This document shows, piece by piece, positions 1-43,371 of a stretch of 43,371 nt of DNA. Source of the stretch: Candidatus Altarchaeales archaeon ex4484_2 (GTDB lineage Archaea > Altiarchaeota > Altiarchaeia > IMC4 > QMZM01); NCBI GenBank assembly GCA_002254565.1, contig NJEG01000011.1, positions 298 through 43,668 of the forward strand. The letters are read 5' to 3'. The notes under the pieces were generated by a model, which saw only the letters and a list, made by a program, of their open reading frames with translations, did no database searches and was not told where the DNA came from. Position numbers and translations under genes: made by a program. Position 1 is the first letter of the stretch. Each line of letters opens with the position of its first letter.

Positions 1-222
1 TGGTACTGGCATGTGACAGCCTACGATGAGGCAGGTAACAGCAACACCTCCACCACCTACACATACACAACAGACAACATAAACCCATCCACACCCCAAC
101 CCCTATCCCCAGAAAACAACACCGTCTCAGTTGATTTAACCCCCGAACTGAACTGGAGTGCCGTATCTGAGGTGAATTTCGCCAACTACACAATAGAGGT
201 TTCCTCAGATACCCGGAGATAA
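1..222 (+). CDS. Fragment of large surface protein (fibronectin-III/Ig-like), open at left edge
   Basis: The frame is open from the window edge and stops at 220-222. It encodes an extracellular beta-sandwich repeat with the phrase TAYDEAGNSN, which recurs in the next reading frame as VYDEAGNTN and TAYDLAGNYN. The end of the fragment (NFANYTIEVSSD) matches the first half of a repeat seen complete at about 830-1050, but the second half is absent. Codons in the next frame from about 210 read INFTTPTEDNDTYW, which aligns with a later repeat. I therefore see this and the downstream 279-3302 frame as one gene interrupted by a frameshift plus a small deletion near 200-215. No specific ligand can be named. 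Confidence 0.7.
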   Translation, partial: WYWHVTAYDEAGNSNTSTTYTYTTDNINPSTPQPLSPENNTVSVDLTPELNWSAVSEVNFANYTIEVSSDTRR

Positions 223-278
223 ACTTCACCACCCCGACAGAGGACAATGATACATACTGGAAGAGGAACTGGATCTAT

Positions 279-3200
279 GTGAATGTATCCGTAACAGAAT
301 TACATGAAGAGAATATAACCTTCTATCTATATAATAACGTCAGTTTGGTGAATGAGACAACATACACAGACGGAACGCACCACATTAACTTCACCAATCT
401 AGAGTACAGGGAATACTGGTTCAAGGCAGTTGTATACGATGAAGCAGGAAACACTAATTCCACTGTGTTAAGAAAGCAAACCCTGAGCAATGTTAGTATA
501 TATCTCATACCCCCAACGGAGGAAAATAATACGTACTGGAGCAGGGACTGGATCTATGTCAAGGTAGCGGTACCAATAAGTGAAGTGAACGTCACCTTCC
601 ACCTGTATAATGAAACCAGCTCGTTGAATGAAACCACATACACCAATGCAACATACTCTATCAACTATATCGGCTTAGGGGATGATAGATATTGGTTTAA
701 TGTATCAGCCTGTGATTCCGGGGGGAGTTGCTATTTCACAGAGACCAGGGAGCAGATATTGGATACAACACCACCTACGGAGCCCACACTACTTAAGCCG
801 CCGGATGGAATAATCGCCTATGAGATGAGCCCACTTCTGAACTGGACCACAGTAACAGAGAATAACTTTGTGAACTACCTGGTTGAGGTGGATAACAGCT
901 GGAGCTTCGATAGCGTAAACTATATGTATAATATCACGGACATAAATGTAAGCCATCACCAGGTAGTTGGGACCTGGGGCAGAGGCATATGGTTCTGGAG
1001 AGTCACCGCCTATGATCTCGCAGGAAACTATAACAGAACAGATTACTTCACATATAATGTGATGGGCACCGGACCATCAATTAATTACTCTGGCCCATCC
1101 GGTTACGTAGATGATTCAACAGTGAATCTGAGCGTGGTAACCGGGAGAAACGCAACCTGCAAGTATGACTACATTGACAGAGAGTTCCTGAATATGGGCT
1201 ATGTGTTTGCAGATACCGGAGGTGTCAATCAGTATACACCGTCTAATGCGAGCGAGGGTCTGAATCAATACTATGTGAGATGCGCTGATGATATCAATGG
1301 AACCAACACCATGGAGTATTCAATAACAATCTCGTTTATATTGGATACCCAGAACCCTACAATAACAATAAACTCCCCGCAGAATACAACAATAAAAGAG
1401 TCCATGCCAGAGCTGGATGTTTTCGTGGTTGATGCGAATCCATCAAGCATATGGTACTCATATGATAACTCAAGCAATATTATCGGCTGCTCCAGTGGAT
1501 GCGCGTGGCTGACTACCAATATTGGGCCATTAACCGACGGAGCCCATAATGTGACCGTATACGTAAATGACAGTGCATCCAACAATGGATGGGAGAGTAG
1601 ATACTTCAGGGTGGATACATCACCTCCGGCCATAGTGGCTGCGGGACCGACAACAGGACAGAGTTCATCGGAAGTCACAATACATGCTTTAACGGATGAA
1701 CCATCTGTTTGCAGGTATAATGAGAGCAATATAACATATAACCTCATGAGTTCTTCAATGACCGGAACCGGGATAATGCACGAGAAGATGGTAAATGCAG
1801 TAACCGGAGCTAATACATTCTATATCCTTTGCCAGGATACGCTAGGGAATACTATGACAAACCCAACACAGATCTCATTTAATGTAACAGTGACTGTGGG
1901 AGGGGGGGCACCATCCATAAACATCGGAGGAGTTGAGGAAGACTACGAGCAGGGATCAACAGTCACCGTTTTTGCATCCATACTGGATGTTAACGGTTAT
2001 CCAGTGGATCCGGGATACTGTAACGTGACCATCAGGCACTGGAACGGAACCGATCTAGTGGAGGATGTCGCAAACACCGCTATGAACTGGATCGAAACCG
2101 GGAACTATTACTTTAATTACCAGACTTTAGCGAATGCGGACTGTGCGAGTTATGGTATCACAGTGGAAGCCAACCCATCCGGGGTTGATACACAGGCCGT
2201 ATCCGGATTCCATATCATAGAGGGCATAATCTGTGGAAACGCCGTATGCCAGACTGGAGAGAACTGCGAGAACTGTCCCGCTGATTGTGGAACCTGCCTA
2301 ACTGACCCTGTTTGTGGTGATGCGAGCTGTGATGCTGGAGAAAACTGCGAGAACTGCCCAAGCGACTGCGGAGCCTGCATGAGCAGTTCCCTATGCGGAG
2401 ACGCAAGCTGCGACTCAGGGGAGAACTGCGAGAACTGCCCAAGCGACTGCGGAGCCTGCATGAGCAGTTCCCTATGCGGAGACGCAGACTGTGGGCTGGG
2501 AGAAACATGTGAGAACTGCCCAGAAGACTGTGGAGCTTGTCCGTCAGGTGTAAGATCCAGAGTTCAGGGACTGGATGAAATAAGAGAAAGCCTAGCCTCA
2601 GTCGAGAATAGAACAAGCAGCATTGAGAATAGAACATATGAGATAAAGGCACTAGCCCAGAAGATATGGGATAATTTCAAGAAAACCAACTCCTCCGTCA
2701 TCCAAAACGAAAAAATCACTTCATATAAACTATCCAAGAAATCAAGCATCAACATACAATACAATATCACAGTACCGGTGAAAGAAGGCTATTCAGTTGG
2801 AGACTACCTGCCGGTGAGGTGGAAATTCTGGTTCGTGGACGGGGAAGGCAAGTGCATAGACCAAGGAGTAGTTGGGGATATAAAACCCCAATGCACGCCA
2901 TTGATAGCTGAAACCATAGGTCAAGCGAATGACACATTCCCCATAGAAATAAAAATCAGACCCTCCCTCAATAAAGGAAACTACTCCCTGGTCAGGGAAT
3001 TCGAGGTAGACCCCGAGCAGGTGTGGATAAGCTACGGAAGAGGAGTCATCGCGAAAGTAGCGGTCATGGAAGATAACCCACACCCACAGGTGGAAGTGGA
3101 CAATAAAAACCTGAAAACCCAGAGAATCCCCGAACAAAAACCAGGTATTATCGGCAGACTGATTGGAGGGATAGGATTCGGAAACATCCTGGCAGGCATT

Positions 3201-3302
3201 GTACCCCTATTGTTTTTAGTTTTGATAACGCTAATAATAATTGTATACAATATGTCTATGACAAAAAAAGAGGAGAAAGAAAAGAGGTGGTATGAAAAAT
3301 AG
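279..3302 (+). CDS. Large cell-surface protein: Ig-like repeats, four Cys-rich repeats, C-terminal membrane anchor
   Basis: About 1000 residues. Several Ig/fibronectin-like repeats (phrases such as TPPTEPTLLKPPDG and DTSPPAIVAAGPT) are followed near residues 650-755 by four repeats of the pattern CGDxxCxxGENCENCPxDCGxC. Then come a short helical stretch (ENRTSSIENRTYEI), a further beta domain and a C-terminal hydrophobic segment (NILAGIVPLLFLVLITLIIIVY) before a charged tail. This indicates a cell-wall-facing protein anchored at its C-terminus with the bulk outside. The GTG at 279 is only the first start codon after the frame break. The frame is open upstream to about 201, so the true N-terminus lies left of the window. 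The 3' end overlaps the ATPase gene by 11 bases, suggesting coupled translation. Function is unknown; adhesion or cell-surface structure is an inference. Confidence 0.75.
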   Translation: MNVSVTELHEENITFYLYNNVSLVNETTYTDGTHHINFTNLEYREYWFKAVVYDEAGNTNSTVLRKQTLSNVSIYLIPPTEENNTYWSRDWIYVKVAVPISEVNVTFHLYNETSSLNETTYTNATYSINYIGLGDDRYWFNVSACDSGGSCYFTETREQILDTTPPTEPTLLKPPDGIIAYEMSPLLNWTTVTENNFVNYLVEVDNSWSFDSVNYMYNITDINVSHHQVVGTWGRGIWFWRVTAYDLAGNYNRTDYFTYNVMGTGPSINYSGPSGYVDDSTVNLSVVTGRNATCKYDYIDREFLNMGYVFADTGGVNQYTPSNASEGLNQYYVRCADDINGTNTMEYSITISFILDTQNPTITINSPQNTTIKESMPELDVFVVDANPSSIWYSYDNSSNIIGCSSGCAWLTTNIGPLTDGAHNVTVYVNDSASNNGWESRYFRVDTSPPAIVAAGPTTGQSSSEVTIHALTDEPSVCRYNESNITYNLMSSSMTGTGIMHEKMVNAVTGANTFYILCQDTLGNTMTNPTQISFNVTVTVGGGAPSINIGGVEEDYEQGSTVTVFASILDVNGYPVDPGYCNVTIRHWNGTDLVEDVANTAMNWIETGNYYFNYQTLANADCASYGITVEANPSGVDTQAVSGFHIIEGIICGNAVCQTGENCENCPADCGTCLTDPVCGDASCDAGENCENCPSDCGACMSSSLCGDASCDSGENCENCPSDCGACMSSSLCGDADCGLGETCENCPEDCGACPSGVRSRVQGLDEIRESLASVENRTSSIENRTYEIKALAQKIWDNFKKTNSSVIQNEKITSYKLSKKSSINIQYNITVPVKEGYSVGDYLPVRWKFWFVDGEGKCIDQGVVGDIKPQCTPLIAETIGQANDTFPIEIKIRPSLNKGNYSLVREFEVDPEQVWISYGRGVIAKVAVMEDNPHPQVEVDNKNLKTQRIPEQKPGIIGRLIGGIGFGNILAGIVPLLFLVLITLIIIVYNMSMTKKEEKEKRWYEK
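2343..2486 (+). repeat. Tandem repeat in the Cys-rich domain, 81-bp period
   Basis: A 63-base block at 2343-2405 recurs identically at 2424-2486, one 27-codon period later. It encodes NCENCPSDCGACMSSSLCGDA. Flanking units at about 2230-2310 and 2487-2540 are more diverged copies of the same cysteine repeat. Exact identity at DNA level points to recent duplication or gene conversion inside the gene. Confidence 0.85.
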
Positions 3303-5331
3303 TTTATTTATTATATTCCTGCTTGCATTCGCAATCTTTAGCTTCGTGAGTATAGGGGCTGATATAGTAGGTATTGTTGAGACAACAGAAAACAGAACAA
3401 CCACCCAGGAGGGGGTGTTGGGCCCAATATCAGGGATGCAGGCAATCTCCGCCGACCTCTATCCCGGCGAAAGCATAGATAGTTTCGTGGATGTTGCTAA
3501 CACCGTAGGTGATACCGCGACCCTCCGGGCTAATATTACGGGCAGTGTAAGCGGGTTCATAGAAATAAAGAACCCTATTGTTACCCTCGAGTCGGGGGAG
3601 AGGACTAATCTAGAGATTATCTTCAATGTGCCAGCAGATGCTAGTTCCGGGGTTTATTCCGGAGTATTAACACTTGATTTAGAGGGGAAAACAACAAGCA
3701 TACCCGCTAATGTAAGGGTCTTACCACCCCAGGAAACCATATTTGACATAAAAATCAAGCTATTGACTGACAGCATATCCCCCGGCAAGAAACTACCAGT
3801 ACAGGTTACCGTAGGTAACCCGCATGGCATTGAGAGAAACACGGTATTCACCCTGCAACTGCTTGACCCCCTCACAAAAGAGGTTTTAAATGAGAGCGAG
3901 ATGTTCCCTTACATAGACAAGACAGTTACATTCACAGAGAATCTTGATATACCAGAAATTGAGGGCGGTAAATACCTCATCAGAGGAGCCCTCACCTATG
4001 AAGGATCCGCTAACAGGACGGAAGAGGTCGAGGATATACAGGAGATTAATGTCACCGTGAACTTATTCAAGCTAAAGTTTGCGGGCATACCAGTCTGGAT
4101 AATATCTGTGGTATCCTTTATCCTTGTCCTCTCTTACGGGGGACATGTCTTATACAAGAGAAAGCAGGCGAAAGGGAAGAGATATCTTGCAGGCATACAT
4201 TATAGGAGTTTACCCCGCCACGGGAAGAGATCCGCCTTCATCGGCAGAATAGCTGAATCAGGGATCAGGGCATTCATGGAGCTGGACAGATTAACCGAAC
4301 ACGTGCTGGTTGCCGGTTCCACGGGGGGAGGTAAAACTATTGCCGCCCAAGACCTAGTGGAGGAGGCATTGAAACGTGATGTTTCAGTTCTGGTTTTCGA
4401 CCCAACAGCCCAGTGGACGGGTTTTCTGAGACCCAATAAAGAAAAGAGTATGTTCAGGCTCTATAAAAAATTCGGGATGGAAAAAAAAGAGGCTCGGAGA
4501 TTCGACGGGGAGATAAAGATACTGAAGAAGCCCTGGAAATTGAATATCTCCGAGCATATGAAATCCAAGGGGATAACAATATTCTGTATGAACCACCTGG
4601 ATCCAGAGAATATAGAGAATGTAATAACGGAGGCCATAGTGGATGTGTTTCGGGCCAGGATGGATGAGGCAACCCAATTAGAGACACTCATAGTCTTCGA
4701 TGAGGTTCACAGGCTGCTGCCAAAGTTTGGGGGAACAGGGAGTGGCCTCATCCAGCTTGAGAGAGGTGTGAGAGAATTCAGGAAGTGGGGGATTGGGTTG
4801 GTTTTAATCTCCCAGGTATTAACCGACTACCCCAAGGACATCAAGGCAAATGTCGGAACCGACATACAGCTGAGAACCCGCTATGAGGGGGATCTGTCAC
4901 AGATCAAGATGAAATATGGGGAGGCCGTAATGAGATCCATTGTGAAAGCCCGCGTCGGTACCGGGATGTTGCAGAATTCACACTATAATCGGGGGAATCC
5001 ATATTTTGTAACATTCAGACCACTGCTACATAACCCGAGAAGATTAAGCGATAAAGAGCTGGAGCTCTATGAGAAATACGACCTGAAGATCGAATCTCTC
5101 AAGTTAAAGGTGAGGAGGGCTAAGGCTATGGGTGTGGACGTCTTCGATCCGGAATTGGAGCTGGGTCTCGCCCTAGAAAACCTGAAGAAGGGTTCATTCC
5201 AGATAGTGGACATGTATCTAGGGGATCTGGAGGAGGATATAAAGAAGCTGGATCTCAAAGAGCCCGCTAGCTATGAAACCCAAAAACTTAATGAAGAGGA
5301 TGAATGGGAGAAGTTAGAGGATGAAACGTGA
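3292..5331 (+). CDS. Membrane-anchored HerA/DUF87-type ATPase with an extracellular domain
   Basis: 679 residues. A signal sequence (about 1-23) precedes an extracellular beta region (about 40-265, NEW3/Ig-like in look). A transmembrane helix (about 273-297, IPVWIISVVSFILVLSYGG) follows, then a cytoplasmic P-loop ATPase of the HerA/VirB4-like DUF87 group. Walker A is GSTGGGKT at 342-349; Walker B is LIVFDEVHRL with D470-E471. FRKWGIGLVLISQ fits the sensor strand of this class. Such ATPases pump DNA or protein or drive assembly of surface machines; which applies here is not shown. The ATG lies a few bases after GAGGTGG and overlaps the end of the surface-protein gene, so the two are probably co-translated. 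A short acidic C-terminus ends the protein. The family call is firm, the role open. Confidence 0.8.
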   Translation: MKNSLFIIFLLAFAIFSFVSIGADIVGIVETTENRTTTQEGVLGPISGMQAISADLYPGESIDSFVDVANTVGDTATLRANITGSVSGFIEIKNPIVTLESGERTNLEIIFNVPADASSGVYSGVLTLDLEGKTTSIPANVRVLPPQETIFDIKIKLLTDSISPGKKLPVQVTVGNPHGIERNTVFTLQLLDPLTKEVLNESEMFPYIDKTVTFTENLDIPEIEGGKYLIRGALTYEGSANRTEEVEDIQEINVTVNLFKLKFAGIPVWIISVVSFILVLSYGGHVLYKRKQAKGKRYLAGIHYRSLPRHGKRSAFIGRIAESGIRAFMELDRLTEHVLVAGSTGGGKTIAAQDLVEEALKRDVSVLVFDPTAQWTGFLRPNKEKSMFRLYKKFGMEKKEARRFDGEIKILKKPWKLNISEHMKSKGITIFCMNHLDPENIENVITEAIVDVFRARMDEATQLETLIVFDEVHRLLPKFGGTGSGLIQLERGVREFRKWGIGLVLISQVLTDYPKDIKANVGTDIQLRTRYEGDLSQIKMKYGEAVMRSIVKARVGTGMLQNSHYNRGNPYFVTFRPLLHNPRRLSDKELELYEKYDLKIESLKLKVRRAKAMGVDVFDPELELGLALENLKKGSFQIVDMYLGDLEEDIKKLDLKEPASYETQKLNEEDEWEKLEDET

Positions 5332-5356
5332 CAAGTATATTAACCTAAAAAAATAA

Positions 5357-5639
5357 TTGTTAACTGGCAGGATGTATACATCAAATCATGAACTGAAAGA
5401 AATCAAAAGATTATTCTATGAGAGAACAGGTCAGGCAGGTCATGGCTTGATGTATTCCGTGGGACAGATTATGGGAGGGGATACAGCCTCAAAGGTGGGA
5501 GAACAGAATTTTTTCAGGAAGCAAGGAATCAACAACTCCACCCCAAAGAGTGGAGTATGAACTTACAAAGACGGATAGTGTGGGGCATTCATCTGCGACT
5601 TTAAAGACGCAGTATTCTGCCGACTTTGTAATAAAATAA
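5357..5639 (+). pseudogene. Small gene interrupted by a frameshift, family unrecognised
   Basis: A 67-codon frame (5357-5560) contains HELKEIKRLFYERTGQAGHGL and a glycine-rich helix-like part. A second frame with coding character continues from about 5490-5530 to a TAA at 5637-5639, reading RVEYELTKTDSVGHSSAT. The pieces look like one small protein of about 90 residues broken by a single-base shift. The first part weakly recalls the start of a 4-vinyl-reductase (V4R) sensor domain, but I cannot support that. It sits between the membrane ATPase and the KaiC-like gene in the same direction. 5640-5769 holds only a very short frame (5663-5735) and a GAGGAGGGGG stretch. Confidence 0.35.
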
Positions 5640-5769
5640 AGGGGATAAGGAGAGCAGGGGAATGGATAATAAACAAACAGTAAAACCTGTATCACATATT
5701 GTGCAGAATTTTGATAGCTGTATACCAGAGTCATGAGGAGGGGGAAAAACAGATGCATATCCCAGATAA

Positions 5770-6465
5770 ATGAGGGACTTATCTAAAATGGACACTACAG
5801 AGAGATTAAAGACAGGGATTCCGGGTTTAGATGAGATGCTGGATGGGGGATTTCCCATACCGTCAACTATTTTATTGAGCGGAGAGCCAGGGACTGGGAA
5901 GACCACTCTGGCCGTTCAAAGCCTGTTCCATGGTGCCAGAGAACGAGAAAGTGGATTATACATTTCTGCCGTTTCTGAGCCCAGGTGGGTTATCCAGAAA
6001 TTCCTATCCCAGTACGATTTCTATTCCCAGAGAATAATAGAATCTGAATTATTACAATTTCTAGACATTAGTGAGATAAAAAATGGGGAGGATATATTGA
6101 ACAAAGTAATAAGGAATACAAAAAGGCTTCAACCAAGGAGGATAGTGATAGACTCTATCAACCCCATCCGGTCAAAGTTGGGAGGGGGTGAGGAATACCG
6201 GGAATTGATGTACGACCTCCTTTCTTCCTTGAAGGGTTATGGTTGTGTAACAACACTAATATGTGAGACTTCTTACTCTGATCTGTCAAAACTGAGCGAG
6301 GCGTATCTAGCGGATGGTATAATCATCTGTTCCTATAGGGAGGTGGAGAGTTCCCGTAAGAAGTACCTAGAGGTTCTAAAGATGAGAGGCACTGACCATA
6401 CCACCGGGATGCGAGCTGTGAATATCTCCCAGAAAGGACTATCTATTTATCCAGAGTTGAGATAA
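5770..6465 (+). CDS. KaiC/ArlH-like RecA-fold ATPase, single domain
   Basis: 231 residues with one KaiC-type domain. RLKTGIPGLDEMLDGGFP is the family signature before Walker A (GEPGTGKTT, about 38-46), and RRIVIDSINPI is Walker B. The catalytic-glutamate region is less clear. Single-domain archaeal KaiC homologues act as regulatory ATPases; ArlH (FlaH), the archaellum ATP sensor, is the best known. Here it lies in a cluster with a membrane ATPase and two coiled-coil proteins, but without ArlI, ArlJ or archaellins, so it is not an archaellum operon. An alternative start at 5788 (MDTTERLKTG) fits the family N-terminus better than the first ATG. Confidence 0.8.
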   Translation: MRDLSKMDTTERLKTGIPGLDEMLDGGFPIPSTILLSGEPGTGKTTLAVQSLFHGARERESGLYISAVSEPRWVIQKFLSQYDFYSQRIIESELLQFLDISEIKNGEDILNKVIRNTKRLQPRRIVIDSINPIRSKLGGGEEYRELMYDLLSSLKGYGCVTTLICETSYSDLSKLSEAYLADGIIICSYREVESSRKKYLEVLKMRGTDHTTGMRAVNISQKGLSIYPELR

Positions 6466-6473
6466 AAACAAAG

Positions 6474-7472
6474 ATGAAATTACCCACAATATTGAACAAC
6501 AAACAGAAGGAGCAAAAAGAAATTGATGAACTCATCCTGAGAGGGGAAGAAGAGTTAGAGGAGGTAGGGGAAACCCTCCCATCTATAGAACAACCAAGCA
6601 AGATGGGAGTGGAGATCCAAAAACTCTGGGCACAGGTAAAAACCCTGCGAGAGATGATGAAGATGAATGATGAGAGATTCCAGAGACTGAGTGAAGGGAT
6701 AGGTGATGTGAGACAAAGAAATCTTGCCCTGGAAAAAAACATCAATTCCCTGGAAATGGAAACCAGAAAAGCCATAGATTTGGTCGAGGAAGTCCAGCCC
6801 CAGAAATTGATGGAGGAGGTGAAGAAGGAAGATATCAAGGTGTTGAAGCTGGAGTCCAAACAAGAGACATTCAAGAAATTTCTGGACACACTCAGGGAGG
6901 AACAAAAAAAGATCAAGTCAAGTATATCCGCCTTCACAGGTACCGAAGCAGTGATAAAGCTCAATAACGAAATCAGAGAAGACCTAAAGAGCATAAAGAA
7001 GACCCAGTCAGTCATTAATAGGGATTCAGAGAAGGTAGAGGTCATCTTCGTCCAGATACAGAAAAAATATGGTGAACTTATGAAACTCTCTGGGGAATTC
7101 AGGTCCCTCGAAGATAAGTTCAATGAGGTAATGAAAAAAGCCAACCACTTCATGGTAGAATCGCAGGATCTGGTGAGGAAGGAGGACATAGAGTCTAGAT
7201 TGAGATCCATAGAGGGGCTTAATGAGGAGTTTAAGGAGAGAAGGGAGGAATTCGATAGAGAGATTGGTGAGATCAGAGCTGTGATACCGCGGGTGGAGAG
7301 ATTAGAGAACACTTTAAAGAGCAGGGTGGTGGAGATAGATGACGCAATATCTAAACTTACAAGGATGGAGCAAAAAAACTATGTCACCGAAGACGCATTC
7401 GACCGTGAACTAGACAGCTTTTATAAGCGAGTGATGGAATTAGTGGAAAAAAATGAAGGGGAGGGGGGATGA
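6474..7472 (+). CDS. Long cytoplasmic coiled-coil protein
   Basis: 332 residues, very rich in Glu, Lys, Leu and Arg with heptad-like spacing throughout (for example LWAQVKTLREMMKMNDERFQ and SRLRSIEGLNEEFKERREEF). No signal peptide, membrane segment or enzyme motif is visible. It starts 8 bases after the KaiC-like gene and its stop overlaps the next start (ATGA at 7469-7472), so the three genes look like one operon. Long coiled coils beside ArlH-like ATPases recall archaellum ArlC/D/E only in general character; sequence similarity is not evident to me. A scaffold linking the ATPase to a membrane partner is a reasonable guess, nothing more. Confidence 0.75.
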   Translation: MKLPTILNNKQKEQKEIDELILRGEEELEEVGETLPSIEQPSKMGVEIQKLWAQVKTLREMMKMNDERFQRLSEGIGDVRQRNLALEKNINSLEMETRKAIDLVEEVQPQKLMEEVKKEDIKVLKLESKQETFKKFLDTLREEQKKIKSSISAFTGTEAVIKLNNEIREDLKSIKKTQSVINRDSEKVEVIFVQIQKKYGELMKLSGEFRSLEDKFNEVMKKANHFMVESQDLVRKEDIESRLRSIEGLNEEFKERREEFDREIGEIRAVIPRVERLENTLKSRVVEIDDAISKLTRMEQKNYVTEDAFDRELDSFYKRVMELVEKNEGEGG

Positions 7473-7801
7473 AATCCGCTACCTCAATTCTGGTGATTAG
7501 TCTATTTCTTATAGGTTTTATAGTATGCATATCATCTATCGTTAATATCTTCACGCACAAAACCGTAATCAGCTATCCACTACAGTTCATATCAGCCTGT
7601 TTGTTAATCATATGTGGGACATTGCTTATAGCCCGTGCAGAGTTAATACAGATCCGGGGCAGGATAGGTGATAGACGCGGATTTGATGAGCTTGATGCAA
7701 GAGTCAGTGGATTAGAGGGTAAAAAGGAACGGATTAGCAGCTGGAAGTTTAGCGACCTAGAGCACAGGGTTGATGAACTAGAGAAAAAGGTTAGGAATTG
7801 A
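7469..7801 (+). CDS. Small membrane protein with C-terminal coiled coil
   Basis: 110 residues. Two hydrophobic helices (about 5-27 and 35-54) are followed by a charged helical tail with heptad pattern (FSDLEHRVDELEKKVRN). A strong purine-rich site (GAGGGGGG) overlaps the end of the preceding coiled-coil gene just before its ATG, and the 4-base overlap indicates translational coupling. The topology (two helices, soluble coiled tail) suits a membrane docking partner for the upstream coiled-coil protein. The family is not recognised. It ends 12 bases before the 3' end of the convergent tgtA gene. Confidence 0.7.
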   Translation: MKSATSILVISLFLIGFIVCISSIVNIFTHKTVISYPLQFISACLLIICGTLLIARAELIQIRGRIGDRRGFDELDARVSGLEGKKERISSWKFSDLEHRVDELEKKVRN

Positions 7802-7813
7802 TGTTGGAAATGA

Positions 7814-9553
7814 TCACCTGACCCTGACGGCCATGCCCTTATTGTAGTCCATGACTTCCCTGGGCGATAGGTGTAGTGTTCCAACGCGGATCAGGTTATC
7901 GTCTTTGTCAACAACCAATACCTCATCCATGCACCTCAGGTTGTCGTCGATTTCGAGAACAAACTTGCAGAAAACACTCTTGCCCTCCTCAACGAAGGGC
8001 TTAGCCTCATCATCCACGGAAACCCTCAACAGGGGGTAGGGAAATTTCTCACGCAAACTCAATGCCATTTTCTCCTTTGGAATAATCCAGTTGTCAGAAG
8101 CTCTTAATGAAGCAAATAATTCACCATCCAGGTACACCCAGCGCATCCTCCCCGTCCGCCTGGAGTTCTTGATGCGAACCCTTTCAGGTATCAGGGAGCC
8201 AGCCCCGGAACCGAACTGGTAGTCCATCATCGCCCTCAGCCGGTCAATATCCCTTACCTGAGCATAAACCTCCTCTCTCCCAACACTATCAGGGGCCATG
8301 TAGGAGACGAAGGGGTAGATGCTTGATAACTCCACGGGCACATCACCGAAGGGTGGCATCTTTATTGTTCTCTTCGAATCAACCCTTTTGAGTCTCTCCC
8401 TCACGTTGATGACCTCAGTCCTATGTTCTGCCTCAGGCCCCAGGTGATAGAATGATGATTTCCCAGTAATCCTGTCAAGGGTTGAAAGCCATTCCCCATG
8501 CTCTGAGAGGGATTGCAGGGCTGACAACAGCAGGGGATGCGACCTTAATCTCACGCTCAGAAGATTCCATAAACTACCCTCATGTATCGCCTGCTTGACC
8601 CTCGCTAATTCCTCAAAGGACACGTAAAGGTTGTGGCGTGCCAGCTCCCTCACCTTTTCATCCCCTTCAAGCTCTTTCAGCTCCAGCCCATAGCGGGAAC
8701 ATACGGGACAGCAGCAGGGCAGGTAACTTAGATTATCCAGATGGAGCGTTCCCATAGCGGTTAAATATCGCCCATCCCGGGCATACAATGCATAAGCGGC
8801 TGAATCAAACAGGTCACAGCCTAAAGCAGCAGCCAGGGAGAATACCATAGGATGACCTAAACCGAAGGCATGCACCACCCGGTCAAGGGGAATGTTCTTT
8901 TTGACTGTTGCAATGATATCAACCAGATCAGAGAAACGATAATCCTCCATGATACCCACAATACCCCCCACAGCACATAACCGGAAGTCTTCGCCAATCT
9001 CTTTAGCAGCCCTAGCCCTCAAGTCCAGGTAAGATGAGCCCTGTATTCCAGCATTAACTATAAAATCCGCCACCCCCCTGGCTTCCTTAGCCCTCTCCAA
9101 GGTCAGATCCAGCTGTTCCTCAGCCCTAGCCTTAAAAGCATCAGGCATAGATGGAATATCAAGGAAGGATCCAATGTCGGAACCGATTTTGTTCTGGAAC
9201 CCGATGATCTCCTTGTTGGAGGTCAGCACGTTACCGTACTGCATTAACTGGAATGAACCTGAATCAGTGGCAACAACACCATCAAAGCCCAAAAGCCCAT
9301 GAACTCCCTTATCCAGGACTTCACCTCTGAGTTCCTCATCCCGCAGCAGGATGTAGGCGTTGGTCATCACCGCAGAGACGTTGAATTCCTCCCTCAGCTC
9401 CCTTGGAGAAAGAACCTCCCTTCTGGGATTGACTACGGGCATCAGGGCGGGGGTCTCGATTTTCTTACCCCCTATCTCAAGCAAACCAACCCGTGCACCG
9501 ATGTCCTTCGCCTTCACCTCAAAACTTAGCCGGGAACCCATTTTTATAATCAC
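7814..9553 (-). CDS. tgtA: Archaeosine tRNA-guanine transglycosylase with PUA domain
   Basis: 579 residues, the full archaeal length. TgtA swaps guanine-15 in the tRNA D-loop for preQ0, the first step towards archaeosine. Visible motifs: ATDSGSFQ near 95-102 (substrate-binding Asp), the FGLGHP active-site loop near residue 230, and a zinc site CCCPVC near 280. A PUA RNA-binding domain ends the protein (FCKFVLEIDDNLRCMDEVLVV to the C-terminus). The second Met (MGSRLSFEVKAKDIGARVG, start 9541) matches the family start better than the annotated MIIK extension. It is transcribed divergently from the CBS gene at 9595 with only about 40 bases between. Confidence 0.95.
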   Translation of the reverse strand: MIIKMGSRLSFEVKAKDIGARVGLLEIGGKKIETPALMPVVNPRREVLSPRELREEFNVSAVMTNAYILLRDEELRGEVLDKGVHGLLGFDGVVATDSGSFQLMQYGNVLTSNKEIIGFQNKIGSDIGSFLDIPSMPDAFKARAEEQLDLTLERAKEARGVADFIVNAGIQGSSYLDLRARAAKEIGEDFRLCAVGGIVGIMEDYRFSDLVDIIATVKKNIPLDRVVHAFGLGHPMVFSLAAALGCDLFDSAAYALYARDGRYLTAMGTLHLDNLSYLPCCCPVCSRYGLELKELEGDEKVRELARHNLYVSFEELARVKQAIHEGSLWNLLSVRLRSHPLLLSALQSLSEHGEWLSTLDRITGKSSFYHLGPEAEHRTEVINVRERLKRVDSKRTIKMPPFGDVPVELSSIYPFVSYMAPDSVGREEVYAQVRDIDRLRAMMDYQFGSGAGSLIPERVRIKNSRRTGRMRWVYLDGELFASLRASDNWIIPKEKMALSLREKFPYPLLRVSVDDEAKPFVEEGKSVFCKFVLEIDDNLRCMDEVLVVDKDDNLIRVGTLHLSPREVMDYNKGMAVRVR

Positions 9554-9594
9554 ACTCCAATAGTGTCTTATAATATATGAAGCACTGAACTAAA

Positions 9595-10128
9595 ATGGAA
9601 TTAAGCGTAGGGGATGTGATGACCAGGGCAGTAGTGTACGTGAAACCCACCCAGAACATAAAAAGGGTAGCAGAGCTGATGAAAAGCCATGATATAGACT
9701 CCCTGCTGGTGATGGAGAAAAAGAAGGGGACGGGCATAGTAACAGATACAGATATAATACGGAAGGTTGTGGCTGAAGGCAAAGACCCTGCCCACATACA
9801 TGTCGCTGAGGTGATGACTTCCCCACTGATAACCATAGAACCTGAAGAGGACATAGACGATGCAGCCAAGAAAATGTCCGAACAGCACGTCAAGCGACTG
9901 GTGGTAATAAAACACAATAATATAGTAGGCATTCTGTCAGAGGATGATATAGTGAACGTGGAACCCGCCTTGAGCACATTAATCAGGGAACACAACATGT
10001 GGAATATTGAGGAAATAACACCCACACCAGAAAGCCTATCAGGCGTATGCGAATCATGCAATAACTTCTCCGAAGACCTTAAGGTCGTAGATGGCAGACT
10101 ACTCTGCGAGGAATGCAGTATCAGATAA
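9595..10128 (+). CDS. Two-CBS-domain protein with C-terminal zinc ribbon
   Basis: 177 residues. Two CBS motifs (about 1-60 and 68-125) each carry a VGDVMT/VAEVMT entry and a G[IL][VL][TS]xxDI exit, typical of adenosine-nucleotide-sensing pairs. The tail has two CxxC pairs (C152, C155, C171, C174: CESCNN and CEECS) that would bind zinc. Proteins of this layout are common in archaea and sense AMP, ATP or SAM to control an unknown partner. It is divergent from tgtA and directly precedes another CBS protein, so the pair is probably co-transcribed. Confidence 0.85.
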   Translation: MELSVGDVMTRAVVYVKPTQNIKRVAELMKSHDIDSLLVMEKKKGTGIVTDTDIIRKVVAEGKDPAHIHVAEVMTSPLITIEPEEDIDDAAKKMSEQHVKRLVVIKHNNIVGILSEDDIVNVEPALSTLIREHNMWNIEEITPTPESLSGVCESCNNFSEDLKVVDGRLLCEECSIR

Positions 10129-10130
10129 AA

Positions 10131-10910
10131 ATGGTTTCTGTTGAAGAGGTTATGAGCACAGACCCACTTTGCATTAGAGAGGAGGATATTCTAACCAAGG
10201 CCCAGTCTCTGATGAGGGAGACAGGATATCGGGCTCTGCCTGTTACCGATGAGAAGAGCGGGCGGATTATGGGGATACTATCCAGAGGCAATGCCTTAAC
10301 CGTTACCTCCAGAAAAACCAACGTGGAGGTGCGGGGCGTAATGGGCCATAATGTTGTGACCGCTTCACCCGAGGAAGACCTGTTTTCTGCTGCCCGAAAA
10401 ATCACCGAATCAGGGGTTAGACAGCTTCCCGTAGTAAACCAGAAGGGTAAGGTGATAGGAGTACTGTCCTCCATGGATATTCTCAGATCGTTCGTCGACC
10501 ACGGCTACAAAACAGTAAAGAAAAACCTCCCAGAGGTTATGAGCAACGAAGTGGTTTCCTGCAGGGAAGATGATGAAGTGTCCAGGATGTGGAACATGAT
10601 GGAACAGAGCGGCTTCGGAGGCCTTCCCGTTCTGGATAAGAAGGGAAAGGTGAAGGGCATGGTAACACGGATGGATATTCTCAGAAAGAGGTCCTTGCAC
10701 ATAGGCAAGGAGTCAGGTAAAAGCAAGAAGACACATATTATTAAGGCCATGACCGCTAACCCAAAGACTATAACTGTAGACTCCGGAACCCTGAAGGCTG
10801 CGCAGTTGATGGTAGAGAACAAGATAATCCGCATACCTGTAGTAGACGGGAAGGGTAACCTGGAGGGGCTAGTTGATTCAGAGGACCTGTTGAAAAGTTA
10901 TCTCTCCTGA
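10131..10910 (+). CDS. Four-CBS-domain protein
   Basis: About 259 residues made of four CBS motifs in two pairs. Each begins with a V(E/R)xVM or AM core (VEEVMSTDPL, VRGVMGHNVV, LPEVMSNEVV, IKAMTANPKT) and ends with an (L/M)(V/S)xMDIL-like strand. I chose ATG 10131, two bases after the stop of the upstream CBS gene. ATG 10113 in the same frame would add six residues inside that gene. No effector domain is attached, so it likely acts as a nucleotide sensor that binds another protein. The spacing implies one operon with the preceding gene. Confidence 0.8.
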   Translation: MVSVEEVMSTDPLCIREEDILTKAQSLMRETGYRALPVTDEKSGRIMGILSRGNALTVTSRKTNVEVRGVMGHNVVTASPEEDLFSAARKITESGVRQLPVVNQKGKVIGVLSSMDILRSFVDHGYKTVKKNLPEVMSNEVVSCREDDEVSRMWNMMEQSGFGGLPVLDKKGKVKGMVTRMDILRKRSLHIGKESGKSKKTHIIKAMTANPKTITVDSGTLKAAQLMVENKIIRIPVVDGKGNLEGLVDSEDLLKSYLS

Positions 10911-10950
10911 AAAACTATTTTTCTATACTCACATCCATCTATTTTATACA

Positions 10951-12453
10951 ATGGAATTCACTCTTGATGCATTACTGGTTTTAAGCAGACCCATTACAGC
11001 AGACCTCACCAGATACATGAAGGAAGCAGAGGAACTTCTACAAAAGGGCGCCCCCGCAGGTGAAGGAGCCAGAATAGATGAATGGAACCTGGAGAAGGAC
11101 CAGCTTAAGCTAAGAATCAAATCAGGAAGGTATGTCAGACCACATGACGCAGTATATCGGATAAAAAACTACCTGGCAAAGGAGATGGGAGCTGAATACA
11201 AAACGGGGGTGAGGGAAATCCTCGGCCGCAGGTATGAAATAATCTTTGAGGTGAAGGATAATCCAGAAAGGGATATGAAGGTTCCCTTCGTTAAAGAGAT
11301 CAGCTTTAAGAATAAAACCTGCCGCATCCTATTAGAGAATTTGGATGACTCCTTTTTACAGAAAAACTATGTGGACCGAATCATCAACCTGGTGAACGAG
11401 AAGATAGAAGAGCAGTTGTATGCTGGGAAGGGCGAGCATCATGAAATCACCTGGTCATCGCCTGTGAAGGAACACGCAGGAAGTAAAGACCCCACACAGG
11501 AGATGAAGAGAAAAAACTGGATAAAGCATAGGGGAAGGGGACAGTGGATTTACGGCCCCATACCCACCAAGATAATAAAGACCATGGAATCCATCGTGGA
11601 GGAAGAGCTAATTAAGCCCTTGGGTTTCCAGGAGGTTATTATACCTAAGGCAGTTACCTGGGACGTATGGAAACGCTCAGGCCACGCTAAAAACATATAC
11701 AATGAAATCTATTACCTAAGCCCCCCAAAGACCAGAAGCCGTGAATTCTGGGAGGATGTGATAGACGAGTACAGGATTACCGGAGAAATACCCCTAGATA
11801 AGATTAAGGAAAGAATAGATCCCCCCATAGGAGGAGTGTCCTATGCACAATGCCCGCCACTGTGGCCATTTTTCGAGAACAGAACCCTGGACCTGGAGCA
11901 GATGCCCCTGAAGTTGTTCGATCGCTCCGGCCCATCCATGAGATACGAATCAGGAGGCATTCACGGAATAGAGAGAGTTGATGAATTCCACCGGATAGAG
12001 ATTGTATGGCTTGGGACCAGGAAACAGGTCATTAAGTTACATAAGGAAATCATCGAAGCATACAAGAAAATCTTCAACCAGGTGCTTGACCTGGAGTGGA
12101 GGCTGGCCTGGGTAACCCCATGGTTTATGGCCCAGGAGGGGATTAATGGATTAGCTGATGAGAAACATGAGATTGGGACAGTGGATTTTGAATCATACCT
12201 CCCCTACAAGGGCTCTAGGGATGAGAGCGAGTGGCTGGAGTTCCAGAACGCATCAAATAATGGAATAAAATACCCTGAAGGCTTTAACGTTAAACTCTCC
12301 GGCGGAAAGAAGCTGTACTCCGGCTGCACTGGAATAGGTCTGGAGAGATGGCTCGCCACTTTTTTAGCGCAAAAGAGCCTTAACCCAGAGAACTGGCCTC
12401 ATGAGTTCAGGGAAGGCTTCGGTGAAATGCCAGAAGAAATCAGACTGCTTTGA
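10951..12453 (+). CDS. serS: Seryl-tRNA synthetase, rare type 2 (methanogen type)
   Basis: 500 residues. It charges tRNA-Ser with serine. It is not the common SerRS: the N-terminal domain (KSGRYVRPHDAVYRIKNYL) and catalytic core (SGGIHGIERVDEFHRIEIVW) match the zinc-dependent type-2 enzyme known from methanogens. The three zinc ligands are visible: C301 (SYAQC), E350 (HRIE) and C459 (SGCTGIGLERW). Their spacing (49 and 109) is close to that of the Methanosarcina barkeri enzyme, as I recall it. The zinc positions the amino group of serine. Motif 2 and motif 3 of class II synthetases are present. A leaderless-type AT-rich stretch precedes the ATG. The 3' end overlaps a convergent gene by 14 bases. 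Confidence 0.95.
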   Translation: MEFTLDALLVLSRPITADLTRYMKEAEELLQKGAPAGEGARIDEWNLEKDQLKLRIKSGRYVRPHDAVYRIKNYLAKEMGAEYKTGVREILGRRYEIIFEVKDNPERDMKVPFVKEISFKNKTCRILLENLDDSFLQKNYVDRIINLVNEKIEEQLYAGKGEHHEITWSSPVKEHAGSKDPTQEMKRKNWIKHRGRGQWIYGPIPTKIIKTMESIVEEELIKPLGFQEVIIPKAVTWDVWKRSGHAKNIYNEIYYLSPPKTRSREFWEDVIDEYRITGEIPLDKIKERIDPPIGGVSYAQCPPLWPFFENRTLDLEQMPLKLFDRSGPSMRYESGGIHGIERVDEFHRIEIVWLGTRKQVIKLHKEIIEAYKKIFNQVLDLEWRLAWVTPWFMAQEGINGLADEKHEIGTVDFESYLPYKGSRDESEWLEFQNASNNGIKYPEGFNVKLSGGKKLYSGCTGIGLERWLATFLAQKSLNPENWPHEFREGFGEMPEEIRLL

Positions 12454-12838
12454 CACCCTCCCTCTTTTTCTTTTGGGTGTAGCGTATTAGAAAAACACCT
12501 ACCAGAAAGGCCATTAAGGCAAGCAGGATTCTGTGTAACGTATAGTCTCCCCCCACATACATCAGGTAGGTGAGATTCATCCCGTACAGGATGAACAAGC
12601 CCCCTGTTTTGGTAAGGGATTCTATTGTCAATTGCACGCCGTTTTTTGTTTTCAGTGCGTAGCTTACCAGCATCACTCCAAGAGCTCCTGAGACAAGCAT
12701 TGACAACATATCTTCCCACACCAGAGAGCTGAGTGCGTGCATCAGGAAAATACTGCCGAAGACTACAAACAGGAAGACCCTCAGCTCAGCATCATATCTC
12801 CAAAAACTTTTTTTAGCGTCTTTTTCCAATTCAACCAC
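12440..12838 (-). CDS. Small multi-pass membrane protein, unknown
   Basis: 132 residues with four probable membrane helices after a charged N-terminus, ending in a basic tail (RYTQKKKREGVKAV). No family motif recognised. Its start overlaps the 3' end of the Dph2-like gene by 8 bases on the same strand, so the two are likely one transcript. The 3' end overlaps serS in convergent orientation. Confidence 0.65.
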   Translation of the reverse strand: MVELEKDAKKSFWRYDAELRVFLFVVFGSIFLMHALSSLVWEDMLSMLVSGALGVMLVSYALKTKNGVQLTIESLTKTGGLFILYGMNLTYLMYVGGDYTLHRILLALMAFLVGVFLIRYTQKKKREGVKAV

Positions 12839-13493
12839 CTAATATCATATCCAGTTCCCCCTCATTGAGCACAGGCTTATCGAAGAAGTCCTCAACTATC
12901 CGGGGACAGGCCGTGTTAACCCATGCATCGACCTTGAAAGGGAGAACGTTGTCAGGGGTAATCTCGGAGCCAGTGAAGATAAAGGCCCTACGACCCGCAT
13001 TCTCCAGCCTCTTCTTGACCTTGAACGCTTCCTGGGGGCTGAACTGCCCCTCCTTGGTGGAAACCAGCACCCCAAAGACATTAGCCTCATATGCCAGCAT
13101 GATTCTAGCCTTCCTGGCATTCTTCAGCCCATCTATTTCCTCTTGGTTTATGGTGTCAGCGAAATCAGATAGAGGATTTGCGACCACCACAGGTTTCCTT
13201 GTTATGTATGCCACACTTAGGGGATGGAATCGTCCGGAGCCAACGTAAAGGTAAACATCCACCTCGTCTATACTTTTTTTTGCCGCTTTGATGTCGCAGC
13301 CCAGTATCTGACCTCCATCAACCACTCTAAGACCTGCTTTCTCAAGGATTTTTTTAACATCATCCATCTGGTTAAGGTGCTGGGCTGTGGTCAGCAGGCC
13401 GACGCTTTTGTATTCCCTAAGAAGCCTCAGAGACTTCTTGACAACCTTCCGGGGACTTCTCATGGAGTAGGCAGGTATATAAATTTTATTCAT
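12831..13493 (-). CDS. Dph2-like diphthamide synthesis protein lacking the first domain
   Basis: 220 residues. Archaeal Dph2 (about 340 residues) is a radical-SAM-like enzyme that transfers a 3-amino-3-carboxypropyl group from SAM to a histidine of elongation factor 2. A three-cysteine [4Fe-4S] cluster is contributed by its three domains. Here the second and third domains are clear: TTAQHLNQM, GGQILGCD (second cysteine), YVGSGRFHPL, GVLVSTKEGQ, and NTACPRIVEDFFDKPVL (third cysteine). The protein begins where domain 2 begins (IYIPAYSMRS), so domain 1 with the first cluster cysteine is missing. The 16 bases between this gene and the permease leave no room for it. It may be a paralogue, one half of a split enzyme, or a decayed gene. 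Confidence 0.75.
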   Translation of the reverse strand: MNKIYIPAYSMRSPRKVVKKSLRLLREYKSVGLLTTAQHLNQMDDVKKILEKAGLRVVDGGQILGCDIKAAKKSIDEVDVYLYVGSGRFHPLSVAYITRKPVVVANPLSDFADTINQEEIDGLKNARKARIMLAYEANVFGVLVSTKEGQFSPQEAFKVKKRLENAGRRAFIFTGSEITPDNVLPFKVDAWVNTACPRIVEDFFDKPVLNEGELDMILGG

Positions 13494-13509
13494 AGATTAG
13501 ATTATTTGT

Positions 13510-14007
13510 TCAAAACCATTTAAATCTAAGGGATAGGAACTCCATCACCAGACCATTGATAACAGAAAAAAACAGAGTGTAGATGGTGATTAGAAGAGTA
13601 AAGGTTAAGCCAAAGCACATCAACATCACAGGAAATACTGGGATTTTGATGGAGCGAGAGTATATGAAAGCCGTTAGCAGGGAGATTCTCATTCCCTTAT
13701 CCCTCAGGTCTCTCAACAAGGGATACCACATATACACCGGCCCTGTGGAGATAACACCCCCCATTATGGCGATAAACCAGCCCCTGAGGCCGGATTCACC
13801 TCCAATATATCTGGTAATTCTCTTTTGCTCTAGAAACAGGTTGGATAGGAACATCAAGCCGAAAACCAGCAACAGGATAGGTGTTATGTTAGCCACCAAC
13901 ATGGTGAAGTAACCTATTGTTTCCTGAAGTTTAGGGTAGTCTGTCAACGCCAGGAGCATGTACGCCAGGAAAACCATGGCCAGGAAAATCCATCCCCCGT
14001 TTTTCAT
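13510..14007 (-). CDS. C-terminal half of a split ArsP/UPF0718-type permease
   Basis: About 166 residues from ATG 14005-14007 (MKNGGWIFLAMVF). Longer upstream frame exists but runs through the neighbouring gene. Five or so hydrophobic helices carry the phrase GGVISTGPVYMWYPLLRDL, typical of the COG0701 predicted permease group, which includes ArsP-like transporters. These proteins have two similar halves; here each half is its own gene. The start overlaps the stop of the first half by 4 bases, so both are made together and probably pair in the membrane. The substrate is unknown. Confidence 0.75.
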   Translation of the reverse strand: MKNGGWIFLAMVFLAYMLLALTDYPKLQETIGYFTMLVANITPILLLVFGLMFLSNLFLEQKRITRYIGGESGLRGWFIAIMGGVISTGPVYMWYPLLRDLRDKGMRISLLTAFIYSRSIKIPVFPVMLMCFGLTFTLLITIYTLFFSVINGLVMEFLSLRFKWF

Positions 14008-14423
14008 GTGAACATCACCAGCGTGTAGGTTGTTGATATGGCCACGAGAATGGATGAGATGAAGGCCAGCAGGTTTCTGGCCAGGGCGTATTTTGTTCCC
14101 AGAAACATTGATTCCGCAGGTAATTGCACTACTCCAACGGTAGCCCATGCCACAATGAATGCTGTGATAGCAATCAAACTAATACCCTGTTTCAGCAGCT
14201 CCCCCCCGAGTATGTAACTGATTATGGGGTTGCCGACCGCTATGCTGCCGAATAATGCACCAACCAACGAGTCGGATACCAGATTCCCTGTGAATAAACC
14301 AGCATATGATCCCATGGGAACCAGCGTCAGGACCAGGGATATGAGGAGCATGACTCCCAGAAGGACCGGGATCATGTTCACCACGGCCTTGAGTGTTTTA
14401 TTGAACGCTTTCTTGTAGAGCAT
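14004..14423 (-). CDS. N-terminal half of a split ArsP/UPF0718-type permease
   Basis: 139 residues, about four membrane helices. SYAGLFTGNLVSDSLVGALFGSIAVGNPIISYILGGELL is the characteristic core of the COG0701 permease half, with a conserved glycine-proline turn. It is the first gene of the pair and ends by a 4-base overlap with the second half. Full-size family members fuse the two. The AT-rich stretch just upstream (14424-14491) is the likely promoter zone. Whether it carries an organoarsenical, metal or other solute is not shown. Confidence 0.75.
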   Translation of the reverse strand: MLYKKAFNKTLKAVVNMIPVLLGVMLLISLVLTLVPMGSYAGLFTGNLVSDSLVGALFGSIAVGNPIISYILGGELLKQGISLIAITAFIVAWATVGVVQLPAESMFLGTKYALARNLLAFISSILVAISTTYTLVMFT

Positions 14424-14491
14424 ATACTATTATTTTCAGGCAATGCATATATCTACAGCCAGGAGTTACTGGGGGTGCTCTATAAAAAAAA

Positions 14492-15361
14492 TTATTTGAT
14501 CATCCGCAGCAGGATGTCTGTTCTGGTGATTATTCCTACAGGATTGTTTCCTCTTGTTACTATAAGCCGTCCCACATCATATTTCTGCATTCTGTTGACG
14601 CATGTTATTATTTCCGCGTCTTCTTCTATGGTGTATACGTCTCCTATCCCAAGATCTCTTGCTCTTGCTGTTCTCTTGCCTTCGGATATGGCATTAACTA
14701 TCTCTGACTCCGTCAGTATACCAACCAGCTTCTCGTCGTCTATGATTGGCGCCCCATTGATGTGGTTTTCCACCAGGAGCTTGGAGCATTCCTGGACGCT
14801 CATTGAGGGCGTTAGGCTTACCAGTTTCTTGGTTGATATGGAGGAGACTTTTCCTTTGGGTATGCTTGTTATGCTTCTCGCGTCCAAGAGTATCTCTCTC
14901 TTGGTGTCATCTCTCCCGATAACTGTTCCACATACTATGACGTGGTTTATTGGTGTTGGACCGATAACGATCTCGTCTCCGTCATCTATTTTTCTGGTGT
15001 CTCCCAAAATTGATATAATAACGCTGCAGGATTCAGGGTCTGTTATTTTGTTGAATGTTATCTTCTGGGCGTAGATTCCATCCATCTTTTCTTCCCCCCT
15101 GTAGATGGGTACTATGGCAGGGTTTTTAACTGCAGACAGCCCAAGAGCCTCGTATGCCTTCATCTCGGGGATATATCCTCCTCTGGGCCCGGGCACCCCT
15201 TCCACGTAGTTTAATGCCCTAAGCGTTTGCATCTGGTTTCTCACAGTTCCTGATGATTTATCCAGTGCCTTGGCTATTTTTTCCCCCCTGACTAGCTTTT
15301 TATCTTGCTCGTATATCTCAACGAGTACCTCCAGGATTTCTCTCTGTGTTGGCTGCAACAT
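14492..15361 (-). CDS. HTH transcriptional regulator with paired CBS domains (COG2524 type)
   Basis: 289 residues. An N-terminal winged helix (LQPTQREILEVLVEIYEQ, then AKALDKSSGTVRNQMQTLRAL, about 1-55) is followed by a linker domain (about 60-165) and two CBS motifs (about 170-285; LTPSMSVQECSKLLVENHINGAPI and GRLIVTRGNNPVGIITRTDIL). This is the archaeal layout of a DNA-binding protein whose activity responds to an adenosine nucleotide. The gene stands alone between AT-rich spacers, and its ATG follows an A-rich run suiting a leaderless transcript. The target is not evident. Confidence 0.85.
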   Translation of the reverse strand: MLQPTQREILEVLVEIYEQDKKLVRGEKIAKALDKSSGTVRNQMQTLRALNYVEGVPGPRGGYIPEMKAYEALGLSAVKNPAIVPIYRGEEKMDGIYAQKITFNKITDPESCSVIISILGDTRKIDDGDEIVIGPTPINHVIVCGTVIGRDDTKREILLDARSITSIPKGKVSSISTKKLVSLTPSMSVQECSKLLVENHINGAPIIDDEKLVGILTESEIVNAISEGKRTARARDLGIGDVYTIEEDAEIITCVNRMQKYDVGRLIVTRGNNPVGIITRTDILLRMIK

Positions 15362-15479
15362 TTTTTTAATTAGTTTTTTTATTTCGAGTATTATTAACCT
15401 AGAAAGATAATTTATCCTAATTAATCATGATAAATACATGAATTATATGGAATTAACCCTTTAAAAACCAAAACAAAAA

Positions 15480-16175
15480 CTATTTTATCTCCTCTTTCCC
15501 AGAAGACGCCGGGTTTTTCCAGCTTTCCGTGTAGACTACCTCATCAACACCCAAATACTTGAATAATTCCGCGCTCAGGCTGGCCTTTCTTAAAAGCAGG
15601 TTCTTGTCCTTATAGATGCTCTCAGGGAATCTAATTTCTACCCTCCCCCTACTGGATTTGACGTCGAAATCCTCTGAGGAGTTGAAGCTTCTCTCGATTA
15701 TGTAGTTGATTTTTTGTTTCCTGGTTCTGGCTTCATCCACTATCTTAACATCGAAGACAACGGTTTTCCCGGCCATCTCGTGGTTGAAGTCCACCCTGAC
15801 CCTGCCCCCTGAAACAGTCTGTATCCTCGCACGCCTCCCGTCTAACTCAACGGGCATCCCAGGCACGGGGTTGATGTTTTTTTTCCTGAATTCGCCAAGG
15901 GAAACAAGCCTCACATGATCCGGATTCCTGTGACCGTATGCCTTCTCCGGCAGGAGTACTATCTCCTTCTCCTCGCCTTTTTCCATGTCCTTGATAGCAT
16001 CATCCAAACCAGCCAGTACCTGACCTTCTCCAACAACAACAGTCATAGGGGAATAATGTTTCCGCTCATCGTATAATCCCTCCTTTTTTGCTATCTCCTC
16101 GCTGGTTGAATCGAATATGTCACCATCTTTCACTCTGCCAGTGTATGCTATCTTCACAAACCGTTTACCTGCCAT
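15480..16175 (-). CDS. FKBP-type peptidyl-prolyl isomerase, long archaeal (SlyD-like) form
   Basis: 231 residues. The FKBP core (VKIAYTGRVKDGDIFDST, VVVGEGQVLAGLDDAIKDM, LLPEKAYG) is interrupted by an insert-in-flap chaperone domain (about 85-130) and returns at VDFNHEMAGKTVVFDVKI. A C-terminal extension of about 80 residues marks the long archaeal form. It isomerises Xaa-Pro bonds and helps folding. It is monocistronic, with AT-rich sequence on both sides. Confidence 0.92.
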   Translation of the reverse strand: MAGKRFVKIAYTGRVKDGDIFDSTSEEIAKKEGLYDERKHYSPMTVVVGEGQVLAGLDDAIKDMEKGEEKEIVLLPEKAYGHRNPDHVRLVSLGEFRKKNINPVPGMPVELDGRRARIQTVSGGRVRVDFNHEMAGKTVVFDVKIVDEARTRKQKINYIIERSFNSSEDFDVKSSRGRVEIRFPESIYKDKNLLLRKASLSAELFKYLGVDEVVYTESWKNPASSGKEEIK

Positions 16176-16256
16176 AGTATAATATTTACAATGTAACTTT
16201 TAAAAATCCCTTCACTTGTATTATTTGGGTCTAATCCCATAGTTAATCAACAAAAA

Positions 16257-16820
16257 ATGCCAGAAGATTCAGGAGAACAAGGTATCGAGGAATTGGATGA
16301 AGAGATTCTGAGGATTGAACGAGAGGAGACTGAGACCTTCCAGGTCTGCCCTAACTGCGGCTCCATCGAGTTAACCGCTCCATCCACCACAAAGGATGTG
16401 TTGTCCGCTGCATGGGGTAGTACGCTGGACGGTAGAGTTTACTGTCGCAGCTGCGGATACGAGGGCCTGCCAATCCTCTTCGACCGCCATAGCATAGACG
16501 AATACGAGCGTTTCCGGGATTTCAGGCAGGAAAAACTCGGGAAGGGTGAAACCCTGATCTCTGAGAACCTTAGCTCAGACAGCCTGCGCAAGGGACTGAC
16601 TCCGGGATTAGCCACCATACCCTCTTTTTTCATTCCAGGCTTCGGGCAGCTTTATAACCATAAACCCACGAAGGCGATATTGTTCGTTTCCGTGCTTGTT
16701 TTTATCCTCGGCTTTGGTTTAGCCTACAGGCAGTATTCTTACATATTAATCCTGATTCCTCTGGTATATTTAATCAACGTAGTTGATGCTCACAGGGATG
16801 CAGGAAGGTTAGGTGTTTAG
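16257..16820 (+). CDS. Zinc-ribbon membrane protein
   Basis: 187 residues. An acidic N-terminus leads to a zinc ribbon with two CxxC pairs (CPNCGS near 31-35 and CRSCGYEG near 62-66). A C-terminal membrane part has two or three helices and the phrase IPGFGQLYNHKPTKA, resembling TM2-type domains. The next gene starts two bases after its TAG. The function is not known. Confidence 0.7.
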   Translation: MPEDSGEQGIEELDEEILRIEREETETFQVCPNCGSIELTAPSTTKDVLSAAWGSTLDGRVYCRSCGYEGLPILFDRHSIDEYERFRDFRQEKLGKGETLISENLSSDSLRKGLTPGLATIPSFFIPGFGQLYNHKPTKAILFVSVLVFILGFGLAYRQYSYILILIPLVYLINVVDAHRDAGRLGV

Positions 16821-16822
16821 TG

Positions 16823-18049
16823 ATGGCTAAAAGTAATCGTTCAATCCAGAGGAAGAATGATAGAGAGAGAATAGAGAGACGGAACCGGATTTTAATTGGT
16901 ATCGTATCTTTGACCATGATTTTCTCGGGTGTCTGGTTTTTTTCCGGGAGCAGAGCCCCCCCTGAGTCCACTTCTGATGTGGACGTTAGCATGTTGATTG
17001 ACTCATACATGGTGAACGAATTAGGTGATGTTGTAGTGGAGGTTTCAGGTGCCAGGAACCATCTGGTTGCTGTGCCGAAGAGGGGATGCCTTAACCCCTA
17101 CATCATCAATGAGATAAGGAATCTATCAAGTAATAGCGTGGTGAATGTTTCTTTTGAGGTAGCGAACCCTGAAGAGTACGGAAGCTCTGATTCAGTGTGC
17201 GGTCTTTATGCCCTCATCAACATGGATTCAACGGATAATTCCAGCAACTTGTCTGATGAGAGCAGGGTATTGTTAAGGAATGTTCTGGGGGACTACATGT
17301 TATATAGCAGTTTCCCCGCCAGATCATTGGATAACCTGTCTTTTGTTGATGAGGTGAGGGTTATAGTAAACCCTGATGCTGTTGTTGGGGATTTTTTCGT
17401 GGTCTCGGTTTTGCAGAAGATGGACGGCTCCGGCTTTATTGGTCTGTTGAAGGCGCCTGTTGCAAAAGGCCCTGTTGTTCAAGGAGAGATTGTTGACGTC
17501 TATGGTCTGCAATTTACTGGGCTGATATCTGACGGCTTTAACAAAACTGTTGTGGAGGAGTCTCTTGACCCAGACCTGGTGAAATCTTTTAATGTTGATG
17601 CGCCAAGGATTGTTGTCCATGATCCATTGGATGATAGTCTTACATCATCCCTCAATAGTCTGTCGGGTGTTAGATTAGAGTCTTCCGGTAACGAGACATT
17701 AGTTTATTTTAACGATTCTAGAAGGGGGGTGTTGGGTTTGCTTGAAGACATAGATTATTCTGTTGTGGAGGGTCGTTTTGTTTTGTCTGCTAGTGCGGGT
17801 GTTGACATAAACAAGACCGGGCGTGTTCTACGGGATGCTGGTGCCTGGAATCTGTCCATTAGCAGGCTGGCTTCGGTTTCTGTTCCTGAGGTGGTGGACT
17901 TCGACGGGGATATTGTTTTTCTCCGGAATAAGGGCTTGGTTGATTCCCTGGTGGGATTGGATGCTTCAGTGGGTGATAGAATCAACGTTAGTTTATCGAC
18001 TTTATCCTTTGGAGAGCAGACAGTGGTTGTTGGCTCGGAGATGGTTTAG
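16823..18049 (+). CDS. Membrane-anchored secreted protein, unknown
   Basis: 408 residues from ATG 16823; a GTG at 16820 in the same frame overlaps the upstream stop and is less likely. A basic N-terminus and one hydrophobic helix (about 22-45, ILIGIVSLTMIFSGVWFF) anchor an extracellular beta-rich body with several potential N-glycosylation sites. No family is recognised. Codon use leans to GTT, TTG and GAT, unlike the A-rich genes nearby, which may mark different ancestry. The last 23 bases, through the stop, recur at 19548-19570 (see findings). Confidence 0.7.
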   Translation: MAKSNRSIQRKNDRERIERRNRILIGIVSLTMIFSGVWFFSGSRAPPESTSDVDVSMLIDSYMVNELGDVVVEVSGARNHLVAVPKRGCLNPYIINEIRNLSSNSVVNVSFEVANPEEYGSSDSVCGLYALINMDSTDNSSNLSDESRVLLRNVLGDYMLYSSFPARSLDNLSFVDEVRVIVNPDAVVGDFFVVSVLQKMDGSGFIGLLKAPVAKGPVVQGEIVDVYGLQFTGLISDGFNKTVVEESLDPDLVKSFNVDAPRIVVHDPLDDSLTSSLNSLSGVRLESSGNETLVYFNDSRRGVLGLLEDIDYSVVEGRFVLSASAGVDINKTGRVLRDAGAWNLSISRLASVSVPEVVDFDGDIVFLRNKGLVDSLVGLDASVGDRINVSLSTLSFGEQTVVVGSEMV

Positions 18050-18054
18050 GTTTT

Positions 18055-18132
18055 CTATTTCTCCCTCACAATAAACCATGTGTTGTTTCTCTCAGCGGTA
18101 AAAACCAGCTTGCCATCAACCTCAACAGGAGA
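18055..18132 (+). repeat. Left copy of a 78-bp direct repeat; remnant of the lipoprotein gene 3' end
   Basis: These 78 bases match 19069-19146 at 75 positions by eye. The right copy is the 3' coding end of the propeller-like lipoprotein gene (minus strand), so this copy is a detached gene remnant ending abruptly at 18132. The HepT-MntA pair lies between the two copies. Confidence 0.85.
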
Positions 18133-18235
18133 TAGTATTTGACGGAACTGTAAATTTAGCTGGAATTAACTGGATTCCGCATGTTCAGGTGACATACTCC
18201 CCCCTAAGGAGGGGATATAGGGAAAAAAAGAAACC

Positions 18236-18276
18236 GCACAAAATTTATTCCCTGAAACAGATAGTATCAGTATAGG
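18236..18276 (+). promoter_or_regulatory. Probable promoter of mntA-hepT
   Basis: An AAATTTATT box around 18240-18248 lies about 28-36 bases upstream of the ATG, the spacing expected for an archaeal TATA box and a near-leaderless start. Just upstream, 18197-18216 holds a C-run/G-run inverted repeat (CCCCCCTAAGGAGGGG) that could be an operator for autoregulation. Neither has been tested. Confidence 0.35.
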
Positions 18277-18567
18277 ATGAAAACACGGGAGGAGATAGAG
18301 GAGATATTGAGGAAACACAAGCCCTATTTACAGAAAAAATTCAAGGTGAAAGAGATAGGAATATTCGGCTCCTACGCCAGAGATCAGCAGAAAAAAGAAA
18401 GCGACATAGACCTCCTAGTAGAACTGGAGGAGCCAATAGGCTGGGAATTCATCGACCTCAAAGAGTTCCTGGGGAAAAAACTGGGTAACAGAATAGACTT
18501 AGTCACAGTAAAAGCCCTGAAACCCCAGCTAAAAAACAAGATACTGGAGGAGGTCATCTACGCATGA
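18277..18567 (+). CDS. mntA: MntA nucleotidyltransferase antitoxin (type VII toxin-antitoxin)
   Basis: 96 residues, minimal nucleotidyltransferase. The GSX10DXD motif is exact: G31-S32 then D43 and D45. In the characterised HepT-MntA systems MntA transfers AMP units onto a tyrosine of HepT and so disarms it. The downstream hepT gene overlaps by 4 bases, the usual order and coupling for this pair. The start matches the family N-terminus (MKTREEIEEIL). Confidence 0.93.
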   Translation: MKTREEIEEILRKHKPYLQKKFKVKEIGIFGSYARDQQKKESDIDLLVELEEPIGWEFIDLKEFLGKKLGNRIDLVTVKALKPQLKNKILEEVIYA

Positions 18568-18917
18568 AAAAAAGAAACCATAGACTATTCATAGAAGACA
18601 TACTGGAATCCATGAACAAAATCAGGGCCTACACAAAAAACATGGACTACAACCAATTCCATCAAAACAACATGGCTGTGGATGCAGTTTTAAGAAACCT
18701 GGAGGTGATAGGTGAAGCAGCTAAGAATATTCCAGACCCGATCAAAGAAAAACACCCAAACATTCCCTGGAAAAAGATGGTCGGGTTGAGAAACATCGCA
18801 ATCCATGAATACTTTGGAATAGACTTGACCATCATCTGGGAGATCACAACCAAAAACCTCCCGGAAACAAAACCCGAAATCGAAGAAATGCTCGGAAACC
18901 TCAAGAAAAAGAAATAA
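18564..18917 (+). CDS. hepT: HepT toxin, HEPN domain RNase (type VII toxin-antitoxin)
   Basis: 117 residues, all helical HEPN fold (DUF86). The RX4HXY motif is exact: R76-NIAI-H81-E-Y83. R and H form the ribonuclease site and Y83 is the residue expected to be AMPylated by MntA. Overlap with mntA is 4 bases. The module lies between two 78-bp direct repeats derived from a neighbouring gene, so it looks like a recent arrival. Both key motifs are intact, so the pair is probably functional. Confidence 0.93.
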   Translation: MKKRNHRLFIEDILESMNKIRAYTKNMDYNQFHQNNMAVDAVLRNLEVIGEAAKNIPDPIKEKHPNIPWKKMVGLRNIAIHEYFGIDLTIIWEITTKNLPETKPEIEEMLGNLKKKK

Positions 18918-19068
18918 TCCGGGCGGGTGATGACCTCCCTAGACTCAGGTTATGTAACTGCTGTTTATATTGTTGTTCGAGACCCCCAACCCCAGTTAGC
19001 GCCTTAAATAAATCCTGTAGCCCCCCAGCCTCCCGCTATAATTCCCAGTAGAAACCCGAAGCAAACCC
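18918..19068. other. Intergenic stretch after hepT, nothing recognised
   Basis: About 150 bases with C-runs (CCCCCCAGCC near 19021). I see no tRNA fold, no clear terminator and no open frame with coding character. It separates hepT from the right copy of the direct repeat. Confidence 0.5.
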
Positions 19069-19284
19069 CTATTTCTCTCTCACAATAAACCATCTGTTGT
19101 TTCTCTCAGCGGTAAAAACCAGCTTGCCGTCAACCTCAACAGGAGACCAAGCAGGATCATACTCCTTGCCGATCACCCGCCCACCATAAACGATAAAACA
19201 TTTACCTCCTTCTTCTGCGATATAAGCTAACTGGCCGTTGACCTCAGCAAGAGATTCAATATAATAACTTGTCTCCTCTTCCAT
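19069..19284 (-). CDS. 3' part of frameshifted lipoprotein gene: beta-propeller-like repeats
   Basis: 71 codons containing two propeller-like repeats (LAEVNGQLAYIAEEGGKCF and PVEVDGKLVFTAERNNRWF). Reading upstream, the frame joins the 19289-19501 lipoprotein frame if one base is removed from the T7 run at 19295-19301 (A7 on the coding strand). The intact product would be a lipoprotein with a threonine linker and a short propeller domain. The 3' 78 bases are duplicated at 18055-18132. The function is unknown. Confidence 0.65.
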   Translation of the reverse strand: MEEETSYYIESLAEVNGQLAYIAEEGGKCFIVYGGRVIGKEYDPAWSPVEVDGKLVFTAERNNRWFIVREK

Positions 19285-19288
19285 GAAA

Positions 19289-19501
19289 TCAACATTTTTT
19301 TGATTCCATGGTTGTCGTAGATGAAGTGGTTGTTGCTGTAGATGAAGTATTGGTTTTTATGGTTGTGGTCGTGGTAGCGGATGTGCTTGTATCGTTTACC
19401 TGGTCTGTTGTAGACTTGTTTGACTCCATACACCCCGATAAAAGCAGCGCAGCAGCCGTTAACAACAGCAGGGCATCTATTTCCCTGTCTCTATAACACA
19501 T
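19289..19501 (-). CDS. 5' part of frameshifted lipoprotein gene: signal peptide and Thr-rich linker
   Basis: 70 codons. A hydrophobic signal with a lipobox (LLLSGC, about 19-24) is followed by a Thr/Ser-rich low-complexity linker (TSATTTTTIKTNTSSTA). The frame ends prematurely just after the A7 run. Deleting one A continues it as MESKNVDFMEEETSYYIESL into the 19069-19284 frame. Either a homopolymer sequencing error, a slippage-switched gene or a decayed one. Confidence 0.7.
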   Translation of the reverse strand: MCYRDREIDALLLLTAAALLLSGCMESNKSTTDQVNDTSTSATTTTTIKTNTSSTATTTSSTTTMESKKC

Positions 19502-19568
19502 TTTAACCTCACTGATTTACTTATGTTTCTATTGGTTATTCCATCTATGGCTCGGAGAGGGTTTAGGT

Positions 19569-20111
19569 TTACCTGAGCCATTTGCAGAGTTTCTCGAAGG
19601 CTTTTCTCCTATGACTTGTGAGGTCTTTGAGCTCAGGGTCTTCCGCATAGGTTAGCTGGTTTCCTTTAGGCTGGAATATTGGATCGTATCCGAATCCTCT
19701 CTTACCTCTTGGTTTATCTGTTATGGTTCCCTCCGCATTGCCCTCGAATATGTAGAGGCTGTTTTTGTCCTTGTATCCTATAGCTGACGTGAATCTTGCG
19801 TTCCTGTTTTCAAGCCCCGCAAGTAGTTTGAGTATGCCCCTGTTCCCTATCTTCTGGTACACGTATGAGGAGTATGTGCCAGGGAAGCCGTTGAGTGAGC
19901 TGATATATAATCCAGTGTCCTCTACTATGACCCGCTCCTGTGTTCTCTGATATACATATTCCACACCCTCCCTGGCCACGTTGGCTACGTCCTCATCCCT
20001 TATCTCAGGATAGTTGCCCATTATCTGCCGGAACACTATATCATATTCCTTACCCACCAGGTTACCCTCCCTAACCTTGTTCTGGTTTGAGGTCGCGAAC
20101 AGTATTTCCAT
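19569..20111 (-). CDS. XTP/dITP pyrophosphatase (RdgB/HAM1 family)
   Basis: 180 residues from the ATG at 20109-20111. The open frame extends upstream but without family similarity. It hydrolyses non-canonical purine triphosphates (ITP, XTP) to the monophosphate, keeping them out of nucleic acids. Motifs: FATSNQNKVREG at the N-terminus (substrate/Mg region), VIVEDTGLYISSLNGFPG, and GKRGFGYDPIFQP followed by SHRRKAF. All match the archaeal enzyme, which has about 185 residues. The 3' flank holds the 23-bp repeat also found at the end of the 16823-18049 gene. Confidence 0.95.
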   Translation of the reverse strand: MEILFATSNQNKVREGNLVGKEYDIVFRQIMGNYPEIRDEDVANVAREGVEYVYQRTQERVIVEDTGLYISSLNGFPGTYSSYVYQKIGNRGILKLLAGLENRNARFTSAIGYKDKNSLYIFEGNAEGTITDKPRGKRGFGYDPIFQPKGNQLTYAEDPELKDLTSHRRKAFEKLCKWLR

Positions 20112-20341
20112 CCTAATTAAGAAATAGACAAAAGAAAATAAAACCCGCATATGTAGTCCAGAGTTTGTTTCTGTTTTTGCTCTCAAGTGAGGCCTTAAAG
20201 AGATACGTAACGCCAGCAACCTGATAGCGGAATGGAAGACAAAACAGCCAAGACCATAGCAGGGTGGAGGTAAAGTATTTATTTCAGTAGCACATAAGAG
20301 TCTAATACATTTCCCTTTTTCATCCATCCTCCACAAAAAAA

Positions 20342-21061
20342 ATGACCTTAAACCCCCAGGAAGACTTCAACTACCTAAACAGGGTAAGCTACGAGAACTC
20401 CCTTAAAAAAATACTCGACGATAAAGAGATAAGATACTGGGAGCTCATAGATGGTTTCCCCCTTATCAAGAACATAGACTTGGGAACCTATAGGGAACTG
20501 TGGACCCCACCAAATGAACTCCTGCTCTTCTACAGCCTCATAGGAATCCCAACAAACCTCTTCCTCGGCGAGAGAATAATATACCTGAAGACTAAACTAT
20601 TCAAGTGCATAAGCCAGAACAGGAGAAAAATAAGGGATGTTTTCGTGGACTATGGAGGAAAACTCTACTTCAGACACAAAACAGACCCCAAAGCAGTCTA
20701 CGTGTTCAAAAGCAATGTGAAACCAGACATCCACCATGAGAGGGTAACCATAGAAAACAGCTATCAGCTGATATACAAGAACACGCCAAAAACAAGAAAC
20801 GGGAATCTTAACCATACCTACATGCTGTTAAGTAACAGCATAAACAGGGTTTTAACCAAAACCAGATACTCTTACAACATCACCCTAACGCCCCAATACT
20901 ACATAATAAGTTACAGTATAAAAGAAACCAAGCCCCTAAATGACCTATTCACCCCAAAAACAGGTGGCGGAATAACAAACGATGAGGAATTAAAGATAAC
21001 CAACAACCTTATCGAGGCTGTACGGGCAGTGAACGAAACCTGCGAAAGAGAGATAAACTAA
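20342..21061 (+). CDS. Hypothetical protein, 239 residues
   Basis: A soluble-looking protein, rich in Asn, Tyr and Lys, with no signal peptide or membrane helix. No motif is recognised (FVDYGGKLYFRHKTDPKAVYVF is the most beta-like part). The start follows a run of A residues. It ends in a 4-base convergent overlap with the ATP-cone nuclease gene. The long clean frame and A-rich codon use, like its neighbours, support it as a real gene. Confidence 0.65.
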   Translation: MTLNPQEDFNYLNRVSYENSLKKILDDKEIRYWELIDGFPLIKNIDLGTYRELWTPPNELLLFYSLIGIPTNLFLGERIIYLKTKLFKCISQNRRKIRDVFVDYGGKLYFRHKTDPKAVYVFKSNVKPDIHHERVTIENSYQLIYKNTPKTRNGNLNHTYMLLSNSINRVLTKTRYSYNITLTPQYYIISYSIKETKPLNDLFTPKTGGGITNDEELKITNNLIEAVRAVNETCEREIN

Positions 21062-21903
21062 TCCAGCTGCAGCGAGAGAAGACCCCTGGCCTCGTTCCTG
21101 AAATCCCTGATTTTCCTTGCCGGGATGTTTGTTTTAACAGCAAGCTGCTCCGGGGTATTACTCAATAAATCCTTGACCATCATAATCCCCGCGTCAGAGA
21201 ACTTCCCCTTACTAACGGGATCAACCTTTCTTAAAATAGTTAGAGGATAAAGCTTTTTCCGATCTATGAGCGTGTTAATCCCCTCCCCCTTAGGGTATTG
21301 CCAGCCCAGCAAACGAACCCCCCTGCACAGGGAGTACTCAAGGGATGCGCTAGAGAATTTGGTGTTAGTGGCCAGCATAACAGATGTGAAACAATAACCT
21401 TTCCTGCCCACCTCCCAGCCCTCGCGAAGGTCCAAGAATCTGGCATAAGTATATAATGCAGCCTTCAATCCAGTGCATATTCCCTCCATGTTATGGTACT
21501 TGCACTCCACCAGGGTATAGCTGCCTTTCTGTTCCTCCCATACCACGTCGATTTCATGCACACCGCACCCGCCCCTGAGTATTTGCCTCAACCGGGTGGA
21601 TAGACCCTGCCCCCCCAGTATCTCACCCATATAGGTCTCAAAGGAATAACCAGCAGGCCCTAAACGCATGATAGCTCTCTTGAGGTCATAAACGGATGCG
21701 AGAGAATGCCTCTCCCGGTCCAGAATACGGAAGGCTATATCATATATGTCATGGGTGTTGATGCCATCGTATATCTTAGCATCCACCCTGTCCACAACTT
21801 TCTGTGCAGTCTCCTCGGAGGCACCTGACCTCATAACCGCCCTCTTAACCTTATCGGGATTGAATGGCTCTCTTAAACCAGACTTCTTGACTACTTCAAC
21901 CAC
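21058..21903 (-). CDS. ATP-cone protein with PD-(D/E)XK nuclease domain
   Basis: 281 residues. The N-terminal ATP-cone (VVKKSGLREPFNPDKVKRAV, about 1-80) is the allosteric nucleotide-binding module of ribonucleotide reductases and NrdR. It is joined to a restriction-endonuclease-like core with D119 (HEIDVVW) and E133-x-K135 (LVECKYH). A C-terminal helix-hairpin-helix-like part follows (NTPEQLAVKTNIPARKIRDFRNEA). This suggests a DNA- or RNA-cleaving enzyme tuned by ATP/dATP. Such fusions are found in archaea but their role is poorly known. It is convergent with the preceding gene. Confidence 0.8.
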   Translation of the reverse strand: MVEVVKKSGLREPFNPDKVKRAVMRSGASEETAQKVVDRVDAKIYDGINTHDIYDIAFRILDRERHSLASVYDLKRAIMRLGPAGYSFETYMGEILGGQGLSTRLRQILRGGCGVHEIDVVWEEQKGSYTLVECKYHNMEGICTGLKAALYTYARFLDLREGWEVGRKGYCFTSVMLATNTKFSSASLEYSLCRGVRLLGWQYPKGEGINTLIDRKKLYPLTILRKVDPVSKGKFSDAGIMMVKDLLSNTPEQLAVKTNIPARKIRDFRNEARGLLSLQLD

Positions 21904-21945
21904 AATAAACTAATCCACCCCCATATTTATATACTATCAAACAGA

Positions 21946-22734
21946 ATGAATTACATGGACAAAAAAATATTATCTTTATTATTTATAGGAATCTTGTTGT
22001 TTGCCTCCGGTTGTACGCAGGAGAAACAGTTGACTAACAAGGAGGTTATGGCAAAATCAGAGCAGGCTATGACAAGCCTGAAAAGCTATGCCTTCGACAT
22101 GGTGATGGATATGGAAATCAGCGGCAACATTACACCAATACTAGGCTCCACCCAGATGACCATGAACATGAACACATCCTCCCAAGTAGACATCACAAAC
22201 AAGAAATCCCACACCACGGGTTCCATGAGCCTCATGGGTATGAACTTTCCCATAGAGCTATACACTATAGGAAACACCCAATACAGTAAATCTCCTATGG
22301 CAGGTTGGACTAAACAGACCATAGAAGGTGCATGGAATAACTCAAACATGGCGGTTGACTCAAGTATTGCAGATAGAATAGATGTGGTCAGGAAAGATGA
22401 TGATGTAGTGGACGGCGTCGACTGCTATGTTTTCTACTTCCAGCCCGGGGCCAATGAGGTTCTGGAACTGATGGGTGCAAGCCAAAGCGGCATGAGCGGT
22501 ATGGCTAATCAGGAGGATTTCATGGAATCAGTAAAGAATGTAGAGCTCTGGGAAAAGATTTCTAAAAGCGATTTCATTGTGAGGGAGATGCATATGGTCA
22601 TGGATGTGGAAAGCGAGGATACTGATGCGACACTTGACTTCACCTTCAGAGTATACGACCTGAACAAGGGATTCAGTATAGTACTGCCCCAGGAAGCTGA
22701 AGAAGCCACGCAGATGCCCACTGCAACGATATAA
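21946..22734 (+). CDS. Lipoprotein of the LppX/LolA-like fold (DUF6612-like)
   Basis: 262 residues (or 259 from the second Met at 21955). Signal with lipobox FASGC near residue 23. The body (MAKSEQAMTSLKSYAFDMVM, then IELYTIGNTQYSKSPMAGW and the C-terminal MVMDVESEDTDATLDFTF) resembles the half-barrel lipoproteins that bind lipids or help envelope assembly. In archaea their ligand is unknown. A TATA-like ATTTATATAC lies about 25 bases upstream of the start. Monocistronic by spacing. Confidence 0.7.
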   Translation: MNYMDKKILSLLFIGILLFASGCTQEKQLTNKEVMAKSEQAMTSLKSYAFDMVMDMEISGNITPILGSTQMTMNMNTSSQVDITNKKSHTTGSMSLMGMNFPIELYTIGNTQYSKSPMAGWTKQTIEGAWNNSNMAVDSSIADRIDVVRKDDDVVDGVDCYVFYFQPGANEVLELMGASQSGMSGMANQEDFMESVKNVELWEKISKSDFIVREMHMVMDVESEDTDATLDFTFRVYDLNKGFSIVLPQEAEEATQMPTATI

Positions 22735-22784
22735 ATGCAATAATGCCCCAGATCCGGAAAATTTTGCGGCCTGTTTAGGGGAAG

Positions 22785-23360
22785 ATGCACGCTGTGATGT
22801 TACTAGGGGAAAGCAGGAGACTTTTGAACAAGCCGTTCCATCTATTCAGGGATAGAGAGTTGTTTCTTCACGGCCACTCTGTCTTGGAGGAGGTCTTTGA
22901 TAGGGTTTTAGTGGTGTGTGACAGCCCTCTTGTGGAGAGGCTGGGGGATTATGGACTAAGGTATTACTCCGAGAATTACCATGCAGGCCCCCTAGGGGGT
23001 ATATACAAGGCAGCTGAGTCACTTGACAACGAATACCTGTTCATATTCGCCTGTGATATGCCGTTTCTAAACATAGATGTTATCGAGTACATGAGGGATA
23101 ACTCCGAGGGCTGGGGTTGTGTAATCCCCCAAAGGTCTGATGGAAATGTTGAGCCGTTGCATGCAGTCTACAGGAGAGATCTTGTCTTGGAGCTGCTCTC
23201 AGATGGCTTCCCAGAAAACAAGAGGGTTTCTTTTCTCGTTAAGAACATAAATGATGTGTCTTATGTGGAGGAGGAGATGATCAGGCGGTTCGACAGGGAA
23301 CTCATGTGCTTCCGGAACATCAACACACCAGAGGATTTGAGGTCATTGTCTCCTGGATAG
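22785..23360 (+). CDS. mobA: MobA-like nucleotidyltransferase (molybdenum cofactor guanylyltransferase)
   Basis: 191 residues. MobA attaches GMP to molybdopterin, making the dinucleotide cofactor used by formylmethanofuran dehydrogenase, whose genes lie in the same window. GPLGGIY and FACDMPFLN (Mg-binding Asp) and PLHAVYRRD are clear family motifs. The N-terminal loop, normally GGxSxRMGxDK, here reads LLGESRRLLNKPF, a degenerate form. So the enzyme may be altered in nucleotide preference. GGGGAAG lies just before the ATG. Confidence 0.75.
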   Translation: MHAVMLLGESRRLLNKPFHLFRDRELFLHGHSVLEEVFDRVLVVCDSPLVERLGDYGLRYYSENYHAGPLGGIYKAAESLDNEYLFIFACDMPFLNIDVIEYMRDNSEGWGCVIPQRSDGNVEPLHAVYRRDLVLELLSDGFPENKRVSFLVKNINDVSYVEEEMIRRFDRELMCFRNINTPEDLRSLSPG

Positions 23361-23385
23361 ATATAGTAAGAATCAGGGGGAGGTA

Positions 23386-23886
23386 CTATTTCAGTAAATC
23401 AACTAATCCCCCAGTAATTTCAGCCCTGTTGTTTTCGTTTAACTGTTTTACATGGAAACGGTACATCCCGTATTTTAGGAGGAACCCTTTTATCACGCTC
23501 TCCCTGACAGCCAACAGGTTATGTTTCCCGCTTGAAAGCGCGTTTATTGTGTTCACTATCAAGCCCATGCCCTGCATCTCCAGAAGGCCTATCTCGTCGA
23601 CGACTATCAGATGGCAGTTGGGGTCGTAGATGGCATCATATATCGCCTGGTGCGCGAACTTTAGCCCCTCCCTGCTCATGAAACGCTCGCCTACAGGCAT
23701 CCATTCCCCACCACCAGCTTCCTTACAGGTCAACTCCATCCTCTCCCCAGTTAACAAATTCACTGCCTCAGTGCCCTCACCCCTCCTGGGTGCGATAACC
23801 CCACCCACATACCCTAACCACCTGGCAACCTCCCAACATACAGTTGTTTTCCCAGCCCCCTTACTCCCAGAGAGGATTATGTTCAT
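23386..23886 (-). CDS. THEP1-family nucleoside-triphosphatase
   Basis: About 166 residues from the ATG at 23884-23886 (MNIILSGSKGAGKTT). An upstream in-frame start at 23922 overlaps the neighbouring gene and lacks family similarity. Walker A GSKGAGKT and Walker B LIVVDEIGLLE fit the THEP1/DUF265 family of small archaeal NTPases that hydrolyse all NTPs with little specificity. It starts 5 bases after the stop of the membrane-protein gene on the same strand, and is convergent with mobA. Its cellular role is not established. Confidence 0.85.
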   Translation of the reverse strand: MNIILSGSKGAGKTTVCWEVARWLGYVGGVIAPRRGEGTEAVNLLTGERMELTCKEAGGGEWMPVGERFMSREGLKFAHQAIYDAIYDPNCHLIVVDEIGLLEMQGMGLIVNTINALSSGKHNLLAVRESVIKGFLLKYGMYRFHVKQLNENNRAEITGGLVDLLK

Positions 23887-23891
23887 TTTTT

Positions 23892-24533
23892 TTAGGTAAC
23901 GCTTAAACCCAGAACCCAGCACGCCAGTATTACTGCCACAGCCAAAGGATTATGATATCTGTTATCCCCTAGATTCTGCAGCCAGCTTCCGGTTAATATG
24001 CCGACAGAAACCGTGAGAGCAGACATTAATGCTGTGGTTGTTCCATCTGATGCAACAGCATACATTAACTCTGTCAAGGTCTTGCTGGTCCAGTACCTGG
24101 AGCCCAAACCCACCACCCCAAACAGCAGGGCGAATCCTGCGTAGCTGAGGTACGCGTATCCTGCCCCGGCAGCCGGGTATTTCAACCAATCCCTTATCCC
24201 GTGCTTCTGCAACAGCTTCATCATCAAACCGAAGGCTAGTGCCTCAAGAAGTATGGACGCTATGGGTCTCAAAACCATCACATCAAATCCAACAAGGAAC
24301 ACGTCAGATGCCTTCATCAGGGAGGCAACCAGCCCCATGGACAAACAGTATACGGTAGCGTTCTTTGGCTGGTACATTTTTAAGGCAGCAGCCATCAAAA
24401 AAACCCCGATAGACATCAAAGCCGGTCCCTTCAGGGGATAGTGCATCATGTGCAATATAACCCCCAGTGTTGCCTCAGTGAAACCCCACATCGAGCCATA
24501 CAATAAAATACCCCAAAAGCCTCTCATATTCAT
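23892..24533 (-). CDS. Multi-pass membrane protein, unknown
   Basis: 213 residues with about six hydrophobic helices. The first half (GFWGILLYGSMWGFTEATLG, LMSIGVFLMAAALKMYQP) has the look of a small ECF-like S component or ThiT-type membrane protein, but I cannot assign it. It precedes the THEP1-like gene by 5 bases, so both may form one transcript. No soluble domain or catalytic motif is seen. Confidence 0.6.
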   Translation of the reverse strand: MNMRGFWGILLYGSMWGFTEATLGVILHMMHYPLKGPALMSIGVFLMAAALKMYQPKNATVYCLSMGLVASLMKASDVFLVGFDVMVLRPIASILLEALAFGLMMKLLQKHGIRDWLKYPAAGAGYAYLSYAGFALLFGVVGLGSRYWTSKTLTELMYAVASDGTTTALMSALTVSVGILTGSWLQNLGDNRYHNPLAVAVILACWVLGLSVT

Positions 24534-24615
24534 CTATAAAATACCTCCTATACTTTTTTGGGATTTGATCGTTATTACACGCAGTTTTTTGAAATGAGAG
24601 GTGAAATAACTTTTA

Positions 24616-24762
24616 TCAATACACACCTCCCACAAACCAGATGTCTCTCGCTTCTTCTACCTCCGCTTTGCTGACTCCGTCACCAGCCTTCCATCTCGCG
24701 ATGAAAAGCATCAGCTCGGGCATGTCTATGACGCCGTCGTCGTTGAGGTCTGCCACATGATA
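24616..24762 (-). CDS. Dockerin-like domain beyond an in-frame TAG
   Basis: 48 codons plus TGA, in exactly the same frame as the upstream LamG gene. It reads HVADLNDDGVIDMPELMLFI, with the Ca-binding D-x-N-x-D-G-x-I-x-x-x-E loop of dockerins and EF hands, then ARWKAGDGVSKAEVEEAR, the usual C-terminal end of archaeal dockerin-like domains. The single TAG at 24763-24765 separates it from its host protein. No start codon suits independent translation. Confidence 0.75.
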   Translation of the reverse strand, partial: YHVADLNDDGVIDMPELMLFIARWKAGDGVSKAEVEEARDIWFVGGVY

Positions 24763-25611
24763 CTATCCGTTATTATTTACGGGCCCGATAAAAGCATTCC
24801 CAAAAGCATCCAGGTTGGGAGGTGTTTGGTTATAGACAACCACATCATCGAAATCAACAGCCATACACCTCCCATTATCTGGAGAATTCTGATTGCTTCC
24901 GATCCCAAAATTAGTCCAGCCCTCCATTGAAGAAAGATTCCCATCACTCCAATCAACATCACTCTCGTTTATCAATAACACCCCATCCAACCAAAACTGA
25001 GCCACACCATCCAGCTGATTAGTGTCCATTCCCACATGTATCTCAAAAAAATGCCAGCAACCATCAGAGATATTAGAGGGATAAACCCTAGGCCAACCAC
25101 AATCATAGCATCTCGCCTGGTAATAATCAGATGTGCTTTGCGCAATCAATGCGAACTGATCTCCCAACACAAACTCCGGTATTAAACTTGTGCTTCCTGA
25201 ATGAAAATACAAAATCTTATCATACTGCAGCGGATCCCAGCTGAAACCATCTTCATACCTCATATACCACCTGACCCAAAGCTCTTTCTGGGGATGAGAA
25301 AATTCAACAGCAATTCCCCCACTATTACTATTTGTACCATCCCCCACCCAATGCCTCTGGCCTTTACCTCCCGTGCCGTTTGGATTATTCGCAGCAGAGG
25401 TTATCTGCTCATATAACCCGCTACAAGTCCAGCCACCACACTTACTAAGACCATCACAGTCTAATGGGTCACCATAAGTATTCCAGTCAGCACAATCATA
25501 GCTCGTCTCCCACCTACCATCCACATCAAAGGTTATTGACGCACTAACCCATCCCACAAAAAAGAGCATGATGAATACGATCAAAAAAATCCGCATAGCT
25601 CTCCCGTTCAT
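24763..25611 (-). CDS. Secreted LamG/polysaccharide-lyase-like protein, truncated by TAG before its dockerin
   Basis: 282 residues. A signal peptide (about 5-24, MRIFLIVFIMLFFVGWVSA) precedes a jelly-roll carbohydrate-binding or lyase-type domain. CADWNTYGDPLDCDGL, GKGQRHWVGDGTNSN, ELWVRWYMRYEDGFSW and a CFxFEIHVG-like strand are typical of the polysaccharide-lyase/LamG set. The reading frame stops at TAG 24763-24765, and the same frame immediately encodes a dockerin-like domain (24616-24762). The ATG directly follows the TAG ending the mch C-terminal fragment. It could be involved in cell-surface or polysaccharide binding; no catalytic residue can be assigned. Confidence 0.75.
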   Translation of the reverse strand: MNGRAMRIFLIVFIMLFFVGWVSASITFDVDGRWETSYDCADWNTYGDPLDCDGLSKCGGWTCSGLYEQITSAANNPNGTGGKGQRHWVGDGTNSNSGGIAVEFSHPQKELWVRWYMRYEDGFSWDPLQYDKILYFHSGSTSLIPEFVLGDQFALIAQSTSDYYQARCYDCGWPRVYPSNISDGCWHFFEIHVGMDTNQLDGVAQFWLDGVLLINESDVDWSDGNLSSMEGWTNFGIGSNQNSPDNGRCMAVDFDDVVVYNQTPPNLDAFGNAFIGPVNNNG

Positions 25612-25740
25612 CTAATATACCCCCACCCTGCCAGCAGCATACACCCCACCCGTTGACTCATCTTTTACCTTAAGAGCTGCTGGCGCGAAAATTTCGGGGT
25701 CTATCCGGTTGAAGTCACCAATTAAACAGTATCCTATCAT
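25612..25740 (-). pseudogene. mch: C-terminal part of mch in a shifted frame
   Basis: 43 codons in the frame next to that of the 25715-26353 gene. They read LIGDFNRIDPEIFAPAALKV, matching the conserved end of Mch (in other archaea DFYKIDPxxFxPAxVxV). It ends at TAG 25612-25614, three bases before the LamG start. Its presence shows that the Mch frame is interrupted, not naturally ended, at 25715. Confidence 0.75.
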
Positions 25741-26353
25741 CTAACTCCGGCATCAAGCACTCACCCTTCGCCTTCTCCACCAGATTAATGTCGTATCCAA
25801 GGCTGTGCAACCTGAACACCCCGACCTCGACTATACGGGCCATGACATTAATTAAACCCACATTAGATTTGCACCTGAACGCAGCCAGATAAAGCTCGGT
25901 TGCATTCATTTTCCCAAGTATTTCCTCGCACGTCTCCTGTGAAGGTAGATGATCTGTTTCAAAAATAAGGCATGCCTTATCTGATTTCTCCAAATATCCG
26001 ACTTCCTTCACAATCGAATTCAGGCTTTTCGCGAGAATATTAGCTGGCCCAGAACCTAAAGCCTGCATCCCGTTCACGCTCATAAACCAGCCCGCCATCT
26101 GGCAGCTCATGGTGGCTATGGCAGGTTTCTTGGGCACATCCACGCTTATCTTGTTCCCATCCACCTCAACGGATGCCAGGGAACCCATGCAGGCCTCAGC
26201 CACCCTAATACCGGCCTCAATAGGATAATCCCTGTTTACGCCTAAATCCAATACATAAGCTGTACCCTGGTCTGTGCAGTATTCATCAATCCCGGGACAG
26301 TAGTCATCTGCGACCTCCCCTAGTATACCACATGCCCTCCTGTTCAGGTTCAT
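25715..26353 (-). CDS. mch: Methenyl-H4MPT cyclohydrolase, frame-broken and shortened
   Basis: 212 residues against about 315 in the family. Mch interconverts N5-formyl-H4MPT and methenyl-H4MPT. PKKPAIATMSCQMAGW, ALGSGPA, and ARIVEVG with R173 and E176 (the pair reported as catalytic in Mch) are present. The sequence loses similarity after LMPELDD, near residue 206, and ends at TGA 25715-25717. The true C-terminus continues in another frame (25612-25740). About 60 residues of the usual region between these parts are missing as well, so it is both shortened and frameshifted. It starts by a 4-base overlap with fwdB and is the last gene of the C1 operon. Confidence 0.85.
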   Translation of the reverse strand: MNLNRRACGILGEVADDYCPGIDEYCTDQGTAYVLDLGVNRDYPIEAGIRVAEACMGSLASVEVDGNKISVDVPKKPAIATMSCQMAGWFMSVNGMQALGSGPANILAKSLNSIVKEVGYLEKSDKACLIFETDHLPSQETCEEILGKMNATELYLAAFRCKSNVGLINVMARIVEVGVFRLHSLGYDINLVEKAKGECLMPELDDRILFNW

Positions 26354-27624
26354 TTCCTTAATACTTCCCCCATAAGTTGTCTAAGAGTATCTTTTGTTGA
26401 TGTAGAGTAATCGAAGGGAGGCTTCATGGTCTGCCTAAGGGATATGGGAACACCATCCATCCTATAGAACGTGCCACCTGACTCGATACTGTCATACACC
26501 CCAGGCAACACTATATCGCTTAGGTAGGTTGTGGGGGTATGTGATACCTCCACAGTAACCAGGGGTATATCAGCCAGATACTCCACCACATCCCCTGGGA
26601 AATGCGCTCCCGGATCCGATGCCACCACCAGCATGGCATCAACCTCCCTCCTATGAAGCAGATCAATCGCTGAGGTGACCCCCGGGTTGTATCTCGGAAA
26701 GCCCCGGCTATAGTCCACAGCGTAAGGGTATCCAGTCAGCCAGGTGCATAATTCGTTGAATCCTGCAACGTTAGAGTGCCCCCGGTTAGCGAGTAAAACA
26801 GCCCTCGTGTATTTGTTGAGTTTCCTCACCAGATGCATTGCCTTCTCCATGTTCCTGTTCTTCCCCCTAGATGACGCCAGACCCAATCCCACAAAGACAG
26901 CACAATACTTCGCCTCCTTCATACCCCTAGCCATCTCTTTTATATCATCCACCTTAACACCAGCCACATCACACTTAAGCGGATAACCGTCTATCACCAT
27001 CTCTATCGCCGTTAACAGCTCATAATCACTGTTCGGTTCCACCTGCACGAATAAATCAGCCTGGTCTGCTGTCAGAGTCCTTCTGGGGTCTACTACCGCT
27101 ACTGTTCTCTCCCCCCTGCCGGCCCTGTATTTCCCTTCAGGATATAACGCGTGCTTGGACAACAGCCGCGGGTGGCTTTCCACCGGGTTGCAGCCCCAGA
27201 ACACCACATAATCCGCCCTGTTCCTGACCTCACCAAGGGTTGCTGAAGGCATACCCTTCTCCTGGAGAGCCTGTACGGTTGGCCCATGGCATATCGTAGT
27301 GCATGAGTCCAGATAACCACGCAGGTATTCTGCCAGCTGTATTCCCTCATACATTGCCTCAGTAGATATCTCGGTTCCCAGGTAAACCAACGGCTTTCTA
27401 GCATCAGACAGCACCCTGGCAGCCTCGCTTATCGCATTCATCCAGCTGGTTTCTACACCACCAACAACTGGCTTCATCAACCGTTCACCCTTAAAGTATT
27501 TCATGTACTTGGATCTACCCATCCAGCAGGCATTTAATACCTCAACATCACCCTCCCCGACATCCAGCACTATGTCATCACATGCTAAACCGCACACCGG
27601 ACAAGTATTGTTTTCGTGTCTCAT
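26350..27624 (-). CDS. fwdB: Formylmethanofuran dehydrogenase subunit B (catalytic)
   Basis: 424 residues. Subunit B holds the tungsten or molybdenum bis-pterin site that reduces CO2 to formate inside the complex. A [4Fe-4S] site is formed by C8, C11, C15 and probably C33 (CPVCGLACDDI). The metal ligand is cysteine C112 in TTICHGPT. The latter part (LVTVEVSHTPTTYLSDIVLPG) is the molybdopterin oxidoreductase signature. No selenocysteine TGA is seen at the C112 position. It overlaps fwdD and mch by 4 bases on either side. The nearby mobA gene could supply the cofactor. Confidence 0.95.
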   Translation of the reverse strand: MRHENNTCPVCGLACDDIVLDVGEGDVEVLNACWMGRSKYMKYFKGERLMKPVVGGVETSWMNAISEAARVLSDARKPLVYLGTEISTEAMYEGIQLAEYLRGYLDSCTTICHGPTVQALQEKGMPSATLGEVRNRADYVVFWGCNPVESHPRLLSKHALYPEGKYRAGRGERTVAVVDPRRTLTADQADLFVQVEPNSDYELLTAIEMVIDGYPLKCDVAGVKVDDIKEMARGMKEAKYCAVFVGLGLASSRGKNRNMEKAMHLVRKLNKYTRAVLLANRGHSNVAGFNELCTWLTGYPYAVDYSRGFPRYNPGVTSAIDLLHRREVDAMLVVASDPGAHFPGDVVEYLADIPLVTVEVSHTPTTYLSDIVLPGVYDSIESGGTFYRMDGVPISLRQTMKPPFDYSTSTKDTLRQLMGEVLRK

Positions 27625-27995
27625 TTCCTATATGAATCCAATATCTCACCTATGTTTTTGACATCCTCCAAAGTTGGCTTCAGCTCCGCATCAATGCCCT
27701 TGTATAACGGATTCCCGCAATCGCCCGTATCCCCCAAAGTTAACTGATTAGCCCAAAAACCCCTTGGAATGAACACATGACCACTTAGCACCCTCCCCTC
27801 TATTCTGGCCTCCAGCACAACCTGCCCGGATCTTGTTTCAACCTTAACCCTAGCTGGCTCCCCAAGACTGAGAAAGTCATCGGGGTTAATAAAGCAGATG
27901 GCAATCTCTTTCAAATATTCTTTTTCCATCTTGCCACCCCCCTTACAAATTCGACCCTGGCCCATAGAGGAGCCCGTATTCAGTAAAACCCTCAT
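27621..27995 (-). CDS. fwdD: Formylmethanofuran dehydrogenase subunit D (molybdopterin-binding)
   Basis: 124 residues, the length of FwdD. It completes the pterin-binding cap of the FwdBD catalytic pair. MRVLLNTGSSMGQG at the N-terminus and VFIPRGFWANQLTLGDTGDCGNPLYKGI are family hallmarks, as in the C-terminal domain of formate dehydrogenases. Overlaps fwdC and fwdB by 4 bases each. Confidence 0.9.
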   Translation of the reverse strand: MRVLLNTGSSMGQGRICKGGGKMEKEYLKEIAICFINPDDFLSLGEPARVKVETRSGQVVLEARIEGRVLSGHVFIPRGFWANQLTLGDTGDCGNPLYKGIDAELKPTLEDVKNIGEILDSYRK

Positions 27996-28714
27996 CTCAA
28001 TCGTATTACACCCCCACCCTTAACAGTTAAATCACCCCTGAATACCTTTCCGTCTTCCTTCTTGAAAGAGGGGAGCATCTTCTTAACACCCCCACATGCG
28101 ATTATCTCACCACCTGCCATCTCAGCACCCAAACCCCTTCCAGCCACCCCATCTATCCTGATCTCACCCTTCCTCATCCCGTATCCAGTGAACTCCCCCG
28201 CATCCCCGCCAACAACAATCAACCCACCACACATCCCTGCCCCCGTGTTGCATCCAGCACATCCATCAACTCTTATCTCTCCTCCAGTCATCCCAACCCC
28301 AGAGCCCCTGTATCCTGAGCCCAGATAGTTACCAGCATCTCCTTCAACAGTTATCTCCCCTCCGGTCATCTCCATCCCCGTCCACGATGCCGCATCTCCC
28401 TTAACAGTTATTCTACCCCCTTTCATCCCCTTACCAAGATATATTCCCGCATTACCCTCAATCACCAGCTCACCTGAGCTCATGCCCTCCCCGATACGCT
28501 GAATCCCGGACAGGTCACCTACCAGGGTAATATGGTCACCTGGCACCCCGCTTACAGAAAAATACTCACCAAGCTCTCTCACCCACTTACCCTCATATAC
28601 TTTAAGCTTTTTAATCTCATCTAAGCTCATACTTCCCAGCTTACAGGGTGTGAGATTCTCAGCCTCCAGACCGAGTCTTGGTTTATTTATTAACTCAAGC
28701 ACCAGATTATTCAC
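27992..28714 (-). CDS. fwdC: Formylmethanofuran dehydrogenase subunit C
   Basis: 240 residues with the subunit C repeat: GxxMxGGxIxVxGDAGxxxG in seven or so copies (GKGMKGGRITVKGDAASWTG, GMTGGEIRVDGCAGCNTG), which fold as a parallel beta-helix like the glutamate synthase GXGXG domain. It packs between the catalytic and amidohydrolase subunits. Overlaps fwdA and fwdD by 4 bases each. Confidence 0.95.
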   Translation of the reverse strand: MNNLVLELINKPRLGLEAENLTPCKLGSMSLDEIKKLKVYEGKWVRELGEYFSVSGVPGDHITLVGDLSGIQRIGEGMSSGELVIEGNAGIYLGKGMKGGRITVKGDAASWTGMEMTGGEITVEGDAGNYLGSGYRGSGVGMTGGEIRVDGCAGCNTGAGMCGGLIVVGGDAGEFTGYGMRKGEIRIDGVAGRGLGAEMAGGEIIACGGVKKMLPSFKKEDGKVFRGDLTVKGGGVIRLR

Positions 28715-30300
28715 GTCTTAACCTCCCTTGGCCTATTGATGTGTTCCAAACCGACACCATAGTTTGCTTCGTTGATACTGTAGTACCTGAATCTCTGCCT
28801 TATATCCCCTCGGAGGTCTTTATTGAGCGCAGGCTTAACGTATAATGTATCCCCCCCAACAGATCTGGTCTCCCCCCGTCTAGACACTATAACACCGTTT
28901 TTGATGGTGTACTCAGCCTGCCTAAAAGCTTTCTCTATCACCTCGCCTCTTGATTCCCCTGGATTTAGGTTATATACAGCAATATCCGCCCGTGCCCCCA
29001 CAGCAAGGGATTTATTGAGCCCAAGACGTTTAGCAGGACCTGCTCTTGTTAACACCGCGATTTCTCCGAGAGATAGCTCTCTATCCAGCGACTCAAGAGT
29101 CGTTTTCTCTCTCGCTGATTTATGGCATCTACCAAGCTCCTGGCCCCTGTATTTCCTATCCATAAGCCAGGCTATTATTTTTGGATAATCCATAAATGAG
29201 CCGGCGTTGGGGTGGTCTGTTGAGAGGCTTATCTGCCAGGGGTTTTCCACAAGCAAGGCCAGCTCCAGGCCACACGCCCATTGAATAGCGTTTACGTGGT
29301 TTTTTCTCCGGTAGTTGTAGGGAACCACACCACCACCAGCCTCGTTTTCTATGTCCATATTACACCATCTCCCATGCGTTAACTCCCCCAGATAGTGCTC
29401 GAATCCCGAATCAGCTGTTAAGGTCGTGGTGTCCCCGAATACTATCTGCCCCATGTCTACAGTGACCCCATCCCTCCTGTTTATTTCCTTCGCCAGATCC
29501 GCTGCCCTGGAATCCATATCCCTCCACGTTTCCCCCCCATAGCAGCTGAACTGCAGGTGGGTCACGTGAATTTCCAGATTAAGTGAAAGTGTTTCCCTGG
29601 CCGCCTCCCAGCTCCCCGGCTTACCTATGTTGTTGAGATGCAGATGTACGGGATGCGGTAGTTTCAGCTCCCCTCTAGCCCGTACCAGCGCCTCTATAAC
29701 CTGTTTTGGCGTTATACCGTACTCAGGTATCAGATCGTCTATGGACTCTATCTCCCCCCCGCGCTCCCATGCGATATAACCCCCGGGGTTAACAGCCTTC
29801 AACCCATAGGTTTTAGTCTTTGATATCATGTAGGCGAGCCACGCACTTGTTTTCTCTTCCTCACCTTCGCTGATGTATTCCATGATCTGGTGGTTGTTTC
29901 CAACCAGCAAAAGGCTTGTTTTGTCTACGTTGGGCGTATGGTTGAATTCATGATGCATGTGCAGGGCATTCAATGGAGCTACAGCAGGCTCATTCAAATG
30001 AGTGTACCCCATCACAGAATATTTGCTTCCAGTCTCCCGAGTGGTTGGCACAGGTGTTTTCTTCCCTCGAAAGGACTCGGGCCTCATCATCCGGGCTTTG
30101 TTAACAGCTGATCCTGCAAAGTGCGTGTGTATGTCAACACCCGAGGGCATCAATACCATACCTCTACAGTCTATCTCTCTTAGTTCCCCACTGATTCCCT
30201 CACTTATAAGCCCGTCAACAATACAGAGGTCTTCCCTCTCCCCCAGTATGTTATTTAAGGGATCATACAAGAAACCGTTTTTGAGTAACAGGTTTTTCAT
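28711..30300 (-). CDS. fwdA: Formylmethanofuran dehydrogenase subunit A (amidohydrolase)
   Basis: 529 residues. FwdA condenses formate, delivered through an internal tunnel, with methanofuran in a binuclear zinc site. Likely ligands by family alignment: H58 and H60 (VDIHTH), K168 as the carboxylated lysine (GLKAVNPGG), H219/H221 and H248, and D362 (LSTDHPNAGSF). YTHLNEPAV is a strong family signature. It overlaps mtdB upstream and fwdC downstream by 4 bases each. The ferredoxin-type subunits FwdF/FwdG of methanogens are absent from this operon. Confidence 0.95.
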   Translation of the reverse strand: MKNLLLKNGFLYDPLNNILGEREDLCIVDGLISEGISGELREIDCRGMVLMPSGVDIHTHFAGSAVNKARMMRPESFRGKKTPVPTTRETGSKYSVMGYTHLNEPAVAPLNALHMHHEFNHTPNVDKTSLLLVGNNHQIMEYISEGEEEKTSAWLAYMISKTKTYGLKAVNPGGYIAWERGGEIESIDDLIPEYGITPKQVIEALVRARGELKLPHPVHLHLNNIGKPGSWEAARETLSLNLEIHVTHLQFSCYGGETWRDMDSRAADLAKEINRRDGVTVDMGQIVFGDTTTLTADSGFEHYLGELTHGRWCNMDIENEAGGGVVPYNYRRKNHVNAIQWACGLELALLVENPWQISLSTDHPNAGSFMDYPKIIAWLMDRKYRGQELGRCHKSAREKTTLESLDRELSLGEIAVLTRAGPAKRLGLNKSLAVGARADIAVYNLNPGESRGEVIEKAFRQAEYTIKNGVIVSRRGETRSVGGDTLYVKPALNKDLRGDIRQRFRYYSINEANYGVGLEHINRPREVKT

Positions 30301-31151
30301 GCCAGCTCATAGGTTTTGTATAAATCAAATACCTGATCAGTATCCCTGAATATCTGCTTAATTATTTCCTGATGTATCCGCATCTTATGGTTTCCTGTGT
30401 AGATGCTGCCAATCACTGTTTTCCCGTGTTTTTTCACCACCCTATCAATCTCATCAACCCCGGAGATACCATAGGGGGGCACAGAGTTCAAATCCGCCAA
30501 CACCCTAAGTTTCTCCAAACCACTCCACAGATTCTCAGGCAGCAGTTGCACCCCCTCAGGACCTGCAGCAACAACGACCTGGGCGTTTATTAATACATCC
30601 TTAAGCTGAGCGGCTGTTCCCGCCTCAGCTGCTTCAACATGAATGCCGTATTCTTCCCTTAAATTTTTAGTGGTTTCCTCGGCCCTCTTCTTGTGCCTTG
30701 AGGTTAATGTTACCCTGCATTTCTCTTTCGCCAGCAATGCCGCCACCGACTGACCCACCGGCCCCGTTCCCGCCAAAACAACCGCGTTCATCCCATCCAC
30801 TCGGATGTACTCTTTTATGTTCCCAACGCAGGCGCTTGCAGTAGTATACGCTCCATCAGGATCCAATGCTACTGAAACCCTCATCCCCAACGGCAGCCGG
30901 TCAAGCGTCTCCAGGGTCTTTTTGAGATACTCCTTCGCTTTCATGATCTGGTGCCCCCCAATAAACACCGCAGTATTCTTCAATTCCTTCGGGCCTCTGG
31001 GGAAGAGGCTATGATAGATAATATCCGCTACCTCATCAAGCTCCACGTTATCGTACGGTAATACCACATCCACCCCAGAGTCATGCGCCACTGTTATGTC
31101 AAAGGCGCTGGCGTGCTTCTCGGTGCTAAGGTAGAGCAGTATCTTCTTCAT
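30297..31151 (-). CDS. mtdB: Methylene-H4MPT dehydrogenase, NAD(P)-dependent (MtdA/MtdB type)
   Basis: 284 residues. It reduces methenyl-H4MPT to methylene-H4MPT with NAD(P)H, a job done by F420-dependent Mtd or Hmd in methanogens. The N-terminal substrate domain (KKILLYLSTEKHASAFD, FPRGPKELKNTAVFIGG) and the Rossmann domain with GTGPVGQSVAALLA (about 128-141) and the TSRHKKR turn, suggesting NADP, match bacterial MtdB. In this operon it lies between metF and fwdA with 4-base overlaps. Cofactor choice is inferred from the RHKKR motif. Confidence 0.9.
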   Translation of the reverse strand: MKKILLYLSTEKHASAFDITVAHDSGVDVVLPYDNVELDEVADIIYHSLFPRGPKELKNTAVFIGGHQIMKAKEYLKKTLETLDRLPLGMRVSVALDPDGAYTTASACVGNIKEYIRVDGMNAVVLAGTGPVGQSVAALLAKEKCRVTLTSRHKKRAEETTKNLREEYGIHVEAAEAGTAAQLKDVLINAQVVVAAGPEGVQLLPENLWSGLEKLRVLADLNSVPPYGISGVDEIDRVVKKHGKTVIGSIYTGNHKMRIHQEIIKQIFRDTDQVFDLYKTYELA

Positions 31152-32041
31152 TTTATCTCCCTGAAAACCTCCATAAGCACCTTCGCGTTTCCAGCGGTCA
31201 TGATATGTGCCCCAGCTAATCCCTCATCCCGCAACTCATCAATCTGCTCCAGGATCAAGTGGATGCTTTCCTGGAAACTGTTTCCCGAATTAATTATTCT
31301 ATTTTTGATTTCAGAGGGTATAATCACATTAGGAATCGATTCCAAAAACTCTATTATCCCAGCGTCATACAATGCCACCAAACCAGCTATGACCTTCCCG
31401 TGTATATCCTCCCCGTGTTGCCTCTCGTATTCATCCAGAAATCTTTTCAGCTCCCCGACATCGAAAACCGCCTGGGTCTGGAAAAATCTGGCTCCCGCCT
31501 CCAGCTTCTTTCTTGTCTTGTGTATCTCCCCCTCCCAGGGTGAGGCAGTATGAGTTAACGCAGCTCCCGGATAGAAGTTTGTTCCACCGTAGAGTTTGTT
31601 CCCGGCCAGGTCTCTTCCCTGGTTCATTTCCTGCATACAGCATAGCAAGGAGGTGCTATCCAGATCATATACTGGTTTCGCTCCCGGGTGGTCGCTGCTC
31701 TTGCACCTGGGGTGGTCTCCTGTTATCGCCAGGATATTTCTTATCCCATAAGCTGATGCCGTCAAAAGATCAGCCTCCAAAGCCAGCACGTTACGGTCCC
31801 GGCACGCTACCTGGTACACCGGCTCAAGCCCAGCCTGCTTGACCATGATACTCCCACCAAGCGAGCTCATCAACAAAATACTTCCGGGTATGTCAACAAC
31901 GTTAACACCTGAGAGCTTACCCTTTATTTTCTTGAGTTCCTCCAGCTCCTTGCGGAACCCTCGGAGGTCAGCTCCCTTCGGCGGCGCAATCTCCGAGGTA
32001 TAAACGAACCCCCTCCCCAGCCTCTCACTTAGTTTGCTCAT
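31148..32041 (-). CDS. metF: Methylene-tetrahydropterin reductase, MetF family
   Basis: 297 residues, TIM-barrel flavoprotein. MetF reduces the methylene pterin to the methyl level. FVYTSEIAPPKG includes the conserved Glu (about 17), and ILAITGDHPRC, GGTNFYPGAALT and FFQTQAVFD are family motifs. In this pathway it would replace the F420-dependent reductase Mer; the carrier (H4MPT) is inferred from its neighbours. It overlaps metV upstream and mtdB downstream by 4 bases each, consistent with a MetFV complex. Confidence 0.92.
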   Translation of the reverse strand: MSKLSERLGRGFVYTSEIAPPKGADLRGFRKELEELKKIKGKLSGVNVVDIPGSILLMSSLGGSIMVKQAGLEPVYQVACRDRNVLALEADLLTASAYGIRNILAITGDHPRCKSSDHPGAKPVYDLDSTSLLCCMQEMNQGRDLAGNKLYGGTNFYPGAALTHTASPWEGEIHKTRKKLEAGARFFQTQAVFDVGELKRFLDEYERQHGEDIHGKVIAGLVALYDAGIIEFLESIPNVIIPSEIKNRIINSGNSFQESIHLILEQIDELRDEGLAGAHIMTAGNAKVLMEVFREIK

Positions 32042-32277
32042 TTTAGTTCAGGAACCCGTATCTTCAGATATTCCTCAAGCTTCCCCTGTTTCTTCATCTC
32101 CTCTAGTATGTGAACCCATACGCAGGGTTGGGTTCCCAGCTCACATATCCCCTCATGAACTCCCCCGCAGGGTCCGTTGAGCATGTTTTTAGGACAGTCC
32201 TCCATAGGACATTTATTCTTTAGGGTATAGGGTTTCAGGCATTCCCCGCAGTTCCTGCATATTTCGTGGGTTATCAT
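32038..32277 (-). CDS. metV: MetV-like zinc/iron-sulfur partner of MetF
   Basis: 79 residues with eight cysteines (C7, C10, C13, C23, C28, C37, C45, C52). The phrase NMLNGPCGGVHEGICELG followed by PCVWVHILEEMKKQG is the MetV signature. MetV is the partner of MetF in acetogens and is thought to carry iron-sulfur clusters or zinc so that an electron donor other than NADH can be used. It is the first gene of the operon. Confidence 0.9.
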   Translation of the reverse strand: MITHEICRNCGECLKPYTLKNKCPMEDCPKNMLNGPCGGVHEGICELGTQPCVWVHILEEMKKQGKLEEYLKIRVPELK

Positions 32278-32601
32278 TTTAGGGTGTGTTAAGAATACGA
32301 ATCATGTGGAAATAAATTGTTGGAAGGGTTTTTATTATCCCATAACATTATTGAGGTCTGGAAATATCTCATATCCCATGAAAACCGTGCATTTCCAGAT
32401 CAGTGCAACAGCATTTTTTTCAACCGTAATTACTTGATTGACTGGGTATATAATGTGTGGGGTTTTTATTTGCTGGATTCCTTGTTATTTAATAAGAATA
32501 TTTATTTAGTTTATTTGGAGGTATAGTTTTTTTGTTTGTCATGGTTTGGTTTAAGGTTCCTTTTTTTATTTGGGATATAATTTTTTTGGAGGTGATTTTA
32601 T
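32278..32601. other. 324-base AT-rich divergent promoter region
   Basis: This gap serves metV on the left (minus) and the cold-shock gene on the right (plus). A TATA-like AAATAAAT at 32310-32317 lies 33-40 bases before the metV ATG, fitting a short-leader archaeal promoter. An inverted repeat TCTGGAAAT/ATTTCCAGA sits at 32357-32365 and 32391-32399. The plus-strand part is T-rich and probably includes a long leader for the cold-shock gene. A 69-codon frame at 32317-32526 has no coding character. Confidence 0.5.
32588..32595 (+). promoter_or_regulatory. Strong Shine-Dalgarno site of the cold-shock gene
   Basis: GGAGGTGA six bases before the ATG at 32602 is close to the perfect anti-16S complement. 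Most starts in this window lack such a site, so this messenger is built for leadered, efficient translation. Confidence 0.75.
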
Positions 32602-32796
32602 ATGGTTGATGGTACTATTAAGTTCTTCAATGATGTGAAGAATTACGGTTTCATTGAAGGCGACGACGGTAATGATTACTTCGTCCACCGCAGTGATATC
32701 GTAGGTGAAGCCAGTTTAGCCGAAGGAGACCGGGTTTCTTTCACACCCGTTGAGGGTGACCGGGGTCCGAAGGCCGATAAAGTAGAGAAGTTGTAA
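32602..32796 (+). CDS. Cold-shock domain protein (CspA family)
   Basis: 64 residues, a complete cold-shock OB fold that binds single-stranded RNA and DNA. RNP1 is KNYGFIEG and RNP2 is DYFVHRSDI; the rest (GDRVSFTPVEGDRGPKADKV) fits the fold. It has a strong ribosome-binding site and a T-rich leader. Such proteins are frequent in bacteria and found in fewer archaea, so bacterial transfer is plausible. A poly-T region follows. Confidence 0.92.
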   Translation: MVDGTIKFFNDVKNYGFIEGDDGNDYFVHRSDIVGEASLAEGDRVSFTPVEGDRGPKADKVEKL

Positions 32797-32815
32797 ACGC
32801 TAACGCGTCTCTTCT

Positions 32816-32839
32816 CATTTTTTCTTTTTTTATTTTTTA
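32816..32839 (+). terminator. Poly-T terminator after the cold-shock gene
   Basis: Runs of six, seven and six T residues (TCATTTTTTCTTTTTTTATTTT) follow the stop within 45 bases, the usual archaeal termination signal. The convergent propeller gene ends at 32840, so its own signal must lie to the left. Confidence 0.6.
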
Positions 32840-33676
32840 TTACTCTGGCATGCAAACAATATGCCCTTTAATGCATGTCTCACCTGAACCGCATTCATCC
32901 CGGATTTCCTCGATAATACTCTCCTGGTAGGTTGAGTTGAAGGTGTAAGGGTTTATACACTCTGATTTCAGGTAGTATTCGGCCACGTCCCCCTTAACAG
33001 TGCAGTGGTATTCATATAGATATTCTGTCCCCCCACAGTCTTCATCCTTAAAGCATTCAACCGGGGGATACACCCTGCAGTGGCCTCCACAGTCAGTCAT
33101 TGTTTCACCATGGTTTTTAACATGATCGCTGCAGTGACTTGTGTCTGGTTGACCTGTGCACTGGGCCGACCCCTTCAACAGCATAATCCTGCTCTCAAGA
33201 TAGGTGTGTGGGTTCAGGGTGGGAGCATCCGTGTAGGGAAGTCTGCTGGCCTCCGTCTTACTGCACGCAAGTATGTAACTGCCGTCAGGACTTATTTCCA
33301 CATTCACAGGGTCACCTATCTGATACCACCACAACAGACGCCCCCCCTTATCCAGGAGATACATGTTCCGGTCCCTGCTTGCTGCAAGGATATAGCGAGC
33401 CTCCCCTGTAAGGCTGATATCTGCTATGCTCCAGTTGGTTTTGTAGTATGCTAGTTTCTCTCCTTTACGATTGTATAACCGTATCTCATCTCCCACACCA
33501 GCCACAAGGTAGTCGCCGTCTTCTGTTAATGCCAGGGCTGTTATTTCATCACCTACCTCGTTCTCCCACTTGATGGTGGCTGTTGTTTTTGTGGGACTGT
33601 GGCGTATATAAGTGAGTTTATAATTCTTTTCTCTTGAGGTGAATGATGAGGCGGTTGCAACCACTAAATCCTCCAT
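32840..33676 (-). CDS. Beta-propeller protein with a cysteine-rich tail, probably missing its N-terminus
   Basis: 278 residues. WD40/PQQ-like blades fill about 20-130 (ITALALTEDGDYLVAGVGDEIRLYNRKGEKL, VNVEISPDGSYILACSKT). A cysteine-rich tail (about 170-278) reads HCSDHVKNHGE and CFKDEDCGGTEY. Disulfide-rich domains are extracellular, yet the frame has no signal peptide. Upstream codons (IATTPYM) continue blade-like sequence until a TAA formed at an A9 run near 33692-33700, so the start is doubtful. The insertion sequence begins about 35 bases upstream and may have cut off the 5' part. Confidence 0.65.
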   Translation of the reverse strand: MEDLVVATASSFTSREKNYKLTYIRHSPTKTTATIKWENEVGDEITALALTEDGDYLVAGVGDEIRLYNRKGEKLAYYKTNWSIADISLTGEARYILAASRDRNMYLLDKGGRLLWWYQIGDPVNVEISPDGSYILACSKTEASRLPYTDAPTLNPHTYLESRIMLLKGSAQCTGQPDTSHCSDHVKNHGETMTDCGGHCRVYPPVECFKDEDCGGTEYLYEYHCTVKGDVAEYYLKSECINPYTFNSTYQESIIEEIRDECGSGETCIKGHIVCMPE

Positions 33677-33745
33677 GTAGGGGGTGGTGGCTATTTTTTT
33701 TTATTTCAAGACCTTAACTCCTTTGATTTTAGGGGATATGTTTAT

Positions 33746-34048
33746 TTATTTGACGGCCCTCTGATCTGTTGTTGAGATATCCACTCCGATTTTTTCTGCT
33801 AAGTCCTCTACTTTCTTCGGGACTTCAGATATTATCTCTCTCCGCCCATCGGTCACTACATAAACCTTCGAGAATTGAAGAAGGAGTTCTCTAACAGAGA
33901 CCTTCTTCAGGAGTTCTTTTTCTCTTAACCTGTTCATGAGTGCGTAGTAGTTGTATAAGGCCACGAAAGATAGGTATGTTTTATCGCTTTCGAGTGGATT
34001 CTTCAGCACATCAAATGCACACTCCACATGCTCTCTTTGCTTATACAT
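33746..34048 (-). CDS. Transposase C-terminal part (catalytic Glu)
   Basis: 100 codons from MYKQREHVECAFDVLKNPLE, the Y-x-x-R-x-x-V-E-x-A-F motif that bears the third catalytic acidic residue of IS4-superfamily DDE transposases. In-frame codons upstream to about 34092 (RIDLDINGESIYN) extend it and join the N-terminal part after a one-base shift. Alone it cannot transpose. Confidence 0.75.
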   Translation of the reverse strand: MYKQREHVECAFDVLKNPLESDKTYLSFVALYNYYALMNRLREKELLKKVSVRELLLQFSKVYVVTDGRREIISEVPKKVEDLAEKIGVDISTTDQRAVK

Positions 34049-34073
34049 GTTGTATATGCTCTCCCCATTGATG

Positions 34074-35135
34074 TCAAGATCGATCCGATAGCATCGTTAT
34101 CTTCCCGAACTTCATTTCCTGCTGTCTCAAGTCCTCCCGCTTCTTGCTTCCAGCCACAATCTGTGAGATGAAGGTGTTTTCCTCCTCGCTTCTGAGTTTC
34201 ACATCCTCGAAAAGGTAGAGGAAGACATCATCCAGCTTCTTTTTACCCCATTTTACACTTCTCTTGCGGTAGACGAAAAACTCGTTCAACTCCATTGAGT
34301 AGTCGATTACCTTGAAGTTCCTCTTTAAGGGCAGGACAAAAGACATGTGCTTCTCTTTAAAGACAGGGATTAAGTTGTATGATGCCATGCCCCGGTCCAC
34401 GACCACCGTAACACCATCCAGACTTACTTCTTCCAGGGTTTTCTTGAATGACTTTATATCTCTTACAGAGCCAGGCAGCACTTTTATCATTGCCGGCAGC
34501 TGTTTGTTGACTGAGTAAAGCAAGGCAATGTTCACCTGTGGAAGATGGAGGTGGTCTTTGTTGTATCTCTTTTCTGCCAGCAATAGATTCTCTGACTGAG
34601 AGAATACATAGCTCAGGTCGAACAAGAGAAAATCTCCTTCACTAGCAATCTCTTCGAAAAACATCTTTTGGTTCACGATGTCGGAGCCTACCTCCCTTAA
34701 GATTTCGGAGAGCTTGTTCGGGGACAGGAATGGGTTCATTAGTGTTGAGATGTGTAGTTTACTCCATCTACTTGAGATAAGCTTGATGGGCTGTGGATCT
34801 ATTGTTTTCACGACAGCCATTGCAGTGATCTCCTGGTAGTGGTTGGGGAACGCCTTCTTAAGCGGCTTCAGTAGTGGTTGTATTGCGTTATGTACGAGTA
34901 GTGAGTTCCCGTACTCGAATATGTTTCTCACTGCGATCCTCTTTTCTCCTTTGATAAGTCCTTCTCTTGTTAGTCTTCCCCTGTATTTGGAGATCTTTTT
35001 TGCCTTCTTCTTTTTTTTATCCCAGACTGTAGTGGAGTCGTAGACGTAGTATCTATTCCCATTCTGTTTCACCTCTATTCTCTTCTTTCCCTTTCTTCTT
35101 TGCTCGCTCACCCATTTATTTACCCATTTGTCCAT
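34074..35135 (-). CDS. Transposase N-terminal part (two catalytic Asp), frameshifted
   Basis: About 353 residues from ATG at 35133-35135 (MDKWVNKWVSEQRR); the frame extends upstream to 35207 but without similarity. FLLFDLSYVFS and VTVVVDRGMAS hold the first two Asp residues of the DDE triad. The frame ends at TGA 34074-34076, after KITMLSDRS. A one-base change around 34085-34095 would continue it into the 33746-34048 part. The sequence at the break (GCTATCGGATCG) is not a classical slippery site, so programmed frameshifting is unlikely. Confidence 0.75.
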   Translation of the reverse strand: MDKWVNKWVSEQRRKGKKRIEVKQNGNRYYVYDSTTVWDKKKKKAKKISKYRGRLTREGLIKGEKRIAVRNIFEYGNSLLVHNAIQPLLKPLKKAFPNHYQEITAMAVVKTIDPQPIKLISSRWSKLHISTLMNPFLSPNKLSEILREVGSDIVNQKMFFEEIASEGDFLLFDLSYVFSQSENLLLAEKRYNKDHLHLPQVNIALLYSVNKQLPAMIKVLPGSVRDIKSFKKTLEEVSLDGVTVVVDRGMASYNLIPVFKEKHMSFVLPLKRNFKVIDYSMELNEFFVYRKRSVKWGKKKLDDVFLYLFEDVKLRSEEENTFISQIVAGSKKREDLRQQEMKFGKITMLSDRS

Positions 35136-35332
35136 ATCCCCTATTAGGGAATATATAGTTAAATATACAAAATAAACCATAAAACAAAGACAACGACACA
35201 AAAACACAAAAAACAGAACTATTTATTCCCTAAAAAACAAAGAGTTAAGGTTAGAAAAGAACAATATCGCAATTCATCTATCCCCTAAAGGGAATAGCGT
35301 TCTTGCTCAGTAGGAAGTAAAGTATTTATAAT

Positions 35333-35366
35333 ATTAATAACTATAAAGTATTAATAACTATAAAGT
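35333..35366 (+). repeat. Two tandem copies of a 17-bp AT-rich unit upstream of a surface-protein gene
   Basis: ATTAATAACTATAAAGT occurs at 35333-35349 and again, perfectly, at 35350-35366, ending 19 bases before the ATG at 35386. Each copy holds a TATAAA-like core. This may be a doubled promoter element or operator. Confidence 0.6.
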
Positions 35367-35385
35367 ATGATGGGGGTTATTCAAC

Positions 35386-36273
35386 ATGCCACACAAAAAA
35401 GCTAATCCACGAGTCAGGGAAACAAAACAGAAAAAAAATAAACTAATATCTATAGCCACATTATCCCTTCTTTCTTTTCTACTTATATCTAATGTTAATG
35501 CGCTTGTCCGCAATCCTGGAACCGGCTTTAACTACTCCACGATACAGGAGGCAATAGATAATGTAAGCACCTTGGACGGGCATACGTTGGTACTTGATCC
35601 CGGGACATACACCGAGAACGTGGTGGTAAACAAATCGTTAACCATCAGATCAGCTTCGGGTAACCCCTCAGACACCGTCGTGAACGCATCCAGTTCCTCA
35701 AGCAACGTAATATCAGTTACAGCAGATAACGTAACTATAAGCGGGTTCACGATTACGGATGCTTCAGCATCCGATAAGGCAGGGGTTTATCTCGGCAATG
35801 GCGTGAGTCACTGTAACGTGTCGGATAATATCATATCAGGCAAATACCACGGCATATACCTGAACCAGTCAAACAATAACTCGGTGATGAACAACAATGT
35901 ATCAGGTAATGATTACGGCATATATCTAGTTGGCTCAAACAACAACTCGCTGATGAACAACAATGTATCAGGTAACCACCTTGGCATTTGTCTGATGATT
36001 TCCTCAGGTGATAACAAAGTCATAAGTAACACAGCAAACAGCAATGAAGCGCATGGCATCTACTTGTATTCCATGTGTGACGATAATCTGCTTGTGAACA
36101 ATACAGTGAATTCAAATAACCGTAGCGGAATTAATTTGATGGATTCAAGCTATAACCTCCAAAGCTATGACGCTGGAATCAGTGTAGAGTCATTCTATAG
36201 TGTAGGGGGGAATAATACGCTCGTGAACAACACCGCAAACTCAAACCATGGACTCGGCGGCATCCGGACTTAA
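35386..36273 (+). CDS. Parallel beta-helix surface protein, 5' part
   Basis: 295 codons. A signal sequence (about 20-40, ISIATLSLLSFLLISNVNA) precedes a NosD/pectate-lyase-type beta-helix with VVNKSLTIRSASGNP and repeated coils (NNNSVMNNNVSGNDYGIYL and NNNSLMNNNVSGNHLGICL). Asn-X-Ser/Thr glycosylation sites are dense. The frame is cut at TAA 36271-36273, and the beta-helix continues in another frame from 36276 (MYNTITNNTITGSND). So the gene spans 35386-37496 with one frameshift near 36255-36275. It has an extracellular structural or adhesive character; no enzyme residues are assigned. Confidence 0.75.
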   Translation: MPHKKANPRVRETKQKKNKLISIATLSLLSFLLISNVNALVRNPGTGFNYSTIQEAIDNVSTLDGHTLVLDPGTYTENVVVNKSLTIRSASGNPSDTVVNASSSSSNVISVTADNVTISGFTITDASASDKAGVYLGNGVSHCNVSDNIISGKYHGIYLNQSNNNSVMNNNVSGNDYGIYLVGSNNNSLMNNNVSGNHLGICLMISSGDNKVISNTANSNEAHGIYLYSMCDDNLLVNNTVNSNNRSGINLMDSSYNLQSYDAGISVESFYSVGGNNTLVNNTANSNHGLGGIRT

Positions 36274-36275
36274 GC

Positions 36276-37496
36276 ATGTATAACACGATCACAAACAATA
36301 CCATAACAGGTAGCAACGATACAGGCATTACCGTAGAATCATTGGACACAGTGAACGGGAATTGTACGACCGTCAACAACACCATCTACAACAACTTCTT
36401 CAATAACACAAACAACGTTAAGTTTAACGGAACAGTATATGTGAACTACTGGAACACCTCTAAAACATTAGGAACAAGCATTATCGGCGGCCCCTATCTG
36501 GGTGGAAATTTCTGGGCACACCCTGATGGAACCGGATTCTCTGAAACCCATAATGACTCTAACTCCGATGGAATCTGCGAGGCAGTCTATGATTTAGGTA
36601 ACGGAAACATAGATTATCTGCCTTTAACAAATAATGGTGTTAACGTATCATCTAGGGTCACAAGGGCATTATCCCATACCTCACTGGATGCGGGTGAGAA
36701 CCTGACTGTGACGCTGACTGTGCAGATAACCGGAAACGAAAGCTATTATGCTATAGATGAGGTACCGCCCGCTGGGTCTATGGTTATCGACTCAGGGGGA
36801 GGGAACACATCCTATGCAGGCCACATAAGGTGGGCTGTAATCGAGAACGCCACCTCAGTACTATACACCTACATAGTTGTACCCACCCGGACAGGAAACC
36901 ACAGCTTCAACGGGACCTACATGTTTGAGAACATGACCAACGAAACAATCATTGGAGGAGATACGGACGTGGAGGTTACTGGCACATCGTTTGGCATCAA
37001 CCTATCTGTTGGATGGAATGCAATATCTTTAGCACTAAATAAATCATATACTGCAGAGTCCCTTCTCGATGAGATAGAGGCGCAGGGAGGAAGCTGCTCT
37101 GAAGTAGACCGGTGGTACTCTGGAGGATGGAACGCTCACATACACAACATCCCCGTGAACAACTTCAATATACTGGAGGGGCTGGGATATTATGTGAAAT
37201 GCAGCGGAGATGGCATATGGAGTCAGGTATCTGACTACTTCAACAATCCGATAGCAATAAACCTCCTTGTGGGATGGAATGCCCTATCAATCCCCTACTC
37301 AACAACCAATTACACAGCAGAATCCCTCCTCGACGAAATAGATAGTCAGGGAGGAAACTGCTCAGAGATAGATAGGTGGTACTCTGGAGGATGGAATGCT
37401 CACATACACAACGTTCCTACGAACGACTTCGATATACTGGCGGGGGAGGGATACTACATTAAATGCAGCAACAGCAGCACCTGGACGCCAACATAA
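36276..37496 (+). CDS. Parallel beta-helix surface protein, 3' part with two C-terminal repeats
   Basis: 406 codons continuing the 35386 gene after a frameshift. The helix ends in the NosD-type cap (GGPYLGGNFWAHPDGTGFSE to GNGNIDYLPLTNNG). A beta-sandwich (about 130-240) follows, then two tandem copies of an about 80-residue domain with LSVGWNAISLALN and RWYSGGWNAHIHN (37003-37232, and about 37252-37490). This domain is found repeatedly in archaeal surface proteins. No membrane anchor is seen at the C-terminus. Confidence 0.75.
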   Translation: MYNTITNNTITGSNDTGITVESLDTVNGNCTTVNNTIYNNFFNNTNNVKFNGTVYVNYWNTSKTLGTSIIGGPYLGGNFWAHPDGTGFSETHNDSNSDGICEAVYDLGNGNIDYLPLTNNGVNVSSRVTRALSHTSLDAGENLTVTLTVQITGNESYYAIDEVPPAGSMVIDSGGGNTSYAGHIRWAVIENATSVLYTYIVVPTRTGNHSFNGTYMFENMTNETIIGGDTDVEVTGTSFGINLSVGWNAISLALNKSYTAESLLDEIEAQGGSCSEVDRWYSGGWNAHIHNIPVNNFNILEGLGYYVKCSGDGIWSQVSDYFNNPIAINLLVGWNALSIPYSTTNYTAESLLDEIDSQGGNCSEIDRWYSGGWNAHIHNVPTNDFDILAGEGYYIKCSNSSTWTPT

Positions 37497-37525
37497 AAAT
37501 TGCTTGTGAACCAGAGGGTTATCAA

Positions 37526-37552
37526 CAAGAAATTTGTGAAGTAAATTTCTTG
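37526..37552 (+). terminator. Hairpin after the first beta-helix gene
   Basis: CAAGAAATTT at 37526-37535 pairs with AAATTTCTTG at 37543-37552 over a 7-base loop, 30 bases after the stop. It is a likely terminator or messenger-end structure, since the next gene has its own start region. The rest of 37497-37671 is AT-rich and otherwise empty. Confidence 0.5.
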
Positions 37553-37671
37553 GTTATTATGAGGTATTGCTATACTTTATAATTCAATGAAAAAAAGAGG
37601 TATAATGGATCATATATTTATAGTAAAAAGATAGAATTAATTAATGAGATTGTTGTTTGAGGGATACTATA

Positions 37672-38922
37672 ATGGCTAAAAAGAGTATGAATAAAAGGAA
37701 GGGAATATTTTTGGTGGTTTTTTTTCTATTAATTAATGTTGGTGTATGTGCAACTTCAGATCCGATAGATATACATGAAACCAATTTAAGGGATGTTCAC
37801 GCAACGGTATCATGGATTACCTCCTCAGAGGTTACTGGATGGATTAATTATATTCCGTCTAGCGACACACGATGGGGTCAGGTCTTTAAGGCCGATGGGG
37901 TAACGCCTGCTTCCGGCACCATAGTTTATGTCCAGATAACAGACAACGACGGTGCGGGGTCTGCAGGCGATTCAAGCCTGTTATCCTACCTAATTAAAGA
38001 TGCAGACGGGGGATTTTATATGCTTAATCTAGGTAACGCCAGAACCGCTGATCTGGGATCATATTTTAGTTATTCCGCTTCAGGAGATAACATGAACATC
38101 ACCGCCTACGCCGCGGGTGATGAATCAGTTGATCAAGTAATTGACACATCAACTGCAAGCCCATTACCGGCCATGGTAATGCCCGGAACTCCACCCACCA
38201 TCTCCCCAGCCCTGCCGGATATAACCTTCGACGAAGACGGATGCAATGACACAGTAGACCTGGACGACTACGTAAGCGATGCGGATGAACCTGATGCTGC
38301 ATTAAGCTGGAGTGCATCAGGAAACACCCATGTACATGTTACTATCCCTGCCGGCCATGTAGCCAACTTCACCGCAGATGCTGACTGGTATGGTTCCGAC
38401 TACGTCACTGACGTAGATAACCTTGACTCAGAGATTAACTGGAGCTGCGTAACAAACAGCACAAACCTGACTGCTACAGCAAACAACATAACCAAGATAC
38501 TGAATCTATCAGCAGGTTTAGTTGATGTAACCGGAGAAGATGTTATGGTCACCTGCACCGCAACAGACCCAAACGGCCTATCAGATACAGATTCCTTCAT
38601 TGTTAGTGTTTTGGAGGTTAATGACCCGCCAGTCATCGCTCCCGCTCTTCCGGACATAACCTTCGACGAAGACGGATGCAATGACACAATAGACCTGGAC
38701 GACTACGTAAGCGATGAAGAGGACGCTGATGCTGCATTAAGCTGGAGTGCATCAGGAAACACCCATGTACATGTTACTATCCCTGCCGGCCATGTAGCCA
38801 ACTTCACCGCAGATGCTGACTGGTATGGTAACAATCACCCTCACAGTAACCGATACAGGATCAGGAACAGCACCACTAAGCGACAGCGACACAATATCTG
38901 TCACAGTCAACCCGGTGAATGA
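37672..38922 (+). CDS. Cadherin/Ig-like surface protein, 5' part
   Basis: About 416 codons from ATG 37672 (MAKKSMNKRKG); a TTG at 37657 is an alternative. A signal peptide (GIFLVVFFLLINVGVCA) leads to an extracellular domain and two copies of a cadherin-like unit (PALPDITFDEDGCNDT) encoded by two 180-bp blocks. After the second block the frame goes wrong (NNHPHSNRYRIR) and stops at 38920-38922, while coding continues in another frame (MVTITLTVTDTGSGTA). The gene therefore spans 37672-40396 with a frameshift near 38822-38832. Confidence 0.75.
   Translation: MAKKSMNKRKGIFLVVFFLLINVGVCATSDPIDIHETNLRDVHATVSWITSSEVTGWINYIPSSDTRWGQVFKADGVTPASGTIVYVQITDNDGAGSAGDSSLLSYLIKDADGGFYMLNLGNARTADLGSYFSYSASGDNMNITAYAAGDESVDQVIDTSTASPLPAMVMPGTPPTISPALPDITFDEDGCNDTVDLDDYVSDADEPDAALSWSASGNTHVHVTIPAGHVANFTADADWYGSDYVTDVDNLDSEINWSCVTNSTNLTATANNITKILNLSAGLVDVTGEDVMVTCTATDPNGLSDTDSFIVSVLEVNDPPVIAPALPDITFDEDGCNDTIDLDDYVSDEEDADAALSWSASGNTHVHVTIPAGHVANFTADADWYGNNHPHSNRYRIRNSTTKRQRHNICHSQPGE
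38215..38394 (+). repeat. 180-bp direct repeat, copy 1
   Basis: Nearly identical to 38650-38829 apart from about a dozen bases between the middle (GATGCGGATGAACC against GATGAAGAGGACGC) and the start. It encodes DITFDEDGCNDTVDLDDYVS to the phrase ADADWYG. What follows differs: here it jumps into the middle of another domain (YVTDVDNLDSEINWSC). Confidence 0.8.
38650..38829 (+). repeat. 180-bp direct repeat, copy 2
   Basis: Second copy of the 38215-38394 unit. Right after its last base the reading frame of the gene is lost, and the next frame supplies a normal continuation (VTITLTVTD). Confidence 0.8.
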
Positions 38923-40396
38923 TGCGCCAGTAGTTGATTTATCTACCCTAAGCGGCATACGTATTGATGATGGAACGTCACAGACAATAGGCCTCTCAGG
39001 TTACGTTGCCGATGTAGATAATCTTGACTCAGCGATTAACTGGAGCTGCTCTACAAACAACACAAACCTGACTGCTACAGCAAACAACATAACCAAGACA
39101 CTGACTCTCTCAGCCGCACCTAATTCCAGCGGCGTGATCGTCCTAGTAAGCTGCACTGCAACAGATCCAGAAGGTCTTTCAGACACCTCATCTTTCTCAG
39201 TTAATATAACAGATGCAAGCGTAAACGATGCGCCGATAATTACCTCAACCCCCAACACCTCAGCTTCTCCGGGTGTATTGTACACATATGATGTTGATGC
39301 ATCTGACCCTGATACAGGAGATGTTTTAACCTACTCGCTACTAACCAACCCCAGCGGGATGTCTATCAATTCAAATAGTGGCTTGATTACCTGGACTCCA
39401 ACAGTAGCTCATGTTGGAGGCCAGTTGGTTGAGGTTCAGGTAAGGGATTCAGGGAGCTTAACAGACAACCAATCATTTACCATAACCGTAGCTCCATCAG
39501 CTGATACTACACCTCCAGTCCAGTCCCAATGGTCTCCCAGCTCAGGGTCTACAGTGAGACATAAGTTATTCACCTTAACCTTCAGGTTGAATGAGTCAGG
39601 TGAATGCAGGTGGTCTCTAACCGATCAGAACTACAGCGCAATGACGGGAGACTGTAGCGGGGACGGTACCACATACATGTCATGTGAAATCTCTGTATTA
39701 AATTATGGCACTGTTTCAATCTATACCGCATGCAGGGATATCTACGGTAATGAAGATAATGAAACCAGCAACACAGGATTAACATATAACATCCGGAAGA
39801 AGACGAGTAAGTATATGGAAGTGAATGTTACATCCGGGTGTGTGGGTGAAAAGATATTTATGCAGGTACTGGACGGAAAAAGCGATAAACCATTAGATGA
39901 TGTGATGATAGCAGTGTACTCGGGTCATGGATCAACCACCTACAAGAATCGTATAATGAAGGGGTATACTAATAAGAGCGGAATTTATGACGGATTTATC
40001 CCCGATACTAGCGGCAAGTATACTCTAGTATTTGAGAAAAGCGGATACCCTACTGAAGAATACCGGATAGAGGTATGTGATGAAACAGAAAACATCACGA
40101 CAACAACCTCGACATCAACAACCTCAACCACGACAACGACCTCAACAACCTCAACCACGACAACGACCTCAACAACCTCAACCACGACAACGACCTCAAC
40201 AACCTCATCTACTACAACAACGGAATCAATAACAACTACGACCATAGCTCCAACACCGCCATCAGATAATAATATTATCCTAGTTATCTTGTTAGTAGTA
40301 GTCCTAGCAGCTGGAGTGGTTATCCTGCTGAAGATGCGGAAGAAGGGCGGCGCAGGAGGGACCGGGGAAGATACAACATCTTTATTGAGTGTATAA
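38813..40396 (+). CDS. Cadherin/Ig-like surface protein, 3' part with Thr linker and membrane anchor
   Basis: 527 codons continuing the 37672 gene. Cadherin-like repeats (PVNDAPVVDLSTLSG, ASVNDAPIITSTPN), an Ig-like domain (PPVQSQWSPSSGSTVRHKLF), and a carboxypeptidase-regulatory-like domain (VTSGCVGEKIFMQVLDGKSD) are followed by a Thr/Ser linker (about 40096-40250). A C-terminal membrane helix (NIILVILLVVVLAAGVVILL) and basic tail end the protein. The layout is that of a stalked surface adhesin anchored at its C-terminus. Confidence 0.75.
   Translation: MLTGMVTITLTVTDTGSGTAPLSDSDTISVTVNPVNDAPVVDLSTLSGIRIDDGTSQTIGLSGYVADVDNLDSAINWSCSTNNTNLTATANNITKTLTLSAAPNSSGVIVLVSCTATDPEGLSDTSSFSVNITDASVNDAPIITSTPNTSASPGVLYTYDVDASDPDTGDVLTYSLLTNPSGMSINSNSGLITWTPTVAHVGGQLVEVQVRDSGSLTDNQSFTITVAPSADTTPPVQSQWSPSSGSTVRHKLFTLTFRLNESGECRWSLTDQNYSAMTGDCSGDGTTYMSCEISVLNYGTVSIYTACRDIYGNEDNETSNTGLTYNIRKKTSKYMEVNVTSGCVGEKIFMQVLDGKSDKPLDDVMIAVYSGHGSTTYKNRIMKGYTNKSGIYDGFIPDTSGKYTLVFEKSGYPTEEYRIEVCDETENITTTTSTSTTSTTTTTSTTSTTTTTSTTSTTTTTSTTSSTTTTESITTTTIAPTPPSDNNIILVILLVVVLAAGVVILLKMRKKGGAGGTGEDTTSLLSV
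40115..40222 (+). repeat. 27-bp tandem repeat in the Thr-rich linker
   Basis: Three identical copies of TCAACAACCTCAACCACGAC plus seven bases, then one diverged copy. They encode STTSTTTTT-like stretches, presumed O-glycosylated stalk. Such repeats vary in copy number by slippage. Confidence 0.8.
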
Positions 40397-40439
40397 CCTG
40401 GAAATCAACAACTTCCCCTCCCCTTAAAGGGTAGAGCAT

Positions 40440-40560
40440 ACGAGCGACACCCCTGGATATTGCGGTGTGGAGATTCAGCGAGCTGAATATTGCATGAATT
40501 TACCTGTCCTGTCGGGCAGACAGGGAAAACACACAAGGTGCAGTATCCTTGCGTGTTTGT
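40440..40560 (+). ncRNA. Structured intergenic segment with four hairpins
   Basis: Between the cadherin gene and the next start, four inverted repeats follow one another: ACACC/GGTGT (40447-40451, 40464-40468), ATTCAGC/GCTGAAT (40473-40479, 40482-40488), CCTGTC/GACAGG (40503-40508, 40519-40524), and ACACACAAGG/CCTTGCGTGT with one mismatch (40529-40538, 40547-40556). It is more GC-rich than neighbouring spacers. It could be a small RNA, a riboswitch-like leader, or the remnant end of an IS605-type element; no tnpB or tnpA is near. Confidence 0.4.
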
Positions 40561-40578
40561 AATGAAACGAATTAGGTT

Positions 40579-40584
40579 GGAGGG
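40579..40584 (+). promoter_or_regulatory. Shine-Dalgarno site fixing a TTG start
   Basis: GGAGGG lies six bases before the TTG at 40591, the only start that gives the full signal peptide (IKRIILVALMVFSVMPVAVNA). Confidence 0.65.
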
Positions 40585-40590
40585 ATTTTT

Positions 40591-40914
40591 TTGATTAAAA
40601 GAATAATCTTAGTTGCCCTGATGGTTTTTTCTGTGATGCCAGTTGCAGTGAATGCGGTTGTCCATAACCTTGACTCCGGCTTTAATTATTCCACGATACA
40701 GGCCGCAATAGATAATGCAAATACCTTAGATGGGCATACATTATCAGTTGATCCTGGAATATACACCGAGAATGTGGTAGTAAACAAATCATTAATCATT
40801 AAATCAGCCTCAGGTAATCCATCAAACACCATCGTGAACGCATCCAGTTCCTCCAGCAACGTAATCCTAATCACTGTACTCCCTCAGAAACAATCTCACC
40901 AACATAACAGCTAA
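40591..40914 (+). CDS. Second beta-helix surface protein, 5' fragment
   Basis: 107 codons from a TTG start. A signal peptide is followed by the same N-terminal beta-helix module as the 35386 gene (GFNYSTIQAAIDNANTLDGH, VVNKSLIIKSASGNP). The frame is lost at about 40877, exactly at the end of a 218-bp repeat, and stops at 40912-40914. The coils continue in the next frame (YSLRNNLTNITANSNS leading into 40925). Confidence 0.7.
   Translation: MIKRIILVALMVFSVMPVAVNAVVHNLDSGFNYSTIQAAIDNANTLDGHTLSVDPGIYTENVVVNKSLIIKSASGNPSNTIVNASSSSSNVILITVLPQKQSHQHNS
40660..40877 (+). repeat. 218-bp direct repeat, copy 1
   Basis: Differs from 42290-42507 at four positions that I can see. It encodes the beta-helix entry module from HNLDSGFNYS to NVILIT. 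A more diverged copy occurs at about 35511-35715 in the first beta-helix gene. The reading frame breaks right after the last repeated base. Confidence 0.88.
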
Positions 40915-40924
40915 CTCAAATTCG

Positions 40925-42523
40925 ATGTATGGTTTCGACATGTATGCTTCCTACAATAATCGTTTTGTGGATGTTCGCGCAGATTACAACAACAAGGGTT
41001 TCTATTTTTCGTTTGCCTCATACAATTGGGTGGATAATTCAAGTTTCAGGAATAATAGCGAAGCTGATATGGGTCTGTATACAAGCGACGGATGGTGGTG
41101 CCCTAATTACTTAAGTAATGTCACCGGTTCCGGAGGCAGAGCAATCGGGTACTACTACAGTCCATCCAACATAAGTAATATGAATTTTTCTGAGTTGATT
41201 TTGTGTAATGCAGATAATTCAACCATAACAAACGTGCGCGTGGAGACTTACGATACAATCAAGAACAACGGCGTATTGGGTTTGTTGGTGGATAACTCAT
41301 GTTTCATAAACCTCTCCTCAAACTACAATGACCGCGGCATGAAATTCCAGTATTCTCACTACAATAATTTCTCAGGGATAAAGATAGAATACAGTAAATG
41401 GGATGGGGTGAGGTTTGATGACTCATCCCATAATCTCATCGAGGATTCTTTTTTTAATAATACGGAGTTAAATGATGGTCTCGCATTATACACCTCACAC
41501 AACAATAAAGTTTCGGGGGTTGTTGCAGACTCAAATACTGGAGGTTACGGCGTTTACCTGCAGGATTCAAGGGATAATTCCTTCTCTTCTCTTGTTCTCA
41601 GCCGCAATCACCAAGGATTTCAGTTAGGTGTAAATTCATCGCATAATAATTTTACGGATGTTGTTGCCGAAGGTAATACATTATTTGGAGGTTACATAAG
41701 TTCTGTTTCCAGCAGTTCAGATTCAAACATCATGGATAATGTAAGTGCCCGGTCGAATGGATGGTATGGGCTATACTTGGATGGTGTTTCATCAAACATA
41801 ATACGAAATTCATCTATCGAGAACAATACATTATATGGGATATATCTCTCAGACGCCTCAAACAACAACATAACCAATTGCACGATAATAAACTCCAGTG
41901 CATGGGATTTCTACTCCGCATTCAACTCCACAAACAATACAGTTAAAAACACTCGAATCAGCCAGACAAAGATCTCCTTCACCGGCTTGGACATAGCGTT
42001 AAAGCAAACTCTTAACCCTCCCGCAGACCCAAACGGGGCTGCAAACATAGGCAAATACCTGAACATAACAAACAATTCAGCTGGCAGCTGGATCAGCCTC
42101 AACATCAGCTACCTCCCAAGCGACTTGGGAGGTATGAATGAATCCAAACTGAAATTATTCAGGTACCATGGTGCCACATGGCAGATGGTCCCGGGAAGTG
42201 CCGTAAACACCGTAGACGATTTCGTCCACGCCAACATCACAAGCTTCAGCACATTCGCACCTATGGTAGTTAAAGCTGAAAGCCTCAGGGTCCATAACCT
42301 TGACTCCGGCTTTAATTATTCCACGATACAGGCCGCAATAGATAATGCAAATACCTTAGATGGGCATACATTATCAGTTGATCCCGGCGTATACACCGAG
42401 AACGTGGTAGTAAACAAATCATTAATCATTAAATCAGCCTCAGGTAATCCATCAAACACCATCGTGAACGCATCCAGTTCCTCCAGCAACGTAATCCTAA
42501 TCACTGTGATAATGTATCCATAA
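40925..42523 (+). CDS. Second beta-helix surface protein, middle part
   Basis: 532 codons; open upstream to about 40877, so the ATG at 40925 is internal. Beta-helix coils with many Asn (GVYLQDSRDNSFSSLVLSRN, GIYLSDASNNNITNCTIINS) are followed by a beta-sandwich (about 42000-42270, YLPSDLGGMNESKLKLFRYH to ITSFSTFAPMVV). Then a second complete copy of the N-terminal helix module begins (42290), as if a new protein started without a signal peptide. The frame ends at TAA 42521-42523 just after the repeat. Confidence 0.7.
   Translation: MYGFDMYASYNNRFVDVRADYNNKGFYFSFASYNWVDNSSFRNNSEADMGLYTSDGWWCPNYLSNVTGSGGRAIGYYYSPSNISNMNFSELILCNADNSTITNVRVETYDTIKNNGVLGLLVDNSCFINLSSNYNDRGMKFQYSHYNNFSGIKIEYSKWDGVRFDDSSHNLIEDSFFNNTELNDGLALYTSHNNKVSGVVADSNTGGYGVYLQDSRDNSFSSLVLSRNHQGFQLGVNSSHNNFTDVVAEGNTLFGGYISSVSSSSDSNIMDNVSARSNGWYGLYLDGVSSNIIRNSSIENNTLYGIYLSDASNNNITNCTIINSSAWDFYSAFNSTNNTVKNTRISQTKISFTGLDIALKQTLNPPADPNGAANIGKYLNITNNSAGSWISLNISYLPSDLGGMNESKLKLFRYHGATWQMVPGSAVNTVDDFVHANITSFSTFAPMVVKAESLRVHNLDSGFNYSTIQAAIDNANTLDGHTLSVDPGVYTENVVVNKSLIIKSASGNPSNTIVNASSSSSNVILITVIMYP
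42290..42507 (+). repeat. 218-bp direct repeat, copy 2
   Basis: Second copy of the 40660-40877 unit, 1630 bases downstream, in the same orientation. The two copies diverge at the same last base (after ATCACTGT), and the reading frame breaks here too. Confidence 0.88.
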
Positions 42524-42621
42524 GCGGGTTCACGATTAAAGATGCTTCAGCGTCCAATAAGGCAGGCATCTACATCAATAATGCACACTACTGCAACATT
42601 TCAGACAAACAAGTTATCTAA
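42508..42621 (+). pseudogene. Beta-helix fragment in a third frame
   Basis: 38 codons reading DNVSISGFTIKDASASNKAG, homologous to DNVTISGFTITDASASDKAG in the 35386 gene, ending at TAA 42619-42621. It is the natural continuation of the repeat module but lies one frame off from both neighbours. Confidence 0.65.
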
Positions 42622-43371
42622 CAACGGTGATGGAATCTACCTTAACTATAGCTCAGACAACACCCTCCGAAACATAACAACAGATAACAACTCTGTGGGA
42701 ATATACCTCCGGAGTAGCTTCAACAACACCCTCCAACGCATAACAGCAGATAACAGCCAGGAGGGAATATACATCCGCAACAGCCCCAACAACACCCTCC
42801 AAGACATAACAACAAATAATAACTGGTGGGGGATAGACCTCGACTCAAGCTCCGGCAACATCCTCCAGGATATAATAACAGGTTATGATGACTATGAGGG
42901 AATATACCTCAGGAATAGCTCAGACAACACCCTCCGAAACATAACAGCGAAACACAACAACGAATACGGAATCCATATCCGCTACGACTCAGACTACAAC
43001 AACATAAGTGATTCCCTCATAGAAAACAACACTCTTGCAGGAATCTATCTAGAAGAATCTCTATCAGGCGACCCAGAATACAACACCATATACAACAACA
43101 TCTTAAACAACACAGTTAATGTGGATATAGACTCTGGAGCAACAGGGAACAGATGGAACACCACAAAAACAATTGGAATTAATATCGTGGGTGGGCAATA
43201 TCTTGGAGGAAACTATTGGACTAACCCAACGGGAACTGGATGGAGCGACATATGTAACAACACCAACGGAGATGGAATCTGTGATGAGGTCTATGACTTG
43301 GGTGATGGGAACATTGATTACCTGCCTCTAACGACAAACGGAACCGTATGTATCCTCGGCATCAACCTATC
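42599..43371 (+). CDS. Second beta-helix surface protein, 3' part, open at right edge
   Basis: No stop in this frame to the window edge. Short beta-helix coils of about 23 residues repeat: GIYLNYSSDNTLRNITTDNN, GIYLRSSFNNTLQRITADNS, GIYIRNSPNNTLQDITTNNN, then the NosD-type cap (GGQYLGGNYWTNPTGTGWSD, GDGNIDYLPLTTNG). The last codons (GINL) match the start of the VGWNAIS domain that follows the cap in the 35386-37496 gene. So the same architecture continues outside the window. An in-frame ATG at 42542 could be called as a start but is probably internal. Confidence 0.7.

Follow-up and report, generated by a model that had tools for sequence, protein, structure and literature searches.

An altiarchaeal F420-independent methyl-branch operon with an interrupted mch gene, in a genome that also carries a folate one-carbon operon

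The window analysed here is a stretch of 43,371 nucleotides from Candidatus Altarchaeales archaeon ex4484_2, lying on contig C29 of a 1.395-Mb, 53-contig, 83%-complete genome (G000). It contains an eight-gene run, metV-metF-mtdB-fwdA-fwdC-fwdD-fwdB-mch, whose last gene is broken as assembled. We put at slightly better than even (about 0.52) the probability that this is an altiarchaeal methyl-branch module that was inherited vertically and is in the course of loss after the duties of the one-carbon (C1) carrier moved to folate. Put more boldly, and only tentatively, an Altiarchaeota lineage may have been caught swapping methanopterin for folate, with the coupled operon surviving and mch, CODH/ACS, and methanopterin synthesis gone.

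The run occupies the minus strand from 32277 down to 25612 (Table 1). The families, identified with Pfam and NCBIfam models, are firm, and the set from metV to mch lies on one strand where the earlier note had placed it. The starts of mtdB, fwdA, fwdC, fwdD, and mch match those of their homologues in relatives. MetF is 48-54% identical to the closest altiarchaeal MetF proteins. MtdB has the full-length combination of Mpt_N and Rossmann domains that defines the MtdA/MtdB family, retains the glycine-rich nucleotide-binding motif, and matches the MtdA structures PDB 1lu9 and 6tge over its full length (E=2e-47); most relatives in the class have a match as well (E<=2e-42). The subunits FwdABCD, which an F420-independent altiarchaeal H4MPT branch requires, are all encoded. 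FwdB carries an N-terminal CxxCxxxC and matches PDB 9sw6 (E=4e-127) and 5t5i (E=4.5e-116), and FwdD, which scores under the narrow cut-off of model NF042908, is 45% identical to the FwdD of a relative (G015).

Table 1. Genes of the methyl-branch operon and a neighbouring gene (positions in the window)
Feature	Positions	Strand	Length	Product	Support
metV	32038..32277	-	79 aa	DUF5981 / MTHFR C-terminal-like MetF partner	PF12225 E=5.5e-20
metF	31148..32041	-	297 aa	Methylene-tetrahydropterin reductase (MTHFR)	PF02219 E=5.7e-30
mtdB	30297..31151	-	284 aa	NAD(P)-dependent methylene-H4MPT dehydrogenase, MtdA/MtdB family	Mpt_N PF09176 E=2.2e-22
fwdA	28711..30300	-	529 aa	Formylmethanofuran dehydrogenase subunit A	TIGR03121 610 bits, cut-off 393
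fwdC	27992..28714	-	240 aa	Formylmethanofuran dehydrogenase subunit C; GTG start	TIGR03122 213 bits, cut-off 131
fwdD	27621..27995	-	124 aa	Formylmethanofuran dehydrogenase subunit D	Molydop_binding PF01568
fwdB	26350..27624	-	424 aa	Formylmethanofuran dehydrogenase subunit B	TIGR03129 515 bits, cut-off 328
mch 5' part	25715..26353	-	212 aa		PF02289 E=1.8e-41, profile positions 26-210 of 311
mch 3' remnant	25612..25719	-		Other frame, GDFNRIDPEIFAPAALKVKDESTGGVYAAGRVGVY then stop	PF02289 positions 272-302 E=2.3e-4
MobA-like gene	22785..23360	+		MobA-like NTP transferase, about 2.3 kb from operon	PF12804 E=6e-22

Every junction within the run had been described as a 4-base overlap, and measurement bears this out for 7 of 7 (32041/32038, 31151/31148, 30300/30297, 28714/28711, 27995/27992, 27624/27621, and 26353/26350). 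Elsewhere in the stretches of this genome that were read, such overlaps occur at 4 of 59 co-directional junctions and at 4 of the 34 close ones (-20 to +50), and thus the pattern exceeds chance (7/7 vs 4/34, Fisher p = 1.5e-5). Because ATGA and GTGA overlaps are a common mark of translational coupling in prokaryotes, these junctions are an ordinary sign of such coupling, tidy rather than strange.

Near the operon, the MobA-like NTP transferase likely supplies the pterin-guanine-dinucleotide cofactor of FwdB. MobA-like genes recur near mch/cdh in G004 (L173:13211-13789) and, in G009, in one open frame with mch (L057:724-2403, PF12804 + PF02289). Divergent from metV on the opposite strand is a gene for a 64-residue protein, of the small cold-shock type judging by its sequence (32602-32796, MVDGTIKFFNDVKNYGFIEGDDGNDYFVHR...). 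Further upstream, a DDE transposase (PF01609, 33746-35207), whose C-terminus seems to be split off into a frame of its own of 100 aa, looks like a decayed insertion element.

The 5' frame of mch ends at a TGA after 212 codons, compared with about 280-308 in full-length relatives, and the conserved Mch C-terminus (GDFNRIDPEIFAPAALKVKDESTGG...) resumes in another frame, 1 nt past the point where the alignment of the 5' part stops; this remnant is 39-65% identical to relatives. About 46 codons that belong between the two parts are present in 15 of 16 aligned relatives (the sixteenth, G014, ends early), and the segment missing here includes the conserved NDA-IY and YG--F (F in most relatives). The lesion is a net deletion of ~137 nt plus a frameshift, either real or made by the assembly. 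Thus, the end of mch at 25612, previously given for a single gene, joins two frames, and the gene is broken as assembled. An intact Mch, which the F420-independent altiarchaeal branch needs, is not present in this assembly, although an assembly error is possible: a 137-nt gap in one metagenome-assembled gene can be such a fault. A PF02289 profile search of the genome found no further mch match beyond the two pieces, nor was the missing segment found elsewhere in it. A programmed frameshift is ruled out, since some 46 conserved codons are gone rather than one base. Repeats were also rejected as a cause, those at the site being short and chance-like, and the site has no notable DNA fold.

Neither Mtd nor Mer was found in any of 29 genomes (this one and 28 relatives), and CofG, the sole F420-synthesis gene searched, is absent from this genome and has no match above cut-off in the relatives. 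Thus, the F420-independent design proposed in the earlier note stands: a complete set of mtd, mer, and F420-synthesis genes, the last judged by CofG alone, is not found in the genome, the searches for Mtd, CofG, and Mer gave no F420-dependent backup enzyme, and MtdB and MetFV, whose families are matched, take the place of Mtd and Mer. This arrangement has been published. A 2015 review, referring to the genome paper of Probst et al. (2014), describes NAD(P)H enzymes that replace the F420-dependent dehydrogenase and reductase in the H4MPT pathway of Ca. Altiarchaeum hamiconexum (PMC4500143), and a 2016 paper states a bacterial-type dehydrogenase for both altiarchaeal clades (PMC4975002). The F420-independent altiarchaeal variant was thus published in 2014-2016 and is not new; the present operon is a compact further example. 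An Altiarchaeota lineage, guessed at before from sequence, agrees with the closest named relatives of MtdB, which are Altiarchaeota/Altiarchaeales MAGs.

In trees, the proteins from this genome and from the same-genus comparison genome, G001, join each other for MtdB (92/94), MetF (95/90), and FwdA (100/99). The MtdB tree has the protein in a clade of 13 altiarchaeal rows (99/97), outside the bacterial set; the altiarchaeal MtdB of G024 lies outside this clade on a long branch. MetF, MtdB, FwdA, and FwdC are 51-55% identical between the two genomes, whereas other orthologues, about ten genes in one syntenic stretch, are mostly 80-94% identical, with three at 59-67%. The end branches in G000 are 2.0 to 3.3 times those in G001 (0.86 vs 0.26 for MtdB, 0.54 vs 0.23 for MetF, and 0.74 vs 0.37 for FwdA). 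In a Tajima-type relative-rate test, MtdB is faster in G000 (below 0.02 with 5 of 5 outgroups) and so are MetF and FwdA with some outgroups, FwdA only weakly with distant ones; the same type of counts gives no rate asymmetry for FwdC. These differences fit relaxed constraint, with replacement from a related lineage less likely. Import of the operon from another altiarchaeal lineage would explain the divergence from G001 without relaxed selection, and the split transposase gene 1.5-3 kb upstream could be read in its favor. We nevertheless regard import as very improbable, given that GC, GC3, and codon usage of the operon match the rest of the genome, a native composition that rules out a recent foreign origin, and that all three trees join G000 to G001.

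Outside the operon, the genome retains part of what the pathway would need. No ftr, FwdF, or FwdG gene lies within the operon, as the first reading of the sequence had it, and the required Ftr is encoded on contig C31 (295 aa, full length, both Ftr domains above cut-off). The run around ftr (L031:6481-10104) encodes a CitG/MdcB-like protein, which scores under the cut-offs, and one whose sequence resembles a chloride channel; no C1 gene adjoins ftr. The methanofuran synthase MfnB is on contig C42.

Absences from the genome rest on 12 family searches and selected stretches of the 83%-complete assembly. Within that scope, neither CdhC nor CdhD/E was found, so that the CODH/ACS required for a Wood-Ljungdahl pathway is provisionally missing. 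Likewise, RFAP synthase (TIGR00144) was not found, and TIGR00284, which we take to be an H4MPT-synthesis family, gave no match above cut-off and a weak one on contig C40; synthesis of an H4MPT carrier is thus provisionally missing, with FolP and FolC present instead. G001 has all of these (CdhC and CdhD/E on C103, TIGR00144 on C105, and TIGR00284 on C252). The joint chance of missing three loci, at 0.17 each, is about 0.005 if losses are independent, a rough guide given that contig loss is not fully so. At 83% completeness, such absences are suggestive and no proof of loss. In two further family members that have mch and mtdB (G008 and G010), the same CODH/ACS and methanopterin markers were also not found.

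Some relatives show other arrangements of these genes. Within its CODH/ACS cluster, G001 encodes FwdA and FwdC a second time (L170:7962-10363, C103), with 43% (FwdA) and 41% (FwdC) identity to the operon proteins. CdhD/CdhE, the genes for the corrinoid iron-sulfur protein, are retained in two 92%-complete genomes, G006 (L034, C31, 2765-6688) and G004 (L173, C23, 8413-12493). Beside them lies a RACo activator (PF14574) in G006 and, by sequence, a similar protein in G004, with mch adjoining; CdhC was not found in either genome. Perhaps these two transfer methyl groups to methionine, in the manner of MesB/MesC (PMC7857596), instead of synthesizing acetyl-CoA.

The weak TIGR00284 match on C40 led to an intact folate one-carbon operon, glyA-folD-purN-purH-folC-folP (L187:3982-9998, L192:523-1767). 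DHPS, FolC, PurH, and PurN score above NCBIfam cut-offs; FolD matches many FolD models, all under their narrow cut-offs, and glyA is assigned by sequence alone. Bacterial contamination was considered and ruled out: the contig carries archaeal uL16 and aEF-1beta and thus belongs to the archaeon. Similar folate genes are apparent in the sequences of G016, G007, G021, G022, and G019, and folate synthesis genes have been noted for Alti-1 (PMC4975002). G016, G021, and G022 have folate genes but no Mch match and no real MtdB match, a gene content which suggests that a folate-only state may exist in the order.

The folate operon also permits a reading in which the module has been repurposed for anabolism: MetFV, and perhaps MtdB, would work on folate, supplying methionine synthesis out of the glyA-folD pool, with Fwd, Ftr, and Mch as dispensable remnants. 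The reductase family of MetF and MetV is of the folate type, MtdB finds its best PDB matches in structures of MtdA, and the MtdA/MtdB family includes MtdA, which can use folate. However, FolD already provides a methylene-folate dehydrogenase, and the fwdABCD genes, still intact, remain coupled in their place between mtdB and mch, making this reading improbable.

A weightier alternative, though on balance unlikely, is that the F420-independent Wood-Ljungdahl pathway is complete and works as it does in Altiarchaeum. In that case, the mch lesion would be an assembly error and the missing genes would lie in the unrecovered 17%. Several observations count in its favor and against loss: ftr and all operon genes except mch have their full length; the scores of FwdA, FwdB, and FwdC exceed curated cut-offs; MfnB is retained, as is the nucleotide-binding motif of MtdB; G001 has CODH/ACS, RFAP synthase, and TIGR00284; and the autotrophy of Altiarchaeum has been published (PMC4500143). 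Yet a working pathway needs three independent loci to be missing by chance, in addition to an error in mch, and must accommodate both the same pattern of absence in G008 and G010 and the unusual divergence of the operon proteins from G001.

Loss of the module after a change of carrier is therefore the reading we prefer. The genes and their order, the junctions, the lesion in the assembled mch, the lists of genes found and not found, and the raised divergence are observed, whereas enzyme specificities, loss as opposed to missing assembly, and the direction of change are what we infer. Judged from their families, FwdABCD would reduce CO2 to formyl-methanofuran, Ftr would transfer the formyl group to tetrahydropterin, and Mch would form the methenyl derivative, the step at which the chain is cut as assembled; MtdB would then reduce methenyl to methylene with NAD(P)H, and MetFV would reduce methylene to methyl. 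As the carbon-carrier role shifted to folate, the methyl-branch module would have become disconnected or begun to erode. With Mch broken, genes for CODH/ACS and methanopterin synthesis not found, and one-carbon biosynthesis covered by the complete folate operon, the module has probably ceased to work as a Wood-Ljungdahl arm in this species; operation as the Wood-Ljungdahl variant named in the earlier note is not supported for this genome. If loss is the correct reading, carbon fixation could not be deduced from genes for Fwd, MtdB, and MetFV, some of the Altiarchaeota that have the module would be non-autotrophic and run C1 metabolism on folate, and the genome would offer a test case for an archaeal lineage changing its C1 carrier.

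Several known systems resemble this one. One is in G001, where a 5.2-kb contig (C114) has the order metF-mtdB-fwdA-fwdC and sequences that are sisters by tree. There, gaps (4 nt between metF and mtdB, 201 nt between mtdB and fwdA) replace the 4-nt overlaps, an HdrC-like iron-sulfur protein follows the cluster, and fwdD, fwdB, and mch are not on the contig. The modified Wood-Ljungdahl pathway of Ca. Altiarchaeum, from the same phylum, also has an H4MPT branch with NAD(P)H enzymes of the methylotroph/ANME type in place of the F420-dependent dehydrogenase and reductase (Probst et al. 2014, as described in PMC4500143 and PMC4975002); unlike that system, the present one has eight genes in a single 4-nt-overlap operon, an interrupted mch, and neither CODH/ACS nor methanopterin synthesis detected. 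Finally, bacterial H4MPT C1 clusters of methylotrophs and Chloroflexota (e.g. L119 and L098) combine mtdB, fhc/fwd-type genes, and ftr in one neighbourhood, whereas the operon described here is without ftr, includes MetFV, and encodes an MtdB that belongs to the altiarchaeal clade.
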